Source: an uncultured Phycisphaeraceae bacterium
Lineage (GTDB): Bacteria; Planctomycetota; Phycisphaerae; Phycisphaerales; UBA1924
DNA length: 64,000 nt
Assembly (NCBI GenBank): GCA_937899905.1
Contig: CALCCF010000099.1
Span: forward strand, 1-64,000
Reading direction: 5' to 3'
Part shown: positions 1 to 64,000 of the stretch, in pieces
How the letters are laid out: each line of letters starts with the position of its first letter
Numbering within the stretch: position 1 is the stretch's first letter
Position numbers and translations under genes: made by a program
The notes under the pieces: generated by a model
The model's input: only the letters and a program-made list of their open reading frames with translations
Told to the model about the DNA's origin: nothing
Database searches by the model: none

Positions 1-390
1 GAGCACGGGGGGGCGGCCGGTCTTCACGTTGCAAAAGCCGCAGGCCCGGGTGCAGGTGTCGCCCAGGATCATGATGGTGGCCACGCCCCGGGCCCAGCAT
101 TCGCCCATGTTGGGGCAGCCGGCCTCCTGGCACACGGTGAACAGGCCGTGCTCGTCCATGATGGCCTTGACCCGCTCGTAGCCCGGGCCGCCGGGGAGCT
201 TGGCCTTGAGCCAGCTGGGCTTGCGCTTGTTGGCCAGCTGTGTCGGGCCCTCGTTGTTCAGGACCCGGTCGGTCAGGCTGAGGACCGGCTTGTCGACCCG
301 GCGCAGCGGGTTTCCCCCCAATGGCCGGCTGTGCCTGGGCTTGGGGGCAGCCTGATCGGCTGGGGGCGTGGGCTGGGAGGCGACTGACAT
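1..390 (-). CDS. lipA: Lipoyl synthase, N-terminal part (runs off left edge)
   Basis: Radical-SAM enzyme that inserts two sulfur atoms into protein-bound octanoyl chains to make lipoyl cofactor for 2-oxoacid dehydrogenases. Only the first 130 codons are in the window. Both cysteine sets are visible: CX4CX5C (Cys87, 92, 98) for the auxiliary 4Fe-4S cluster, which is diagnostic of LipA, and CX3CX2C (Cys113, 117, 120) for the SAM cluster. The first 55 residues or so are rich in Pro, Lys and Arg and precede the conserved RKPSWLK-like block. The ATG at 390 has no Shine-Dalgarno; TATCCT lies 6 nt upstream, so the mRNA may be leaderless. The gene diverges from the polysaccharide export gene at 658 across 267 bp. 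Confidence 0.95.
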
Positions 391-396
391 AGGCAG

Positions 397-402
397 AGGA
401 TA
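397..402 (-). promoter_or_regulatory. Candidate -10 box of lipA
   Basis: TATCCT on the minus strand ends 6 nt before the lipA ATG, and no Shine-Dalgarno lies between. This spacing would place transcription initiation at or next to the start codon. No clear -35 was recognised. Confidence 0.4.
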
Positions 403-657
403 GGAACCGGCAGGGGGCCAAAACCGGTGTTCTCGGGTGTTCCGACTCAGACTGGGCCCTCGACGTGACGATGCAGGAATGTGCTGGTGGTGGCGAACCC
501 GTCGCCGGCTATGGAGTATGGCTTCGGACCGGTCCCTGGGCTCTCTTGAGGCATTCGGGCATCGGGCTGATAACAATCGTGACCTTCAGCCGGGCCAGGG
601 TTGGCCCGAGCAGTACATGAGACATCGCTCTCGCACAGGGCAAGGGGTGCGTTCCCG

Positions 658-2160
658 ATGACCGACACGACACGACCCACACGCCGCGGATCGCACGGAC
701 GAGCCCGCCGGCTGGCCACCCCGGTTCTGGTGCTGGGCACCCTGCTGCTGGGCGGCTGCCACATGCATGGCTGGTTCGACCAGAGCGTCATTGGCCGCTG
801 GGAGGTCACGCCGACCACGGCACCGATCCTCGACCGCATCGAAGCGATCGAGGGGCCGGACGACGAGTTCGTCCAATTCAGTGAGGTGACGCCCGACGAC
901 CTCGTGCCGCGTCCGCGCGAGTACCGCGTTGGTCCGGGCGACTTCCTCCAGATCATCGTGTTCGATTTGCGTCCCGGCGGAGCGCCCGGCGAGTTTCAGA
1001 CGGTCGTTGACACCCGCGGCATGGTCTACCTGGAGGAGATCGGCGAGGTGCCGGTCTCCGGGCTTACCGCGGATGGCATCCGCGAGGCGGTTTCGACCGC
1101 CGCGCTCGACTTCGTGAGCCGCCCGAACGTGCTGGTCCGCGTTCTCGAGCGACGCCAGTCGACGTACACGATGGTTGGTGCCACGGTCGCCGGCACGTAC
1201 CCGATCCCGAAGGCAGACTGGTTCCTGATGGACGCGCTGGCGGCCTCGGGCTGGCTGCGAGAGGGCACCGAAGAGATCTTCATCATCCGCCAGATCCCGC
1301 TTTCAGAAGTAACTGGACAGGACTTCGGATCGATGGATCCGCAGGGCGGTCCATCCCAGCAGCCAGCGCCGAGCGGTGCCGAGTTGCTGGACGATGTCGA
1401 TCGATTGCTCGAAGGCGGTGCCAGCCCCGGGGCCTTTGGCGTCGTCCAAGACGGCGACGGGCCGGGCTCGCAAGAGTCGCTGATCGATCTCATCGATGAC
1501 CAGCCCGCTCGCGTGCAGCCCTCCGACGATGCTCGGGGCTTGGGCGACCAGGAAGCCACCTGGATGTTCCTCGATGGGCAGTGGGTCCGCGTGAACCCTG
1601 GGACTCGGGCGATGGCCGAGCAGCGTGCCGATGGTGGCGTGCTGACCGGCGATCTCACGGCGGGCCAGATCGTGACCCAGCGGATCATCCGCGTGCCCGC
1701 GCAAAAGCTGATCCAGGGCGACATGCGTTACAACGTCGTCGTCGAGCCTGGCGACATTATCCGCGTCCCGGCTCGCCTCGACGGTCTGTACTTCGTCGCC
1801 GGCTTTGTGAACCGGCCCGGCGGCTTCGCGCTGGCCCAGCGGCTCACGCTGATGCGTGCGATCGATCAGGCCGGCGGCATTAACCAGCTTGGCGTGCCCG
1901 ATCGGATCGAGCTTGTTCGCATGCTCGACGACGATCGCCAGGCGATCATCCAGTTGAACCTGCGGGCCATCAACCGCGGCCTGGAGCCGGACATCTACCT
2001 GAAGCCAAACGACCGCATCAACGTCGGCTCGGCCATCTGGGCCTACCCGCTCGCGGTCGTTCGCAACGGATTCCGTGCGACTTACGGCTTCGGATTCCTG
2101 CTAGACCGCAACTTCGGTAACGACGTCTTCGGCCCGCCGCCGCTGGACAGCCGGTTCTGA
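658..2160 (+). CDS. Polysaccharide export lipoprotein, Wza-like (Poly_export/SLBB)
   Basis: Predicted outer-membrane or periplasmic export component of an exopolysaccharide machine. It has 500 residues. The ATG at 658 gives an Arg-rich n-region, a hydrophobic stretch and a lipobox (LLGG then Cys34), so it should be a lipoprotein; a longer in-frame start at 601 would bury this signal. A Poly_export-type block starts near residue 88 (EYRVGPGDFLQIIVFD). A long, acidic, low-complexity middle follows (about residues 220-340), and a second beta-grasp/SLBB-like block lies near 350-470 (VVEPGDIIRVP, then FVAGFVNRPGGF). AAGGGG stands 11-16 nt upstream of the ATG. It begins the exosortase/EPS locus. 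Which polymer it exports is not evident. Confidence 0.88.
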   Translation: MTDTTRPTRRGSHGRARRLATPVLVLGTLLLGGCHMHGWFDQSVIGRWEVTPTTAPILDRIEAIEGPDDEFVQFSEVTPDDLVPRPREYRVGPGDFLQIIVFDLRPGGAPGEFQTVVDTRGMVYLEEIGEVPVSGLTADGIREAVSTAALDFVSRPNVLVRVLERRQSTYTMVGATVAGTYPIPKADWFLMDALAASGWLREGTEEIFIIRQIPLSEVTGQDFGSMDPQGGPSQQPAPSGAELLDDVDRLLEGGASPGAFGVVQDGDGPGSQESLIDLIDDQPARVQPSDDARGLGDQEATWMFLDGQWVRVNPGTRAMAEQRADGGVLTGDLTAGQIVTQRIIRVPAQKLIQGDMRYNVVVEPGDIIRVPARLDGLYFVAGFVNRPGGFALAQRLTLMRAIDQAGGINQLGVPDRIELVRMLDDDRQAIIQLNLRAINRGLEPDIYLKPNDRINVGSAIWAYPLAVVRNGFRATYGFGFLLDRNFGNDVFGPPPLDSRF

Positions 2161-2173
2161 TTTGCTCGGTCGT

Positions 2174-2204
2174 GGCCCGATTCTGGGATTCCAGAACTCG
2201 GGCC
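2174..2204. repeat. 13-bp stem hairpin between export gene and exosortase
   Basis: GGCCCGATTCTGG pairs with CCAGAACTCGGGCC through 13 bp with a single bulged C (2197) and a GATT loop (2187-2190). There is no T-tract after it, so it is not a standard intrinsic terminator. It could be an attenuator, an RNase processing site or an mRNA stabiliser that sets the dose of export protein against exosortase. A second small hairpin (GGCCC/GGGCC) lies just before the exosortase ribosome-binding site. Confidence 0.55.
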
Positions 2205-2260
2205 TCGGACCGGCGTAGGACAAGCACGGGCCCTTCGGGCCAAGAGGGGAGCAGGCTCAC

Positions 2261-3238
2261 GTGAGCGTCGCGTCGGCAACACGTTCGATCGAGCAGGCGG
2301 ACACCAGCGCGGTGGCCCTCGGCTCGGTGCGTGGGTCCGGTGTGGCAATCCTGGCGATTGGTGGACTGATCGCGTTCGTGTGGCTGTTCTGGCAGTGGTT
2401 CATGCGCCAGGGCAACATCAGCATCAACCAGCTCGACGACTGGGGCCACGCGTTCGCCGTACCGGCAATCACGGGCTACCTGCTGTATCAGCGGCGTGAG
2501 CGTTTGCTCAACGCCGTCGCCCGCCCGTTCTGGCCTGGGTTGGTGCCGTTGCTCTTGGGCATCGCGTGCTACGTCTTTTTCATCATCGGTGTGCCCACGC
2601 ACATGTTCCAAGGCTTCGCGCTGGTGCTGGCGATCTTCGGCTTCGTGCTGCTGGTCTTCGGGCCCAAGGTCATGCACGCGGCGATCATGCCGATCGCGTT
2701 CCTGCTCTTTGCGGTCACGATCTCCGAGCGGATCATGATCGCGATCACGTTCCAGCTGCAGCTCATCGCCAGCCAGGGCGGCTACCTGCTGCTAACGATC
2801 TTCGGATTCCCCTTCGGCATCGAGTCGGTGGTGCAGGGCAACATCATCAGTGTTTTTGACGACACGGGCACCGAACACCAGCTCAACGTTGCTGAGGCTT
2901 GCAGCGGCATGCGCATGGTTGTAGCGTTCATCGCGCTCGGTGCGGCGGTTGCACTTTCTCAGTGCAAGCAATGGTGGCAGCGGGTCGCGGTGGTGCTGCT
3001 CTCGCTCCCAGTAGCCATCGGCCTGAACGTGGTCCGCGTCGCCGTGCTCGGCTTCCTGACCGTATTGGTTGATCCGGAACTCGCTTCTGGCGAGGCTCAC
3101 ATGATCATCGGCACGCTGCTGCTCGTACCCGGCCTGGGGCTCTTCCTCCTGCTCGTGTGGATCCTGAATCGTGTGGTGAGTGACGAGCCCAGTGAGCCCG
3201 AGCCAGATGCCACGAAGGCCAAGGCGGTGAAGGCATGA
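2261..3238 (+). CDS. Exosortase/archaeosortase family protein
   Basis: Multi-pass membrane cysteine transpeptidase of the exosortase family, expected to cleave and re-attach proteins that carry a C-terminal sorting signal on the outer face of the inner membrane. It has 325 residues and about eight hydrophobic segments. The family triad is complete: Cys214 in EACSGMRM, Arg259 in NVVRVAVLG and His280 in EAHMIIG. The start is GTG at 2261, preceded by an AGAGGGGAG ribosome-binding site. Its stop overlaps the EpsI-like gene by 4 bp, so the two are probably translationally coupled. The flanking EPS genes fit the known co-occurrence of exosortases with exopolysaccharide loci. The exosortase subtype cannot be assigned by eye, and no substrate with a PEP-CTERM-like tail is encoded in the window. 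Confidence 0.92.
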   Translation: MSVASATRSIEQADTSAVALGSVRGSGVAILAIGGLIAFVWLFWQWFMRQGNISINQLDDWGHAFAVPAITGYLLYQRRERLLNAVARPFWPGLVPLLLGIACYVFFIIGVPTHMFQGFALVLAIFGFVLLVFGPKVMHAAIMPIAFLLFAVTISERIMIAITFQLQLIASQGGYLLLTIFGFPFGIESVVQGNIISVFDDTGTEHQLNVAEACSGMRMVVAFIALGAAVALSQCKQWWQRVAVVLLSLPVAIGLNVVRVAVLGFLTVLVDPELASGEAHMIIGTLLLVPGLGLFLLLVWILNRVVSDEPSEPEPDATKAKAVKA

Positions 3239-4149
3239 GCAGCTCGAAGAGCAAGATCCTGGGTCTGCCATCCTCGATCGCGATCGCTGCTGGGGTGGCC
3301 ATCGTGATCCTGGGCACGTCCGGTGCTGTTCTGGGCATCTCGATCCGGGCTTTGGGGTTGTACCTGCAGAAGAGCCCGATCTATCCGCGAACGGGGCTGG
3401 AGATTCGCGAGCTGCCCGCCGAGTCGGAGAACTGGAGGCGCGTCGGTCCCGACCGCTTCGAGTCTCCCGAGATCGAGGTCACGCTCGGCACGACCAACTA
3501 CGTCACGAGAACGTATGAGGAGAAGAACCCGGCCGAGGGCGAGCCGCCGCGGCAGATCGACGTGCACGTCGCGTACTACACCGGGTCGATCGACACCGTG
3601 CCACACATCCCGGAGCGTTGCTTCGTGGGTGGGGGCATGCAGATCGGCAGCGGCACCCGCGTCGTCGATCTGGGACTCGATAGCAGCGGGTGGCTCCCGA
3701 TGCGCGATGCACCCGAGTCGATGCAGGGGCGGTCGTACACCAAGACGCTTGCTCGAGGTGTTTACTCGAACCGGCCAGGCCAGCGCGTCCTGCTACCGAT
3801 GGACCCAGGCGAGATGCAGCTCCGCGTGACCGAGTTCGAGGTCCCGGGGCGGCCGAGCTTGTACGCTGGTTACTTCTTCATCGTGAACGGCGAGCATCGC
3901 TCAAGCGCCGAGGGTGTCCGGCTGCTCGCCTTCGATCTCAAGACCGATTACGCCTACTACCTCAAGGTCCAGTTTAATAGCCAACGGGTCGAGAGCCCGG
4001 AGGAGCTGGCCGAGGTTGCCGCCGACCTTCTCGACGACATCCTGGGCGAGCTCATGCTCTGTGTGCCCGATTGGTCCGAGGTTGTGAGCGGTGAATGGCC
4101 CGAGGATGGCGCTCGGGGTGGTACAGAAGGAACAGCTACGAGGGGCTAA
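3235..4149 (+). CDS. Exosortase-associated EpsI-like protein (DUF3485)
   Basis: Partner protein of exosortases. In many systems this domain is fused to the C-terminus of the exosortase; here it is a separate 304-residue protein. One transmembrane segment (about residues 12-36) is followed by an extracytoplasmic domain. The conserved family block is VPHIPERCFVGGGM with His124 and Cys129, the equivalent of the HxPExC stretch in EpsI. The ATG overlaps the exosortase stop codon (ATGA). The downstream TPR gene starts 45 bp after its stop. The family's biochemical role is not established, but its presence supports the exosortase call next door. Confidence 0.85.
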   Translation: MSSSKSKILGLPSSIAIAAGVAIVILGTSGAVLGISIRALGLYLQKSPIYPRTGLEIRELPAESENWRRVGPDRFESPEIEVTLGTTNYVTRTYEEKNPAEGEPPRQIDVHVAYYTGSIDTVPHIPERCFVGGGMQIGSGTRVVDLGLDSSGWLPMRDAPESMQGRSYTKTLARGVYSNRPGQRVLLPMDPGEMQLRVTEFEVPGRPSLYAGYFFIVNGEHRSSAEGVRLLAFDLKTDYAYYLKVQFNSQRVESPEELAEVAADLLDDILGELMLCVPDWSEVVSGEWPEDGARGGTEGTATRG

Positions 4150-4193
4150 TCCCCGGCGGCCGCGTTGCGGCGATTCGCGAGACGGAGGCAGAT

Positions 4194-7100
4194 ATGGCAG
4201 CTCGTGTAAATGTGCGTTTTGTTGCGATCCTCTGCACGATCGTGGGAGTGGTCTTCGTCGGCATGGCCGGCGCCGCGTACTTCATCGTGAAGAAGTCCGC
4301 GTCCGACCACTTCGCGACCGGCCAGGAGTACTACCAGGTCGGCGACTTCGTCGAAGCCGAAAAGGCATTCGCCAAGGCGGTCAACAAGGAGCGTACGAAC
4401 ACGGTCTACCTCGAGCGTTGGATCGAGACCATCGAGAAGCTCACGCCCGAGACGCGCGTCAGGTACGCCGACGTGTACAGCAAGAACTACGTGCCCGGCT
4501 TGCGGCAGCTCGCGGTGGCCAAGCGCACCGATGTCGACGCGTGGGAAAAGTACCTCGAGACGATCTACGAGCGCCTGCAGATCTTCGGCGCCGGCAATCG
4601 TTCCGGCTGGCAGGTCCTGCTTTCGGAGACCAACGCGGCCATCGAGTACTTCCTGGTCACGCAGGACGCCGACGACGATCAGGCGGATTGGCATCGCCTG
4701 CGTCGCTATCGGGCCCTGAGCAACCTGAACATGCGATCCGCGACCGGACGCGCCGACGAAGACTTCCGCGACAAGACGATCCTGGATTTCGAGGCGGCGA
4801 TGCGAGTCGATCCGATGGACGCGGACTCGGCTGTGGGCCTGTACGAGTGGCTCATGACCGAAGCCGATCGAGCCGAGGACACGCGCGACGATCCGGAGGT
4901 CTACCTCGCCCGAGCACGTGAGGTGCTTGATGGCTTCCTTGCCGCGAATCCGGACCAGCCACGCGCCCGTCTCGCTCGCGTTTTTTACGATTTGCGCGAG
5001 CGTGCCCGCGGCTTGCGCGATCTCCGAGTTCAGAGTGAACGAATCCAGGCCAACATCGCGTTGGCGGCCGAGTTTCGGCCGCGGCTCGAGAGCGTTGTTG
5101 AAGAGGTCCTGTCGACCGCCCGCCCCGAGTCGCTCACGATCCATGTTGCCGAGCTTACCAACCGGCTCGAGCGCGTCATTGCGCCCGGTGCTGGCATCCC
5201 GATGACGCAACGCGTGATTGCGGCCGCCCGCGAGGGCAACGCAGATAGCCCCGGCGATGTCGCGATGCTCGACTTCTTCGAGGGGGCGTTCCTGGCAGAT
5301 AGCAACGAGCACGAGAAGGCGATCGCCGCGCTCGAGCGCGTCCTGGAGGCGCCGCTGGTTCCGATCAGCCTTGAGGGCATGCTGCTTTCCAACATGCGGG
5401 CCGATGCGGTGCTCAAGCGCGTGCGTAGCGCAATCGACCTGTACGGCTCGGCCGAGGGGGACGACGTCGCCCCGGCGTTGGAGCGAGTGCTCAGCCTTCG
5501 AGAAGAAGTGGACGAGCTCGTGCCGCAGGGCACGCCTCAGCTTCTGTTGATCGATGCCCAGATCGCGCTCATCCAGCGCAACCTCGCCGACGCGCAACGG
5601 CTGGCGGTTTCGTATCAGCGTGAGGCCGGTATGGCCGACCCCGAGGCGAGCTTTTTGCTCGGCCGGATCTACATGCAACGTAACCAGCCCGGCCAGGCCC
5701 TGCAGGAACTCGAGCGGTTTGTCGAGCTGAGTCCCAACGTGCCGGGCGCGTGGGCGCAGCTGAGCTCGCTTCGAGATCGTGTTGGTGATCGCGATGGCGC
5801 GCTCGAGGCGATCGAGCGAGCGTACAGCCTCGCGCCGGACGATCCGGGCATCCAGCGCCGCTACGGGGCCGTGCGAGCGATGCTGAATATCGAGCGTTCC
5901 ACCGACCCGGTGACCAACCTGCTCGTCGCCGTCGAGCGGCTGATCGACACCACCGGCGGTGTCTCACCGAAGTACAACGAGGCGATCGCACTGGTGTTGC
6001 GTGGGATCCAGGAGATCGGCGACAACGAGCTTCTCCATATCACGCTCGTACGCCTGTACTCGATGAAGGGCGACAACGAGGCGGGCATCGCGGCCGCTGA
6101 GCTGGCCATCGTGCTCTTCCCCGAGAACGAGAGCCTGCGGCAGCTTCGAACCGCCCTGCGGTTCCGTGAGGGCGAGATCCCCGACTCGATCCAGGGCATC
6201 CGTCGCACCATGCTCGAGTATCGCCAGGCGGCCACCGAGGGCCGAGACGATGACGCTCGTCGGCTGCTCGAGCGGGCCGAGACCGAAGACCCCAACGACT
6301 CCGAGCTCCTGCAGATCCTGATCGGCCTCGCAATCACGGAGCGCGACTTCGAGGCCGCTCGTGGCTACGTCGATCGAGCGACCGCGTTGAACATCGACCA
6401 GGCCAACGGCCGGATCCTCCGCGCTGACCTGCTTGAGGCCGAGGGCCGGGCCGAAGAAGCGCTCACGATGATCGACTCGGTCATCGACGACGGCCTGTCG
6501 AGCGTGCCGGTCCTGTACCGCAAGGCCCGAGTCCTGCGCACCATGGGACGCACCGAGGACTCTATTGAGGTGTTTGAGGACATCCTCCGCCGCCAGCCCG
6601 ACAGCGTCGCCAACATCCGCGAAGTCGTGGCCGCACTGGCGCAGCTCGGTCGCCAGCGGCGTGCCCTGGAGATCGCGCGGGAGTCGCAGCGTGTTGCCGG
6701 TGCGGATTCGGCGTTCGTCGACACGTGGTTGCGGCTCGAGGCCGAGGTCGGCGACGCGACCGCCGCCATGCTCAAGCGTGAGGACATCCGGGATGACGAG
6801 CCCGCGAACCGCAGCAACAACCTGGCGCTCGCGAGCGTGTACCTGCGGCTCGGCGAGTGGGCCAAGGCCCGGCCGCTGATCGACGCGCTGCGTGCTGAGT
6901 CCGACGACATCTCATTGGTGCTGCTCGACGCGCGTTGGCACGCCGAGCAGGGCGTGCTCGCGCGAGCGATCGGTGTATTCGATCGGTATCTGTCGGCGCG
7001 TCGGGACGCCGGACAGCTCGACGCTCGCGACGTTCTCGTGTACGCCAACTTCTTGCAGGTCGAGGGTCAAGCGAACCGCGCGATCGCGCTGATTCGTGGC

Positions 7101-8795
7101 TCGAAGGATGTCGACATCGCCGAGGGCCGTCCGCTCTGGAAGCGACTGGCGTTGCTGCTGTTCGCGACGAACCGGATGGACGAGGCCGTCGAAGTCATGG
7201 ACGAGCTCATCGCCGCGGGAGTCGATGACGACGGCGTGCTCGAGTTGGCACGCGTCGAGTCCTTCATCATGAGCGGCGATTTCGACCGTGCCCAGAGTGC
7301 TCTGGACAACCTTGGTGCTGTCGCTCGTTCGACGGAAGAGGCGGGCATTTTGGCTGCCAACCTCGCCGTGCGTCGTGGTGATCGCCGTGCGGCCATGCAG
7401 GCCATCAGCAACACGCTGGCAACCTTCCCGACTTCGGCCCGGGCCTACGTCCGTCGCGCCGAGCTGATCTGGGAGGACATCCAGGGCGACGACACGCTGC
7501 CTTCCGCGGAACGGGTACAGCTCCAGCGGGACGCCGTTGGCGATCTCGAAGAAGCCATCAAGCACAACCCCGCGGCCTGGGAAGCGCATCGCCTGTTGGG
7601 ACAGATCGCTCTCGAGGATGGTCGCTACGAAGACGCCGCGAGGCATTTCGCCACCACGATCGAGCTGCGACCGAGCCAGGCTCCGCTGCGCACGATGCTG
7701 GTCACCACGCTGCTCGAGCAAGGGGATGTGCCGCGAGCGATGACCATCGTCGATCGCGCCGTGGAGAGCGACCCGGCCAATGTGGACCTCCGGGTCTCTT
7801 TTGCCCGTCTGCTCGCAAGCCTCGACCAGCCAGCGGACGCGATCCGGCTGTTCGAGTCGGCTCTTGCGCAGCGTCGCAACCCAGAGATCGCGGCGCAGCT
7901 CGTCGAGTTCTTGCTCGGCTTGGGCAGCTCCTCCGATCTCTCGCGGGCGCGTCAGGTGTTGAACGATCCCAACCTCAATGTTGATGGAACGTGGCAGCTG
8001 AAGCTCATGGAGGCGGCGGTCTCCCTCGCCGAGGGAAACCAGCGCCGTGGCGTCCTCGAAGCGCGTCAGTCCTTCGAGCTTGTGCGACGAGACACCCCCG
8101 CGGTCGTCAATTGGTTCAACACGATGCCCGCATTGATCGAAGACCACCCGGTACGCATGCAGATCGCGCTCCAGCTCGGGGTCGAGGACACCCCGGAGCG
8201 GGTGGGCGAGATCATGCTCGCATCGCTCATGCTGCAGGATGCGGCGACGGATCAGCAGGGCATCGACGACCTGCGGCGCCTTTCCGTCGATCAGAACATG
8301 ACGATCGCGTTGCGTGCGGGCCAGCTGCTCGGCGACACCTTCTATCGCCGCGCCCAGTATGAAGAAGCGGCGGAGGCCTGGCGTGGAGTTGTCGGAAAGG
8401 CGCCCGACGCTGGGCAAAGCCTGAACAACCTCGCGTTCGTGCTCGCGACCGAGCTGGGCGGGTGCGATGAAGCGATCGATCTGGCAATTCGCGCCAAGGA
8501 CGCCCCGGGCGTGGCGCGGACGATCGTGCTGAGCACGCTCACTGTGGCGTACTTGGCATGCGATCAGATCGAGAATGCCGAGCAGAGCGTGGGCGAGCTG
8601 GTGAGCCTCTCCCGGGGTTCGCCCGAGGAAGCCCTGGCGGCCATCCGCAGGGGCCAAGTTCTTCTGTACAAGGGGCTCCGCTCGGAGGCGGAGCGGGCGG
8701 CAGAGAGCGCCGAGGCATTGATCAACGCGACCGGCGGCCGCGCCGATTCGTATCGCTCGATCCTGGAGGATTTCCGGACCGAGCTCGGGCAGTGA
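4194..8795 (+). CDS. Giant membrane-anchored TPR protein of the exosortase/EPS locus
   Basis: A 1,533-residue protein with one N-terminal transmembrane helix (about residues 8-30) and then almost entirely helical TPR-type repeats, seen as recurring Ala/Gly/Pro signatures such as DPEASFLLGRIYMQRNQPG and HNPAAWEAHRLLGQIALEDG. The start is ATG 4194 behind GGAGG (5 nt spacing); an in-frame ATG at 4095 would overlap epsI and lacks this site. Known EPS/exosortase loci often carry a large TPR protein (PrsT-like) thought to scaffold secretion or assembly. By position this is the likely counterpart, but sequence identity to PrsT was not checked. It is anchored and probably periplasmic. The length is well above that of typical PrsT proteins. 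Confidence 0.85.
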   Translation: MAARVNVRFVAILCTIVGVVFVGMAGAAYFIVKKSASDHFATGQEYYQVGDFVEAEKAFAKAVNKERTNTVYLERWIETIEKLTPETRVRYADVYSKNYVPGLRQLAVAKRTDVDAWEKYLETIYERLQIFGAGNRSGWQVLLSETNAAIEYFLVTQDADDDQADWHRLRRYRALSNLNMRSATGRADEDFRDKTILDFEAAMRVDPMDADSAVGLYEWLMTEADRAEDTRDDPEVYLARAREVLDGFLAANPDQPRARLARVFYDLRERARGLRDLRVQSERIQANIALAAEFRPRLESVVEEVLSTARPESLTIHVAELTNRLERVIAPGAGIPMTQRVIAAAREGNADSPGDVAMLDFFEGAFLADSNEHEKAIAALERVLEAPLVPISLEGMLLSNMRADAVLKRVRSAIDLYGSAEGDDVAPALERVLSLREEVDELVPQGTPQLLLIDAQIALIQRNLADAQRLAVSYQREAGMADPEASFLLGRIYMQRNQPGQALQELERFVELSPNVPGAWAQLSSLRDRVGDRDGALEAIERAYSLAPDDPGIQRRYGAVRAMLNIERSTDPVTNLLVAVERLIDTTGGVSPKYNEAIALVLRGIQEIGDNELLHITLVRLYSMKGDNEAGIAAAELAIVLFPENESLRQLRTALRFREGEIPDSIQGIRRTMLEYRQAATEGRDDDARRLLERAETEDPNDSELLQILIGLAITERDFEAARGYVDRATALNIDQANGRILRADLLEAEGRAEEALTMIDSVIDDGLSSVPVLYRKARVLRTMGRTEDSIEVFEDILRRQPDSVANIREVVAALAQLGRQRRALEIARESQRVAGADSAFVDTWLRLEAEVGDATAAMLKREDIRDDEPANRSNNLALASVYLRLGEWAKARPLIDALRAESDDISLVLLDARWHAEQGVLARAIGVFDRYLSARRDAGQLDARDVLVYANFLQVEGQANRAIALIRGSKDVDIAEGRPLWKRLALLLFATNRMDEAVEVMDELIAAGVDDDGVLELARVESFIMSGDFDRAQSALDNLGAVARSTEEAGILAANLAVRRGDRRAAMQAISNTLATFPTSARAYVRRAELIWEDIQGDDTLPSAERVQLQRDAVGDLEEAIKHNPAAWEAHRLLGQIALEDGRYEDAARHFATTIELRPSQAPLRTMLVTTLLEQGDVPRAMTIVDRAVESDPANVDLRVSFARLLASLDQPADAIRLFESALAQRRNPEIAAQLVEFLLGLGSSSDLSRARQVLNDPNLNVDGTWQLKLMEAAVSLAEGNQRRGVLEARQSFELVRRDTPAVVNWFNTMPALIEDHPVRMQIALQLGVEDTPERVGEIMLASLMLQDAATDQQGIDDLRRLSVDQNMTIALRAGQLLGDTFYRRAQYEEAAEAWRGVVGKAPDAGQSLNNLAFVLATELGGCDEAIDLAIRAKDAPGVARTIVLSTLTVAYLACDQIENAEQSVGELVSLSRGSPEEALAAIRRGQVLLYKGLRSEAERAAESAEALINATGGRADSYRSILEDFRTELGQ

Positions 8796-8881
8796 TCCTC
8801 GCCGGTTGATCCGGCGTGGTGGATTCTGGGACGTTGGTCCCCGTCGGCAGCCAAAGCCGGCACTCAGAATTTGCACGGTGT

Positions 8882-8910
8882 TGGGCATCCGGGTCGAACC
8901 ACGATGCCCA
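8882..8910. repeat. 7-bp inverted repeat in 176-bp gap
   Basis: TGGGCAT (8882-8888) pairs with ATGCCCA (8904-8910) across a 15-nt spacer in the gap between the TPR gene and the Wzz/Wzc-like gene. It could be an operator or a weak RNA hairpin. A short GCCGG/CCGGC hairpin (8801-8815) directly follows the TPR stop codon. Neither has a T-tract. Confidence 0.3.
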
Positions 8911-8971
8911 GAAGGCCGACGTATCCCTAGGACGTCCAGAGTAACGGCGACCCAAACGACGTGAGAACAGC

Positions 8972-11209
8972 ATGACCATCGCATCGACTACGACGAACGG
9001 CTCACTCAATGGATCGCACGGTTCTTCCGGCGGCGGTAGCGCGCAGATCGGCACCAAGGCCGCGTCGAGCGTGGATCCGCTGCGCGTCCTACGGAAGTAC
9101 AAGTTTGCGTTCGTTATCGCCGCCATTATCGGTGGTGTCTTGGGCGTCGGTGCCCACTTTGCGCTCGCCGAGTTCCGACCGACGTGGTCTACTCCGGTGA
9201 TCTACAAGTGCTATCCGCCCCAAACCGAGCCAAACCCCGACGAGCTTCGCATCGATGACGACGAGTTCGAGCGCTTCATGGCGACCGAGTCGGCCATGAT
9301 GGTGTCCGAGAACGTGCTGCGTGTAGCCGTTGAGAACCCGCGTCTGCTGAATGAAGCTCCGCGGTGGATCTCCCGGTACACCGAAGGCGGCGTTGTTGAC
9401 ATTGGCCGGGCAGCCATCGCGCTCGAAGAACAGGTTGGCGCACGTGTCATGCCCGGTACCGACCTCATCAGCATGACCGTCCGCTGGCGAGATCGCGATG
9501 AGGTCGCCACGATCGCCGAGGTGCTCAGCAGCGCGTATCTCCAAGATCTGCGTCGGCGTGGGTCCCGGTCGATGTCCGAGCGGCGAGACGCCGTGGAGCA
9601 GGCTATTCGTGGCCTGGAGGACGACTTCTCGCAGGCGGATCGGCGCCGCAGTGAGCTGGTTTCCTCTGCCCAGATGGACGTGCTGGACATTAACCAGAGC
9701 CAAGAGCGCGCCGAGATGATGATCGTGATCGGGGCCTTTCAGGAGCTTGGCCTTCAGCTCGAGGCCGTGCTGTCTCAGAAGGCCGAGATGGAAGCGCAGC
9801 TGGGCAACCCCGGCGGCCTGCAGTTCAACGAGACGCTGCGGGCCCAGGTCGAGCTCCAGCCGCTCGTCCAGAACCTGCGATCGCAGGTCGTGTTCCTGCA
9901 GGCGCAGCGTGCTACCGAGCGCGAGCGTCTTTCGGAGGACAACCCGACGATCCGGCGCATCGACGACCAGATCGCCGCGCTCAATCGCAGCCTTGATCAA
10001 GAGCGTCAGAAGCTCCTCTTCGAGCTGTTCCAGACCCAGCTTGATCAGCTTCGGCTTGCCGAGAGCCAGATCAGAGCCCAGATGGCGAGCCTCGCCGGGC
10101 GTCGTACACAGCTGGGCATGCGTCTGCAGGAGCTGGTGTTCGCCGAGACTGAGCTGAATGACATCGAGATGCGGATGGGGCAGATCCTCGAACTCCAGCA
10201 GGACTTCGAGACCGACCTTCGCATGCTCGACGCCACGGCCGCTCTTGCGACGGCTTCGCGTGTCGACGTTATCCAGTCCGCGCGCGTGCCCACGCAGATG
10301 AGCTTTCCGAAGATTTACATCGTGGTGCCCGCGGGCGTGTTCCTGCTCGTTGGCCTTACTGCGGGAATCGCGTACCTCATCGAGATGGTCGATCAGCGTG
10401 TCAAGAGCCCGGCGGACATCGCCGCCCTGCCAAGCGTGCGCATCCTCGGTATGATCCCGCACGTCAGCGAGGATCCGGCGCGTATCGACTCGCCAGAACG
10501 AGTGTTCGCCGAGCAGCCACTCACCACGATGAGCGAGAGCTATCGCCACGTTCGCGGTGCGGTGGTCAAGCGGATGAAGGCGGGCGGGCACAAGTCGCTG
10601 CTAGTCGTTCCGGCGATGCCGGGATCGGGAAGCACGACGGTGGCCAGCAACGTTGCCGAGGCACTGGCCGCGGCGGAGAACCGCGTGATCCTGATCGACG
10701 CAAACATGCGGCGACCGCGCGTACACGAGGTCTTCGGTCTGCCGACCGGTCCCGGCGTGGGCGAGATGCTCGCCGGCGCTTCGCTCGCGGATGTCGCCCA
10801 GAAGACGGGCAACCCGAACCTGCGTGTGATCACCTCGGGCGCTCCGAGCGAGCGTCAGCTTGAGGCGCTCGCGACGGGCGGCATCGCCAAGCTGATCAAC
10901 CAGGCTGCGGCCGAGGCCGACTTCGTGATCATCGATGTGGCGCCGGCAACGGTGTCGGGCGACGCCCAGGCGTTGGCCCAGGTTGTGGATTCATCGATGC
11001 TCGTGGCTCGTGCCTTTGGCGAGACGCGCGGCCAGATTGGCCGTCTGTCGCGGGAACTCGACGAGCAGCCGGCCCGGTACCTGGGTGTGCTGGTGAATGC
11101 CGCACGCAGCGCCACCGGCGGCTATCTGCGGGGTAACCTCCGAGCCGGCCACAGCTACACGGCCAAGAGCGTGCCCTCGACGAAGGCAAAGGCGAAGGCC
11201 AAGGCCTGA
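8972..11209 (+). CDS. Wzz/Wzc-like chain-length protein with degenerate ATPase domain
   Basis: A 745-residue protein with the layout of a bacterial tyrosine kinase/polysaccharide co-polymerase: Ser/Gly-rich cytoplasmic N-terminus, TM1 (about 48-68), a long extracytoplasmic coiled-coil Wzz-type region, TM2 (about 449-472) and a C-terminal P-loop domain. In the P-loop the usual PGEGKST reads PGSGSTT (550-556), so the catalytic Walker A lysine is Ser554. The Walker A' (VILIDANMRRP, near 573) and Walker B (FVIIDVAPA, near 651) stretches persist. The C-terminus has no tyrosine cluster, only a Lys/Ala-rich tail. The fold is thus kept while kinase activity is doubtful; it may control polymer length structurally. 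It sits 176 bp after the TPR gene in the EPS locus. Confidence 0.88.
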   Translation: MTIASTTTNGSLNGSHGSSGGGSAQIGTKAASSVDPLRVLRKYKFAFVIAAIIGGVLGVGAHFALAEFRPTWSTPVIYKCYPPQTEPNPDELRIDDDEFERFMATESAMMVSENVLRVAVENPRLLNEAPRWISRYTEGGVVDIGRAAIALEEQVGARVMPGTDLISMTVRWRDRDEVATIAEVLSSAYLQDLRRRGSRSMSERRDAVEQAIRGLEDDFSQADRRRSELVSSAQMDVLDINQSQERAEMMIVIGAFQELGLQLEAVLSQKAEMEAQLGNPGGLQFNETLRAQVELQPLVQNLRSQVVFLQAQRATERERLSEDNPTIRRIDDQIAALNRSLDQERQKLLFELFQTQLDQLRLAESQIRAQMASLAGRRTQLGMRLQELVFAETELNDIEMRMGQILELQQDFETDLRMLDATAALATASRVDVIQSARVPTQMSFPKIYIVVPAGVFLLVGLTAGIAYLIEMVDQRVKSPADIAALPSVRILGMIPHVSEDPARIDSPERVFAEQPLTTMSESYRHVRGAVVKRMKAGGHKSLLVVPAMPGSGSTTVASNVAEALAAAENRVILIDANMRRPRVHEVFGLPTGPGVGEMLAGASLADVAQKTGNPNLRVITSGAPSERQLEALATGGIAKLINQAAAEADFVIIDVAPATVSGDAQALAQVVDSSMLVARAFGETRGQIGRLSRELDEQPARYLGVLVNAARSATGGYLRGNLRAGHSYTAKSVPSTKAKAKAKA

Positions 11210-11259
11210 GTCACAGCGAGTCTGGCTAGGGCCGCCACACGGCGCGGGAGAGATCGGTC

Positions 11260-12276
11260 TTGCATGACGACGCCCCTAACGCTTCGGGACGGCCCGGCCG
11301 GGCGCTCGTCACGGGCGGTGCGGGGTTTATCGGCTCCCACCTCGTCGACCGCCTGCTCGCGCGCGGGGATGAGGTGGTTGTCGTCGATGACCTCTCAACT
11401 GGTGTCCGTGAGAATCTCCCGGCGTCGCACTCGCGACTGGCATTTGTGCAGGCCGACCTGCGCGAATGGCTCAATGCTGGAGCGGCTGAAGCCGGGCAGT
11501 TTGGCGAGATCTACCACATGGCGGCGGCCGTTGGAGTCGAGCTGATCATCACTGACCCGATCGGCAGTATCGAGACCAACACCGAGCAGACCAGCGCGTT
11601 GCTCCGTTACGCCTCGGGCGGTCGGGCGGGCACGCCAGCGGTCGTCGTGGCCAGCAGCTCCGAGGTGTACGGCAAGAGCGAACGCGTGCCATTCCGCGAA
11701 GATGACGATGTCGTCTACGGTCCGACCACGGCCACGCGCTGGTCGTACGCGTGCTCGAAGGCGCTCGATGAGTACCTGGCCTTGGCGCATCACCGCGCCC
11801 AGGGACTTGGTGTCGTGGTCGCGAGGTTGTTCAATACGGTCGGCCCCCGACAGATCGGCCGGTACGGCATGGTGCTGCCGAGGTTCGTTGCGGCGGCACT
11901 CGCCAGTGAGCCGCTTCGAGTCTTTGGTGACGGTGAGCAGGTTCGTTGCTTCTGCGATGTGCGCGATGTCTCGAGGGCCTTGATCGGTCTTGTTGGCACT
12001 CCCGCGGCGCATGGCGGAATCTACAACGTTGGCAGCTCTGCCGACATCTCGATCATCGATCTCGCTGGCCGCGTTGTCGATGTGCTGGGCTCGTCGTCCA
12101 AGATCGATCTCGTGCCCTACGACGAGGCATATGGCCCCGGCTTTGAGGACCTGCGCCGCCGCGTGCCGGATCTCGCTCGGCTCCGTTCCGCCATCGACTT
12201 TCGCCCTGAGCACGATCTCGATTCCACGATCCGGGCCGTCGCCGAAGCGATGGGACCGGCGGGAGTCTCGCGATGA
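11260..12276 (+). CDS. NAD-dependent sugar-nucleotide epimerase/dehydratase
   Basis: Extended short-chain dehydrogenase acting on nucleotide sugars, probably UDP-hexose or UDP-hexuronate, to supply the EPS pathway. It has 338 residues. The Rossmann motif GGAGFIGSH (19-27) binds NAD, and the catalytic YxxxK is Tyr163/Lys167, with SSSEVYG upstream supplying the Ser. The GPTTATRWSYACSKALDE and ARLFNTVGPRQ stretches resemble UDP-glucuronate decarboxylases and UDP-glucose 4-epimerases, so substrate choice stays open. The start is TTG at 11260 after GGGAGAG; no in-frame ATG sits nearby. Its stop overlaps the next start by 4 bp. Confidence 0.88.
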   Translation: MHDDAPNASGRPGRALVTGGAGFIGSHLVDRLLARGDEVVVVDDLSTGVRENLPASHSRLAFVQADLREWLNAGAAEAGQFGEIYHMAAAVGVELIITDPIGSIETNTEQTSALLRYASGGRAGTPAVVVASSSEVYGKSERVPFREDDDVVYGPTTATRWSYACSKALDEYLALAHHRAQGLGVVVARLFNTVGPRQIGRYGMVLPRFVAAALASEPLRVFGDGEQVRCFCDVRDVSRALIGLVGTPAAHGGIYNVGSSADISIIDLAGRVVDVLGSSSKIDLVPYDEAYGPGFEDLRRRVPDLARLRSAIDFRPEHDLDSTIRAVAEAMGPAGVSR

Positions 12277-13622
12277 TCGAGCTGCTGGCCGCAACCATGC
12301 CCGGACTCGTTCCGCCCGAAGCATCGGGGGCCGCCGATGCGCTCGCTGCCGACGAGCAACTTGCCACGACCGGTTTATCGATCTTCCACCGCTACATTTG
12401 GGTATTCATCGCGGCGTTCGCCATCACGATCATCGCGACTCCGATCGTGCGTCGGGTTGCGCTCGCCTCGGGCATCATCGATCGACCGAGTGATCCGCGG
12501 AAGGTCCACCGCGTCCCGGTGGCGTACCTCGGCGGGTTGGCCGTGTTCCTCGGCATCATGGGCGGCACGCTTGTGAGCTACCTTGCCACGGCCTGGGGCG
12601 ACCTCGGCGTGGTCTATCCCAGTGAGCACATGGTCGATGGCGACCACCACGCTGTGGTCCCGATCAGCGTGCTGCTGGGCATGACCATCATCGTGATCGT
12701 TGGGCTGCTCGATGACGCGGTGGGCATCCGGCCCGGTCTCAAGATCAGCGGCCAGCTCGTGGCCGCGGCGGCGCTAGCCATTGAGAACGTCGGCGTGCGT
12801 GTCGCCCAGGGCGTCCTGCGACCCGTGGGCGAGGCCCTTGTCAGCATGGGCGTGCTCGAGAACAGCGATCTGGTCTTTTTCATCCCGATTCCGGGTTTTG
12901 AGGCGCCGATCCAACTCAGCTTGGTCTATTGGGCGGGTGCCGCCGTCATCGCGATCTTTGTGATCGGCGCGTGCAACGCGGCCAACCTCATCGACGGCCT
13001 CGATGGCCTGCTCACAGGCTCGACGGCCATCACGGTGATGGGCCTCACGATCCTCGCGCTCTCGCTCGCCGTCATCGATCAAGGGCCACGGGACGCCCAG
13101 CGGATCGTCCTGTGCCTGGCGGTGCTGGGGGCCTGCATGGGCTTCCTGCCGCACAATTTCAATCCCGCGTCGATCTTCCTTGGCGATTGCGGATCGATGC
13201 TGCTGGGCTACTGCGCCATCGTGATCATCCTGACGCTGGGCGACATGGGCCAGACCCACCTGGTTTTGGCCGGGCTCATGATGTTCGCGATCCCCATCAT
13301 CGATAGCGTGCTGGCCATCGTTCGCCGCCGGATGAGTGGCAAGAGCATCACCGACGCCGACGACCAGCACCTGCACCACATGCTCAAGCGGTCTCTGGGT
13401 GTTAAGGGGGCCGTATTCGCGCTCTATGGCATCACGGCATGCTTCACGGCGCTGGGTCTGGCTATGAGCCTGAGCCGTGCCCGGGTTGTGTACGCCCTGG
13501 CGCTTCTTGTCGTGTGTTACGTGGGCGTGACTGCGATTAAGATCAGCCGCCGGCAGTACCTGGAGAGCCAGGCGAGCCTCGCGATCGACCGAGCCGACGA
13601 ACCCGCCCGGTCGGCCTCGTGA
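12273..13622 (+). CDS. Polyprenyl-phosphate sugar-1-phosphate transferase (WecA/TagO/MraY family)
   Basis: Integral membrane enzyme that moves a HexNAc-1-phosphate (or similar) from a UDP-sugar to undecaprenyl phosphate, the first step of polymer assembly. It has 449 residues and about 10-11 transmembrane segments. Family signatures: DPRKVHRVPVAYLGG in the first cytoplasmic loop, LLDDAVGIRPGLK, NLIDGLDGLLTG, FLGDCGSMLLGY, and the late DADDQHLHHMLKR loop that sets WecA/TagO-type enzymes apart from MraY. It is translationally coupled to the epimerase (ATGA overlap), which suggests that the epimerase makes its donor sugar. It ends 64 bp before the ParA-like gene. Confidence 0.9.
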   Translation: MIELLAATMPGLVPPEASGAADALAADEQLATTGLSIFHRYIWVFIAAFAITIIATPIVRRVALASGIIDRPSDPRKVHRVPVAYLGGLAVFLGIMGGTLVSYLATAWGDLGVVYPSEHMVDGDHHAVVPISVLLGMTIIVIVGLLDDAVGIRPGLKISGQLVAAAALAIENVGVRVAQGVLRPVGEALVSMGVLENSDLVFFIPIPGFEAPIQLSLVYWAGAAVIAIFVIGACNAANLIDGLDGLLTGSTAITVMGLTILALSLAVIDQGPRDAQRIVLCLAVLGACMGFLPHNFNPASIFLGDCGSMLLGYCAIVIILTLGDMGQTHLVLAGLMMFAIPIIDSVLAIVRRRMSGKSITDADDQHLHHMLKRSLGVKGAVFALYGITACFTALGLAMSLSRARVVYALALLVVCYVGVTAIKISRRQYLESQASLAIDRADEPARSAS

Positions 13623-13671
13623 GCCGCGGACCGCAACGCCGGATTTTCGAGCCGGATTCGCCGCGATTTGC

Positions 13672-13680
13672 TGATAGAAT
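13672..13680 (+). promoter_or_regulatory. Extended -10 box of the ParA-like gene
   Basis: TGATAGAAT matches an extended -10 (TGn then TAGAAT, 13675-13680). It ends 6 nt before the ATG at 13687, and no Shine-Dalgarno lies between them. This predicts a transcript that starts at or beside the start codon. Confidence 0.5.
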
Positions 13681-13686
13681 CGCGCG

Positions 13687-14756
<1,070 letters not shown>

Positions 14757-14760
<4 letters not shown>

Positions 14761-15152
14761 TCGAGCGGTTCCGGTCGGCCTTGAGGATCATCTTCGTCGT
14801 CTATGCGCTCGTGCTCTTTGCCGCCACGCACAAGCCGGGCGTCGATGTCAACGTGGTCCCGGGTATCCGGCTGGACCTGTTCATCCACGCCGCCGCGTTC
14901 GGCCTGTGGAATGTGTTGCTCGGTCTGACCATGTGGCTCGGCGACGCCGCACGAATCCGTGGTTTGGCGGCGTTGCTCGCTGTGGGCGTGGCGTATGCCA
15001 TCATCGATGAGGCCACGCAGGCCGTGCCGATATTCGATCGAGTGTTCGATGTGAAGGACATGGTGGCCAACATCGGTGGGGTCGTGCTGGGGGGCGCCGC
15101 GGTCTCGGCGTTCGCGCGGTGGTCGGGCGTCAACCAGCCGGATCAGGCATGA
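14757..15152 (+). CDS. VanZ-like membrane protein
   Basis: Small 131-residue protein with about four transmembrane helices. VanZ-family features are visible: LFAATHKPG in the first loop, an Asp/His-containing helix (LDLFIHAAAFG), DEATQ near residue 83 and the conserved D-x2-A/D-x3-N-x-G ending (VKDMVANIGGVVLGG). The start is GTG at 14757, overlapping the ParA-like stop (GTGA). Its own stop overlaps the MurJ start (ATGA). VanZ-like proteins are common companions of exosortase/EPS loci. Their function is not settled beyond teicoplanin resistance in enterococci. Confidence 0.8.
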
Positions 15153-16732
15153 GCGCGACGCTGGCTCGAGCGTTTCGCGTTGTCTCGTCGCTGACGCTGC
15201 TCTCGCGCGTGCTCGGTATGGTGCGCGACATCGTGACGGCCCGGTTGTTTGGCGATACGGCCATCGGCTCCTCGTTCGCCGCGGCATTCGCCGTGCCAAA
15301 TACCTTCCGCCGCCTGTTCGGCGAAGGGGCGCTGGCGGCTGCGTTCGTGCCCGAGTACGCCTCACTCGTCGAGCGAGATCCGCGGGCCGCCGACCGGTTC
15401 GCGTCGTTCACCGTTGGGCTCATCGGCCTGGCCACCGCGGCCTTGGCGATGCTTGGTGAAATCGGCCTGTGGGTCGCATTGTCCTTTGCCGAGCCGGGTG
15501 GCACGAAGCACTTTTCGATCGCCCTGATCATGGTCGCGCTGCCCTTCATGCCGCTTATCTGCGTTGCAGCGACCCTTGCGGGCATGCTTCAGACCCATGG
15601 CCGATTCGGCCCGCCGGCTGCCCAGCCGATCGTGCTCAATACACTGGTCCTCGCGGCGACGGGGCTGCACGCGGTGGACTCACAGGCCTCGCTCGAGTCG
15701 GCCGCCATGCTGCTCTGCGGTGCAGTCGTCTTCTCGGGCGTGGTCCAGGTCGCGTGGAGCCTCTGGGCCCTTCGGCCGCTTGTGCATTGGACGCGTGTGC
15801 TTGCGGGCGTGGGTGGGAGTGCCAAGACTCTCTTGCGGCGCTGGGCGGGCGCGACGATCGGATTGGGTACGCTGCAGGCCAGCGCCCTGCTCGACGTGCT
15901 GCTCGCGATGTGGCCGATCTGGTTCGGCGCGACGATGTTCGGCCTGGTGTACCCGCTCGATGAGCAGTCGAACGCCGTCTTGTTCTACGCGCAACGCTTG
16001 TACCAGTTTCCGCTGGGCGTGTTCGGTATCGCCGTGGCCACCGTCGCGTTCCCGTTGCTGAGTCGGCTCACCACCGATCGCGAACGCTTCCACGGCGCGC
16101 TCGTCGACGCGCTCTCGCTCTCGCTGGCCATCGCCCTACCCGCGAGCGTCGGGCTGGTGCTGGTCTCGAGCGATCTCACGGCTGTTCTCTTTGGCGGATG
16201 GGGAGCGTTCAGCGAAGCCGGCGCGGACCGCGCTGCTGCCGCGCTCATCGGATATGCCGCTTGTGTGTGGGCGTATGGCTGCAACCAAGTGCTAACGCGG
16301 GCGTTCTACGCGATTGGCGATACGCGGACGCCCGCCTTTGTCTCTTTGTTTACGCTCGCGGCCAACCTCGCGCTCAACCTCTCGCTCATCTGGTTTCTCC
16401 GCGAGGCCGGGCTCGCGTGGGCGACCGCGATCGCCGCGACCGTGCAGACTGGCATCCTCCTGCTGCTGCTCGCCAAGAAGCACGGCGTCCATGTCGTCGG
16501 CGAGTCGATCTCCCGTGGCTGGAAGGCCCTGCCCTGCGTGGCGGTCATGGCGATCGCGGTGGGAGTCGTGCTGCTCGTTTGGTCGGGTGAGGAATCTTGG
16601 TCGACGAGGGCGCTCCGCCTTGCCGTCTGCGTGTGCCTGGGGGCCCTGGTGTACGGGGCCGTTGCGTGGGCCATCGGCTACCGTGAACTCGCGCGAGCAT
16701 TGCAACGCAAGGGAAGCACCGATGACCGTTGA
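15149..16732 (+). CDS. murJ: MurJ/MviN-family lipid flippase
   Basis: MOP-superfamily flippase that moves lipid II, or a related lipid-linked saccharide, across the inner membrane. It has 527 residues and about 14 hydrophobic helices. The N-terminal stretch (TLLSRVLGMVRDIVTARLFG) and the following FAVPNTFRRLFGEGALAAAF are hallmark MurJ sequences and include the conserved arginines of the central cavity. The start is ATG 15149, overlapping the VanZ stop; an in-frame GTG further upstream is less likely. The gene overlaps the following SDR by 11 bp. Because the EPS locus is so close, it could serve either peptidoglycan or EPS precursors. The MurJ-like N-terminus favours lipid II. Confidence 0.9.
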   Translation: MSATLARAFRVVSSLTLLSRVLGMVRDIVTARLFGDTAIGSSFAAAFAVPNTFRRLFGEGALAAAFVPEYASLVERDPRAADRFASFTVGLIGLATAALAMLGEIGLWVALSFAEPGGTKHFSIALIMVALPFMPLICVAATLAGMLQTHGRFGPPAAQPIVLNTLVLAATGLHAVDSQASLESAAMLLCGAVVFSGVVQVAWSLWALRPLVHWTRVLAGVGGSAKTLLRRWAGATIGLGTLQASALLDVLLAMWPIWFGATMFGLVYPLDEQSNAVLFYAQRLYQFPLGVFGIAVATVAFPLLSRLTTDRERFHGALVDALSLSLAIALPASVGLVLVSSDLTAVLFGGWGAFSEAGADRAAAALIGYAACVWAYGCNQVLTRAFYAIGDTRTPAFVSLFTLAANLALNLSLIWFLREAGLAWATAIAATVQTGILLLLLAKKHGVHVVGESISRGWKALPCVAVMAIAVGVVLLVWSGEESWSTRALRLAVCVCLGALVYGAVAWAIGYRELARALQRKGSTDDR

Positions 16733-17555
16733 TCTGAACGGGAAGCCGATCGCGATCGCGGGAGCCAGCAGTGGTATTGGTCGCGCTACCGCGATCGCGT
16801 GCGCTCGGGCAGGCATGCCCGTCGCAATCGGTGCTCGCCGGACGGAAAAGCTGCACGCCGTTGCGAGCGAGATCGAGTCTGTGGGTGGTCGCGCCGTTGC
16901 GATCGAGCTCGACGTCACCAGCGATGCATCGAGCACGGCGTTCATCGAGCGAGCCGAGGGGGAACTGGGTCCGCTGCACGCTGTGTTCGCCAACGCGGGA
17001 TTCGGATTCGAACGGCCGGTACACGAAACAACGGACGCAGACATGCGCGAGATCTTCGAGGCCAACTTCTTCGGCACGCTCGCCGTGCTCAACCCGGCGG
17101 TCGCCCGGTTCATCGAGCGCCGCTCGGGCCACGTCCTCATCTGCTCGAGCAGCATCGGAAAGGTCGGCATCCCCGGATACGGCGCGTATTGCGCGACGAA
17201 GGCGGCCCAGTCCCACGTTGGCCGAGCGATGCGCCACGAGCTCAAGCCGCTGGGCATCGACGTTTCGACGGTCTACCCCATCGGCACCAGGACCGAGTTC
17301 TTCGACGAGGCCCGCCGACGCAGCGGGGGTGGCAGTCTTGTCGAGAACACTCCCAAGGCGTTCATGCAGCCACCCGAGCGTGTCGCGCGGGCCATCGTGG
17401 CTTGCTTGCGGCGGCCGCGCACCGAGGTGTGGACGAGCTGGACGAGCCGGATCATGCTGGGGGCCCTGTCGACGTTCCCGCGGTTGGGGGACATCGCCCT
17501 CGATCGGATCGCGCGGCGTCAGGCCGAGATCAACCGTAGGGCTGGGGATGCCTGA
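16722..17555 (+). CDS. Short-chain dehydrogenase/reductase
   Basis: Classical SDR of 277 residues. The NAD(P) motif is GASSGIG (14-20), the active site is YCATK with Tyr156 and Lys160, and the catalytic serine lies in CSSSIGK about 12 residues earlier. NAGFGFERP is the usual NAG motif. The extra C-terminal 60 residues (PPERVARAIVACLRRPR and so on) resemble the DltE/short-chain reductases that often act on lipids or acyl groups. The substrate cannot be read from sequence. The start ATG 16722 lies inside the murJ 3' end (11-bp overlap), so it is cotranscribed with the ParA-VanZ-MurJ unit. Confidence 0.85.
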   Translation: MTVDLNGKPIAIAGASSGIGRATAIACARAGMPVAIGARRTEKLHAVASEIESVGGRAVAIELDVTSDASSTAFIERAEGELGPLHAVFANAGFGFERPVHETTDADMREIFEANFFGTLAVLNPAVARFIERRSGHVLICSSSIGKVGIPGYGAYCATKAAQSHVGRAMRHELKPLGIDVSTVYPIGTRTEFFDEARRRSGGGSLVENTPKAFMQPPERVARAIVACLRRPRTEVWTSWTSRIMLGALSTFPRLGDIALDRIARRQAEINRRAGDA

Positions 17556-17683
17556 GCCACCTCCGCACGCAAGATCTCTTGTGTTTGCGGGGTGATGGCG
17601 GTAATCTGGTCAGGGGAAGAGGCCTCATGGGGCCATCTGGCACACGCACGCAGCACGCTCGCCCCGAGCACAGAGGAGGTCAT

Positions 17684-18559
17684 ATGCAACGCAGAATTCT
17701 TGGCATCGGAGCCATCTTGTCGCTTGCGGGATCGGCTATCGCTCAGGACGTCGCGTTCGTCGCGGCCGCCACGTCGGCCCAGCTCCAGGAGATCCAGCGC
17801 GTCGTCGAAGCCACCGGGCTCTTCAACAGTGTCTCGACCATCGATACCAGTTCCGTGACACCCACGGTTGACGATCTCTCGGACTTCGATGCCGTCATGG
17901 TCTGGACGAATCTCACGCCCGACCAGCCGGACGCCTTCGGCGATGCTCTTGCGGACTACGTCGACGCCGGCGGCGGTGTCGTGGTCGCGGTGTTCGCCAA
18001 CAGCAGCACAACAGCCGACCGAGATATCGCTGGGCGATGGCGTGGCAATCCCGAGTACGAGGTCATCGTGCCTCGGAGCGGAAACCGTCAGGGGGCGGCT
18101 TCCTTGGGCACGATCCTGGAGCCAGACAACCCGATCGTCGACGGCGTGTCAACGTTCTTCGGCGGCACTTCGAGTTGGAGGCCCAGCGTCACGAGGCTGA
18201 CGGCGGGTGCTCGGGCGATCGCCGAGTGGGACGATGGTCGTGTGCTCGTGGCGGTGGGGGCGAACGAGAAGCGTGTCGATCTCGGTTTCTACCCGCCTCC
18301 GAGCACGGTCTCCTCTAGTTTCTGGGACATCGATACAGACGGCGATCTGCTTCTGGCTCAGTCGCTGCTCTTCGTTGCCGGCAGGGGCGGGTGTCGAGCC
18401 GACCTTGATGGAGATGGTCAGCTGAGCCTCTTCGACTTCTTGGCTTTCCAGAACTTGTTCGACGCTGGCGATCTCACGGCTGACTTCGATGGAGACGGCG
18501 ACTTGACGCTCTTCGACTTCTTAGCCTTCCAGAACGAGTTTGATGTCGGCTGCGACTAA
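17684..18559 (+). CDS. Secreted protein with GC-type dockerin-like C-terminus
   Basis: Exported 291-residue protein. A short Sec signal peptide (about residues 1-20, ending SAIAQ) follows ATG 17684, which sits behind a good GAGGAGG ribosome-binding site. Residues 20-225 have an alpha/beta pattern: DDLSDFDAVMVWTNLT and ADYVDAGGGVVVAVF look like the core strands of a glutamine-amidotransferase-like or ThuA-like fold, though no catalytic nucleophile is evident. The last 55 residues are a duplicated DxDGDGxLxxFDFLAFQ calcium-loop repeat ending VGCD. Such tails occur on many secreted planctomycete proteins and are thought to sort or anchor them. A strong terminator follows the gene. Confidence 0.82.
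   Translation: MQRRILGIGAILSLAGSAIAQDVAFVAAATSAQLQEIQRVVEATGLFNSVSTIDTSSVTPTVDDLSDFDAVMVWTNLTPDQPDAFGDALADYVDAGGGVVVAVFANSSTTADRDIAGRWRGNPEYEVIVPRSGNRQGAASLGTILEPDNPIVDGVSTFFGGTSSWRPSVTRLTAGARAIAEWDDGRVLVAVGANEKRVDLGFYPPPSTVSSSFWDIDTDGDLLLAQSLLFVAGRGGCRADLDGDGQLSLFDFLAFQNLFDAGDLTADFDGDGDLTLFDFLAFQNEFDVGCD
18392..18556 (+). repeat. Paired dockerin-like repeat, copy 1
   Basis: Encodes Cys-x-Ala, then two units of DxDGDG(Q/D)L(S/T)LFDFLAFQN(L/E)FD, ending Val-Gly-Cys-Asp. Each unit carries Asp at EF-hand loop positions 1, 3, 5 and 12. It is one of three near-identical copies in the window (also 35874-36035 and 37398-37562). Confidence 0.85.
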
Positions 18560-18582
18560 TCGCCGAGTGACGACACCAATGA

Positions 18583-18612
18583 AAACGGCCCCGCTTCACA
18601 GCGGGGCCGTTT
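18583..18612. terminator. Bidirectional intrinsic terminator
   Basis: A perfect 12-bp stem (AAACGGCCCCGC and its complement, 18583-18594 and 18601-18612) with the 6-nt loop TTCACA. The A-run on the left arm and TTT on the right give short U-tracts in both directions. It lies between two convergent genes (dockerin protein and metalloprotease) and should terminate both. Confidence 0.85.
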
Positions 18613-18639
18613 CGTTTGGGTCTTTCAAATCCGTGTGGA

Positions 18640-21372
18640 TTAGCGGAGCTGCATGTATTGGGCCTCGAGCGCGCGGCCGATGCGGTCGCTCGCGTCCATG
18701 AGGTGGGCCTTGGTGTACATGTCCATACCGCCCGTCTTCATCGCCGCGTCGATCTCCTGGCGGAGCTCACGCAGCTGCAGCGAGGCCACGTTGGCCAGAG
18801 CCGTGCCCGACGCCCCCGGGAAGCCCCGGTTCGTCAGGCTGATCAGGCGATCGACGTGCTGGGCCTGCAGGCCGCGACGCAGCGAGCTGATCATGGGCTT
18901 GCGCTCGGTGAAGTCACCGCTGGGCTTGTCCGACAGCTCGCTCCAGGCCGCGTCCTTGATGGCCCGCATGACCTCGGCGAGGGTGATGTAGTCCTCGTCG
19001 GCGTCGACGTGGACCTCGTTGTTGTACACGCGGTTGAGCGTGGTGGGGTTGAGCACCATGGTCATCGCCGAGGCCTGGATGCCGCGGATGCGATCGTGCA
19101 CCGGGAAGGCCGGCTCGTCGAAGATCGAGCCCATGCCGCCGCCGTCCCACCACTTGTCGGTGGTCATCTTGCGGAGCAGCTCGGGGCTCAGGCCGAACGC
19201 GTCGTCGTAGAACGTGTTGTTGATGACGAAGTTGAGCGCGGCGCGCTGCTGCTCGGCCGGGACCGGGGTCAGCGGCTCGAGGTCGCCGGGGTCACCCTTC
19301 TTGGCGCGACTCTGGAAGGTTCCGCCAACCCAATTGGCCATCATGCTTACGGCGTTGATGTGCTGGCCGAGCGTGATGTTGTAGCCGCGGCGGGCGCGGG
19401 ACCAGCTGTCGCCGTCCTTCACGAACTCGTCGAGGATCTCGCTACGCAGCTTCTCCACCAGACGCATCTGGTTCTCCGCGTAGTGCAGGGGATCGGCTGA
19501 GAGGTCGTAGCGACGCGCAAGTGGGTCTGGGCCCCAGGTGTCCTCATCGGTCGCGTATGCCAGGCGCGGATCATCCACCTTTGCCAGCACGTCGTCCAGG
19601 TTGCCGTCGGTATAACCGTATTCGATGGCCCAGACGTCGTAGTCGCCGATGTCGATGACCTCGTAGTTGCCCTGGATCTCCCCGGACTCCATGTTGATGT
19701 TGATCGGGTTGTAATCCATCACCGACGAGGCGAACGGCTCCTTGTCCTTCACCGCCTCGGAGTTGATCTCCTCCATCGTGAAGATGGCCGACGCCTTGAA
19801 GTTGTGCCGCAGGCCGAGAGTGTGGCCGATCTCGTGAGCGGTGAGGTGCGCGAGCGCCGGCCCGACGAACCACTCGGGCACGCCGTCGAGCATGTCGACG
19901 TTCTCCATCTCCTCGCTGTCCCACAAGCCCAGGACCTCGCCGCTCAGGCGGGCGACATCCATATTCATGGCCTTGAGATGGGTCATGTTGCACGTGCCGT
20001 CGACCATGAAGCTCGAGATCATGCTCTCGCGCGACCCATCGATCGACTGGGGCCCTGCCATCGCCGCGTGGCCACCGAACGGCTGCGGGCCGCGGGCCTC
20101 GCGCTGGGCGATGATGAAGTCGCGCTGCTCGGGCGGGGCCATCTGCACGCGAGGGTCCCACTGCGGGTTCTCGTCGAGCCACGCGAGTGTTTCGGGGCCG
20201 AAGCCCTCGGTGGCGACCTGCGGCAGCAGATCGTTGTACTGGAACCAGTACGCGCGGATCCAGCCGTCGGTCAGCACGACGTCGGCGTCGAGGATCTCGC
20301 CGGTCTCGGGGTTGACGCGGCTCGGGCCGATGGCCGTACCGATACCGTTGGTCAGCCAGCGGACGAAGTTGTAGCGGACGTCCTCGGGGTCCTTCTCCAT
20401 GTTGGCGCCGGTGGTGGCGTCCTGGTAGACGACCTCGATGGCGCCGACGATCCCGACCTCTTCGTACGCCCGGTTCCAGTACTCGATGCCCTCACGCACC
20501 CAGCGGCGGTACTTCACCGGCACCTGGTGGTCAACGTAGTACACGATCGGTTGCTTGGGCGGGCTCTTGCTGAGCTTCGGGTCGGCCTTCTCGAGATGCC
20601 AGCGGTTGATGTACCGCGTCCACATCTGCGATCCGTCCATCTCCGAGAAGTCGCGGTACGTCGTGGTGAAGTAGCCCACGCGCGCGTCGGCCTCGCGGGG
20701 CTTGTAGCCCGGGGTGCCCTGGATCCGGCTGATGGAGTAGTGGTACGTTGCCAGCTGGCCGCGCTGATCGGGAACCTCGATAGCGATCTCCACATTCTCG
20801 GGGAACGCCTTGGCGGTCTTGATCGTCGCGAGGCGCGCATTGAGCCGCGAAGCACGCGGGCCAAAGAACGTGCCGGCGTTGCCGACGAGCAGTCGGTCGA
20901 GGTCGATCACCGGCTGGCCGTTCGGGCCCTTGGCAACGATCGGCACCTCGAGCAGCACGCGATCGGTGAAGATGCGGTCGATGCCCTTGTCCAGCTTCTT
21001 GTCGCCACCGGAGCGCACGGACATCTGTGGCTCGATGATTGCCAGGCGATCGTCGTACTTCTTCCAGTAGACATAGCGATCGCCGCTCTGCAAGCCGGCG
21101 AAGATGTCGCCCGAACCCATCGTCATCGCGAAGAAGTGGCGCTGACGCTCGAAGCCGCGGGGGAGCTCGGCGAGCAACTGGCCGTCCTTGTCGCGCTTCC
21201 AGATGTTGAAGAAGCTCTTGCCATCGGCGGTCGAGACGACTTGCTCATAGCCCTCGCTGACCTTCTCGAAGGGGGGCAGGTCCTGGCCTTGCGCCTGGCC
21301 GGCCATGGCGAGGACGCTCGCAGCGACACCCGAGATGGCCATCCTGCTGAGTCCGTTTTTCCTATTCCTCAT
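18640..21372 (-). CDS. Secreted zinc metalloprotease (DUF5117/DUF4953-like)
   Basis: A 910-residue exported metzincin-like peptidase. The start ATG 21372 gives a basic n-region and a hydrophobic core with cleavage after GQAQGQ near residue 30. The zinc site is HEIGHTLGLRH (His513, Glu514, His517, His523), followed by a SSVMDYNP Met-turn about 40 residues later. The N-terminal half (KSFFNIWKRDKDGQLLAELP, FFAMTMGSGDIFAGL) matches the beta-rich DUF5117-type region of these large bacterial zinc proteases, and the C-terminal third is the helical DUF4953-like part. Its substrate is unknown. The gene is monocistronic: a terminator lies downstream and 210 bp of leader upstream. A longer reading (to 21528) adds a non-signal-like N-terminus and is less likely. 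Confidence 0.88.
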   Translation of the reverse strand: MRNRKNGLSRMAISGVAASVLAMAGQAQGQDLPPFEKVSEGYEQVVSTADGKSFFNIWKRDKDGQLLAELPRGFERQRHFFAMTMGSGDIFAGLQSGDRYVYWKKYDDRLAIIEPQMSVRSGGDKKLDKGIDRIFTDRVLLEVPIVAKGPNGQPVIDLDRLLVGNAGTFFGPRASRLNARLATIKTAKAFPENVEIAIEVPDQRGQLATYHYSISRIQGTPGYKPREADARVGYFTTTYRDFSEMDGSQMWTRYINRWHLEKADPKLSKSPPKQPIVYYVDHQVPVKYRRWVREGIEYWNRAYEEVGIVGAIEVVYQDATTGANMEKDPEDVRYNFVRWLTNGIGTAIGPSRVNPETGEILDADVVLTDGWIRAYWFQYNDLLPQVATEGFGPETLAWLDENPQWDPRVQMAPPEQRDFIIAQREARGPQPFGGHAAMAGPQSIDGSRESMISSFMVDGTCNMTHLKAMNMDVARLSGEVLGLWDSEEMENVDMLDGVPEWFVGPALAHLTAHEIGHTLGLRHNFKASAIFTMEEINSEAVKDKEPFASSVMDYNPININMESGEIQGNYEVIDIGDYDVWAIEYGYTDGNLDDVLAKVDDPRLAYATDEDTWGPDPLARRYDLSADPLHYAENQMRLVEKLRSEILDEFVKDGDSWSRARRGYNITLGQHINAVSMMANWVGGTFQSRAKKGDPGDLEPLTPVPAEQQRAALNFVINNTFYDDAFGLSPELLRKMTTDKWWDGGGMGSIFDEPAFPVHDRIRGIQASAMTMVLNPTTLNRVYNNEVHVDADEDYITLAEVMRAIKDAAWSELSDKPSGDFTERKPMISSLRRGLQAQHVDRLISLTNRGFPGASGTALANVASLQLRELRQEIDAAMKTGGMDMYTKAHLMDASDRIGRALEAQYMQLR

Positions 21373-21566
21373 GTTCCGTGTACTCCGTGTCTGAAGGCCC
21401 ATGCGGTGGCCGATGCCTGGGTTCGAGTCGTTCCAGGGCCAGTGGCCTGAGTTCGCTGGCGGCCCGCGCACATGCCGCGGACGCGTCCGGACTTCCGTGT
21501 CGTTTGCTGTGTATTGTGGACGCGCCAACGCGCCACGTCTGGCTTTCCAGAGTTTCTATCGGGTGT

Positions 21567-21587
21567 TTTGACCGCAATTGGGTCAAA
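21567..21587. repeat. Inverted repeat at 3' end of the UbiA-like gene
   Basis: TTTGACC (21567-21573) and GGTCAAA (21581-21587) form a perfect 7-bp inverted repeat with a 7-nt spacer, overlapping the stop codon of the UbiA-like gene (TGA at 21583-21585). It could be a weak terminator on the minus strand or an operator in the metalloprotease leader. Confidence 0.35.
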
Positions 21588-22767
21588 CGCGGGGTGTTTC
21601 CTGGTTGCTCAAAGCACGAAGCGCAGAGTTGGCCGCCAGATCCAGGTCACCACCGGCTGGCCACTCAGCGGACTCGCGAGCCTGCGGGCTCGGGTCGACT
21701 TCCGCAGCTGGGGTCGGTGCATGCGCGGGCCCTGCACCGAGCACGAGGGCCGCGGTGAGCGCCGCGAAGATGATCGCAGCGATTTGGAAATATCGATCTC
21801 GTGTAGCCAACTCAGTGGGATCGTCGTATTCGCCGCGTTCCAGCAGCACGATGCATCGCAGTACCGCGAACGTCGCCGGCAGCATCGTCAGCCAGAGCAG
21901 GTTGAGACCCAAGGCCGGCGCACCGCCCGAGCCCAGCACGCGATCACCAAGCATCCAGACGAACCGGGACTCGTTGTCCTGCACGTAGCCGGCGTACGTC
22001 AGCAGCATGGCGACGGCAGTCACCACGACCATCATCCGCAGGAGCTCGTCGGTGTAAACACCCTGGACCGCGCGGGCGGCGGCGGCGTCTTCGCCAAGCG
22101 TCCGACGCTCGCCCAACCGCTTGCCGAAGGCAAGGAACATCGCCAGGAACAGCGTGACGTTGAGGAGCCAAGTGCTTGGCGTGATCCCGACCGCAGCGCA
22201 GCCTCCAAGGACGCGGAGCACGAAGCCCAACGCGAGGCTCAGCACATCGATCACGGGGACGTGCTTGAGCCCGAGGCTGTACGCCGAGACGTTCGCGACG
22301 TAGAGCCCGAGCATCGCGGCCAGGCCGAGCGCGTGTGTAGGCGTGAGCAATGGTCCGATAGCAGCGACGCATGCTCCGGCCAGTACCCACAGGCCAACGG
22401 CGTATGCCTTTGCCACCGATGGTGTGACCCGACCCGAGGCGATCGGGCGGCGACGCTTGCGTGGGTGCAGGCGGTCGGCCTCGGCGTCCCGCAGGTCGTT
22501 GATCACATAGCAACCGCTGCTCGCCAGCGCGAACGCGGCCATAGCGAACGCGACGCTCCACAGTTCGGCAATGCTGGTCGCTGCCCCGAAGAACGGCCCA
22601 ACGGCTACGAACGCGCTCTTGGTCCATTGCTTGGGCCGGGCGAGCCTGAAGAGGGCGAACCAGAGCGGCTCAGGTGCCCCCGCGCGCGTGCCGATGCCTT
22701 GGTCGGCACCAGTGGTGCCGATATCTGTCTCGCGGGCCTGGCTTGCGTGGTTCGCGTGCTGGGACAT
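21583..22767 (-). CDS. UbiA-family prenyltransferase, decaprenyl-P phosphoribosyltransferase-like
   Basis: Membrane prenyltransferase of 394 residues with eight or nine helices. The Asp-rich motif NDLRDAEADRLHPRKRRRP (Asn90, Asp91, Asp94, Asp98) and the preceding LARPKQWTKSAFV closely follow the subgroup that transfers 5-phosphoribose from PRPP to polyprenyl phosphate (mycobacterial Rv3806c type), rather than ubiquinone or heme enzymes. A C-terminal tail of 60 residues is soluble and Ala/Pro-rich. The ATG at 22767 is chosen because upstream codons are antisense to the divergent gene. It faces a membrane glycosyltransferase candidate across a 140-210 bp divergent region, which suggests that a polyprenyl-phosphoryl sugar donor is made and used here. 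Confidence 0.8.
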   Translation of the reverse strand: MSQHANHASQARETDIGTTGADQGIGTRAGAPEPLWFALFRLARPKQWTKSAFVAVGPFFGAATSIAELWSVAFAMAAFALASSGCYVINDLRDAEADRLHPRKRRRPIASGRVTPSVAKAYAVGLWVLAGACVAAIGPLLTPTHALGLAAMLGLYVANVSAYSLGLKHVPVIDVLSLALGFVLRVLGGCAAVGITPSTWLLNVTLFLAMFLAFGKRLGERRTLGEDAAAARAVQGVYTDELLRMMVVVTAVAMLLTYAGYVQDNESRFVWMLGDRVLGSGGAPALGLNLLWLTMLPATFAVLRCIVLLERGEYDDPTELATRDRYFQIAAIIFAALTAALVLGAGPAHAPTPAAEVDPSPQARESAEWPAGGDLDLAANSALRALSNQETPRV

Positions 22768-22979
22768 GGATCTCTGGGGGTCTCGGAGCCGGGACGCCCT
22801 TCCGTCCGGCGAACACGGGGTCGTCCTGAGGGTAACAATCGGGCCCTCAGGCCGATACGTCCACACGCTTTTCGACGTTCGGGCTCGCGATTCATCGACA
22901 GGAGGATCCAATCGAGCCAGAAGCCAGCCCATCAAGCGAAACCCGAGGCCGATTCGCCACGTCATGGTGGATCGCGTGG

Positions 22980-24413
22980 GTGCTGCCCATCGCCTGGGGG
23001 ATCTGCCTCGCTCCGATCGCCCTGTTCGATGTGCGGCATGCCCGAGGGCGGGCAACGTTCGATCAGGAGCTGTTCCACGAGCACACGATCCGTGCCTTCG
23101 CCGAGACCTGGCCGTTCATACACCTGACATCACCCGAAAAAATTATTCCCGATCACCTGGTAGCCATGACGCCCGGGCTGCACTGGGTGCTCGCGGGGGC
23201 CACGCGAATCATCGGTTTGGGCGATGCTGGCTTGCGGGTCGCCGCCCTGCTCATCAGCGTGGCGGTGTTCGGCGTTCTCGGCGTCTTGGTCGGTCGACGG
23301 TGCGGACCGATGTTCGGCGCGTTGCTCGTGGCCCCGCTCATGGTCTCGATGTACGTCGCGAGCTCGGCCGCGTGGGTTCTGGCCGACAACGTCGGCTGGT
23401 TCTGGGTGGGCGTGCTGTCCCTTCTGGCGCTCTTCTCCCGGACCACGCTCGTGTGGGCGCTCGTGGCCGGCGTGGGCCTGCTGCTTGCGGTATGGACGCG
23501 CCAGAACCTGCTGTTCCTGGCGTTGCCCCTGTGGGCGGCGGCCTGGCTGAGCACAGAGTCGGCCGTGGCCACACGCGCGAACCCCTTTGTGCAGACCCCC
23601 GCTCGGCTCAAGCACCTGCTGCCGATCGCGATCGCCACCATCCCGTCCCTACTGACGCTCGCGTACCTGTACCGCATCTGGGGCGGGCTCGTCCCGTACG
23701 AGTTTCAGGGGCAATACGACGGCGCCAACCCCTCGAACATCGCTCTGCAACTCTCGATGCTCGCTGGCTTCGGGGTGTTCTTCTTGCCGGCGATGCTGGG
23801 CGTTGGTGAGCCCGAATGGCGGCCACGGGTCCTCGCTACGTTGCGGCGGTGTGCCCCCTGGGTTGCGTTGTCCGTCGTGGCCTCGGCGATCATCGTTGCG
23901 ATGCTGCCAACGACGGCAGCTCCAACGAAGGGGCGTGCCGGGTTCGTCTGGAATGCCTTGGACAGGTTGGACGTCATCGGCCCGATCGGCGATACCAACG
24001 TGCTCATGGTGCTCATCGCGATGGCCGGCGGGGCCATGCTCGTGGTCATGCTGGCAAGCGTGCCGGCCCGACAACGATGGATCCTCGGCGCGCTTTTCGC
24101 CGCGTTCGCCATCGCCCAGGGCGCGAGCTCTGAAGTGTGGCAGCGGTATCACGAGCCCTTTACGCTGCTCTTTCTGGCGATCGCGACGTGCACCGCGCTG
24201 CACGGACGTGGCATGCCGGGCCAGCGGCTACGCCGAGTCCAAGTCGTACCGATCGCCGTCCTCGCGCTCGGTCTGTCGGTGATGAGCGCGACCATGATCT
24301 GGCAGAAGGAGATCGCGCCCTGGCGACGCGGAGAGCCCCAGATGCCGCGTACGACCATGCTGCCCGAGCCGCCACCGCGGGAGCCGGTCACTCGCCCCGA
24401 CGGGCAGGAGTGA
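22980..24413 (+). CDS. Multi-pass membrane protein, GT-C-like glycosyltransferase candidate
   Basis: At least 477 residues with about 11 hydrophobic helices. Near the N-terminus FDQELFHEHTIRAFA followed by MTPGLHWVLAG resembles the first extracytoplasmic acidic loop and Pro-containing segment of GT-C/Alg10-like enzymes, which use polyprenyl-phosphate sugars. No family was identified with certainty. The GTG at 22980 is the first standard start, but it cuts into the first helix. The same frame is open back to 22836, and an ATC codon at 22911 lies 5 nt after a perfect GGAGG (22901-22905) and would add a cytoplasmic N-terminus (IEPEASPSS and so on). The real start may therefore be 22911. The 3' end overlaps the convergent phosphatase-fold gene by 26 bp. 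Confidence 0.72.
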   Translation: MLPIAWGICLAPIALFDVRHARGRATFDQELFHEHTIRAFAETWPFIHLTSPEKIIPDHLVAMTPGLHWVLAGATRIIGLGDAGLRVAALLISVAVFGVLGVLVGRRCGPMFGALLVAPLMVSMYVASSAAWVLADNVGWFWVGVLSLLALFSRTTLVWALVAGVGLLLAVWTRQNLLFLALPLWAAAWLSTESAVATRANPFVQTPARLKHLLPIAIATIPSLLTLAYLYRIWGGLVPYEFQGQYDGANPSNIALQLSMLAGFGVFFLPAMLGVGEPEWRPRVLATLRRCAPWVALSVVASAIIVAMLPTTAAPTKGRAGFVWNALDRLDVIGPIGDTNVLMVLIAMAGGAMLVVMLASVPARQRWILGALFAAFAIAQGASSEVWQRYHEPFTLLFLAIATCTALHGRGMPGQRLRRVQVVPIAVLALGLSVMSATMIWQKEIAPWRRGEPQMPRTTMLPEPPPREPVTRPDGQE

Positions 24414-25575
24414 GGATCATTTCCTGCGCCCGGTGGGTGCCCTCGCCAAGATCGATCATCCGGTACGCCGTGGCACGCCAGCGAGCGCGGTCGATCAGCG
24501 CCTGATCGAGGCCGAGGAATGGAATCGTTGTATGGTCCTTGCCACGAAGCCTCACGAAGCGGGGCCAGCCATAGTCCGGACCGATCCCGGCCTTGGCGTG
24601 CGCATCGGAGAGACCGGGCAACAGCGCATCGATAGCCGCTGAGCCGCGGCCCGTGTTAAAGTCGCCCACGACGATCTCGGGTTCCGGGAAGCCCTCGATC
24701 TCCGAGCGCCGTCGCGGCCCCGCGGCCGTAGGCCTGAACCGCAGGTGCACCGAAGACTCAATCGCGGCGCGCGAAGGCTCCACGAACGCCATACGACCAC
24801 GCGCCGGGTCGCTCGGCCAGTCCCAGCCCCAAAGGACTGCGGGCCCGGCCCGGGTTTCGAGCCTCGCGTAAATGGCCGTCCCGTGGTCCAGCAGGTCGGG
24901 CTCGTTGGTCTCGCCGCGCAGATCGAGGCTCACCCAGCCGGACTCGGACATCGGCGGTCCGCTGATGATCACGAATCGCCCACCGCGGCTGAAGTGGCGC
25001 GGCAGGTCCTGCTGGCTAATTGGTGCGTTGGCCAGCATGCGGACGATCTCGCCCCATTGCAGACGGAGCGGGGGGTTGGCGAGCACGACGACCGCCGAGG
25101 ATGATCGTTCGATGCCGAACGGATCCGCTTCGCGAAGGAAGCTCTGCATCGACTCGTCGGTGGCCTCGGTCGCGTTCCAGTGGTACACGCGCAGCGCGGT
25201 CGGCCCGGGCGTACGGAGCAACGCGTTTTGCAGGCGCCAGTGCGCCGTCGCCACGTGGAGTGTCAAGACGGCGGCCACAAGCACGAGCGAGAGCCGCCTC
25301 CAACGACGACGCGGCCCACGTGGCACGAGAGCCGCGGTCACCATCACCAGCACCCAAGCGCCGAGGAGCCAAGCCTCGGGCGGCGCCCAGAACAGCCACT
25401 GCGTCCAGGAGTAGTGGTCCGTGAGAACACGGCCCGTGAAGTAGCCCAAGGCCAGCAGGAAGAGGCAGACGCGGCCCAGCCACGCCAGGAAGCCGCGAAG
25501 CCTCGCACGGCGGCTCGGCCGACGCCATGCCTCGATGGGTGACTCTTCGGGTTGGAAAGTCGAGGGTTTGGCCAT
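24388..25575 (-). CDS. Membrane-anchored endonuclease/exonuclease/phosphatase-fold protein
   Basis: A 395-residue protein with three N-terminal transmembrane helices (about residues 28-110) and a C-terminal EEP-superfamily domain. Supporting motifs are HWNATEATDE near the start of the domain (the Asn strand), EIVVGDFNTGRGSAAI with the catalytic GDFN, and LDQALIDRARW in place of the usual DHIL/DHVL histidine motif. The last substitution (His to Gln) weakens the active site. The layout matches the small bacterial membrane EEP proteins of unknown substrate. The ATG 25575 is used; the region upstream belongs to the divergent lipoprotein gene. It is convergent with the membrane glycosyltransferase candidate, overlapping by 26 bp. 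Confidence 0.75.
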   Translation of the reverse strand: MAKPSTFQPEESPIEAWRRPSRRARLRGFLAWLGRVCLFLLALGYFTGRVLTDHYSWTQWLFWAPPEAWLLGAWVLVMVTAALVPRGPRRRWRRLSLVLVAAVLTLHVATAHWRLQNALLRTPGPTALRVYHWNATEATDESMQSFLREADPFGIERSSSAVVVLANPPLRLQWGEIVRMLANAPISQQDLPRHFSRGGRFVIISGPPMSESGWVSLDLRGETNEPDLLDHGTAIYARLETRAGPAVLWGWDWPSDPARGRMAFVEPSRAAIESSVHLRFRPTAAGPRRRSEIEGFPEPEIVVGDFNTGRGSAAIDALLPGLSDAHAKAGIGPDYGWPRFVRLRGKDHTTIPFLGLDQALIDRARWRATAYRMIDLGEGTHRAQEMILTPARRGE

Positions 25576-25651
25576 GCTGATCGCGGGCTTTCGAGGCAGT
25601 CTGGCCATCGGCTGTGCGAGTGCCCGGGCTCCAGACGCCGATAGCACTCCC

Positions 25652-26635
25652 ATGGTTCGCGTCGCGATGCTGTTGATCCTGGTTTCGGGTGTCCTCATGG
25701 GGTGCGGCGAGCCTGCCCAATCCGAGGCCGCAACCGCTCACACAGCCTCGGACCCCAAGATTGGTGCTGCAGCCGATTCGCAAGGTTTGATCGGCATCGG
25801 CGAGATCCGCACCACGACCTACGAGACCAGTCCGCCGTCGCACCCCAGCCTGGCGTGGCCCGAGCTCGCCCCTCGCATCGAGCTCGCACGCCAGCAGCTC
25901 GACGAGATGCCGGAGGTCGGGAGGCCAAGGCCGAGCACGCGACCGCTTGCCGAACGCGCGACGTCCGAGCAGTTCGCGCACGCTTCGGCGGCACGAGACC
26001 GTGCCGCCGTGCTTCGCGCTGAAGCGGCGCGCCACGTCGCCACGGGATATCCGGATGCCGCCGTGGAGGAACTCATCAACCTGCTCGGCGTATCGCGAGA
26101 GTTGGCGTCGTGGGGCGTACCCGTGGCAGCGGAGGCATCCGCATCGATGATTGAAACGGCCTTGACAGCACTTGAGCAACCAAGAGCCGCGCCGCTGCGC
26201 GATGCGCTGTCTCCCGCAGCACAAGCCCGGATGATCGAAGGTCTCGAATCTCTCGAACAGACCGATCCCGCCGGCCGACTCCGAGCGATGGTCGAGAGCG
26301 CATCAAGCCGGGCGAACGCGCTGTCGGACCTCTCGCAGGGTCGCGATGGGCCTACCGCCGTCCGCGCAACGGCGGCGCGATACCGCCGCGGGGCCGAGCG
26401 CGGCGAAACGCGGGAGATCAGTCGGCTGCTCGAAGAGTCCCGGGCGTTTGCGATGGCACTCGCCGACGGTTGGGACCGCCCGACGCGCTCGGCGATCACC
26501 GAGCGGCTCCGGCAACGCCAGGCCGAGGATGCCATGGGTGTGCTCGAGGTGGTCTTTGGCGAGACCGCCGACGCGTGTGATGCCGACGCGCTGCTGCGCG
26601 AGCGGATCGCGCGCACGATCGAGGCGCTCCGGTGA
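25652..26635 (+). CDS. Hypothetical lipoprotein, first gene of three-gene operon
   Basis: Unrecognised 327-residue protein. The N-terminus from ATG 25652 is a clean lipoprotein signal (MLLILVSGVLMGC, lipidated Cys18). The mature part is Ala/Glu/Arg-rich and almost all helical, without cysteines forming a pattern or a known catalytic motif. An alternative ATG at 25667 shortens the n-region. Its stop overlaps the next start (GTGA). The two following genes overlap too, so the three products probably work together at the envelope. Confidence 0.7.
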   Translation: MVRVAMLLILVSGVLMGCGEPAQSEAATAHTASDPKIGAAADSQGLIGIGEIRTTTYETSPPSHPSLAWPELAPRIELARQQLDEMPEVGRPRPSTRPLAERATSEQFAHASAARDRAAVLRAEAARHVATGYPDAAVEELINLLGVSRELASWGVPVAAEASASMIETALTALEQPRAAPLRDALSPAAQARMIEGLESLEQTDPAGRLRAMVESASSRANALSDLSQGRDGPTAVRATAARYRRGAERGETREISRLLEESRAFAMALADGWDRPTRSAITERLRQRQAEDAMGVLEVVFGETADACDADALLRERIARTIEALR

Positions 26636-27522
26636 GAACGCTACTGGCCGGCCTCATTGCGGTGGGCGGGGCGGCTATGGCTGGGCTCGTTGGAGATCGG
26701 GCCGAGCCCAGAGTCGGGTTCGAGTACGCTCGGACGCTTGAGCACACATTTGCCGACCGTGTTCGGACCGAACAAGCGTTCGCCGGAGCCGCCGGACGCC
26801 TCGGCCGTGCAGATCGCTGGGCGGTCACGGTTGCGTTGCTTGTCGAGATGGCTCACAGTGCCAACGAGTCCGCCGATCGCGCGTTCGCCCTCGATGCGGC
26901 GCTCGTCGAGCTCACACGGAGCGAATCGCGTGGGTTGATCGCCCGAGCATCGCCGGAGCGCGTCCGGGCGCTGGGAGCCTCGCTGGCTCGATTCGATACC
27001 GAGGATCCGGCCGGTTTCCGAGATGAAACGCAGCGTCTTGCCCGCGCGCGATTGATCGCGATCGAGCGTCAAGTTCTCCAGCGCGCTGAGCCTTCGGAAG
27101 AGCTGGATGCTTTGCTGCTCGAAGTGGGCTGGACCGCCGAAGGCCAGCGCGGGCCACGCGGCCGGCAGCGTGCCGAGGACCGAGCCGACTTCCGCGCGTT
27201 CAACCGGCACGAGGTCGGTGTCGTCGATGGCATGGTGAGGCGGCACATCTTCCTCCCGCCGACGGAAGCACTCCAGGGCGTCCCGGTCGCGGACCTTGAG
27301 TACGCGTTGAAGCGTTCGCGCAACTTCGTCCGGCGCATCGGCGACCTCTGGGGCCACCAAGACGGTCCCCGCGTGCATGACTTCATCCTCGACTACTCCA
27401 TGCGAGATGGCACCGGGGTTGCTCGCCTCGTGCACGCCGATACGACACTGCTCGCGCAGCACGATCGGCTCAGACGATGGAGGTTGCGCGAGGCCCTGTG
27501 GAGGCTCGATCGTGGCGGCTAG
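26632..27522 (+). CDS. Hypothetical exported helical protein, second gene of operon
   Basis: Unrecognised 296-residue protein starting at GTG 26632 (GTGA overlap with the lipoprotein). The first 18 residues (MRTLLAGLIAVGGAAMAG) form a hydrophobic signal-like segment or membrane anchor. The remainder is helical and rich in Arg, Ala and Glu, with a more conserved-looking centre around DRADFRAFNRHEVGVVDGM and a C-terminal block LEYALKRSRNFVRRIGDLWG. No known domain is evident. The following zinc-ribbon gene starts 11 nt before its stop codon. Confidence 0.65.
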   Translation: MRTLLAGLIAVGGAAMAGLVGDRAEPRVGFEYARTLEHTFADRVRTEQAFAGAAGRLGRADRWAVTVALLVEMAHSANESADRAFALDAALVELTRSESRGLIARASPERVRALGASLARFDTEDPAGFRDETQRLARARLIAIERQVLQRAEPSEELDALLLEVGWTAEGQRGPRGRQRAEDRADFRAFNRHEVGVVDGMVRRHIFLPPTEALQGVPVADLEYALKRSRNFVRRIGDLWGHQDGPRVHDFILDYSMRDGTGVARLVHADTTLLAQHDRLRRWRLREALWRLDRGG

Positions 27523-28192
27523 CCGCTCGTCGAGCGGCTCGAGCACCGTATTGGCCGCGGGCGCGATGGCGTATGGGCTGCTCATCATCGGGCCGTTGGT
27601 CGCCTGGGCCATGTATTGGCCGCCGGCGTTTGTCGTTGTGGGCGTAGCCGTGGCGGGATTCCTGGCCATCGTCGAGGCGGCCCGCCGGCGCGACGTTGGC
27701 GAGGTGGCGAACCGCATCGGGGTGCGACGCGAACGATTCGCACAACTCGCGCGTGCTTCGGGTCTGGCGTGCCCGAGGTGCGGCTATGACCTTGCGGGCG
27801 CAGAGGGCGATCGCTGCCCGGAGTGCGGTGAGGATCTTGAGATCGTCGTGCGGGTCCAGTTGCACTACGAATTCGTCGAGAACGCCGGTCCGGGCATCAG
27901 CCAACGCGATATGCGCGGGCTGTCGGCTCCAGCCGTACGCGCCATGGGGCTGGCTGCGATGCTGCCGGCGATTGTCGTCCCGGCGGGGGTTCTGGCGCAC
28001 AAGGCGTTCGACCGTGGCACTCCGGCCGTGTTTGCGGGCGCGTGCCTGCTCTATATGGTGTTCAGCGCATTGCGCTGGTGGCGACGAAGATTCGATCAGG
28101 ACCTGCCCCGGCAGCGCACCGAAGCCCTGATGAGCACAGCGGCCATCTCGGCTGTCGCTGCCCTCATCTCGCTTGTCGACCTCGCGTTCTAG
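27512..28192 (+). CDS. Membrane protein with CxxCGYDL zinc ribbon
   Basis: A 226-residue protein with two N-terminal transmembrane helices (about 12-33 and 39-56), a zinc ribbon with Cys87, Cys90, Cys102 and Cys105 (CPRCGYDLAG, then CPECG), and two further C-terminal helices. This ribbon variant recurs in planctomycete membrane proteins of unknown function. The start is GTG 27512, inside the end of the previous gene (11-nt overlap). It is the last gene of the unit and stops 15 bp from convergent pyrE. Confidence 0.75.
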   Translation: MAASRSSSGSSTVLAAGAMAYGLLIIGPLVAWAMYWPPAFVVVGVAVAGFLAIVEAARRRDVGEVANRIGVRRERFAQLARASGLACPRCGYDLAGAEGDRCPECGEDLEIVVRVQLHYEFVENAGPGISQRDMRGLSAPAVRAMGLAAMLPAIVVPAGVLAHKAFDRGTPAVFAGACLLYMVFSALRWWRRRFDQDLPRQRTEALMSTAAISAVAALISLVDLAF

Positions 28193-28207
28193 CCGAATCT
28201 GTGCGGC

Positions 28208-28792
28208 CTACTCGTCGACGCCGAGGTCGGTCTTCGTGAACAACGCGTGGAACACGAATCCTGCGGACTCGATGTTCTCGCGCGCACCCTCTTGGCGGTC
28301 GATCGTTGCGATGATGCCGGCGATGGTCGCCCCGGCGGCCTGCAGGTCCTTGGCGGCTTCGAGGGCCTGCCCGCCGCTCGTTGCCACGTCCTCGAACAAC
28401 ACGACCACATCACCCGAATTCAGCTCGCCTTCTACCTGCTTTGCCGTGCCGTAGTCCTTCTTGGCGTTGCGTACAAAGATCGCCGGCAGGCCCATTCGCA
28501 GGGCGCACGCGGTTACGAGGGGGATCCCGCCGAGTTCGGCTCCGGCCAGCCTGTGGGTCATGCCAGCGTGGGGCGTGAGGAGCGATTGGGCCTTCTCGGC
28601 CAGCAGGTCGGCCACCGGTCCGAGAATCTCCGGCCGCGTGCTGAACTTGTACTTGTCGAGGTAGTACGAACTCGTGCGGCCCGATCTCAGCGTGAAGGTG
28701 CCGCGTAGCAGGCAGGCGTCGGCGATCCTGCTGGCGAGTTCGTTCGTATTATGGGAGGGCATCGGACGGGTTGTGGCTTCTGCGGACTCCAT
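28208..28792 (-). CDS. pyrE: Orotate phosphoribosyltransferase
   Basis: Fifth step of UMP synthesis: orotate plus PRPP gives OMP. It has 194 residues, a normal size for PyrE. LRSGRTSSYYLDKYKF (the substrate loop near residues 36-51), the flexible-loop KDYGTAKQVEGE, and the PRPP signature VVVLFEDVATSGG are all present. ATG 28792 is the longest start; ATG 28762 is also possible. No Shine-Dalgarno precedes either one, but TACTGT lies 6 nt before ATG 28792. It is not clustered with other pyrimidine genes. Confidence 0.93.
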   Translation of the reverse strand: MESAEATTRPMPSHNTNELASRIADACLLRGTFTLRSGRTSSYYLDKYKFSTRPEILGPVADLLAEKAQSLLTPHAGMTHRLAGAELGGIPLVTACALRMGLPAIFVRNAKKDYGTAKQVEGELNSGDVVVLFEDVATSGGQALEAAKDLQAAGATIAGIIATIDRQEGARENIESAGFVFHALFTKTDLGVDE

Positions 28793-28798
28793 GTCTGG

Positions 28799-28804
28799 AC
28801 AGTA
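28799..28804 (-). promoter_or_regulatory. Candidate -10 box of pyrE
   Basis: TACTGT on the minus strand ends 6 nt before ATG 28792. It fits the TANNNT-N5-8-start pattern seen at other unit-leading genes. The match to TATAAT is only 3 of 6. Confidence 0.3.
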
Positions 28805-29017
28805 GGGGAACAGACCGCTCGATCCTTGGGTTGCTTCGGCCGACGAATGCCTTCAGCGGGGCGTCGGGCTTCCGCAGCGGGGCTTGGTTCGGTCCAGCTT
28901 TCCGGTAATGATTCGTCCCAATCCGGTGCGACCAGGCTCGGGTAACTTGGCCTCGTCGTGCCACCAAACGCCACGCCCGCCATATCGCGTCCGAGCGTTC
29001 CAAGAGGGCTTCACTCC

Positions 29018-29947
29018 ATGCAGCGAACAACGCGTTCTAACCCGAACTTGACCCTCCCCGGCGTGCTGGCCTGCCTTGCCGGAGCCTCACTCTTGGCCGC
29101 GTCGGTGGCGGCAAGCCCTTTGCCGACCACGATGTCGGGAGCCGCGCAGCAGGAGTCCAACCCCTTCGCCCCCAAGCCACCGAAGGCGCGGCAGCTCCCG
29201 AGCATCCTCGAGCGGGATGATCAGGGCTCGGTCGTCTGGGTCGACGGCGACCCCGCTCGCCACGCGCTGAGACTGATCGGCCTGTCCCAGCGCGTCTCGG
29301 CAGAGGTTGAACAGATCCTGGCAGAGCGCGACCGGCTCTTGCTGCAGGCCGCAGTTGTGAATGCGGACAAGATCGTGCGGGCCTTGCAGGCGCAGCGCGC
29401 CGACAACCAAGCGCAGTACGACGAGTTCGCGCGGGCATTCGGTGCTTCGCTCGGGCCGCTTCGCGGGCGCAACACGATCCCGAACGACTCGCAAGTGCGA
29501 GAGAAGCTTGGTCGCGTCAAGCGAGACGACCTGAGTGCCGTCGTCCGAGAGTACAACCTGGCTCGCGCGGGCGAAGAGCGTGCACGCATGGAGGCCGAAG
29601 CGGCTGCCAAAGGCGAAGAGCTCGCCGAGTTCGTCCTGAGAGAATCGACCATCCTCCAACGCTTCATCGCCAGAGACACGGTGACCGACGCCGCCCGAAT
29701 GCTCGAGGAGCGCCTTGGAGGTGGGGCGGCGCTGGTCTCGGCCCACGACGGGCTCGCGGCCACTCTCGAGTCCGAGGGATACTGGGCAGCGATGTCCGAG
29801 CTGACCGCTGCGCAGCTGGCGGCATTCGTCAACGATCGCACCGGCGTCGAGGTTCGGTTCCCCAGCCCCGAGGGCGACGCCGCGCTCGCGCCGCTGGTTG
29901 GCACGCCTGCGTTCGATCCGCCAGCCGATCCTGGGGGCCAGGGTTAG
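29018..29947 (+). CDS. Hypothetical secreted helical protein
   Basis: Unrecognised 309-residue protein. ATG 29018 follows AAGAGGG and gives a signal peptide ending near ASVAASP (about residue 33). The mature part is strongly helical with heptad-like Ala/Leu/Glu patterns (RVSAEVEQILAERDRLLLQ, REKLGRVKRDDL), suggesting a coiled coil. An in-frame ATG at 28958 would precede the signal peptide with a non-signal stretch and is rejected. A gene for another small secreted helical protein follows 89 bp later. Confidence 0.7.
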   Translation: MQRTTRSNPNLTLPGVLACLAGASLLAASVAASPLPTTMSGAAQQESNPFAPKPPKARQLPSILERDDQGSVVWVDGDPARHALRLIGLSQRVSAEVEQILAERDRLLLQAAVVNADKIVRALQAQRADNQAQYDEFARAFGASLGPLRGRNTIPNDSQVREKLGRVKRDDLSAVVREYNLARAGEERARMEAEAAAKGEELAEFVLRESTILQRFIARDTVTDAARMLEERLGGGAALVSAHDGLAATLESEGYWAAMSELTAAQLAAFVNDRTGVEVRFPSPEGDAALAPLVGTPAFDPPADPGGQG

Positions 29948-30036
29948 CATTACGAAATAGACTGCAAGAGTTGGGCCCACCGGTCGAATCCGCCCGGCGC
30001 GTGCCAAAAGCCAGCATGTCCGAGAAGGGGAGTTCC

Positions 30037-30969
30037 ATGATCCGCACGACACCGAAGAATTTGATGGCGGCCGCGGCCATGCTGTGCCTTATTGCCGCAG
30101 CGCCCTTGAAGGCCCAAGAGGCACCAGCGACCGGGCCGCAGGTCGAGCCCGCCCCGGGGCGGCCCGCGCAGCCGCCGCAGCCTCAGGTGCCACAGTTCGA
30201 GTCGATCTTTGAGGTCGACGCCGAGGGCATCCCGATGGCCCCGGAGACGTGGAACGATCTGGCCGCGTTGGCCGTCAATCCCGAGATATCAGCCGACCAG
30301 CGCGAGGCCATCGAGGCGGGCGTACGTGAGTGGCTTGCGGGTGTGCAGAAGCTCGTCCTCGAGAACCCAGATCTGGCGCTTGAAGCCGCCAAGGGCCTAT
30401 TCGCGGATGTCGACATCGACGCCCGCGCTGAGCTGGCCCACGCATCGGAGGTCATGAAGACGCTCAGCGCCGTCTCGAACCTTTCCTCGAGCCTGTCGAA
30501 CGCCGGCATCGTGACGAACGAGCAGGCCCAGCTCAACCGCCGCATCGTGCAGGAGTACGTCCGGGCCCGCAGCACGGCGCTCAGCGATCGCGTGATGGGA
30601 TCCGGCGGTGAGCCCGCCGAGCAGCAGCGCGAGATGCAGGTCATGATGGCCCGCGTGACGATGACCAGCCTGACCGATGACGCGATGCGGATGTTCCGCT
30701 CGGTCGCCGTCCGCGGCGCTCCCTTCGCCCGAGCGGCGCTCGAGGACAGCGGCATGGATGCTTCCGCCTACTCGACGCACCTTGAAGCGATCCAGAACGC
30801 CGATTCGGATGACGCCAAGGTCGAGGCGATGGTCGCACTCATGGACTCGATCCCTACGCGTGAGCTCTTCCAGTTCGCCGGTTCTCTGGGTCCCAAGCTG
30901 CCGCCGGTTGACCTCCCGCAGATCGCGATGATCGGCACGGCGACCGCCGAGAACGCCGGCGACGGCTGA
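30037..30969 (+). CDS. Hypothetical secreted helical protein
   Basis: Unrecognised 310-residue protein. ATG 30037 is preceded by AAGGGG at 7-12 nt. The signal peptide ends near APLKAQ (about residue 27), and a Pro/Gln-rich linker (about 28-50) precedes a helical body in which NPEISADQREAIEAG and NADSDDAKVEAMVALMD stand out. No known motif was seen. It shares with the upstream gene the layout of signal peptide, linker and helical domain, without clear sequence similarity. Confidence 0.7.
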   Translation: MIRTTPKNLMAAAAMLCLIAAAPLKAQEAPATGPQVEPAPGRPAQPPQPQVPQFESIFEVDAEGIPMAPETWNDLAALAVNPEISADQREAIEAGVREWLAGVQKLVLENPDLALEAAKGLFADVDIDARAELAHASEVMKTLSAVSNLSSSLSNAGIVTNEQAQLNRRIVQEYVRARSTALSDRVMGSGGEPAEQQREMQVMMARVTMTSLTDDAMRMFRSVAVRGAPFARAALEDSGMDASAYSTHLEAIQNADSDDAKVEAMVALMDSIPTRELFQFAGSLGPKLPPVDLPQIAMIGTATAENAGDG

Positions 30970-31019
30970 TCGCCCCAGGCCGGAGCGTGGAACCGGGGCG
31001 CGTCGTGGCGCTGTCTCCC

Positions 31020-31025
31020 TAGACT
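31020..31025 (+). promoter_or_regulatory. Candidate -10 box of metG
   Basis: TAGACT ends 5 nt before the metG ATG, and no Shine-Dalgarno is present. This predicts a leaderless or nearly leaderless mRNA. Confidence 0.4.
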
Positions 31026-31030
31026 GCCTC

Positions 31031-32626
31031 ATGCCCACGTTCTACGTCACCACGCCCATCTACTACGTCAACGATCGCCCACACATCGGCCATTGCTATA
31101 CCACGCTCCTGGCCGATGTGATCGCGCGCTTCCATCGCCTCAAGGGCGACGACGTGCTCATGCTCACCGGCACAGACGAGCACGCCGAGAAGGTCATCAC
31201 CCGCGCGACCGAGGCTGGTGTGACGCCGCAAGAGTGGGCCGATCGCAACGCTCAGGCCTTCCGCGAAGCCTTCGAATTTATGGGCTTCTCGCAGGACGAC
31301 TTCGTTCGCACCAGCGAGGACCGCCACAAGACTCGGGCGAGCGGCTACATCCAGAAGCTGGTCGACAGCGGCGACATCTATCTCGGTGACTACGAGGGTT
31401 GGTACGACCCGGGCCAAGAGGAGTACGTCACCGAGTCGGTCGCCAAGGCCCACGACTACACCAGCCCCGTCAGCGGCAAACCGCTGGAAAAGCGCAATGA
31501 GAAGAACTACTTCTTCAGGCTCTCGGCTTTCGAGGAGAGGCTGCGCACGTACATCGAGGACCACCCGAGATTTGTTCTGCCCGAGGCGCGACGAAACGAG
31601 GTGCTGGGTCGTCTGAGGCAGGGCTTGCAGGACGTGCCGGTCAGCCGAGCGGTGCGGGATGCTGATGGTGCCGACTGGGGCATTCGCATGCCCAACGACC
31701 CGGACCATCGCGTGTACGTGTGGATCGAGGCGCTCTGCAACTACCTCACGGTGGTCGACACCGACGATCGGCGCAAGTACTGGCCCGCCTCGATTCACCT
31801 GCTCGCAAAGGACATCCTCTGGTTCCACGCGGTCGTTTGGCCCGCGATGCTGATGGCACTCGACGAGCCGCTGCCCGGCTGCGTGTACGCGCACGCGTAC
31901 TTCGTGGCCGAGGGGCGCAAGATGTCTAAGAGTCTGGGCAACTTCATCGAGATCGACCAGCTCCGCGCCTACGGCGATCGGTTCTCGGTCGATGCGGTTC
32001 GGTGGTACCTGGCGACGCAAGGGCCGCTGGGTTCCACCGACGCCGACTTCGCCCACTCGAACTTCGTCGAGGTCTACAACGCCGAGCTCGCCAACGGCCT
32101 TGGAAATTGTGCGAGCCGCGTGGTCAACATGATCCACAAGTACTTCGACGGTGAGCTGCCCGAGGCTCGCGACGCCACCGTGCATGCCGGCGTTGATTGG
32201 CCCTCGCTCACGGGCGGTCATGTCGAACAGGCTGAGGTCTGCTTCAGCCGGGCTGACCTCCACGGCGCGGGGCACCAGGGCCTGGCCATTGTCACGGCGA
32301 TCGATGGGTACATCAACACGACCGAGCCGTTTCGCCTGGCGAAGCGCATCGAAGGCCCCGATGACCCCGGGCGTGGCGACTTAGCGCTGATCTTGTTCAA
32401 CTGCGCCGAGGCGTTGCGCATCGCGGCGATGCTGTTACTGCCCTTCATGCCGAGCAAGGCGGCCGCCGTGCTGGAGATGCTCGGCGCGAGCGCGCCTGGT
32501 GATGGCGGGCTGAACGAGCACGCGAAGTGGCGCGGCCCGCAGGGCCTCAAGCCCGGAACACCAGTTGCCAAGGGCCCTGGCCTGTTCATGCGTGCCGAGG
32601 CCGACGAGCCCGCGCCAACGGCCTGA
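31031..32626 (+). CDS. metG: Methionyl-tRNA synthetase
   Basis: Class I aminoacyl-tRNA synthetase that charges tRNA-Met. It has 531 residues, the short form without the C-terminal EMAP/tRNA-binding domain. The HIGH motif is PHIGH (near residue 18-21) after FYVTTPIYYVND, and KMSKS is EGRKMSKSLGNF (near 297-302). The connective-peptide region that holds zinc knuckles in many MetRS reads YEGWYDPGQEEYVTE and contains no cysteine, so this is a zinc-free variant. The start ATG 31031 has no Shine-Dalgarno. The next gene begins 14 bp downstream and is probably cotranscribed. Confidence 0.96.
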   Translation: MPTFYVTTPIYYVNDRPHIGHCYTTLLADVIARFHRLKGDDVLMLTGTDEHAEKVITRATEAGVTPQEWADRNAQAFREAFEFMGFSQDDFVRTSEDRHKTRASGYIQKLVDSGDIYLGDYEGWYDPGQEEYVTESVAKAHDYTSPVSGKPLEKRNEKNYFFRLSAFEERLRTYIEDHPRFVLPEARRNEVLGRLRQGLQDVPVSRAVRDADGADWGIRMPNDPDHRVYVWIEALCNYLTVVDTDDRRKYWPASIHLLAKDILWFHAVVWPAMLMALDEPLPGCVYAHAYFVAEGRKMSKSLGNFIEIDQLRAYGDRFSVDAVRWYLATQGPLGSTDADFAHSNFVEVYNAELANGLGNCASRVVNMIHKYFDGELPEARDATVHAGVDWPSLTGGHVEQAEVCFSRADLHGAGHQGLAIVTAIDGYINTTEPFRLAKRIEGPDDPGRGDLALILFNCAEALRIAAMLLLPFMPSKAAAVLEMLGASAPGDGGLNEHAKWRGPQGLKPGTPVAKGPGLFMRAEADEPAPTA

Positions 32627-32640
32627 GGAGAGTTCGATCT

Positions 32641-33183
32641 GTGCCTGGAGTCCCGGTCTTCCGATTCCGATCGCCGATGCACGCGGTCGCGGTGCGCGAT
32701 TATTTTGTGCAGAACGGCGTGCCCGCACAGGTCGTCGGCGGGAACACCGATGCCGCGGCGATGTGGGGCCGCCACGGCGGAGCATACGAGGTGGTGCTCG
32801 GATCGAGCGCCGACGGCGATCTCGCGGCGCTGCTCTTCGAGCAGTTCCGAAGCGAGCCGGCCGAGTACGAAGATGGGCTCGATGATCAGGCCGTGCCAGA
32901 CCTCGGTGTGCTCGATCCGTCGATGGCGCCCCCTTGCCCGATGTGCGGCGTGATGCTGCCACTCGATGCATCAGTGACCGCGTGCCCGAGCTGCCAGGCC
33001 GAGGTCGATGTTGCGGCGCTCATCGTCGATCGACACGGCCCTGAGGCCCTCGCACCCTGCTATGACGCGATGCCGTCATCGGACGAGTTGCTCGCCATGG
33101 ACGGACAGCCCGAGCCATGTCGCACGTGTGGAGGGCCGCTCGATGAGCGTCGCTCGTGCACGTGGTGTGGGCGCCGCGCTTGA
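32641..33183 (+). CDS. DUF2007-like protein with two zinc ribbons
   Basis: A 180-residue soluble protein. The first 70 residues (VPVFRFRSPMHAVAVRDYF, then NGVPAQVVG) match the DUF2007 pattern, a ferredoxin-like domain of unknown function. Two Cys4 ribbons follow: CPMCG with CPSC about 20 residues later, and CRTCGG with CTWCG at the C-terminus. The start is GTG 32641 behind GAGGAGA. It lies 14 bp after metG. No catalytic site is visible; it may sense a ligand or partner. Confidence 0.72.
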   Translation: MPGVPVFRFRSPMHAVAVRDYFVQNGVPAQVVGGNTDAAAMWGRHGGAYEVVLGSSADGDLAALLFEQFRSEPAEYEDGLDDQAVPDLGVLDPSMAPPCPMCGVMLPLDASVTACPSCQAEVDVAALIVDRHGPEALAPCYDAMPSSDELLAMDGQPEPCRTCGGPLDERRSCTWCGRRA

Positions 33184-33186
33184 CGC

Positions 33187-33690
33187 TCAGGCAACCGGCT
33201 CCGGCTCGTAGCGATGCAGCTCGAGCGTGTTGCCGGTGCCCGCGGTGCACGGCCAAGGCACGTCAACTACGGCCATATGGCCGGTTTGCAGCGCTGGCCC
33301 TGGCATGCAGCAGCTGGCGCTGGGGCCATGCGAGAGTACCGAGAGCACCGCGGTCATCGTCGGGTTGTGGCCCACGATCGCCATCTGCTCGCCATTGCTG
33401 AATCGCTCGATCACGCCGAGCGCCGTGCTCGCGTGGCAGGCAGGCAAGAGATCGTCTACAGACATGATGCCAAGGCCGAGCTCGTCGGCGATGGACTGGG
33501 CGGTCTGCATGGTGCGGATTGCCGGGCTGGCGAGGAGGCGTCGAGGTCGCTCGGTGGCATCGAGGGCGCCGAGAATACTGGCGAGGTAACGAGCCTGCAA
33601 TCGCCCCTTCTTGGTCAGCGTGCGATCGAGATCTCGGCCGGACAGTGCGTGTGGCTGGGCTTCGCCATGCCGACAAATGTAGACGAGCAT
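33187..33690 (-). CDS. sixA: SixA-type phosphohistidine phosphatase
   Basis: Histidine phosphatase superfamily, 167 residues. The catalytic RHG lies at residues 7-9 (YICRHGEAQPHA), the second histidine is in IVGHNPT, and SPAIRTMQTAQ is the usual third block. SixA proteins remove phosphate from phosphohistidine on histidine-containing phosphotransfer domains. The Met at 33690 is chosen because the extra 48 residues upstream look like antisense sequence; GGAG lies 7 nt upstream of it. The gene is convergent with the zinc-ribbon gene (3 bp apart). Confidence 0.88.
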   Translation of the reverse strand: MLVYICRHGEAQPHALSGRDLDRTLTKKGRLQARYLASILGALDATERPRRLLASPAIRTMQTAQSIADELGLGIMSVDDLLPACHASTALGVIERFSNGEQMAIVGHNPTMTAVLSVLSHGPSASCCMPGPALQTGHMAVVDVPWPCTAGTGNTLELHRYEPEPVA

Positions 33691-33890
33691 CAAACGACTC
33701 CGGGCTGGGGCCCTCGCGTGCCCCAAGGTTGTACTCTCGCCGAAAGCGGAACCCGATTCAATACCAAACTTCTGCCGAATACAGCCGTTTCTGTCGCATG
33801 CGGTGGAAAACTCCAAGGGGAACCGCGGTTGCACTCATCGGCAATATGGGCGAATATGGAGGAGCGGCGAACGCCGCGAGGAGGCACAGG

Positions 33891-36038
33891 ATGCGGAATC
33901 ACGGAGCGAGCAAGGCGGCAATGTGGTCGGCGATGGGCGCGAGCATGCTGCTCGCACGAGCGGGCCTGGCGGGCCCGGGCGTCGCCGAGCACGCACTGGT
34001 CGTGGTCGATCCATCCTCCATCGAGGCGATGTGGGCGGCCAACGAGTACATCACCGCACGCGGAATCCCGGAGACGGCGGTGCTCTACATGACGCCCGAG
34101 GCCGCCAACTTCACCAACTTCCGCAACCGCCAGATCGTCGCGCTCTTCGGAGCGCTCGACGGCCGCGGCATCGCCGACCGCGTGGATTACGTGATCGTGG
34201 CGCCGCCATCGGAGTACCGCATGGCCGCGACGGCTTCGGTCAGCGACGCGTGCAGCCCGGTCAACAACTTCGGTATCTCTAGCGCCTACACGATGGCCTT
34301 CTACGCCGACGATGTTCTCGCCGGCGACTTCACGGTCACACGCTCCCAGCCGTTCCACCGGCCGTCCGGCGAGCCTCGCGCGTTCGACAGCGAGATCGCA
34401 TACCTCGCGGGCAACCCGAGCGCTTCGTCATTCGCGCGCCAGTCGTTCATCGGTGGCGTGCTGGGCTGGACCGGCCAGCGCGGTAACACGATCGAGGAAG
34501 TGCTCGACATGATCGATGACTCGGTCGCCGCAGATGGCGTCTCGCCCGGTGGTGCGGCAGATACGTACTACTTCATGAACACCACCGACGCCGCGCGCAA
34601 CGTGCGTCGGCCCCAATTTGCTGCGGTCATCGCCGACCTGAACGCCAAAGGCACCAGCGCTGTCCAACTCGACGGCCAGGTGCCCGGTGGAGGCGTGACG
34701 GCCGCCGGTATCTTGACCGGCGTACCGAACCCGCCCATCGACTCGGGCGATTTCATGTTCGGCCCCGCAGCGTTCGCCGACCATTTGACGAGCTTCGCGG
34801 GCCACTTCGGCACCGCGAGCCAGACCAAGATGAGCCGATGGATCGCGAAGGGCGCTGTTGGTAGTTCCGGCACCGTCGAAGAGCCGTGCAACTACACGGG
34901 CAAGTTTCCCCACGCGAGGTTCCACTACTTCTACGACCAGGGCGCCACGATGGGCGAGGCCTATCTGCGCAGCATCGGGTTCGTGCCCTTCCAGGTCCAG
35001 TTCATCGGCGATCCGCTCGCTCGACCGTTCACGCACATCCCGAGCGTCACGGCTCCGGGACTCGGCGCCTCGGTGAGCGGAGTCGTCGAGTTCACGCCCG
35101 AGGGCTCAACGACAAAGCCGGGGGCCCAAGTGTCGCGATTCCTCGTCATGGCCAACGGCGTCACGCTCGGCGAGGTCGATGCCGGCGATGCCTTCTCGCT
35201 CGATACGACGCAGCTGCCCGATGGGCTCAATGAGATCCGTGTCATCGGCTACGACAATACCGACCTCGAAAGCCGCGGCAGCCTTACGCGTTTGATCGAC
35301 GTCGACAACCTCGGCCTCATCGCAACGATCGAGGTCAGCGGCCTCGAAGCCCTTGACGAGGCGATCAGCGTGACCCTCGAGTCTCCGGGTGCCGCCGAAA
35401 TCCATCTGGTGCGCGGCGGGCAGGTGCTGGGCGCTGTCCAGGGCGACTCGGGCACCGTGGACCTCTTCGGCGTGAACCTCGGCCCGGGCGAGGTCGAGTT
35501 CTGGGGCGTTGCGTACTACGCCGACGGCCGAGTTGTGCGCACGAACGAGGTCAAGGACGTCGACATCGAATTCCGTTCCGCACTCCCTGCGGCGAGCGCG
35601 CCGGTGGCCTACGACCACACCCGCCGCGTCGTCCCAGGACAGACGCTGCTCGTCGACCTGCCCGCCGGCCACGATGCCGATCCGGCCGATGTCACGTACG
35701 CCATCACCTCATCTCCCGCGTCTGGCGCCGAAGTCCTGTGGCAGGACGGCAAGGCGTTCGCGCTCGTGCGTATTGATGACGATCCTGCGGCCGTCGACAG
35801 CCTCGAATTTGAGGTGACGACGCCCGCGGGTAGCGATCGCGGCGTCGTTCGTTTCGAGTTACCGGGCTCGGATTGCCGGGCCGATCTCGACGGCGACGGC
35901 TCGCTGACCATCTTCGATTTCCTCGCATTCCAGAACCTGTTCGATTCGGGAGACCCCGCAGCCGACTTCGACGGCGACGGCGCGCTCACGATCTTCGACT
36001 TCCTGGCATTCCAGAACGAGTTTGACGCGGGCTGCTGA
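33891..36038 (+). CDS. Secreted protein, TIGR03790-like, with GC-type dockerin tail
   Basis: A 715-residue exported protein. ATG 33891 follows GAGGAGGCACAGG. A signal peptide ends around residue 28. Residues 30-400 (AEHALVVVDPSSIEAMWAA, YITARGIPETAVLYM) resemble the TIGR03790 family, planctomycete and verrucomicrobial secreted proteins whose function is unknown. Two or three beta-sandwich-like segments follow (about 400-655), then CRADLDGDGS and the paired dockerin-like repeat ending exactly Ala-Gly-Cys at the C-terminus. That makes it the cleanest GC-terminated member in the window. The family assignment is from memory of the pattern and is less certain than the tail. Confidence 0.78.
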   Translation: MRNHGASKAAMWSAMGASMLLARAGLAGPGVAEHALVVVDPSSIEAMWAANEYITARGIPETAVLYMTPEAANFTNFRNRQIVALFGALDGRGIADRVDYVIVAPPSEYRMAATASVSDACSPVNNFGISSAYTMAFYADDVLAGDFTVTRSQPFHRPSGEPRAFDSEIAYLAGNPSASSFARQSFIGGVLGWTGQRGNTIEEVLDMIDDSVAADGVSPGGAADTYYFMNTTDAARNVRRPQFAAVIADLNAKGTSAVQLDGQVPGGGVTAAGILTGVPNPPIDSGDFMFGPAAFADHLTSFAGHFGTASQTKMSRWIAKGAVGSSGTVEEPCNYTGKFPHARFHYFYDQGATMGEAYLRSIGFVPFQVQFIGDPLARPFTHIPSVTAPGLGASVSGVVEFTPEGSTTKPGAQVSRFLVMANGVTLGEVDAGDAFSLDTTQLPDGLNEIRVIGYDNTDLESRGSLTRLIDVDNLGLIATIEVSGLEALDEAISVTLESPGAAEIHLVRGGQVLGAVQGDSGTVDLFGVNLGPGEVEFWGVAYYADGRVVRTNEVKDVDIEFRSALPAASAPVAYDHTRRVVPGQTLLVDLPAGHDADPADVTYAITSSPASGAEVLWQDGKAFALVRIDDDPAAVDSLEFEVTTPAGSDRGVVRFELPGSDCRADLDGDGSLTIFDFLAFQNLFDSGDPAADFDGDGALTIFDFLAFQNEFDAGC
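35874..36035 (+). repeat. Paired dockerin-like repeat, copy 2
   Basis: Two EF-hand-type units DxDGDG(S/A)LTIFDFLAFQN(L/E)FD, preceded by Cys-Arg-Ala and ending Ala-Gly-Cys as the last residues of the protein. Confidence 0.85.
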
Positions 36039-36125
36039 TCGGGCTCCGTTCGATCGCGTCTTTCCGAATTCGCAAACGAACACGCGTGTGGCGCTGTACG
36101 CTCTTGCAACACAGGAGGGAATGCC

Positions 36126-37565
36126 ATGCGCACCAAAGCGACCGTCACCGCGATCACCACCATCCTCGGCCTTGCCAGCGCCGCCTCGGCCCAGGTCGAT
36201 GTCGCCACTGAGGTCTTTCTTACCGGCCTCAACCAGCCGACCGCGCTCGTGCACGCGCCAGGCGACTTCGGCCGCGTGTTCATCACCGAGAAGCGTGGTG
36301 TCATCCGTGTCGTGCGGGATGGTGAGCTGCTGCCCACACCCTTCCTGAACATCGACCCACTGATCTCGAGCTTCGGCGAGCGCGGCCTCCTCGGGATCGC
36401 GTTCAGCCCCGAGTATGACAGCGACGGCTGGTTCTTCGTGCACTACACCAACAACGGGGGCGATACCGTTATCGCTCGGTACAGCGTGTCGGACACCAAC
36501 CCGGACATCGCTGACCCGTCTTCGGCCCAGATCCTCCTGACCGAGGACCAGCCTTTCACCAACCACAACGGTGGCTGGATCGATTTCAGTCCCAACGACA
36601 ACTACCTGTACATCTCTCTTGGTGATGGCGGCAGCGGTGGGGATCCTCGCGGGTTTGGCCAGCGACAGGACACGTTCCTGGGTAAGGTCCTTCGCATCGA
36701 TGTCCTCGGCCCGTCCTCTCCTGGACTGGAGTACGGCATCCCCGACGACAACCCGTTCATCGGAACCGGCGCGAGGGAAGAGATCTGGGCATACGGCCTG
36801 CGCAACGCGTGGCGCAACGACTTCGACCCGGTGACGGGCGACCTGTACATCGCCGACGTCGGCCAGGATGCCCGCGAAGAGGTCAACTTCCAGCCCGGCG
36901 ATAGCTTCGGCGGTGAGAACTACGGCTGGAAGTGCCGCGAGGGGGACATCTGCTTCTCGAGCCTGACGCCGTGTCCCGACGCGTGCGACCCCTCGCCGTT
37001 CGTCGAGCCGATCCTCGCTTACCGCCACACCGCCGCCGGCGAATGCTCGATCACCGGCGGCCAGGTCTACCGAGGTTGCTCGATCGACGGACTGGGCGGC
37101 ACCTACTTCTACACCGATCTGTGCACGAACCAGGTTTGGTCTTTCCGCGTCGTCGACGGTGAGGTCACCGAGTTCACCGAGCGCACCAGCCAGTTCAGCG
37201 GGATCTCAACGATCATCAGCTTCGGCCGCGATGCGTACAACGAGATGTACGTGCTCAGCCAGGGCGGCACGATCCTGAAGGTCATGCCCGTCGGCGGCAT
37301 CGTTGACTGCGATGGTGACGGCGCGTCCGACGCGTGCGAGATCGCGGCGGGCGCCGAATCCGACATCAACGGCGATGGCATCCCCGACTCCTGCCAGTGC
37401 CTGGCCGACCTCGATGGCGACGGCGATCTCTCGCTGTTCGACTTCCTGGCGTTCCAGAACCTCTTCGATTCCGGCGATCTGGCGGCCGACTTCGATGGCG
37501 ATGGCGAGCTGACGCTGTTCGACTTCCTGGCGTTCCAGAACCTGTTCGACGCCGGCTGCCCGTAG
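36126..37565 (+). CDS. PQQ-dependent sugar dehydrogenase-like secreted protein with dockerin tail
   Basis: A 479-residue exported protein. The signal peptide ends near ASAASAQ (about residue 22). Residues 25-390 form a six-bladed propeller of the soluble glucose/sorbosone dehydrogenase type: FGERGLLGIAFSPEY, NHNGGWIDFSPNDNYLYISLGDGG and EEIWAYGLRNAWRNDFDP are its characteristic stretches, including the NHNGG and GLRN blocks near the PQQ site. Next come a DCDGDGASDACEIA/DINGDGIPDSCQ calcium-type segment and the paired dockerin-like repeat ending Gly-Cys-Pro. The ribosome-binding site is ACAGGAGGG. It probably oxidises a sugar or polyol outside the cytoplasm. It lies 87 bp after the previous dockerin gene. 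Confidence 0.87.
   Translation: MRTKATVTAITTILGLASAASAQVDVATEVFLTGLNQPTALVHAPGDFGRVFITEKRGVIRVVRDGELLPTPFLNIDPLISSFGERGLLGIAFSPEYDSDGWFFVHYTNNGGDTVIARYSVSDTNPDIADPSSAQILLTEDQPFTNHNGGWIDFSPNDNYLYISLGDGGSGGDPRGFGQRQDTFLGKVLRIDVLGPSSPGLEYGIPDDNPFIGTGAREEIWAYGLRNAWRNDFDPVTGDLYIADVGQDAREEVNFQPGDSFGGENYGWKCREGDICFSSLTPCPDACDPSPFVEPILAYRHTAAGECSITGGQVYRGCSIDGLGGTYFYTDLCTNQVWSFRVVDGEVTEFTERTSQFSGISTIISFGRDAYNEMYVLSQGGTILKVMPVGGIVDCDGDGASDACEIAAGAESDINGDGIPDSCQCLADLDGDGDLSLFDFLAFQNLFDSGDLAADFDGDGELTLFDFLAFQNLFDAGCP
37398..37562 (+). repeat. Paired dockerin-like repeat, copy 3
   Basis: Two units DxDGDG(D/E)LTLFDFLAFQNLFD, preceded by Cys-Leu-Ala and ending Ala-Gly-Cys-Pro. Both units end in NLFD here, whereas copies 1 and 2 have NEFD in the second unit. 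Confidence 0.85.
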
Positions 37566-37577
37566 GGCATTGGACCC

Positions 37578-38285
37578 TCAGAACGGCCGCTTCGTTGGGT
37601 TGAGCACCATGCCATCCCGGCCGCACACCAACAGGTCCGCGACCTCGACCGCCTCGGCGAACGACTCGCGGGCCTGATCCACGTTGGCCGCGTCATCGAG
37701 CACGCGGCCCTGGGCCAGGTGCTGCCCATCCGGCACGGCGTCGGAGCAGATCAGGATGGTGTGGTTCGGCAGCGCCAGAAGCAGGCCACAGAGGCCGGGC
37801 GTCGCGCCCGGTAGCGGGAAGAGGTCGACGCGATCGGCCAAGCGATCGGGCGCGGGTCTGCAGTTCCTGAGTTGAGCCACGCGCTCGCGGAGGGCGTCGA
37901 GTGGGTTGGGTTCGTCCTCGCCCTCGGCCGAAGCGAGGTCGCCCTGCTGGGCTGCACGGTGGAGAGTCTCTGCGAGCACGAGGCCGATGGACTCACGCTC
38001 GGTCTCGTGGATCCACCACTGGGCACGGTCGAACAGCCGCAGGCCCCTGGTCATGTCGGGCTTGAAGCACGTCAGGAACACGTCGGTGCTCGCGCCGGGT
38101 CGCAGGCCTGCCCGCTCGTACAGGCGTGCCGCGAGTGCGACCTCGGGCAGCCCCGGATCGATGAGGATCTTGCGATCGCCGACGCCGATGAGCGTGGTTG
38201 TCGCGTGACCGGTACGCACGGGCGCGGGCTCGTCCCAGAGCGGGTTGGCCGCAAGCGTGCCGAGGCTGATGATGCGTAGGTCCAT
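37578..38285 (-). CDS. Metallo-beta-lactamase-fold protein lacking metal ligands
   Basis: A 235-residue protein with the strand order of an MBL-fold hydrolase: TLIGVGDRKILIDPGLP, then VFLT at the end of beta-4, then FPLPGATPG and ILICSDAVPD. The canonical HxHxDH is Cys73-Phe-Lys-Pro-Asp77-Met78, the TPGHTPG histidine is Ala (PGATPG), and the last GH motif reads CGRDG. Nearly all histidine ligands are thus gone, while the fold and some aspartates remain. It is probably a non-catalytic or differently active paralogue. ATG 38285 is used. It lies 20 bp downstream of the proline-rich lipoprotein gene and is probably cotranscribed. Confidence 0.78.
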   Translation of the reverse strand: MDLRIISLGTLAANPLWDEPAPVRTGHATTTLIGVGDRKILIDPGLPEVALAARLYERAGLRPGASTDVFLTCFKPDMTRGLRLFDRAQWWIHETERESIGLVLAETLHRAAQQGDLASAEGEDEPNPLDALRERVAQLRNCRPAPDRLADRVDLFPLPGATPGLCGLLLALPNHTILICSDAVPDGQHLAQGRVLDDAANVDQARESFAEAVEVADLLVCGRDGMVLNPTKRPF

Positions 38286-38305
38286 GTCGCCGCGAGGGTA
38301 TGGCC

Positions 38306-39127
38306 TCAGCGGGCTTCGAGTCTCGTGAAGCCGACGCTGATCACCGCCTCGTTGCGCGGCGACTCGTGCGTCATCCGGCGGATGAGCAGCGTGGCTTGGT
38401 CGAGCCACAGCGTGGCCCGGCCGCCCTCGATCAGATCAACCTCGAGCATGATCGCCTGTTGACCGGTGATCGATGTTGTGCCGACGATGCGAACGTCCGT
38501 AGTCTCGTTGGATGGTCCCCAGGAGTCGCCTTCCAGGATGCGCGGCACGCTGGTGGAGTAGTACGTGGTCAGGTCGAGGATGGGCTGGATCGCGGCTTCG
38601 AGCGTCGGCGCTTGGCCGTAGGTGCCCGCGCGAACGGTCTCGTACCGCTGCCCGGCTCTTGTCACTCGATAGTCCGAGATTGCGGCACCGGCACCGCCCA
38701 AGAGCTGGAAGTAGAACTCCTCGCCTCGCACCGAGAAAGTCTGGAACGTGTACTCGGATCGCCCGCGGGGCTGATCGATGGTCAGCGTTCCCTCGTCGAG
38801 GTAGCTCTCGGCAGCGCCGTACGCCATCGCCGATCTCGTGAGCAACTCGTAGGCACCCATGGAGCCCGAGTAGGGGTCGGCTTGGCCGCCCGATCCGCCA
38901 GGGCCGGTGCCACCCCTGGGTGATTCGACCGGCTGCTCGGATGGAGCCGCCGGTGGCGGTGGTGGCGGTGGTGGAGGAGGGGGCGGTGCTGCTGGGGGCG
39001 GAGACGCCATGATCGGCGGCGGCTCGAGCACCGAGCCGCCGCTCGAGCAGCCCACGGCAACCACAGACGCCGACAGCGCCAGGGCGAGACAGGTGGTGTT
39101 TCGTGGGAGAGGGAGCGATCGCGGCAT
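38306..39127 (-). CDS. Proline-rich lipoprotein
   Basis: A 273-residue lipoprotein. The signal peptide ends in VVAVGC (Cys27). A run of prolines (about residues 47-60) and a Gly/Pro/Ser linker then separate the anchor from a C-terminal domain starting near residue 88. That domain alternates beta strands (SEYTFQTFSVRGEEFYFQLL, AIMLEVDLIEGGRATLWLD, LIRRMTHES) in the manner of LolA/DUF2092-type lipid-binding folds. The fold call is by pattern only. It lies 8 bp downstream of the GT4 gene on the same strand. Confidence 0.75.
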   Translation of the reverse strand: MPRSLPLPRNTTCLALALSASVVAVGCSSGGSVLEPPPIMASPPPAAPPPPPPPPPPPPAAPSEQPVESPRGGTGPGGSGGQADPYSGSMGAYELLTRSAMAYGAAESYLDEGTLTIDQPRGRSEYTFQTFSVRGEEFYFQLLGGAGAAISDYRVTRAGQRYETVRAGTYGQAPTLEAAIQPILDLTTYYSTSVPRILEGDSWGPSNETTDVRIVGTTSITGQQAIMLEVDLIEGGRATLWLDQATLLIRRMTHESPRNEAVISVGFTRLEAR

Positions 39128-39132
39128 GACAG

Positions 39133-39138
39133 AGCCTA
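39133..39138 (-). promoter_or_regulatory. Weak candidate -10 box of the proline-rich lipoprotein
   Basis: TAGGCT on the minus strand ends 5 nt before the ATG at 39127. The upstream GT4 gene ends at 39136, so this could equally be chance inside an operon. Confidence 0.2.
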
Positions 39139-40335
39139 GAGCGTGGTGGAGCCGCGCGGGCCTTGGCGGCGGTCCCTGGCGGACATCGCCTCGGCGTACA
39201 CGTGCTCGAGCCCGGCGACCATGGCTCGGTCGCTGAACTCCCTGCCGGCGGTCTCCCTGCCTGCCGCCGCCAGCGCTAAACGCTCATCGGGTCGGTTGGC
39301 CAGGTGCCTGATCGCGCGTCCGAGCTCGGCCTTGTCGCCGGTGGGAACAAGCCAACCGGTCTGCTTGTGACGGCAGATCTCGGGCGTTCCGTCGCAGTCG
39401 TACGCCACGGGGCACACCCCGGCGAGCAAAGCCTGCGTGACCGTCCGGGGCAGCCCCTCCCGATAACTCGGATGCGCCAGCACGTCCATCGCACGCATGA
39501 GCCCCGGCACCTCGGCAGGTGGCACGAGCCCGGTGAGCACGACCCGGTCGGCGATACCCATCGAAGCCAGACGCGCTTCGAGCCGTTCGCGCCAATAGCC
39601 ATCGCCCACCCACAACAGCCGCCAGTGTTCGTTTTGGATCAGATCCTCGCCAAGCGCATCGAGCAGGTCGTCGTGGCCCTTATCCTCGGCGAGCCGCGCG
39701 ACCGTGCCGACAACGAAGTGGTGGGGCTCGAGGCCCAGCTTCTCGCGCACCTCGTCGCGCGTCGGGTGGCTGGCGACGTACGGCTCAAGGTCCACGCCGC
39801 TGCGCACGGTCGTGTATAGCGCGGGCGTGCCGATGCCGCGGTCCAGGAACTGCCGCGTCATCGCATCGGCCACGCTCACGATCGCATCGCACCGCTTGGC
39901 GGCTATGCGCTCGGCGATGGTGTAGATCGCGTTTGGCACCGTCTTGCCCGGCAAGAACGGCGGCCCATGGATCGTGTGCACCACCGCCGGCTTCGAGCGC
40001 GCGTGCCACCCGGCAAGGCGACCCAAGATTCCGGCTTTCGAGGAATGCGTATGGACAACGTCGGGCTTGATCTCATCGATGAGCGTCTTGAGCTCCGAGT
40101 ACGCACGGACATCGGAGATCGGCCGGACCGGCCGAACCAAGTGCGGCACCTCGTGCGTCTCGATCTTCCCGAACGCGCGCACACGATCGAGCATCGAGCC
40201 CTCGGGCCCGTAGATCGGGCCGTACGCGAGGTGCACCTCGTGCCCAAGCCCGACCTGGCCCTCGCACGAGAGCACCGTGTTCTCCTGGCTGCCACCGAGG
40301 ATCAGGCGGGTGGAGATGTGCAGGATGCGGGTCAT
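39136..40335 (-). CDS. GT4-family glycosyltransferase
   Basis: A 399-residue retaining glycosyltransferase of the GT-B fold. N-terminal half: RILHISTRLILGGSQENT with the acceptor-side Gly loop, and VVHTHSSKAGILGRLAG. C-terminal half: VGTVARLAEDKGHDDLLDA and the nucleotide-binding EGLPRTVTQALLAG. The usual E-x7-E pair reads E-x7-Q here. The acceptor and donor are unknown; similar proteins act in LPS or EPS synthesis. Its ATG overlaps the hisS stop (ATGA), so it is cotranscribed with hisS. Confidence 0.88.
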   Translation of the reverse strand: MTRILHISTRLILGGSQENTVLSCEGQVGLGHEVHLAYGPIYGPEGSMLDRVRAFGKIETHEVPHLVRPVRPISDVRAYSELKTLIDEIKPDVVHTHSSKAGILGRLAGWHARSKPAVVHTIHGPPFLPGKTVPNAIYTIAERIAAKRCDAIVSVADAMTRQFLDRGIGTPALYTTVRSGVDLEPYVASHPTRDEVREKLGLEPHHFVVGTVARLAEDKGHDDLLDALGEDLIQNEHWRLLWVGDGYWRERLEARLASMGIADRVVLTGLVPPAEVPGLMRAMDVLAHPSYREGLPRTVTQALLAGVCPVAYDCDGTPEICRHKQTGWLVPTGDKAELGRAIRHLANRPDERLALAAAGRETAGREFSDRAMVAGLEHVYAEAMSARDRRQGPRGSTTL

Positions 40336-41768
40336 GCCAGCCGCTGGGCGATCGCGGTGCCGACGTAGGCGTCGATCTGCGGATCGACGCTGAAGTCGCC
40401 GCGCTCGTGGACGAGTTCTTCGCGGGTATCGAGGTCCTTGACTTGCACCTTGTCGGGCCCGTGCAGCACGATGGCGAATCGCGCGTGCTGCTTCTCGGCG
40501 TCGGCCAGCAGCTTCTTGAGGTTGCGCGTGGTCTTGTACGTGCGGCGGGCATGCATGGGCCGGACGGTGTAGCGGTCGGTAGACCAGGGCTTGCCATCGA
40601 ATCCTTCCGTTTCAATCCCCCGGCGCAGGTTGGCGAGCAGTGGCTCGATTAACGCGTCCTCGTCTTCGGAGCCCGCAACCACGAACGCCTCGGGCCGCAG
40701 GCTCGCCGCCGGCTGGCTGAGCGCGTCAATGAGCTCCTTGCCTTGCGGCATCAGTCCCTTGTCGTCGAGCAACAGCCCAAGCACGACATCGCCCATGCCG
40801 AAACCGACCGCCGGCGTGGGCGGCCCGCCGAAGAGCTCGATCAGGTTGTCGTACCGACCGCCGCCGGCGATCGCACGCTCGCCCTCGGCGATGACCTCGA
40901 AGACGGTGCCGGTGTAGTAGGCGAGGCCGCGAGCAATCGTTATGCTGTTTGCGATCCAATCACGGATCCCGAGTTCTTCAAAGAGTCGGTTCTGATCAAA
41001 CAGGTAGGTCTCGTCTGCTGCGTCTGGAAAGAGCCTGTCGAAAGTTCCCTTGTCAGGATGATCTGCCGCGGCCTTTAGGTCTTGGAGCAGTTCGGCAAAA
41101 ATCTTGACCTGTGATTGACCGATTCCAGTTGCCCGCGCTTGCTTGAGTAATTCTTCGACCGGCTTCTTGCCGGTGTTGTCCATTACCCACAAGAACATCT
41201 GCATGTGCTCAGGTTCAAGCCCGCGACTTGTTGCCATCTTCTCGACTAGCCGTCGGTCATTGAGCACGACCTTTAAGGATGATGGACCTAGACCCATACT
41301 TCGATATAGATCCACAACTACGCATATCGCATCGCGGTCATCGCTAGCCTGATCGCTGCCCCCCAACACATCCACATTCAACTGCAAAAACTCCCGCAAC
41401 CTCCCCCGCTGCGGCTTTTCCGCCCGGAAGTACGGCCCGATGCTGAACCACTTGGTCGGGCTCGGCAGGCTGGCGGCCTTGGCCGCGTACATGCGGGCGA
41501 GGGTGGGGGTGAACTCGGGGCGCAGGGCATAGTCGTCGTCGCCACCCTCGCGGCGGAAGCGGAAGAGCTCGCTCACGATCCCTTCGCCGCTCTTGCGGGT
41601 GTAGAGCTCGAGCATCTCGAAGGAGGGGCCGTTGATCTCCTCGAAGCCGTGGCGGATGGCGGTGTCGCGCCAGAGCTTGGTGATGTAGTTCTGCCGGAGC
41701 ATCTGGTCCGGGTAGAGGTCTCGCGTACCCTTGGCCGGAGGGACCGGGCTCGAGTTGGGCTTGGTCAT
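40332..41768 (-). CDS. hisS: Histidyl-tRNA synthetase
   Basis: Class II synthetase charging tRNA-His, 478 residues. Motif 1 region KGTRDLYPDQMLRQ, motif 2 FSIGPYFRAEKPQRGR, the HisRS signature ARGLAYYTGTVFEV and motif 3 (AIAGGGRYDNLIELFGG) are intact, followed by the anticodon-binding domain. The start is ATG 41768; an in-frame extension of 105 codons upstream is antisense to the next gene. About 40935-41370 is much poorer in GC (roughly 50% in sampled 60-base lines, against about 68% in the neighbouring 41521-41580) and uses A/T-ending codons, although the reading frame and protein sequence stay sensible. The GT4 gene follows with a 4-bp overlap. Confidence 0.95.
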   Translation of the reverse strand: MTKPNSSPVPPAKGTRDLYPDQMLRQNYITKLWRDTAIRHGFEEINGPSFEMLELYTRKSGEGIVSELFRFRREGGDDDYALRPEFTPTLARMYAAKAASLPSPTKWFSIGPYFRAEKPQRGRLREFLQLNVDVLGGSDQASDDRDAICVVVDLYRSMGLGPSSLKVVLNDRRLVEKMATSRGLEPEHMQMFLWVMDNTGKKPVEELLKQARATGIGQSQVKIFAELLQDLKAAADHPDKGTFDRLFPDAADETYLFDQNRLFEELGIRDWIANSITIARGLAYYTGTVFEVIAEGERAIAGGGRYDNLIELFGGPPTPAVGFGMGDVVLGLLLDDKGLMPQGKELIDALSQPAASLRPEAFVVAGSEDEDALIEPLLANLRRGIETEGFDGKPWSTDRYTVRPMHARRTYKTTRNLKKLLADAEKQHARFAIVLHGPDKVQVKDLDTREELVHERGDFSVDPQIDAYVGTAIAQRLA

Positions 41769-41865
41769 CGTGCGGGTTCCTGGATCCGTCGTCCGTGGCC
41801 GGGGTTTGTCCGTGCCCACGCGGATCAGTTTAGTGCAAGTACATGCAAAGGACAGGAGAATAGCG

Positions 41866-42441
41866 ATGCGTCTACTCAAAGCGCTCTTGACGGTTTCGAT
41901 CATCGGTGTTGGCGCCGCGCTCACCGGCTGCGCCGCGACCGGCCTCACCGAGGACGCGCTGGCCATCACCAAGGCGGAGGCCCAGGCCACCATCACCCAC
42001 CTCTCGAAGACCGAGCCCGAGTTCGATGGCCTCGTCCAGAGCAGCCACGCTTGGGCGGTGTTCCCCGGCGAATTCAATGGCATCTGGGCGTTTCTCGGCG
42101 GCGGCGGTAGCGATGGCTTGGTCTACGACAAGTCGGGCGAGGTCATCGGCTACAGCCGCCACGCCCGCATCAACATCGGCCTGGGGTACTTCGGTGAGTA
42201 TTCCGACTTCGTGATCTTCTTCCCGACCGAGGAGTCTCTGGAGAGCTTCCAGCAGGGCGGCTGGAGCTTCGGTGGAGAGATCGGTGCCGGCATCCTGGGC
42301 TTGGGAGCCAGCGGCATGGCGTCGTACACCGAGAACGTGATCTTTGTGAGCGACCCCCGAGCGTCGGGCGGTATCGGGGCGTTCTTCACGATCAACAACT
42401 TCAGCTACAACGACATCGAGACCGCGCTCAACAGCAACTGA
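41866..42441 (+). CDS. SYLF/YSC84-like lipoprotein
   Basis: A 191-residue lipoprotein with a lipobox ending ALTGC (Cys22). The mature part follows the SYLF pattern: SSHAWAVFPGEFNGIWAFLGG near the start, GSDGLVYDKSGEVIGYSR, INIGLGYFGEYSDFVIFFPTEESL, and a C-terminal Gly-rich FGGEIGAGILGLG. SYLF domains bind phosphoinositides in eukaryotes and are common on bacterial outer-membrane lipoproteins of unknown role. ATG 41866 follows ACAGGAG at about 7 nt. It diverges from hisS with 97 bp between, and an inverted repeat that may terminate it follows. Confidence 0.8.
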   Translation: MRLLKALLTVSIIGVGAALTGCAATGLTEDALAITKAEAQATITHLSKTEPEFDGLVQSSHAWAVFPGEFNGIWAFLGGGGSDGLVYDKSGEVIGYSRHARINIGLGYFGEYSDFVIFFPTEESLESFQQGGWSFGGEIGAGILGLGASGMASYTENVIFVSDPRASGGIGAFFTINNFSYNDIETALNSN

Positions 42442-42487
42442 CCGGTCTGGCTAACGGCGGCCAACGCCGACCGAAAGACAGCACGCT

Positions 42488-42517
42488 CACGCCCCGGTTT
42501 GACCAAGCCGGGGCGTG
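42488..42517. terminator. Possible terminator after the SYLF gene
   Basis: A 10-bp perfect stem (CACGCCCCGG with CCGGGGCGTG) and a 10-nt loop, 47 nt after the SYLF stop. The tail (CTCGTTATG) has few T residues, so termination strength is uncertain. Confidence 0.55.
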
Positions 42518-42675
42518 CTCGTTATGGGCTTCGGGGTTGCTCGCAGGCGTGGGCTGCCGGCTCGTGCGATTGCGGGATCGAGGCTACCATGAGACCCGAA
42601 CCGAACCCTGCTGAACGCTGACCAATCGGCCCACCCGCGTCTTTGACGGGCCGCTTCACGGAAGATCCGCCGCAC

Positions 42676-44439
42676 ATGCCCAGCATCACCATCAACGGCA
42701 CCACCGTCGACTTCGAGCCCGGGCAGACCATCCTCCAGGTCGCCAACGCGAACGACGTCGAGATCCCGTACTACTGCTACCACGACGCGCTGTCGCGGCC
42801 GGCCCAGTGCCGCATCTGCCTGGGCGAGATCTGGGCGCCCAACCCCCGCAACGAGAACAAGCTCGAGCCGCAAGCCGGTGGGAAGCTCCAGCCCACCTGC
42901 ACGACCATGGCCGGCGACGGCATGGTGGTTTACACGGACAGCCCCAAGGCCGTGGCCAACCAGAAGGCGGTGATGGAGTACTTGCTCATCAACCACCCGC
43001 TGGACTGCCCGGTGTGCGATCAGAGCGGCGAGTGCTTCCTGCAGGACTACAGCTACGAGTACGGCCGCGGCGTGAGCCGATTCCAGGAGCAGAAGGTCAA
43101 GCAGGCCAAGAAGGACTTGGGCCCGCACGTGTGGCTGTACGCCGACCGCTGCATCATGTGTACCCGCTGCGTGCGGTTCGATCGCGAGGTCGCCGGCGCG
43201 GGCGAGCTGATGATCGGCGGCCGCGGCAACCGCAGCGAGATCGACGTGTTCCCCGGTCGTGCGTTGCAGAACGAGCTGAGCGGCAACGTCGTGGATCTGT
43301 GCCCGGTCGGCGCGTTGCTCGACAAGGACTTCCTCTTTGCCCAGCGCGTGTGGTTCCTCAAGAAGACCGCGAGCATCGACGGCATTACCGCCAGCGGCGA
43401 CAACATCTCCGTCGAGCACAACGAGGGCAAGGTCTACCGCGTCAAGCCCCGCCAGAACGACGCAATCAACAAGCACTGGATCACCGACGAGGTCCGCTAC
43501 GGCTGGAAGTTCGTGCACAACAGCGAGCGGCTGACCGAACCCAAGGCACGCCGCTACGGCGCACTGGTCGAGGCCGAGTGGCCTCGCGCATACCGGGCCG
43601 CGCTCGATGGCCTGCAGTCGGCGGTCGACGCGGGTAAGCGCGTCGCCTTGCTCGTCAGCCCGATGCTGACCTGCGAGGAGGCCTTCGCCCTGGCGACGCT
43701 GGCCAAGGCTATCGACGATGACGCGATCCTCGCCGTCGGCCCCGTCCCCACGAAGGGCGAGGACAAAGCCTTCCCGCCGACCAAGAGCGTGGACGACCCC
43801 GACGCCTTCGTGATGGTCGCCGAGAAGGCGCCAAATGCCCGCGGCGTGCGTCGCGTGCTGAAGTCCGTCGCCGGCAGCGATCCGGTCAAGTTCCACGACT
43901 TCCTCGACGCGATCGGGGACGCCGGCGCGCTCGTCCTGACGGGCAACTACCCGACGGATTGGGTGCCCCAGGAACTCGCCGATGCCGCGAGCGATCGGTT
44001 CACCGTGCTCATCGACACGCTGCCGAGCCGATTGATCGATGCCAGTGATGTTCTGCTTCCGGGCGCAACCTGGGTGGAAAAGGCCGGCACGTTCGAGAAC
44101 CACCGCAACGTGCTCCAGGCGTTCGATTCGGCTATCCCGCCGATCGCCCGGACCGAGGGCCAGATCGCCCACGATCTCCTCGCTGCCCTGGGCGTCGAAG
44201 CGTACGTGTCGGCCATGCCCGAAACCAAGAACCGCCGCCCAGACGTCGTTGTAGTCGACGACGGCCCCGGCCAGGTGCCGCAGGCGACCGAGGTCGAGCT
44301 GCCGCGCGGCCTGTTGTTCGTGGCGGCGGACGTGCGCGAGCGCATGGCGGGTGCGGGGCTTGGCGAGTTCACGGCCGAGGTCTCGATTCCGCCGAAGGCC
44401 GAGAAGAAGACCGGCGACCTGCGAGTGGTCGAGCTCTAA
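42676..44439 (+). CDS. nuoG: NADH-quinone oxidoreductase subunit G-like protein
   Basis: Iron-sulfur subunit of complex I (NADH-dehydrogenase module), 587 residues, shorter than E. coli NuoG. The N-terminal 2Fe-2S domain shows YYCYHDALSRPAQCRICLGE plus a fourth Cys in PTCTTMAGDG. The His/Cys cluster is HPLDCPVCDQSGECFLQ, and two 4Fe-4S motifs follow (CIMCTRCV and LCPVGAL). The molybdopterin-like C-terminal domain is truncated and holds no cluster ligands. ATG 42676 is chosen over a TTG at 42643 because the beta-grasp domain begins right there. GGAAG lies about 12 nt upstream. No other nuo gene is next to it. Confidence 0.88.
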   Translation: MPSITINGTTVDFEPGQTILQVANANDVEIPYYCYHDALSRPAQCRICLGEIWAPNPRNENKLEPQAGGKLQPTCTTMAGDGMVVYTDSPKAVANQKAVMEYLLINHPLDCPVCDQSGECFLQDYSYEYGRGVSRFQEQKVKQAKKDLGPHVWLYADRCIMCTRCVRFDREVAGAGELMIGGRGNRSEIDVFPGRALQNELSGNVVDLCPVGALLDKDFLFAQRVWFLKKTASIDGITASGDNISVEHNEGKVYRVKPRQNDAINKHWITDEVRYGWKFVHNSERLTEPKARRYGALVEAEWPRAYRAALDGLQSAVDAGKRVALLVSPMLTCEEAFALATLAKAIDDDAILAVGPVPTKGEDKAFPPTKSVDDPDAFVMVAEKAPNARGVRRVLKSVAGSDPVKFHDFLDAIGDAGALVLTGNYPTDWVPQELADAASDRFTVLIDTLPSRLIDASDVLLPGATWVEKAGTFENHRNVLQAFDSAIPPIARTEGQIAHDLLAALGVEAYVSAMPETKNRRPDVVVVDDGPGQVPQATEVELPRGLLFVAADVRERMAGAGLGEFTAEVSIPPKAEKKTGDLRVVEL

Positions 44440-44450
44440 GTCTCGTCAGG

Positions 44451-45026
44451 CTACCCGTTGGGCTCGAGCTTCTGGCGGAGCCAAGCGCGGGCCATCGCCC
44501 AATCGCCGTCGACAAGCCGCGGCGACACATCCAGGTGGTGGGCGATCTGCTTGATGGTCAGGCCGCCAAAGAACTTCAGCTCGACGATCTCGGATTGCCG
44601 CTGGTTGAGTTCTTTGAGCTCTTCGAGCGCGGCGTCCAGATCGAGCACGTCGATGGCCTGCTGTTGGGGCTCGCCTCCGCCGAACTGGTCCATCGTCTCC
44701 ATCGCGAGACGATCGCGGTCTCCCCCCCTCTTTTGGGCGTTGTGTGAACGGGCGTGGTCGACAAGCAGCCGACGGATCGTGATCGCGGCGATCGCGTAGA
44801 AGTGCGTGCGGCATTCCCAGTCTACGTTGTCCTTTCCTACGAGCTTCATAAAGGCCTCGTCGGCAAGTAGAGTCGGCTGGAGCGTGTGGTCGCGGCGTTC
44901 CTTGACCATGGCCTGCTGGGCGATCCCTCGGAGCTTATCGAGCAGGATGGGTGCAAGATCTTCACGAGCCTGGGCGTCGTGATTGGCGTCCAGTAAGAGC
45001 TTTGTCACGCTGACTGTCTGGTCCAT
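44451..45026 (-). CDS. ECF-type sigma factor (TIGR02999 group)
   Basis: A 191-residue sigma-70-like factor of the planctomycete-expanded ECF group. Region 2: LRGIAQQAMVKERRDHTLQPTLLADEA with FYAIAAITIRRLLVDHAR. Region 4: LNQRQSEIVELKFFGGLTIKQIAHHLDVS, a helix-turn-helix for the -35 box. A Gly/Gln-rich linker connects them. A GGGGGG-type ribosome-binding site precedes ATG 45026. It diverges from a receptor-like Ser/Thr kinase gene across 133 bp. In planctomycetes such pairs are recurrent, so the kinase may control this factor; that link is inference. No anti-sigma factor is adjacent. Confidence 0.88.
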   Translation of the reverse strand: MDQTVSVTKLLLDANHDAQAREDLAPILLDKLRGIAQQAMVKERRDHTLQPTLLADEAFMKLVGKDNVDWECRTHFYAIAAITIRRLLVDHARSHNAQKRGGDRDRLAMETMDQFGGGEPQQQAIDVLDLDAALEELKELNQRQSEIVELKFFGGLTIKQIAHHLDVSPRLVDGDWAMARAWLRQKLEPNG

Positions 45027-45159
45027 GTGCCCCCCAGATGGAACTCGGCGCTGCGCTTCCGGCCACGCCCGAATCTATGGATAACGCGGCATCTACGATT
45101 GTTGCTACGCTATCGCTCACCGGATTCGTTTCAGTGTTTGTTCGATTTAGGGACAGTAT

Positions 45160-47934
45160 ATGGACGCCAAAACCTACGAGCGCGTGCGCGAGGAGTTCCT
45201 CCGTGTCCACGAGCTGCCGAAGCCCGAACTGGAGGCCGCCCTCGAGCAACTCGATCGTGACGAGCCAGAGATCGCGGTCGAGCTGCGCAAGCTGCTCGCT
45301 GGCACAACCAACGGCGGCAGCCAAGACCCCGGCTTCGAGGACGCGATCCATCGTGGCCTGGCCGGGGGCGCCCAGGAACTCATTCCGACACTTCGGCTCA
45401 GCTCGGGGACCGAAGTCGGCCCGTTCTCGATCGAGTCCTACATCAACGACGGTGGGTTTGGTGAGGTCTATCTCGCGCGGCAAGACGACCCAAATCGTGA
45501 AGTGGCGCTCAAGATTATCAAGCCGGGGATGGACAGCGCGCAGGTGATCCGACGGTTTCGCCAGGAACGTGAAGCTCTTGCGAAAATGAACCATCCGAGT
45601 GTTGCTGGGTTCTATCAGGCCGGTAGTACTCCCGCAGAATTGGGCTCCCGGCCGTACTTCGCCATGGAGTTCGTCCACGGAGCGACGATCACCGAGTACT
45701 GCATCCGTCAGAATCTCATGATCGAGGCACGGATCAAGCTATTCGTCGAGGTGTGTGCGGCGGTGCAGCACGCGCACTCGAAGGGCGTCATCCACCGAGA
45801 TCTCAAGCCTTCCAACGTCCTGATCGCCGAGATGGATGGAAAGGCTGTTCCAAAGGTCATCGACTTTGGCATCGCGAAAGCACTCGACCATCGTCTAGGG
45901 CAGATGAGTGTGAACACTGTCGAAGGCCAGTTTCTTGGCACACCGGCGTACATGAGCCCCGAGCAGGCCGGCGGCGGCGACATCGATACGCGTACCGATG
46001 TTTACGCGCTCGGTGTGATGTTGTATGAGCTCTTGACCAATGCCCTGCCCTTTGACTCGCGCACCTTGGCCGACCTGTCACTGGCCGAGTTGCAGCGCGT
46101 GATTCGCGAGTCAACACCCACACGGCCGAGCCAGAAGGTGAAGGACGCGGGTCAGAAGGCGGCCAGCGAGTCGCGTGCTCGCGTGGCGATGGCCCGCAGG
46201 CTCCAGCCGGACCTGGATGACATCATCATGCAGTGCCTTGAGAAAGAGCCCAAGGACCGCTATCCCACCGCGAGTGCCCTAGCCGAGGATTTGCAGCGAT
46301 TCCTCGAAGGCAAGCCCGTCGAAGCGGTCCGGGCGCACGGGCTCTACCGCACGAAGAAGTGGGTGCAGAGACATAAGCTCGTGGTGAGTATCACAGCCGC
46401 CGTGACGCTACTCGTGTTCACATCACTCACTACGGCGGTGATCAGCTTTGCTTTGAAGTTGGATGAGAGTCGCAAGCTCGTTGATACAACCAAGACGCTT
46501 GAGCAGGTGCAGGTTGAGCTTGAGGACTCTCAGCAAGAGCGAGACAGCAACGCTCAAGAGGCAGGTCGGCTGGCTGCGGAGGTTGCGGGTTCACTGGCGG
46601 ATTTGGAGTCCATGACCGCTCAACGCAATGAAGCACAGCGTGAAATCGATGACACGAAGGCGCAGTTCGAGGCCAGCCAAGCCGAGCTCGCGCGACTCAC
46701 AGACGCTGTAGATCGGACGGCGGACGACCTTGGCCGCGCGCGTGCGGAGGCGGCAGCCCAACAGCAGGAGTTTGATCGACAGCGTCGGGAGCAGCAGGAT
46801 CTCTTCGACCAGGTTCAGCAGGAGCTCGCGAGTCAGGAAGCCGCGCGCCGCGCCGATATCGAGGCACTGAACCAGACCGTTGCGCAGGTCGAGCAGCAGA
46901 TCGAAGAAAAGCAAGAAGAGCTTCGGAGCACGCAGCGGCTGTACTTGGAAGCCCAGCGTGCGATCGAACAGATGGCCGAGCGCAATCGATCTGATGAAGG
47001 CAAGATGGAAGAGTGGGCATACTCAGACGACACGCAGGGACCGATACGCGTCGAGTTCTTGGAGCAGTTGGTGGAGTCGGCACTGGCGAAGCCCGAGATG
47101 CCGCAGGCCATCAAGCACCAATCGCAACTCGTCACGGTGAGTATCGGATTGCACGGCTCCGATGACGTCAAAACGCTCACGCGTCGGCTCGAACTGGTTC
47201 AGCTGAAGCTGCTGGTTTCGAACCTGGCCGGAGCGGAGGAAGAGCTAGGACGAGTGATCGCGGCGGCCGACCGCAGCCCAGAAAGTGCCGAGGCGATACG
47301 CAGCGACCTACTGCTCGCCCAGGCCCGGCTGGCGCTCGAACACTGGTCACTCGACGCGGCACTCGACTTCGCAACCCGGGCCGTCGAACTTCGCACAGCG
47401 AGATTCGGCGCGTTCGATCACCGGACATCCGAGGCGATCTTCGTCCGTGCCCTCATTCACATGAAGGCAGGCCGCAACGAGTTAGCGATCCAGGACTACC
47501 AATACGTCATCCGCCTCGACGATGCGCAGTTCGGGCCGGATACGCGGGAGTTTCTCGCGATGGCGTGCCACAACCTTGCGTACCTTGAACGCCGCCGAGG
47601 GAGCGGCTCACTCTCTGCTGTGCTGCTCGTTCGAGCAAACGACGCTGCGGTCGCCGCGTGGGGCGCTCGCGACTGGCGGACGGCGATCGTGAGTGCGCAT
47701 CACGGCTACGCGCTGAGCCTTGAGGGCGACTTCGTGACCGCGGAAGCCAAGCTCAAGACGGCGGAGGGCGTGCTGTGGTCCTCGCTCGGGCCAGACCACG
47801 CCCAAACACGTGCCCTGCGGCGAGGCCTCGTGCAGTTTTACACATCGTGCAATGACGCCGAAGGGACACGCAAGTACGACGATGAAGTTGCGACGTGGCA
47901 GGCAAAGCTCGGTAGTGAGTTGAGCCAGTTCTAG
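45160..47934 (+). CDS. Receptor-like Ser/Thr protein kinase with coiled coil and TPR region
   Basis: A 924-residue kinase. Residues about 88-385 are the catalytic domain: YINDGGFGEVYLA (first Gly of the loop is Asn), the VALKIIK lysine near 116, HRDLKPSN with His212 and Asp214, DFGIAK with Asp235, and TPAYMSPEQ. All essential residues are kept. A single transmembrane helix (about 405-430) leads to a long Gln/Glu/Ala-rich coiled coil (about 440-625), then a helical TPR-like sensor region. Topology places the coiled coil and TPR part outside the cytoplasm. The divergent ECF sigma gene shares its 133-bp promoter region. GC is lower than in neighbouring housekeeping genes. Confidence 0.92.
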   Translation: MDAKTYERVREEFLRVHELPKPELEAALEQLDRDEPEIAVELRKLLAGTTNGGSQDPGFEDAIHRGLAGGAQELIPTLRLSSGTEVGPFSIESYINDGGFGEVYLARQDDPNREVALKIIKPGMDSAQVIRRFRQEREALAKMNHPSVAGFYQAGSTPAELGSRPYFAMEFVHGATITEYCIRQNLMIEARIKLFVEVCAAVQHAHSKGVIHRDLKPSNVLIAEMDGKAVPKVIDFGIAKALDHRLGQMSVNTVEGQFLGTPAYMSPEQAGGGDIDTRTDVYALGVMLYELLTNALPFDSRTLADLSLAELQRVIRESTPTRPSQKVKDAGQKAASESRARVAMARRLQPDLDDIIMQCLEKEPKDRYPTASALAEDLQRFLEGKPVEAVRAHGLYRTKKWVQRHKLVVSITAAVTLLVFTSLTTAVISFALKLDESRKLVDTTKTLEQVQVELEDSQQERDSNAQEAGRLAAEVAGSLADLESMTAQRNEAQREIDDTKAQFEASQAELARLTDAVDRTADDLGRARAEAAAQQQEFDRQRREQQDLFDQVQQELASQEAARRADIEALNQTVAQVEQQIEEKQEELRSTQRLYLEAQRAIEQMAERNRSDEGKMEEWAYSDDTQGPIRVEFLEQLVESALAKPEMPQAIKHQSQLVTVSIGLHGSDDVKTLTRRLELVQLKLLVSNLAGAEEELGRVIAAADRSPESAEAIRSDLLLAQARLALEHWSLDAALDFATRAVELRTARFGAFDHRTSEAIFVRALIHMKAGRNELAIQDYQYVIRLDDAQFGPDTREFLAMACHNLAYLERRRGSGSLSAVLLVRANDAAVAAWGARDWRTAIVSAHHGYALSLEGDFVTAEAKLKTAEGVLWSSLGPDHAQTRALRRGLVQFYTSCNDAEGTRKYDDEVATWQAKLGSELSQF

Positions 47935-47939
47935 GTCGA

Positions 47940-48692
47940 TCAGGCCTCGTCCGCCTTGGCGAGCTTCCACTCCTCGATCTCGATTGGTGCCTGGCGGCCG
48001 AAGATCGTGACGAGCACGCGGACCAAGCCCTTCTCGGGCAGGAGCTCATCGACAGAGCCCTCGTAGCCCTCGAACGGGCCTTCCTTGATCGTGACGTGCT
48101 CGCCCTTCTCGAAGTTCATGCGAACCTCGGGCTCCTCCTCCGGAGCGCGGCTGCTCATCTGGATCTTCTCGACCTCGTGCAGCTCCAGCGGCGTCGGGCG
48201 CGGCGTGCCGACGAAGTCGCCCACGCCGGTGGTCTCCTTGATCAGGAAGAACACGTCCTGGGGGATGCGGCCGTCGTCCTCGAGCTTCATCTCGACGAAC
48301 ACGTAGCCGGGGTAGAGCTTGGTCTCGGTGATCTTGATCTTGCCGTTCTTGAACGTGCGGCTCTTCTCGGTGGGTACGAGGATGCGGCCGACGAACTCGG
48401 TCTTGTGCTCGATCTGGACCTTGCGCAGCAGCGTGTCGCGGACCGAGCTTTCCTTGTTCGAAGCGACGCGGAGCGCGAACCAGCTCATGCCAGGCTGGAC
48501 GATCGGCTCGTCGTTAGTGGGCTTGGCCTCGGCCTGCGAGTCTGCTGCGGGAGCGGTGTCGGCAGGGGCTGCGGCAGCCGTCTCGGCCGATGCCTCACTC
48601 GTCGTCTCAGCGGGAGCCTCGGCGGCTGGCGTCTCGCTTGCCAGCTCGGGCTGCTGCTCGGTCGGGGTGGTCTGCTGCTCGCCTTCGATCAT
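47940..48692 (-). CDS. nusG: Transcription termination/antitermination factor NusG
   Basis: Binds RNA polymerase, suppresses pausing and couples transcription to Rho or the ribosome. It has 250 residues. An Ala/Glu/Pro/Thr-rich acidic extension of about 63 residues precedes the NGN domain (SWFALRVASNKESSVRDTLL, LYPGYVFVEM), and the KOW domain (GEHVTIKEGPFEGYEG) ends the protein. ATG 48692 has CCAGGAG upstream (9 nt spacing). It follows secE as usual, with a wide 133-bp gap. The rplK-rplA genes that normally come next are absent; a convergent kinase gene ends 5 bp away. Confidence 0.93.
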   Translation of the reverse strand: MIEGEQQTTPTEQQPELASETPAAEAPAETTSEASAETAAAAPADTAPAADSQAEAKPTNDEPIVQPGMSWFALRVASNKESSVRDTLLRKVQIEHKTEFVGRILVPTEKSRTFKNGKIKITETKLYPGYVFVEMKLEDDGRIPQDVFFLIKETTGVGDFVGTPRPTPLELHEVEKIQMSSRAPEEEPEVRMNFEKGEHVTIKEGPFEGYEGSVDELLPEKGLVRVLVTIFGRQAPIEIEEWKLAKADEA

Positions 48693-48825
48693 CGCGCCGT
48701 GCTCCTGGGGCGTTACCCGAGAGAATGACAGCGGCCGCAGATCCGCACGATGCGGTCCACGGCCGAGACTCCCGATAATAGGCGATTTCCTGGGGTCCGG
48801 TCCACCGACCGGGGCCCAGGGCCGT

Positions 48826-49500
48826 TCAGATATCCAGGACGCCGATCGCGCGGAAGAAGAGCGCAAAGACCGTGTCGAACCCGAAGAGGTACAGGCCCAG
48901 GATCGCCGAGGCCCCGATCACGACCCACGTGCTGTTGATCACGTCCTTGCGGGTCGACCAGTTGACCTTCCGCATCTCGCCGTCGGTAGCGATCAGGAAG
49001 TCGACCGAGCCCTTCTTCATCGCCACGAAGTAGACGATGCCGATCGCGCCGATGAGCACTGTCACCAGGACCATGGCGCCTTGGACATAGATGCGATCGA
49101 CAACGGGCACGCCGCGGACGCCGCCGCCGGTGATCGCGACGATCTGGCCGTCGCTGGCCCGCAGGGCGCTGATCTGCGACCGTGTGGCCTCGCCGGTGAG
49201 CTGGTAGTCCACGAGGGTGATCGTGCCACCCGTGGAGCTGGCGTCGACGGTCTCGATGGTCGCCGTCCCGAGCTCGGGGCGAGCCGTGAGTCCTTCGGGG
49301 CCAAGCAGGTCCACCGGCTGGCTGGCGTCAAAGTTCGCGGCCACGCTGTAGGACATGCTCCACGCCCGGTCGGGCAGCGGGATGAGCAGCGCTTGCCCAT
49401 ACAGCCACACCGCGGCGGCCATCACCAGCACGCCGGCGAAGACCGCCGTCATGACCCGGGTCCAGTAGCCCTGTCCGGGCTTGTAGATCGCAAACGCCAT
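48826..49500 (-). CDS. secE: Preprotein translocase subunit SecE with large extracytoplasmic insert
   Basis: Sec translocon subunit, 224 residues. The conserved part is C-terminal: amphipathic DFLIATDGEMRKVNWSTRKDV (167-187) followed by TM3 (190-217). TM2 is about 139-161 and TM1 about 17-41, so it has the three-helix layout of E. coli SecE. Between TM1 and TM2, where E. coli has a short turn, there are about 97 residues of soluble beta-rich sequence (42-138) that should lie outside the cytoplasm. ATG 49500 has GGAG 6 nt upstream; other in-frame ATGs at 49527-49542 would run towards the tRNA. It lies just downstream of tRNA-Trp on the same strand. Confidence 0.88.
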   Translation of the reverse strand: MAFAIYKPGQGYWTRVMTAVFAGVLVMAAAVWLYGQALLIPLPDRAWSMSYSVAANFDASQPVDLLGPEGLTARPELGTATIETVDASSTGGTITLVDYQLTGEATRSQISALRASDGQIVAITGGGVRGVPVVDRIYVQGAMVLVTVLIGAIGIVYFVAMKKGSVDFLIATDGEMRKVNWSTRKDVINSTWVVIGASAILGLYLFGFDTVFALFFRAIGVLDI

Positions 49501-49554
49501 CAGTACTCCAAACCGGCCAAACACCATTCCGCTCATGCCCATCGGCACGAGCAA

Positions 49555-49627
<73 letters not shown>

Positions 49628-49667
49628 CCGGGATTTCATCCGAACGGGGGGAAACCACCGCCGGGCC

Positions 49668-49695
49668 GTAATGATTGGCGCACTCTGGGCGTCAA
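49668..49695 (-). promoter_or_regulatory. Candidate promoter of tRNA-Trp-secE-nusG
   Basis: TTGACG (-35, positions 49695-49690 on the minus strand), a 16-nt spacer and CATTAC (-10-like, 49673-49668), about 40 nt before the tRNA 5' end. The -35 matches consensus at 5 of 6 positions; the -10 is weak. Confidence 0.35.
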
Positions 49696-49724
49696 GCGAG
49701 CCCAACCAGGACCCTCCCAATCGG

Positions 49725-49730
49725 TACAGT
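49725..49730 (+). promoter_or_regulatory. Candidate -10 box of the ABC ATPase gene
   Basis: TACAGT ends 7 nt before the ATG at 49738; no Shine-Dalgarno is present. It fits the leaderless pattern. Confidence 0.4.
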
Positions 49731-49737
49731 ACACTGC

Positions 49738-50529
49738 ATGACCCAGCCGACCCCAGCCGAGACCCCGGCCCAAACCCCTGCTCCTCACGCCAACGGCGAG
49801 GTTGCCAACCCCCATGCCGACGCGCCGACGGTGGCCGAGCTCAACGGCGTCCGGAAGGTCTATTACAAGCCCGACGGCTCGATCATGGTCGAGGCCCTTC
49901 GCGGCGTGGACATCGCTGTCCACGAGGGCGAGTACGTCGCCATCATGGGGGCCTCGGGTTCGGGCAAGAGCACGCTTATGAACATCCTGGGCTGTCTCGA
50001 CCAGCCCACCGACGGGCAATACCTGCTCGCGGGCAAGGACATCAACGAGATGGACGACGAGGGGCTGAGCCAGTTCCGCGGCCGGACCATCGGCTTCGTG
50101 TTTCAGGCGTTTAACCTCATCCCCCAGCTGACCGTTGAGGACAACGTCGCCGTTCCGTTGTTCTACCAGGGCGTCGACCCGGCCGAACGGCGGCGACGGG
50201 CCGTCGAGAAGCTGACGCTCGTCGGCCTGGGCGAACGCCTGGGCCACCGCCCGCGCGAGCTCTCCGGCGGCCAGCAGCAGCGCGTCGCCATCGCCCGCTC
50301 GCTCATCGCCGAGCCCAAGGTGCTCATGGCCGATGAGCCCACCGGTAACCTCGACTCGCGCACGGGCGAGGAGATCCTGACCCTGTTCGAGAAGCTGCAC
50401 GCGGAGGGCATGACCATCCTGATGGTGACACACGACGATTCGGTGGCGGATCGCTGCGAGCGCGTGATTCGATTGAAAGACGGAGTGGTGGAGTGGGATC
50501 GGCGGCTAAGGACGCGGGGATCGGTTTAG
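49738..50529 (+). CDS. ABC transporter ATP-binding protein (MacB/LolD type)
   Basis: A 263-residue ATPase of the MacB/LolD/FtsE class. Walker A MGASGSGKST, Q-loop FVFQAFNLIPQ, signature LSGGQQQRVAIARSL, Walker B VLMADEPTGNLD and H-loop VTHDD are all intact. A Pro/Ala-rich N-terminal extension of about 36 residues (TQPTPAETPAQTP) precedes the core. Such ATPases power lipoprotein release or export of peptides and drugs through a FtsX/MacB-type permease, but no permease gene is adjacent. Its last 4 nt overlap the convergent hypothetical gene. Confidence 0.92.
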   Translation: MTQPTPAETPAQTPAPHANGEVANPHADAPTVAELNGVRKVYYKPDGSIMVEALRGVDIAVHEGEYVAIMGASGSGKSTLMNILGCLDQPTDGQYLLAGKDINEMDDEGLSQFRGRTIGFVFQAFNLIPQLTVEDNVAVPLFYQGVDPAERRRRAVEKLTLVGLGERLGHRPRELSGGQQQRVAIARSLIAEPKVLMADEPTGNLDSRTGEEILTLFEKLHAEGMTILMVTHDDSVADRCERVIRLKDGVVEWDRRLRTRGSV

Positions 50530-51473
50530 GAGTCTTGACTTCGTGCGAAGTGGCGATTCTGTAAGACCTCGACGAGGTACGGCCCCTCTATCTGCAGCAG
50601 CATCGAATAGACCGCTGGTCGATGACCGGCCGGAAACTCCCATGCATGTTTGGTAGGGCGAGGTCGGTCGGGCACACGTGTCACCTTGACCGGAATTGGG
50701 AGATCTTCTCGAGCGGCTTGTTCCGCGACCGCCTGTGCTCCAAGCTCGGCTAGCTCCTTTCGCGAGCAGGTACATAGCAGCGGATGAAGGAACGAGCTGT
50801 CCTCGATCCGGTAGCGCAAATCGACTTCATGGCGTGAGTCACCATCAGCGACATGAACACCTTTGTCGCACGTGTGATACATTGCGAGTTGCCACTCGCG
50901 AAAGTGGCCTTCCGGTTCGGCCTGGGCGGCACTCAACATATCCGGCAAAAGAGACCGCAACTCGCACCTATCTACCTTCAACGTGGCTCTCCAGCGCACC
51001 TGCTTCACTCTGTCCATGAGTGCTTGCTTAAGAATCCAGGTCGACATCTCTTGTGGGTGCGATCGTTCGAGTGCTTGAACCGCAGTGTCTCGAGAGTGCC
51101 ACTTGCGCAAGCCGAAGAGCCAGACAAGACACTGCTGCGACAGCACGAAATGCTTCGAGAGCAAACCTAGAAGGTCCGGTGCATTCAATCTGATCCTCTT
51201 CTGCTTCGCCGAAGCACACCAGAGAACGGGCGCAAGCAACTCCGGGGTCGCCACCTCGTCCAAGATCATCCGCTGGGTCGCAACGAGGGATTCGATTACA
51301 ACAGGTGTCCGGTAAGGATCACTAAGACGCCTCCACCTCGGTTTCACCCGCTCGTCCCTAGACACCGGCGTCAACCCATCCACCCGCTCACCAAACGCCG
51401 CCACGGCATCAGCGAACGCGCGGCTCGTCGCCTCATCGGGCATCCAGGTCGGGTCATAGCCAGGCTGGCTCAT
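50526..51473 (-). CDS. Hypothetical protein, unrecognised
   Basis: A 315-residue soluble protein without recognised domain. It is helical at the N-terminus (DEATSRAFADAVAAFGER). The centre includes LAPVLWCASAKQKRIRLNAPDLL and QQCLVWLFGLRKWHSRDTAVQALE, which could be HEAT-like helices, and Trp is frequent. Codon use is visibly less GC-biased than in its neighbours. ATG 51473 is chosen; TATCAT ends 5 nt upstream of it. The sequence further upstream is shared with the divergent Fur-like gene's leader. It is convergent with the ABC ATPase, overlapping by 4 bp. Possibly a lineage-specific or acquired gene. Confidence 0.65.
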   Translation of the reverse strand: MSQPGYDPTWMPDEATSRAFADAVAAFGERVDGLTPVSRDERVKPRWRRLSDPYRTPVVIESLVATQRMILDEVATPELLAPVLWCASAKQKRIRLNAPDLLGLLSKHFVLSQQCLVWLFGLRKWHSRDTAVQALERSHPQEMSTWILKQALMDRVKQVRWRATLKVDRCELRSLLPDMLSAAQAEPEGHFREWQLAMYHTCDKGVHVADGDSRHEVDLRYRIEDSSFLHPLLCTCSRKELAELGAQAVAEQAAREDLPIPVKVTRVPDRPRPTKHAWEFPAGHRPAVYSMLLQIEGPYLVEVLQNRHFARSQDS

Positions 51474-51478
51474 GCTCG

Positions 51479-51484
51479 ATGATA
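51479..51484 (-). promoter_or_regulatory. Candidate -10 box of the 50526-51473 gene
   Basis: TATCAT on the minus strand (5 of 6 matches to TATAAT) ends 5 nt before the ATG, with no Shine-Dalgarno. Confidence 0.45.
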
Positions 51485-51559
51485 CTGGCGTCTCGAACCA
51501 TGCCTCTGCCGCGACTCGGGCCTTGAAACCATCCTCTCGCCCAAAGCGTGTTTGCTCCC

Positions 51560-51565
51560 TAGAAT
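51560..51565 (+). promoter_or_regulatory. Candidate -10 box of the Fur-like gene
   Basis: TAGAAT (5 of 6 matches to TATAAT) ends 7 nt before the ATG at 51573, with no Shine-Dalgarno. Confidence 0.45.
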
Positions 51566-51572
51566 CGTTCCA

Positions 51573-52031
51573 ATGTCCTGCGGCCCCACATGCCACTGCC
51601 AGAGTGAGAGCGGTGATTATCGCGAGCTCTTCGCCGCCCATGGCCTCCGCTGCACCCGCCAGCGGCAGGTGGTGTACGCCGCCCTAGCCGGCACGCGTGA
51701 GCACCCCACGGCCGAGGCGATCTATGACGCCGTCCGGCAGGATTCCGGTTCGGCGGGCATCTCGCTGGCCACCGTGTACAACACGCTCGAGACCCTGAGC
51801 AACTGCGGCCTGTGCCGCAAGCTGGCGACGCCCGGCGGCCCGGCCCGGTTCGACGCCCTGACCGACGAGCACGCCCACGTCGTCGCCGCCGACGGCTCGA
51901 TGATGGACCTGCCCGAAGACCTCAGCGACCGCGTGATGGCCGGCGTCCGAGACCCAGAGCTCATCGCCGAGATCGAGAAGCGGCTCGGCGTGACGGTCGG
52001 ACGGATCAGCATCCACCTCGCGGCCGAGTAG
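51573..52031 (+). CDS. Fur-family transcriptional regulator
   Basis: A 152-residue metalloregulator of the Fur/PerR/Zur family. DNA-binding winged helix: HGLRCTRQRQVVYAAL and GISLATVYNTLETLSNCGL. Dimerisation/metal region: RFDALTDEHAHVVAADGSMMD, where the usual HHH-hxxC-xxCG reads DEHAHVVAADG. The structural CxxC pairs of many Fur proteins are absent, while the N-terminus has Cys3, Cys7 and Cys9 (SCGPTCHC). Lack of the C-terminal cysteines suggests a PerR- or Irr-like sensor with altered metal sites. The target genes are unknown. It diverges from the unrecognised gene with 99 bp between. Confidence 0.85.
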   Translation: MSCGPTCHCQSESGDYRELFAAHGLRCTRQRQVVYAALAGTREHPTAEAIYDAVRQDSGSAGISLATVYNTLETLSNCGLCRKLATPGGPARFDALTDEHAHVVAADGSMMDLPEDLSDRVMAGVRDPELIAEIEKRLGVTVGRISIHLAAE

Positions 52032-52037
52032 TTCGGG

Positions 52038-52976
52038 TCACTCCCGCCAACCCAGCGCCCACTCGTCCTCATTGCGCTCTTCTTCCGCCGTTCGCGGCAG
52101 CACCAAGCCATCCCACGCCAGCCGGATGCCGTTCGGCAGCGCGCGATCGACGGGTTCGTGGCGAACCTCGTGGTTCATGTGGATGAACCAGGTTTCTTTG
52201 GCACCGACTCGCTGGGCCGCATCGACGGCTTCGTCGATGGAGAAGTGCGTCGGATGCTTCCGCGATCGCAGTGCCCCGAGCACGAGCGTGCGGAGCCCTT
52301 CGAGCATGGGCCAGGTCTCGGTTGGGATGCCCGAGACGTCGGTGCAGTACGCCAGGGGCAGCAGGTCGTCGATGCCCGCCCGAGCCGCGACCATGGGATG
52401 GACGGCGTCGACGCGGAAGCCGAGCACGGGCAGCTTGCCGTGGAGCAGCGGGATGGGCGTGATGCGGAGGCCGAAGAGTTCCTCGGGCACCATCGGCAGA
52501 AGGCGGTGGGGGATCACCGAGGCGACATAGCTCGGCTGGACGTTGTTCTTGGAGTCGAAGATGTGGCCGTACACGCGACGCAGGAACTCGAGCGTGTGGT
52601 CGTTGGCGTAGATGTCCACCGGCCCTTCCATGAGGGTGTTGAACCGACGGATCTCGTCGAGCCCCCAGGTGTGATCGACGTGGTTGTGCGTGAAGAGCAG
52701 GGCGTCGACCCGTTCGAGCCCAGCGCGAAGGGCTTGCTGGCGCAGATCCGGGCCGGCATCGAAGAGGATCGTCCGTTCCTCGCCTCGGTCTCCGCCGAAC
52801 CGCAGGGCTGCCGAGCATCGGAGGCGTTTGTCCTTGAGGTCCCTCGAGGTGCAGGTCAGGCACGAGCAGCCAATGACCGGCACGCCGCTGGACACGCCGG
52901 TGCCCAGGAACTCGAAGCTGACCTGCCTGTGGATGGGCCGTCTGTTGCTCGGATGGCTCCCGCTGCGATCGCTCAC
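52038..52976 (-). CDS. PhnP-like MBL-fold metallohydrolase
   Basis: A 312-residue hydrolase of the PhnP/RNase Z-like MBL group. FLGTGVSSGVPVIGCSCLTC is the characteristic PhnP-type start with the Cys residues of a structural zinc site. The catalytic HxHxDH is THNHVDHTWG, and later ligands are in PIPLLHGKLPV, YCTDVSG and FIHMNHEV. PhnP hydrolyses cyclic phosphodiesters in phosphonate use; without phn genes here the substrate is likely another phosphodiester. The start is GTG 52976, and TACGCT ends 5 nt upstream. It diverges from cysS with 47 bp between. Confidence 0.87.
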   Translation of the reverse strand: MSDRSGSHPSNRRPIHRQVSFEFLGTGVSSGVPVIGCSCLTCTSRDLKDKRLRCSAALRFGGDRGEERTILFDAGPDLRQQALRAGLERVDALLFTHNHVDHTWGLDEIRRFNTLMEGPVDIYANDHTLEFLRRVYGHIFDSKNNVQPSYVASVIPHRLLPMVPEELFGLRITPIPLLHGKLPVLGFRVDAVHPMVAARAGIDDLLPLAYCTDVSGIPTETWPMLEGLRTLVLGALRSRKHPTHFSIDEAVDAAQRVGAKETWFIHMNHEVRHEPVDRALPNGIRLAWDGLVLPRTAEEERNEDEWALGWRE

Positions 52977-52981
52977 CAGCG

Positions 52982-52987
52982 AGCGTA
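52982..52987 (-). promoter_or_regulatory. Candidate -10 box of the PhnP-like gene
   Basis: TACGCT on the minus strand ends 5 nt before GTG 52976, with no Shine-Dalgarno. It shares a 47-bp divergent region with the cysS box. Confidence 0.3.
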
Positions 52988-53012
52988 CGCCGAGGGGGCC
53001 GGGCGTTCGTTC

Positions 53013-53018
53013 TATGAT
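53013..53018 (+). promoter_or_regulatory. Candidate -10 box of cysS
   Basis: TATGAT (5 of 6 matches to TATAAT) ends 5 nt before the cysS ATG at 53024, with no Shine-Dalgarno. Confidence 0.45.
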
Positions 53019-53023
53019 CGTGG

Positions 53024-54625
53024 ATGCCCGAGTCCTTCCACCTGTACAACACCCTCACGAAGCGCATCGAGCCCTTCCGCGCGACAGACCCGAGCCGGGT
53101 GACCTTCTACACGTGCGGGCCGACGGTGTACGACGATGTGCACATCGGCAACTTCCGCACCTTCCTCGTTGCCGATCTGCTCCGCCGCTGGCTCGAGAGC
53201 CCGCTGTGTGCGATCCAGGATGCCCAAGGCAGAATGCACGCCGGTCCACGAACCGTGCGCCACGCCATGAACATCACCGATGTTGGGCACATGACCGACG
53301 ATGCGGTCGCAGATGGCGGCGGCGTCGACAAGATGGACGCTGCGCGCATTCGCTTGCTGGAAGCCAAGAAGTCCGGCAAGCTCCCAGCTGGCAGCAACGT
53401 CGACCCGAAGGACCCCTTCGCGATCGCCGAGTTTTATGCCCAGCGGTTCATCGAGGACGCGCAGCAGCTTGGCCTGAAGGTCGCCAGCCAGCCCGACTAT
53501 CAGCCTCGGGCAACCCAGCACATCCCGCAGATGCTCGATCTCATCGCGCGGCTGATCGATAGACGGTGTGCCTACGTGGTCGGCGACACCGGATCTCGTG
53601 TTGTCTACTTCGACGTGTCATCGCTCGACACCTATGGCGTGCTCAGCGGTAACACGTTGGACTCACTCTTGTCGGGCGCCGGCGGCCGCGTCCAGGACTC
53701 GAACCAGCAGGCAAAGCGGAACCACGCGGACTTCATGCTGTGGAAAGAGGACGAGCATCACCTCATGAAGTGGGACAGCCCGTGGGGTGCCGGATACCCC
53801 GGCTGGCACATCGAGTGCTCCGCGATGGCGATCGAGGTGCTCGCCCGTGAGACACTTCGGGACGGTGTCGCTCCCGGGAAACGGCCGTTGATCGACTTGC
53901 ATTCCGGCGGCGAGGACCTCATCTTCCCGCACCACGAGTGCGAGATCGCACAAAGCAGCTGCGCCTTCAACGAGACGCCAAGCGGAGCTCCGTTCGCGCG
54001 GCAGTGGCAGCACACGCGCTTCCTGCTCGTCGATGGCCAAAAGATGAGCAAGAGCAAGGGCAATTTCTTCACGGCCCGAGATCTGTTCAAGAAGGGTGTC
54101 GAGCCCGCGGCTCTCAGGTTGGCGTTGATTCGCACACACTATCGCACAAACGCAGACTTTACCGAGCAGTTGCTCAAGGACTCCCAGCGGATGATCGACC
54201 GCTGGCGGAGAGTGCAGGATGCCGATGCGCCAGGTGGTCCGCAGCGCGCCACATTGGCGGCCACGCAGGCATTCGCCGAAGCGATGCGCGATGACCTGAA
54301 CATCGCGGCGGCAGTCGCCGCGATCAACACGATGGTGGGCGCGCTCGAATCGCCAACCCGTGGTGATGCCGAAGCACTGTTGCAGCTTGACAACGTTCTT
54401 GGCGTCCTGGAACTCGAATGCGCGCAGGCGGCCGACACGTCTATTGGATTGTTCGCGCCGGGCCTCGCTCCGGATCCGGCAGTGATTGAGAAGCTCGAAC
54501 TTCGCAGGGCCGCCCGCGCCAGCAAGGACTTCGCGACCTCCGACGCCATTCGCGACGAACTTGCCGGTATGGGCTATGCGATCAAGGACGTTGCCGGAGG
54601 TAAGGTCGAGGTCACGAGGGCGTGA
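53024..54625 (+). CDS. cysS: Cysteinyl-tRNA synthetase
   Basis: Class I synthetase charging tRNA-Cys, 533 residues. TFYTCGPTVYDDVHIGNFR holds the zinc Cys and the HIGH motif in the HIGN form normal for CysRS. HIECSAMA supplies the second zinc Cys and GGEDLIFPHHECEIAQ the His/Glu ligands. KMSKS is QKMSKSKGNFF. A C-terminal helical tRNA-binding domain follows (RRAARASKDFATSDAIRDEL). An insert of about 40 residues (AVADGGGVDKMDAARIRLLEAKKSGKLPAGSNV) after the first third is longer than in E. coli. No Shine-Dalgarno precedes ATG 53024. Confidence 0.96.
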   Translation: MPESFHLYNTLTKRIEPFRATDPSRVTFYTCGPTVYDDVHIGNFRTFLVADLLRRWLESPLCAIQDAQGRMHAGPRTVRHAMNITDVGHMTDDAVADGGGVDKMDAARIRLLEAKKSGKLPAGSNVDPKDPFAIAEFYAQRFIEDAQQLGLKVASQPDYQPRATQHIPQMLDLIARLIDRRCAYVVGDTGSRVVYFDVSSLDTYGVLSGNTLDSLLSGAGGRVQDSNQQAKRNHADFMLWKEDEHHLMKWDSPWGAGYPGWHIECSAMAIEVLARETLRDGVAPGKRPLIDLHSGGEDLIFPHHECEIAQSSCAFNETPSGAPFARQWQHTRFLLVDGQKMSKSKGNFFTARDLFKKGVEPAALRLALIRTHYRTNADFTEQLLKDSQRMIDRWRRVQDADAPGGPQRATLAATQAFAEAMRDDLNIAAAVAAINTMVGALESPTRGDAEALLQLDNVLGVLELECAQAADTSIGLFAPGLAPDPAVIEKLELRRAARASKDFATSDAIRDELAGMGYAIKDVAGGKVEVTRA

Positions 54626-54631
54626 AATCGC

Positions 54632-57076
54632 TCAGCCGCCGACGGTCGCCAGCCGCTCGCTGGCTTGGAACCATCGCTGCCAATCATCGCGGGTGAGCGG
54701 CAGGTTTGAGTCCGCCCAGACATCGTCGGGGAAGCTCTCGTACAACCGCTGGGCACGCTCGTTGGCGGCTCGCGCAAGGGCGTATTCGCCCTGCTGCAGG
54801 CGGGCGCTGACGATCTGGATCAGTGGCACCAACGCGGCGGGATCGCCCGAGTACTTCGCGTGGGCGGCGGCGTAGTGCTTGACGGCAAGCTCGAAGTCGC
54901 CCAGGTCGTACGCGCACGCACCGAGGAAGAAGTACGCGTTGCGTAGCGCCTCTCGCTCGATGGCCGATGCCTGGGAGATGCCACCCAATCCGTCGCGCGC
55001 GATCTCGAATTGCTCGATGGCCGTGCGCAGGCGTTCCTCACGCAGCCGCTGCAACTCGCGGCGTTCGCTGCCGGGCATCGCCTGCTGCAGGGCCTCATCG
55101 ATGCGTGTGCTCTCCAGCCTGAATGCGTCGGCGAGCTTAAATCGGATCTGGTGTATGCGGCGCTCGCCTTCGAATCGGGCAATCGCCTCGCGCAGATACT
55201 CGATGGCTGAGACGTACTCGCCCAGCCGGTAGTGCAGCGTGCCGAGCGCGACGAGCGCCTGGCGATACTCTTCGCTCTCGGATCCCACGAGCCCACCGGA
55301 AACGACACGCTCAAGCAGAGCTCGTGCCTCGCGGTCGTTGTCGGGGTTCGAGTCGGCCAGCAGCGACTGCGATAGCGGCACGTACGACCGCAGGGCGAAC
55401 GGGCCGACGCCCTTTCCGGTGTCCGGGTCGTTCGCGTCGTCGATAAGAGAGCGGAACGCCTCCTCGGCGGCCGTGTGCTGATTCTTGGCCTGGTGGATCC
55501 GTCCGAGGCGGTACCGAGCCTCTGCGCGCATCGGGCTCTCGCTGATCGCCGTCACAAACGTCGTGAGCTTCTCTTCGGCCAGTTTCAGGTCGCCCGCGCG
55601 ATCGAAGCAGACCGCGCTGAGCCACGTGCTCTGCTCGAACGCGGTCTCATCGAGCGTGACATCATCGGCGTGCAGGGCGTAGTAGCCGCCGGCCGCACGG
55701 AAGTACGTGCGGACCTCTTCTCGCGTTGTGGCGTCGAGGCCGAGCGTGTCGGCCGTGCCGTCCGCCGGCCCGCCGGCGGCCTCGATCATCGCTTCGGCGA
55801 CGAGCCGGTGCGCCTCGGCGAGCGCGAGCTTGAGCGCCACCGAGCGTTCACCATTGCCGACCGTCTCGGCCATTCGCGCGTATCGCAGTGCTGCCTCCGG
55901 GCGATCGGCCGTGCGTTGGTTCTGGTATTGCAGCAGCAGCGCGTTCTCCAGGACGTTGCCGTCGACGCCCGCGGCCGGACCGTTGTCCTGCAACTCGGCG
56001 ATCGCCTCCTGGAAAAGGTCCAGCGCGAGATCGTCTTCGCCATCGGCCGCGTAGACCTCGGCGAGGCCGAGCCTGGCGGCTTGCGCGGCCGGGGCCCATC
56101 CGAGCTCGCGAAGCACTCGGGCGTATCGATCCCGAGCCTCCTGCGGTTGTCCCGCGAGCTCGTCGAGCCGGCCGAGCATGACGATCGCCTGGCCGCGTTC
56201 GGTTGATTGCGGCGGGGCGAGGTCTTCGCCGAGCTCGAGCGCGACTCGAGCGGCGTCGAAGTCGTCGAGCTCAAGGTGTGAGGACCCGAGTTCCACGCTC
56301 AGTGCCGCCCGCACCGTGGCATCGGCTCGGGCCCACTGCGGATACGTGCGGAGCAGTCGATCGACCACGCCCGAGTGGTCGCCCATTGCCGAGAGCACGC
56401 GCGCCCGTTGAAGCTCGGCCCACGCCCGGTTGTTGATGCTGAGCGTCGGATCGGCCACGAAGCGATTGACCAGATCGATCAACCGCTGCCGCCCCCCCGG
56501 CGTGCTGATGTCCGGTTGGTCTACCGCGAGCCGGTACAACGCGTGCCGTCGCGGCCGTTCGCTGGGTGGCATAGCGTCGGCGCGCGTCAATGCGGGCTCG
56601 AGCTCGCCCAGCCCGATGTACGCGCGCGCGAGCAGCGCCGAGTCGGCAGGCTCGAGCACGGCACCCTGACGTTCTGCTTCGCGATACTCAGAAACGATGC
56701 TGCGGTCGTTGGCTTCCTGCCGTGCGTCGAGCTCGGTCTGACCAAGCGCGATCGATCGGGCGCGGAGTGTGTGGAATCGCCGGCGGAACTCGGGCGTGAA
56801 GGAATCGCGGTTGAGCAGGGGAGACAGCTTCCGGTTCAGCCCATCGAGCGCCTCGATGTATCGGCGGGCCTCGATACGGGTCTCGGCGGCATCGAGCAGT
56901 GCGGCGTAGTCGGGCGTCGGGCGGTACAGCACCGTCACCGCGAGGCCGATCATCAGGGCCGTGCCCGCGATCGCGAGCGTTGGGATCTGCCAGATCTCAC
57001 GCCACGGCGATACAGCCGGGTCCTTGCCCGGCTTGGCGGTCTGCTCGTCGCTCGCTGCCTTGTCGTCGGCCGACAC
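54632..57076 (-). CDS. Membrane-anchored TPR protein, last gene of five-gene operon
   Basis: An 814-residue protein with one N-terminal transmembrane helix (about 32-51) and a long series of TPR-like helix pairs (for example ARAYIGLGELEPALTRADAM, YRLGRIHQAKNQHTAAEEAF and ALGTLHYRLGEYVSAIEYL). The start GTG 57076 has GGAGG four nt upstream. A longer in-frame reading to 57208 would overlap the RDD gene's tail region and carries no signal. By layout it is probably a periplasmic scaffold. It lies 43 bp after the RDD gene and 6 bp from the convergent cysS stop. Confidence 0.82.
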   Translation of the reverse strand: MSADDKAASDEQTAKPGKDPAVSPWREIWQIPTLAIAGTALMIGLAVTVLYRPTPDYAALLDAAETRIEARRYIEALDGLNRKLSPLLNRDSFTPEFRRRFHTLRARSIALGQTELDARQEANDRSIVSEYREAERQGAVLEPADSALLARAYIGLGELEPALTRADAMPPSERPRRHALYRLAVDQPDISTPGGRQRLIDLVNRFVADPTLSINNRAWAELQRARVLSAMGDHSGVVDRLLRTYPQWARADATVRAALSVELGSSHLELDDFDAARVALELGEDLAPPQSTERGQAIVMLGRLDELAGQPQEARDRYARVLRELGWAPAAQAARLGLAEVYAADGEDDLALDLFQEAIAELQDNGPAAGVDGNVLENALLLQYQNQRTADRPEAALRYARMAETVGNGERSVALKLALAEAHRLVAEAMIEAAGGPADGTADTLGLDATTREEVRTYFRAAGGYYALHADDVTLDETAFEQSTWLSAVCFDRAGDLKLAEEKLTTFVTAISESPMRAEARYRLGRIHQAKNQHTAAEEAFRSLIDDANDPDTGKGVGPFALRSYVPLSQSLLADSNPDNDREARALLERVVSGGLVGSESEEYRQALVALGTLHYRLGEYVSAIEYLREAIARFEGERRIHQIRFKLADAFRLESTRIDEALQQAMPGSERRELQRLREERLRTAIEQFEIARDGLGGISQASAIEREALRNAYFFLGACAYDLGDFELAVKHYAAAHAKYSGDPAALVPLIQIVSARLQQGEYALARAANERAQRLYESFPDDVWADSNLPLTRDDWQRWFQASERLATVGG

Positions 57077-57119
57077 GATGCCTCCGCACGGCCCGGCGCA
57101 TGCACGGGCTCGCACATGG

Positions 57120-58823
57120 CTATCGGTCGTCCGGGCCCCGATCTTGACTGGAATCTGGGCCGGAACTGGACTCGCTGGCGGGCTCGGCAGCCTCACCGAT
57201 AACCCCAAGGCCCGCCATCGAATCGCCGCGGTGCCGCATCAGCGGACTCATGAGCCCGGCGATGGCGACCAGGGGCAGAAGCCACTTCACGGCGTTACGG
57301 GCTAGCGAGGGCCCCAGGCCCGGGCGCCGCGGGCCGATCGGGCGGCCATCGAGTTCGCCGCTGCGGCTCACCGCCAGCCCGAAGACCAGCTTGCCGAGCG
57401 TGCGTCCGGTCGCCGCCTCGAGCAGTGCGCTGCCGACGAGCCCGATCGCCAGCCCGAGCACGAGCGGCGCGAAGTCCAAGGCGTCAGCCCCGATGCGGAC
57501 GGCCAGCCATCCGGGTGGCAGCACACGAGACAACTCGCCGCCGAGGAGCAACGCGAGGAAGCCATCGGCCAAACCTGCCAGGAGTCTTGGGATGGGTGGT
57601 GCGAGCACGCACCCGGGCGGGGCCACAAACGGCTTGGCCTCGGATGATGTGCGGACGACAAAGAGCAGCAGCGACGCGCTTACGAGCACCATCAGCACGA
57701 GCAGGATGCGTAGATCGCTCGGCGAGATCGGTCCGTCGAACACCGCAGGGCCCACGAAAAACAAGCGACCGGTGTCGAGCGAGAACTCCTCGATCACAAG
57801 CCGCGTTGCCGCGCGACCCTGGGCACCCTCGGCCTCATCACCGAGACGTACGGCGATGCCGCGACGAGCTTCGGCGAGCAAGGCCAGGCCGCCCGGCGCG
57901 GTCTCGTACAGCGTCGTGGCCAGATCCCCATCGACCTCGATCACGCGCAGTGCATCCGTGGTCTCGACACCGAGGACGAGCCGCGACCCGATTCCGACCA
58001 CCGCACCATCGACCCGCCCGTCTGCAACCGGGATTTGCAGCGAAGCGGATGATCCCACCCACGCAATCTCGACGGCTTCTTTGATCTCGTCTTCCGCTGG
58101 CTCGAACGGTTTGAGCAAGGCATCGGGGTCCAGCAGTTCGAATGTGCTGCTCTCCTGTGGCTGATCGGGCAGCGATGCGATCCATGTCCGAACCTGATCG
58201 GAGTCGATGGTTGCCAGAACGATCGAACCGTCTTGGAGAACACCAAGAGACTGCGGGTTGACGGAATCGATGGGACTCGGGCCGTTCGCACGCTCCCACA
58301 CGTTGCGCTCCAGCCACGCGATCGAGATCGGGCCGTCGGGATCTTCGATCAGCGCGATCGGACCGCGCTCGCCTGCGGCAAGCGCGATGACGCGTCCCGT
58401 GGTCTCGAGAAACGCGGTCGACGCCAGCCGGCCACCGGCACCCGTGTACCAGGTGCCGTCGATCGCGCCAGGACGCACGGCCGCCGTCAGGAACGCGTAG
58501 CCTGCACGATTCCCGCCCCCGGCGAATGCCATCCAAACCCGACCGCCGTAGGCGGCGATCGCCGCGGGCTGGCGTTCCAGCGAATCGACGATGCGCACCG
58601 CGCCGTCTTCGGCCGGCGTCGCGCCCGATCGCGGGGGGATGTGCCAGAGCCCCCAGTCGTTCGAAACGGTCGATGGCGTGACCGCCCAAGCGTGCGAATC
58701 GCCGCCCGGCTCGTACGGCCGTGCTCCGGTTGCGATCTGTGCTTCAGCCGCGACGCAGGGCAGCAACACCGCGAAGAGAACGCCCAGCCAATGCCATCGT
58801 GTCGATCCGACCGCCGACATCAC
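57120..58823 (-). CDS. Secreted/membrane protein with C-terminal RDD domain
   Basis: A 567-residue protein. It has a signal peptide (about 1-28), an extracytoplasmic beta-rich region of about 330 residues with Trp/Gly-rich strands (GRVWMAFAGGGNRAGYAFL, GSIVLATIDSDQVRTWIASL) that could form a propeller, a transmembrane helix near 366-385, then an RDD membrane domain (PPIPRLLAGLADG with the Arg and Asp, TGRTLGKLVFGLAVSR, SLARNAVKWLLPLVAI). RDD domains are of unknown or transport-related function. The start is GTG 58823, with ATG 58820 directly after it; both overlap the upstream stop. The fusion of a large sensor-like domain to RDD is noteworthy. Confidence 0.8.
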   Translation of the reverse strand: MMSAVGSTRWHWLGVLFAVLLPCVAAEAQIATGARPYEPGGDSHAWAVTPSTVSNDWGLWHIPPRSGATPAEDGAVRIVDSLERQPAAIAAYGGRVWMAFAGGGNRAGYAFLTAAVRPGAIDGTWYTGAGGRLASTAFLETTGRVIALAAGERGPIALIEDPDGPISIAWLERNVWERANGPSPIDSVNPQSLGVLQDGSIVLATIDSDQVRTWIASLPDQPQESSTFELLDPDALLKPFEPAEDEIKEAVEIAWVGSSASLQIPVADGRVDGAVVGIGSRLVLGVETTDALRVIEVDGDLATTLYETAPGGLALLAEARRGIAVRLGDEAEGAQGRAATRLVIEEFSLDTGRLFFVGPAVFDGPISPSDLRILLVLMVLVSASLLLFVVRTSSEAKPFVAPPGCVLAPPIPRLLAGLADGFLALLLGGELSRVLPPGWLAVRIGADALDFAPLVLGLAIGLVGSALLEAATGRTLGKLVFGLAVSRSGELDGRPIGPRRPGLGPSLARNAVKWLLPLVAIAGLMSPLMRHRGDSMAGLGVIGEAAEPASESSSGPDSSQDRGPDDR

Positions 58824-59734
58824 GATCCGCTATCCCGAAGCCGATCGTGCATCACATCAAGGTCCCGTCGGAGGCCAACGCCGTAGCGCGAGAGCGTGTC
58901 CCCGAGATCGAACGCCCGCTCGTCGGGCTTGCGCCGGCTCACACGAGGATCGAGGAACCGCACCTGCACCCGGGCTTCGATTTCCGGCACATCAATGACG
59001 ATGCGCCGTGGGATGCGGACCTTCGGCGATCCATCCAGGACGCGATCCTGGAACTCGATCGAGCCTTCGAGCATGTCGGCTGTCAGCACGGCGGGCAACC
59101 GGTCCGCTCGCCTGATCTCAACTCGAATCGGCTCGAACGTGTCGGGATCGAGCAGGTAGTCCACGATGCCCCAGCGCGCCGGCGCAGAGACCACGATGTG
59201 CCGACCGCTCTCGGAAACACGCAGGGGGCGATCTGGATCGAGCGGCTCGTCGGGAAGGGTCGAGAAGCCTAACAGCAGCAACAGGTCCAGCGGATGCACC
59301 GGAACGCCGAGGCTGGCCAACTGATCAGGATTCGCGCGTTCATGAGTGCCGATCGACGCGACCTCTTCGTCGGCGATGAGGTCGAGGTACCAGTAGAACC
59401 GCTCGTTCGCGCCCAGGGCCGCGACATCGATGCCCACCTTCTCCAGGCTCATCGCGATCATGTCGGGTTGCACGATGTGGATATCGCCGTCGAGCTGGTC
59501 GACCTCGTTCTCGCCCTCCTTGCCGATGTACCAGACCTTGACGATCGTCGCCGCCCAGAAGCGTTCCAGCCGCTCGGCCCTCGCGTTCACAACGTTGGCG
59601 ACCTGCTCGTAGCTGTACTCAGACAGGTCGACCGTCCGGCCGCCTACTGGATCCGCGGGCATCGGCGGCTTGGGCGAGCAGCCCGGCACCGCGAACGTAA
59701 GCAACACCGCGAGGACCACGACCGTCCGGATCAC
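58820..59734 (-). CDS. Hypothetical lipoprotein, LolA-like pattern
   Basis: A 304-residue lipoprotein. GTG 59734 overlaps the upstream stop (GTGA) and gives a signal ending FAVPGC (Cys19). The mature part alternates beta strands and helices: WAATIVKVWYIGK, DGDIHIVQPDMIAMSL, ANERFYWYLDLIADEE, DTFEPIRVEIRRAD and RIPRRIVIDVPEIEARVQVRFLD. This resembles LolA/outer-membrane lipoprotein sorting protein folds that bind acyl chains, but the assignment is by pattern only. It is the third gene of the operon. Confidence 0.75.
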   Translation of the reverse strand: MIRTVVVLAVLLTFAVPGCSPKPPMPADPVGGRTVDLSEYSYEQVANVVNARAERLERFWAATIVKVWYIGKEGENEVDQLDGDIHIVQPDMIAMSLEKVGIDVAALGANERFYWYLDLIADEEVASIGTHERANPDQLASLGVPVHPLDLLLLLGFSTLPDEPLDPDRPLRVSESGRHIVVSAPARWGIVDYLLDPDTFEPIRVEIRRADRLPAVLTADMLEGSIEFQDRVLDGSPKVRIPRRIVIDVPEIEARVQVRFLDPRVSRRKPDERAFDLGDTLSRYGVGLRRDLDVMHDRLRDSGS

Positions 59735-60294
59735 GGCGTGTCTCCCGTAGCTTCCGCCGAAACGGGCCCCTCGGGCTCGCCGAGCAATAGAACAGCGACT
59801 CGCTCCATCGCCTGCTCGAGCTGGTCCTCGTCGAGCCCGGGATCGCCGACCTCGATCGGTGTCGTGTCGAGGAGCGCGCCGATTGCGCTCACGCGCCGCA
59901 CACGCATCGCGCCATCGCGCTGGCCTTCGAAGCGGAGCCTGCGTCGCCGCACCAGCATCCAGGCGAGTACATAACGCAGCTCGATGGCCTTCTCGTCGGC
60001 CGGCTCGGCGATCTGCTCGAACAGTGCGACCAGATCCTCGTCGTCGACCGGACGGCTGTTGTCCGCGGCCTTTGGTTCGGGCATGTGCCCGCGCCAGATC
60101 GCGATGACATCCAAGCCGGCGTCCGGGCGCCAGCCTTCGTCCCATTGCGACTCGGCGGCGTCCAGCCGCTGCGATCCGCTCTCCGAATCGAGCATGAGGA
60201 TGGAGACGATGCGATCGCCGGGCGTCAAGGCCTCGCCCGTTGCCGCACAGTTCTCGTTGGGCTTGCCGATGGTGATTCCGGGAGGTTGGGGCAC
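59731..60294 (-). CDS. Conserved planctomycete-type hypothetical protein
   Basis: A 187-residue soluble protein. The opening block NENCAATGEALTPGDRIVSIL matches a Cys/Gly/Pro-containing motif that I recall from small planctomycete proteins of unknown function. It is followed by DAAESQWDEGW and the basic VLAWMLVRRRRLRFEGQRDG. The start is GTG 60294, with TAAAGT ending 5 nt before it. It lies 49 bp downstream of the small zinc-type gene and overlaps the lipoprotein start by 4 bp. Confidence 0.7.
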   Translation of the reverse strand: MPQPPGITIGKPNENCAATGEALTPGDRIVSILMLDSESGSQRLDAAESQWDEGWRPDAGLDVIAIWRGHMPEPKAADNSRPVDDEDLVALFEQIAEPADEKAIELRYVLAWMLVRRRRLRFEGQRDGAMRVRRVSAIGALLDTTPIEVGDPGLDEDQLEQAMERVAVLLLGEPEGPVSAEATGDTP

Positions 60295-60299
60295 GCTCG

Positions 60300-60305
60300 A
60301 CTTTA
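60300..60305 (-). promoter_or_regulatory. Candidate -10 box before the 59731-60294 gene
   Basis: TAAAGT on the minus strand (4 of 6 matches) ends 5 nt before GTG 60294, with no Shine-Dalgarno. If used, the four downstream genes form a separate unit from the small zinc-type gene. Confidence 0.35.
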
Positions 60306-60343
60306 CGCGGCAGCCGGGGTGGCGTCGGCACGCTTCGGGACGA

Positions 60344-60574
60344 TCACCGGCAGGACGCGTCGAAGAGCCGCTGCGATGTTCCTCCAGCGCCTACCGGGAA
60401 GCGGCACGTCATGCCGCACCGTGGGCATCGGGCGATGTAGCACCGCTCGTGCTGCTGGCGATACACACGGACGTAGGCGCCCGCGCAGGTAAAGTTCACG
60501 CCGATCCAAGGCCTCGGCGATCTGTGCCCTGGCTGGGGTGCCGGCGGCTGGTGTATGTAGTCCTGGAACGACAT
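60344..60574 (-). CDS. Small cysteine-rich protein (zinc-ribbon type)
   Basis: A 76-residue protein. The core RPWIGVNFTCAGAYVRVYR, then YIARCPRCGMTCRFPVG and GGTSQRLFDASC, has the spacing Cys30, Cys50, Cys53, Cys57 and is strongly reminiscent of a small family (CCGVY, then CPRCG, then GPGGTSxRFF) found widely in planctomycetes. Function unknown; the protein probably binds zinc. ATG 60574 is the natural start. The frame stays open much further upstream only because it is antisense to lpxI. It is the probable first gene of the minus-strand unit. Confidence 0.72.
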   Translation of the reverse strand: MSFQDYIHQPPAPQPGHRSPRPWIGVNFTCAGAYVRVYRQQHERCYIARCPRCGMTCRFPVGAGGTSQRLFDASCR

Positions 60575-60715
60575 CCAGCCGGTGCATCGGCCTTCGATCG
60601 GGGCCGTGTTGAACGGCTGGTATGGCGAAGGAATGTGTTTGGGTAATGATAGGAAATTGCGGTCGCGGTGTGAATTCGGCGCAATAATGTCCGTTACCCT
60701 GACGGAGGTCGCCGC

Positions 60716-61600
60716 TTGCCGAACCCGCTGGTCATCCTGCCCGATCCGCCCTCGCCGCCGACCGCCATCGGCCTGATCGCTGGTGCCGGCCGCCTGCCGA
60801 TCATCGTCGCCGAGGGCCTTCGCGACATCGGGCACCGCATCCACGGCATCGGGCTGGCCAACATGTACGAGCCCGAGCTTCCAGAGATGTGCGACAGCTT
60901 TCACGAGGTGGGGCTCTTTCGTGTCGGCGGCTGGGGTCGGGCGCTCTCGCGCCGAAACGTCAGGCACGCCATCATGGTGGGCAAGGTCGACAAGGCCAAA
61001 CTGATGCATGACCCGCTTCGCATGGTGCGGCACGTCCCTGACGTTCGGACCATGATCGCCTGGCACCGCAAGCTTCGCCACGACCGCCGCTCGTACGCCG
61101 TTCTTGGAGCGATCGCCGACGAGCTCGAACGCAGCGGCGTCCAACTGCTGGACTCGACCACGTCGATTCCCAAGGAACTTGCCGACGCTGGCGTCATGAC
61201 CAAGCGCCAGCCGTCGGTCGGGCAGCAGGCGGACGTCGAATTCGTCTGGCCCCAACTCGTGGATCTGCTGCGCCTCGATATCGGTCAGGCCGTCGCCGTG
61301 CGCGAGCGTGACATCATCGCGGTGGAGGCCGTTGAGGGCACCGACCGCATGATCGAGCGTGCGGGCGGTCTGTGCAAAGCCAAGGGCTGGACGCTCTGCA
61401 AGGGCGCGCGCTGCGGGCACGATCGGCGGAGCGACGTGCCGACCATCGGCGTAACCACCATCGAGCGCCTGCATGACGCCGGCGCAGGCTGCTTGGCCTT
61501 GGCCGCGGGCGATGTCATCATGATCGACAAGGACGAGGTGATTGCGGAGGCCGACCGTCGCGGCATCGCGATTGTCGGCGTGCCCGTGGGTGCGGCCTGA
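60716..61600 (+). CDS. lpxI: UDP-2,3-diacylglucosamine pyrophosphatase LpxI
   Basis: Lipid A pathway enzyme that cleaves UDP-2,3-diacylglucosamine to lipid X, replacing LpxH. It has 294 residues. AIGLIAGAGRLPIIVAEGLR is the N-terminal domain start, and DIGQAVAVRERDIIAVEAVEGTDRMIERAG plus VPTIGVTTIERLHDAGAGCLAL are the C-terminal DUF1009 signatures with the metal-binding Asp/Glu. The start is TTG 60716, supported by GGAGG 7 nt upstream. The methyltransferase gene starts 1 nt after its stop codon, so they form one unit. It implies lipid A in the outer membrane. Confidence 0.92.
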   Translation: MPNPLVILPDPPSPPTAIGLIAGAGRLPIIVAEGLRDIGHRIHGIGLANMYEPELPEMCDSFHEVGLFRVGGWGRALSRRNVRHAIMVGKVDKAKLMHDPLRMVRHVPDVRTMIAWHRKLRHDRRSYAVLGAIADELERSGVQLLDSTTSIPKELADAGVMTKRQPSVGQQADVEFVWPQLVDLLRLDIGQAVAVRERDIIAVEAVEGTDRMIERAGGLCKAKGWTLCKGARCGHDRRSDVPTIGVTTIERLHDAGAGCLALAAGDVIMIDKDEVIAEADRRGIAIVGVPVGAA

Positions 61601-61601
61601 C

Positions 61602-63298
<1,697 letters not shown>

Positions 63299-63311
63299 TC
63301 AATCGGTGGAA

Positions 63312-63755
63312 TCAGGCTGCCTGGGCCATGGTCTGGGCGAGGGCCTGCTTCAGGCGCTGCTTGTCGCCGGCCCTGCAGAACATGTTGAAGACCGCCGCCA
63401 TGCGCGCGGGGCCAAACTCCTCGTCCTGGATCCACACGACCGTGGCGAAGACGAAGATCGCCCGGCCGGGGCCGGTGTCTCGTCCAGGGCCGGCGTGGGG
63501 CGAGCGACCGAAGGCCATCGGACCAGGCAACTCGATGCGAACGGCCAGCCTCGTTCCCGGCTCGAACGGGCGATCGAGCTCGAACTGCATGCCGCCTTCG
63601 CTGATGTCATAGGCGTGGCCCTCGAACTCGAACTCGTCGCGGTCGAGCGTTCGCACGGCGATGGGGCTGTACATCGGCGGTACGGCGTACCTGGGGTGCT
63701 GGCGTCGCTCGCGAATAGGGATGGGGCCGCTCATCGAGTCGATCTGGTCGTGCAT
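63312..63755 (-). CDS. PilZ-domain protein
   Basis: A 147-residue cytoplasmic protein. The PilZ signature is complete: RRQHPRYAV (RxxxR) and DISEGGMQFEL (D/NxSxxG), followed by strands ending VFATVVWIQDEEFG. PilZ domains bind cyclic di-GMP and control motility, exopolysaccharide or development. As a single-domain protein it probably acts by binding a partner. ATG 63755 has AAAGGGA about 8 nt upstream. It is near but not in an operon with obg (43 bp upstream of it on the same strand). Confidence 0.87.
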   Translation of the reverse strand: MHDQIDSMSGPIPIRERRQHPRYAVPPMYSPIAVRTLDRDEFEFEGHAYDISEGGMQFELDRPFEPGTRLAVRIELPGPMAFGRSPHAGPGRDTGPGRAIFVFATVVWIQDEEFGPARMAAVFNMFCRAGDKQRLKQALAQTMAQAA

Positions 63756-63904
63756 CTGGACGCTCCCTTTCGGTTTGCGTATCGGTCTCTACCGTGGTGA
63801 TCGGAACGAATTGGGTCGGGCTTAAGCGTTCGTGCCGGTTTTGCGGGCTTGGCGCCTCATGGGGATCAGATATCGGGCCTCGCAACCAGTCGCGGGCCCG
63901 GCGG

Positions 63905-63910
63905 TAGGAT
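63905..63910 (+). promoter_or_regulatory. Candidate -10 box of the right-edge gene
   Basis: TAGGAT ends 7 nt before ATG 63918; it fits the leaderless pattern. AGGAT could alternatively serve as a weak Shine-Dalgarno. Confidence 0.3.
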
Positions 63911-63917
63911 GCCGACG

Positions 63918-64000
63918 ATGCCGCAAGACGTACATCCCGCACGGGGCTGGGCCGATGCCTCCACGCTGCTGTGCGAGAGATGCGGCTACGTCATCGAGGG
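63918..64000 (+). CDS. Zinc-ribbon protein, N-terminal fragment (runs off right edge)
   Basis: Only 27 codons are visible: a short Pro/Ala/Asp leader, then LLCERCGYVIEG, the first half of the CxxCGYxL-type zinc ribbon also seen in the membrane protein at 27512. The second Cys pair lies beyond the window. An in-frame ATG at 63909 is also possible. The product cannot be named. Confidence 0.55.
   Translation, partial: MPQDVHPARGWADASTLLCERCGYVIE

Follow-up and report, generated by a model that had tools for sequence, protein, structure and literature searches.

A fused Wzc-like protein with a probable pseudokinase domain in an exosortase-type export locus of the Phycisphaerae

Wzc of E. coli is a PCP-2a tyrosine autokinase, and the current model is that PCP-2 proteins require cycles of tyrosine phosphorylation (PMC12004946, excerpt). 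The open state of Wzc has K540 paired with the Walker B residue D642, which contacts T541 when the protein is closed; this picture rests partly on simulation (PMC8517177, excerpt). The K540M variant is unphosphorylated, forms homogeneous octamers and binds ADP-Mg (PMC8285477, excerpt), and D564 serves as an active-site reference (PMC11986026, excerpt). BY-pseudokinases are already known: EcpK and HfsB have been proposed as phosphorylation-independent scaffolds (PMC12004946, excerpt), PssP2 of Rhizobium is described as being without the motifs (PMC4182512, excerpt), and the question of a pseudokinase has also been raised for CapB1 (PMC3795738, excerpt).

The protein described here comes from an uncultured Phycisphaeraceae bacterium and is encoded in a stretch of 64,000 nucleotides, the whole of which we call the window. 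Its frame is intact, and the translation includes ...AMPGSGSTTVASN...

8972 to 11209, plus strand: Wzc-like PCP-2a protein with a pseudokinase domain, 745 aa (open reading frame, profile matches, predicted fold)

Profile searches place the protein near the Wzc-type proteins, with NCBIfam matches to TIGR03018, TIGR01005, TIGR01007, EpsG and EpsF that all lie below the cut-off; the best match of the kinase-like domain is TIGR03018 (E 2.7e-29, 102 bits against a cut-off of 230.65), Pfam AAA_31, at 25.5, falls short of its gathering score of 27, and a Pfam search at E 0.01 gave no match to the Wzz model. The AlphaFold2 model, built with 61 sequences of the class, has a mean pLDDT of 88.8, with residues 541-560 at 96-97. 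VIA-align ranked CapAB K55M first (2ved, Z 33.6, 251 residues, rmsd 2.0, 25% identity), and also matched the model to the Wzc kinase domain (3la6, Z 33.3) and to full-length Wzc K540M (7nhr, Z 33.2, 419 residues aligned across 33-734, rmsd 9.5). Since the top 19 rows are all BY-kinase chains (Z 24.6 to 33.6), the cytoplasmic domain is predicted to have the BY-kinase fold, and the modelled combination of two transmembrane helices, a periplasmic domain and a fused cytoplasmic kinase fold is that of a PCP-2a protein. The sequence-only reading, made before any database search, had held that the whole Wzz part was kept; the fold and the sub-cut-off NCBIfam models support this. The protein is thought to set the polymer length of a bacterial surface sugar.

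The gene is linked to polysaccharide export genes, as is expected of a PCP-2a protein, and stands in a one-strand series that runs exporter, exosortase, DUF3485, TPR, Wzc-like, epimerase, WecA-like, ParA-like, VanZ and MurJ:

601 to 2160, plus strand: Wza-like polysaccharide export protein (Poly_export, SLBB; profile match and synteny)
2261 to 3238, plus strand: exosortase (PF09721; profile matches and synteny)
3235 to 4149, plus strand: EpsI-like DUF3485 protein (profile match)
4095 to 8795, plus strand: long TPR protein, PrsT-like below the cut-off, start codon unsure (profile matches and synteny)
11260 to 12276, plus strand: NAD-dependent epimerase/dehydratase (profile match and synteny)
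12273 to 13622, plus strand: WecA/MraY-like glycosyltransferase family 4 (profile matches and synteny)
13687 to 14760, plus strand: ParA-like ATPase with KGGVGKST, within the export locus

The TPR gene adjoins the Wzc-like gene in 58/58 loci of the window's family, 39/40 of the order and 29/59 of the class. Among 80 named loci, some of them cut by contig ends, 68 have the exosortase, 67 the exporter and 65 the TPR gene. The ParA-like ATPase was considered as a fixed partner and rejected, as it occurs within the flanking sequence of 33/58 family, 0/40 order, 0/59 class and 24/80 named loci; the flanks reach about 5-8 kb, so some copies may lie beyond them. In UBA1926 (L297) the export locus holds two Wzc-like pieces in tandem, of which the second, at 150 bits, is without a readable P-loop.

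The motifs that bear on catalysis are as follows:

10535 to 10555, plus strand: E522..R525..R528, corresponding to the ring-interface motif EX2RX2R of BY-kinases (orthologue conservation)
10619 to 10639, plus strand: Walker A PGSGSTT (residues 550-556), with Ser554 for Lys; Ser554 codon AGC at 10631-10633
10697 to 10717, plus strand: Walker A' DANMRRP (residues 576-582), with Asn578 for the second Asp; codon at 10703-10705; Asn in 88/88 family and 39/40 other order proteins
10934 to 10945, plus strand: Walker B Asp655 and the AP after it (DVAP), kept; Asp in 88/88 and 40/40
11117 to 11158, plus strand: reduced tail GGYLRGNLRAGHSY (residues 716-729) with Tyr718 and Tyr729 (orthologue conservation, model helix)

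In ungapped alignments with CapB and Etk, Ser554 falls on the Walker A lysine, just as had been read from PGSGSTT, and Asn578 falls on the second Asp of the Walker A' DxD, which by offset count is the position of Wzc D564. The A' motif had been taken as kept, and this has to be corrected to DxN. The B motif is indeed kept, and the tail that had been called missing is present as a short conserved motif. Of the features of an active BY-kinase, the protein thus has the Walker B Asp and is without the Walker A lysine, the DxD and the Tyr-rich tail; no substitute Lys or Arg conserved near the pocket was seen in the alignment rows. From these residues we infer that the domain would be unable to autophosphorylate or to transfer phosphate.

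Whether Ser554 is peculiar to one genome is answered by its relatives. In the family, 160 of 163 genomes have a match and three have none; 88 orthologues, from 68 of 74 genera, were read. From the other families of the order, 40 orthologues of 101 matching genomes were read (f2 16, f6 16, f5 5, f4 2, f3 1), and four genomes of the order had no match. Residue 554 is Ala in 66, Ser in 11, Gly in 6, Thr in 4 and Asn in 1 of the family proteins, and Thr in 19, Val in 12, Ser in 4, Cys in 2, Ala in 2 and Gly in 1 of the others: small and uncharged in all 128, and Lys or Arg in none (0/88 and 0/40). Serine itself is therefore not fixed, and what is constant is the absence of Lys and Arg; the pseudokinase idea of the sequence-only reading came through this check for a lysine kept in close relatives. 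Around this site the family has Pro550, Gly553, Asp576, Arg580 and Asp655 in 88/88, and Thr or Ser at 555 is found in 88/88 and 40/40. The sole exception to Asn578 in the other order families is L141, which has Asp, and the first Asp of Walker A' is Glu in four and Gly in one of the 40. The ring-interface residues Glu522, Arg525 and Arg528 are kept in 87, 88 and 87 of the 88 family proteins, and in the 40 others the Glu and the first Arg are invariant and the second Arg is present in only 23. Outside the 40, one further protein of the order (L208) has Thr at the lysine site; in another genome (L269, G174) no orthologue was found, and the best match is an ordinary Lys/DxD kinase.

These counts, beside Lys in 17/17 relatives outside the class, exclude chance and sequence error as the source of Ser554. 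Median dN/dS values (NG86; seven species of the window's genus; 21 pairs, 20 for the tail), which are rough because dS is near 1, are lowest in the tail (0.087), followed by the nucleotide-site stretches (0.096), the kinase-like domain as a whole (0.10) and residues 1-480 (0.19). Purifying selection is thus stronger on the kinase-like domain than on the periplasmic part. A decaying pseudogene is ruled out by the low dN/dS and the intact frame. That the missing lysine reflects a sequence error, a strain mutation or gene decay, a reading for which we found no supporting point and against which stand the lysine-free relatives as well as the frame and the dN/dS, has in our view a negligible probability.

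We believe, with a probability of roughly 70%, that the product is a PCP-2a co-polymerase fused to an order-wide pseudokinase, a BY-kinase domain on the cytoplasmic side that now serves as the base of the ring in an exosortase-type export locus. We propose that, because the lysine is missing, the open state with its salt bridge between Lys and the Walker B Asp could not form, and that the Asp retained in Walker B, with the Thr/Ser of Walker A, would favour the closed, ring-competent shape. The kinase-like domain would then be a fixed ring base in which the short tail staples adjacent subunits and accepts no phosphate. Neither the length of the polymer nor its transfer to the Wza-like exporter would depend on a tyrosine phosphorylation cycle. 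Polymer export in the order thus probably works without the usual tyrosine phosphorylation, and the data fit a polymer length set by structure alone. Three observations count against a ring base of this kind: a constrained pocket (dN/dS 0.096) is unnecessary in a pure scaffold, the invariance of Tyr718 and Tyr729 in the family would allow their phosphorylation by another enzyme, and only 23/40 of the other order proteins retain the ring motif's second Arg.

The constraint on the pocket speaks for the main rival; the sequence-only reading had also allowed that the domain might bind nucleotide in another way, and with the rest of the pocket so strongly constrained this stays plausible. In this rival, binding and release of ADP or ATP would change the state of the ring with no phosphotransfer: DxN would have ended the chemistry in the ancestor of the class, and the later lysine losses would have tuned or weakened binding. 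The nucleotide-site stretches show the same degree of constraint as the remainder of the domain, Gly553, Thr/Ser555, Asp576 (88/88 in the family) and Asp655 are kept, and Wzc K540M still binds ADP-Mg (PMC8285477, excerpt). However, a strict PPNP-like loop is absent in 184/185 Lys-less rows, against 9/18 canonical, 26/46 Lys and 13/16 Arg rows; E, D, Q or N stands at 552 in 1/50 Lys-less rows against 25/26 Lys and 11/11 Arg rows; and Asp576 is replaced by Glu or Gly in 5/40 other order proteins. We consider such a switch unlikely, although it is the strongest of the alternatives.

The tail raises two further alternatives. Tyr718 and Tyr729 are present in 88/88 family proteins and in 39/40 and 40/40 of the other order proteins, respectively, and Gly717 and Asn722 are found in 88/88 of the family. 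In the AlphaFold2 model the tail is helical from 717 to 733 and its blocks have pLDDT 76, 81 and 64; for a lysine-bearing relative (L192) the blocks are at 59, 54 and 42, but the alignments were of unequal depth (17 against 61 rows), and we draw no conclusion from this comparison. A one-faced docking helix was rejected, since the periodicity of conservation is not significant (p 0.24, 0.29, 0.38). The invariant tyrosines could instead be phosphorylated in trans by another kinase, in which case a phosphorylation cycle would persist. The window's genome encodes a second Wzz-kinase protein (L096:9452-11590, minus strand, contig C25), with AEGKST and DGD intact and a tail without Tyr, in a locus with genes for DUF3485, TPR, glycosyltransferase and UDP-sugar dehydrogenase proteins, and it has three LMW-PTP genes on other contigs; moreover, 7/7 genomes of other order families have another BY-kinase-like match above 50 bits (TIGR01007). 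Against this, a profile search found no other TIGR01007 match above 40 bits in 9/13 family genomes, a ratio that is not a frequency since most of the nine had been picked for an earlier single match; the other four (G000, G074, G077, G078) have one each, at 93-97 bits. An earlier search, with at most seven candidates scored, gave one match in 24/46 family genomes. A general need for a partner BY-kinase is therefore disfavoured, although the sample was partly chosen and genomes that do have a second BY-kinase may depend on it. The drop in mean tail tyrosines from 7.0 to 2.6 also argues against phosphorylation in trans, which we regard as improbable.

The second alternative is a residual or unusual kinase activity that works through another basic residue. 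Tail position 720 is occupied by a basic residue in 95% of the 42 rows from the order, in 60% of those with Lys+DxN and in 0/17 canonical ones; this residue could reach into the pocket of the neighbouring subunit. However, two catalytic residues are gone, no new conserved Lys or Arg appears near the pocket, and the association between 720 and lysine loss rests on at most five independent pairs and is not significant, which makes such activity very improbable. The idea that lysine loss changed together with the PPNP loop or with tail positions 720 and 722 was likewise set aside: there is a raw association, but it comes down to only five independent pairs on supported branches and is not significant.

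The structural pseudokinase that we favour for the order belongs to a wider pattern in the class. From the class Phycisphaerae outside the order, 63 orthologues from 17 families were read, of 161 matching genomes, and 17 loci were read outside the class. All 17 best matches outside the class, among the matches listed, have Lys and DxD with 4-11 tail tyrosines. In the 63, by contrast with this canonical state, Asn stands at 578 in 62, and the Walker A site is Lys in 37, Arg in 16 and neither in 10. These three states mostly track families. Family f15 has a fixed Arg P-loop (11/11; L197, L198, L249-L257), f25 has Arg in 2/2, f9 is without Lys in 8/8, and f8, f12, f14, f16, f20, f22 and f23 have Lys throughout; f11 has Lys in 10 and Thr in 1, and f19 has Lys in 3 and Arg in 1. 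In one f15 protein (L256) the Walker B Asp is Asn besides the Arg P-loop. L239 (f11) is alone among the 63 in combining Lys with DxD, and as it stands among Lys+DxN relatives it may have reverted. Counted across 267 distinct proteins, of which many are closely related, the states are Lys/Asn 45, Arg/Asn 16, other/Asn 184, Lys/Asp 19, other/Asp 1 and unreadable 2. Mean tail Tyr is 7.0 in canonical proteins (range 4-11, n=17), 4.0 with Lys+DxN (25), 4.1 with Arg (11), 3.5 in f9 (6) and 2.6 in the order (42).

A quick LG+G4 tree of 106 rows, with the motif columns removed, leaves 30 of 103 inner branches open and was flagged for two long outgroup rows that join each other. In this tree, the class proteins lie on one side of a branch (87 rows, SH-aLRT 99), and the 42 order rows (100), f9 (100) and f15 with f25 (100) each form a group. 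The Lys/Arg/none states require at least seven changes and the Asp/Asn states three. Asn is therefore old, and on the best tree the lysine losses came later and at more than one point; since the order, f9 and f11 meet in an open fork, a single loss shared by the order and f9, with Lys regained in f11, would also fit. Outside the class, two proteins (L222, L226) have GEGKD or SEGKD at Walker A, with Asp for Thr/Ser, and Asn for the Walker B Asp, and keep Lys and DxD; they are perhaps a separate pseudokinase line.

Taken as a history, these states would have the exosortase-linked Wzc of the class lose phosphotransfer at its origin through the Asp-to-Asn change, pass through a nucleotide-binding switch, and end as a lysine-free locked ring in the window's order and probably in one other lineage, which would make one orthologous gene a graded series from autokinase to structural pseudokinase. 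We offer this tentatively, at a little under even odds.

If our reading is true, a selected, fused pseudokinase, fixed in the order among the members examined, would mean that autophosphorylation is dispensable for a working Wzc-type ring. Within the class, orthologues of this one gene with Lys, with Arg and without Lys share a DxN background, and nucleotide binding, catalysis and ring assembly could therefore be separated with natural proteins rather than mutants.

In our search of the open-licence literature, no paper was found on this protein in Phycisphaerae or on graded loss across a class. We class the window protein with the BY-pseudokinases and not with the active BY-kinases. It shares with Wzc the fused periplasmic, transmembrane and kinase-fold architecture, but Wzc has Lys540 and tail tyrosines at 708, 713, 715, 717 and 718 (PMC8285477, PMC11986026, excerpts), where the window protein has Ser554, DxN and two tail tyrosines. 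The XrtA-associated tyrosine autokinase TIGR03018, exosortase-linked by name, is its top NCBIfam match, but the score is far below the cut-off. CapB1/CapAB K55M of S. aureus is the closest solved fold and bears an engineered Lys-to-Met change at the site that is naturally Ser in the window protein; in contrast, it is a two-protein Gram-positive system, and the DxD of CapB is intact. EcpK of Myxococcus and HfsB of Caulobacter likewise have a BY-kinase fold without catalytic residues and are tied to a PCP-2 protein, but they are stand-alone proteins whereas the window domain is fused; EcpK, moreover, has no Walker motif and no tail Tyr, whereas the window protein keeps most of Walker A and B and two family-invariant tail tyrosines (PMC12004946, excerpt). 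By description, SMc01795, VV1_2305 and others (Cuthbertson et al., as cited in the excerpt of PMC12004946) also have a kinase-dead domain fused to the PCP-2 protein; the account given of them in that excerpt does not include the clade-wide or graded loss seen here.
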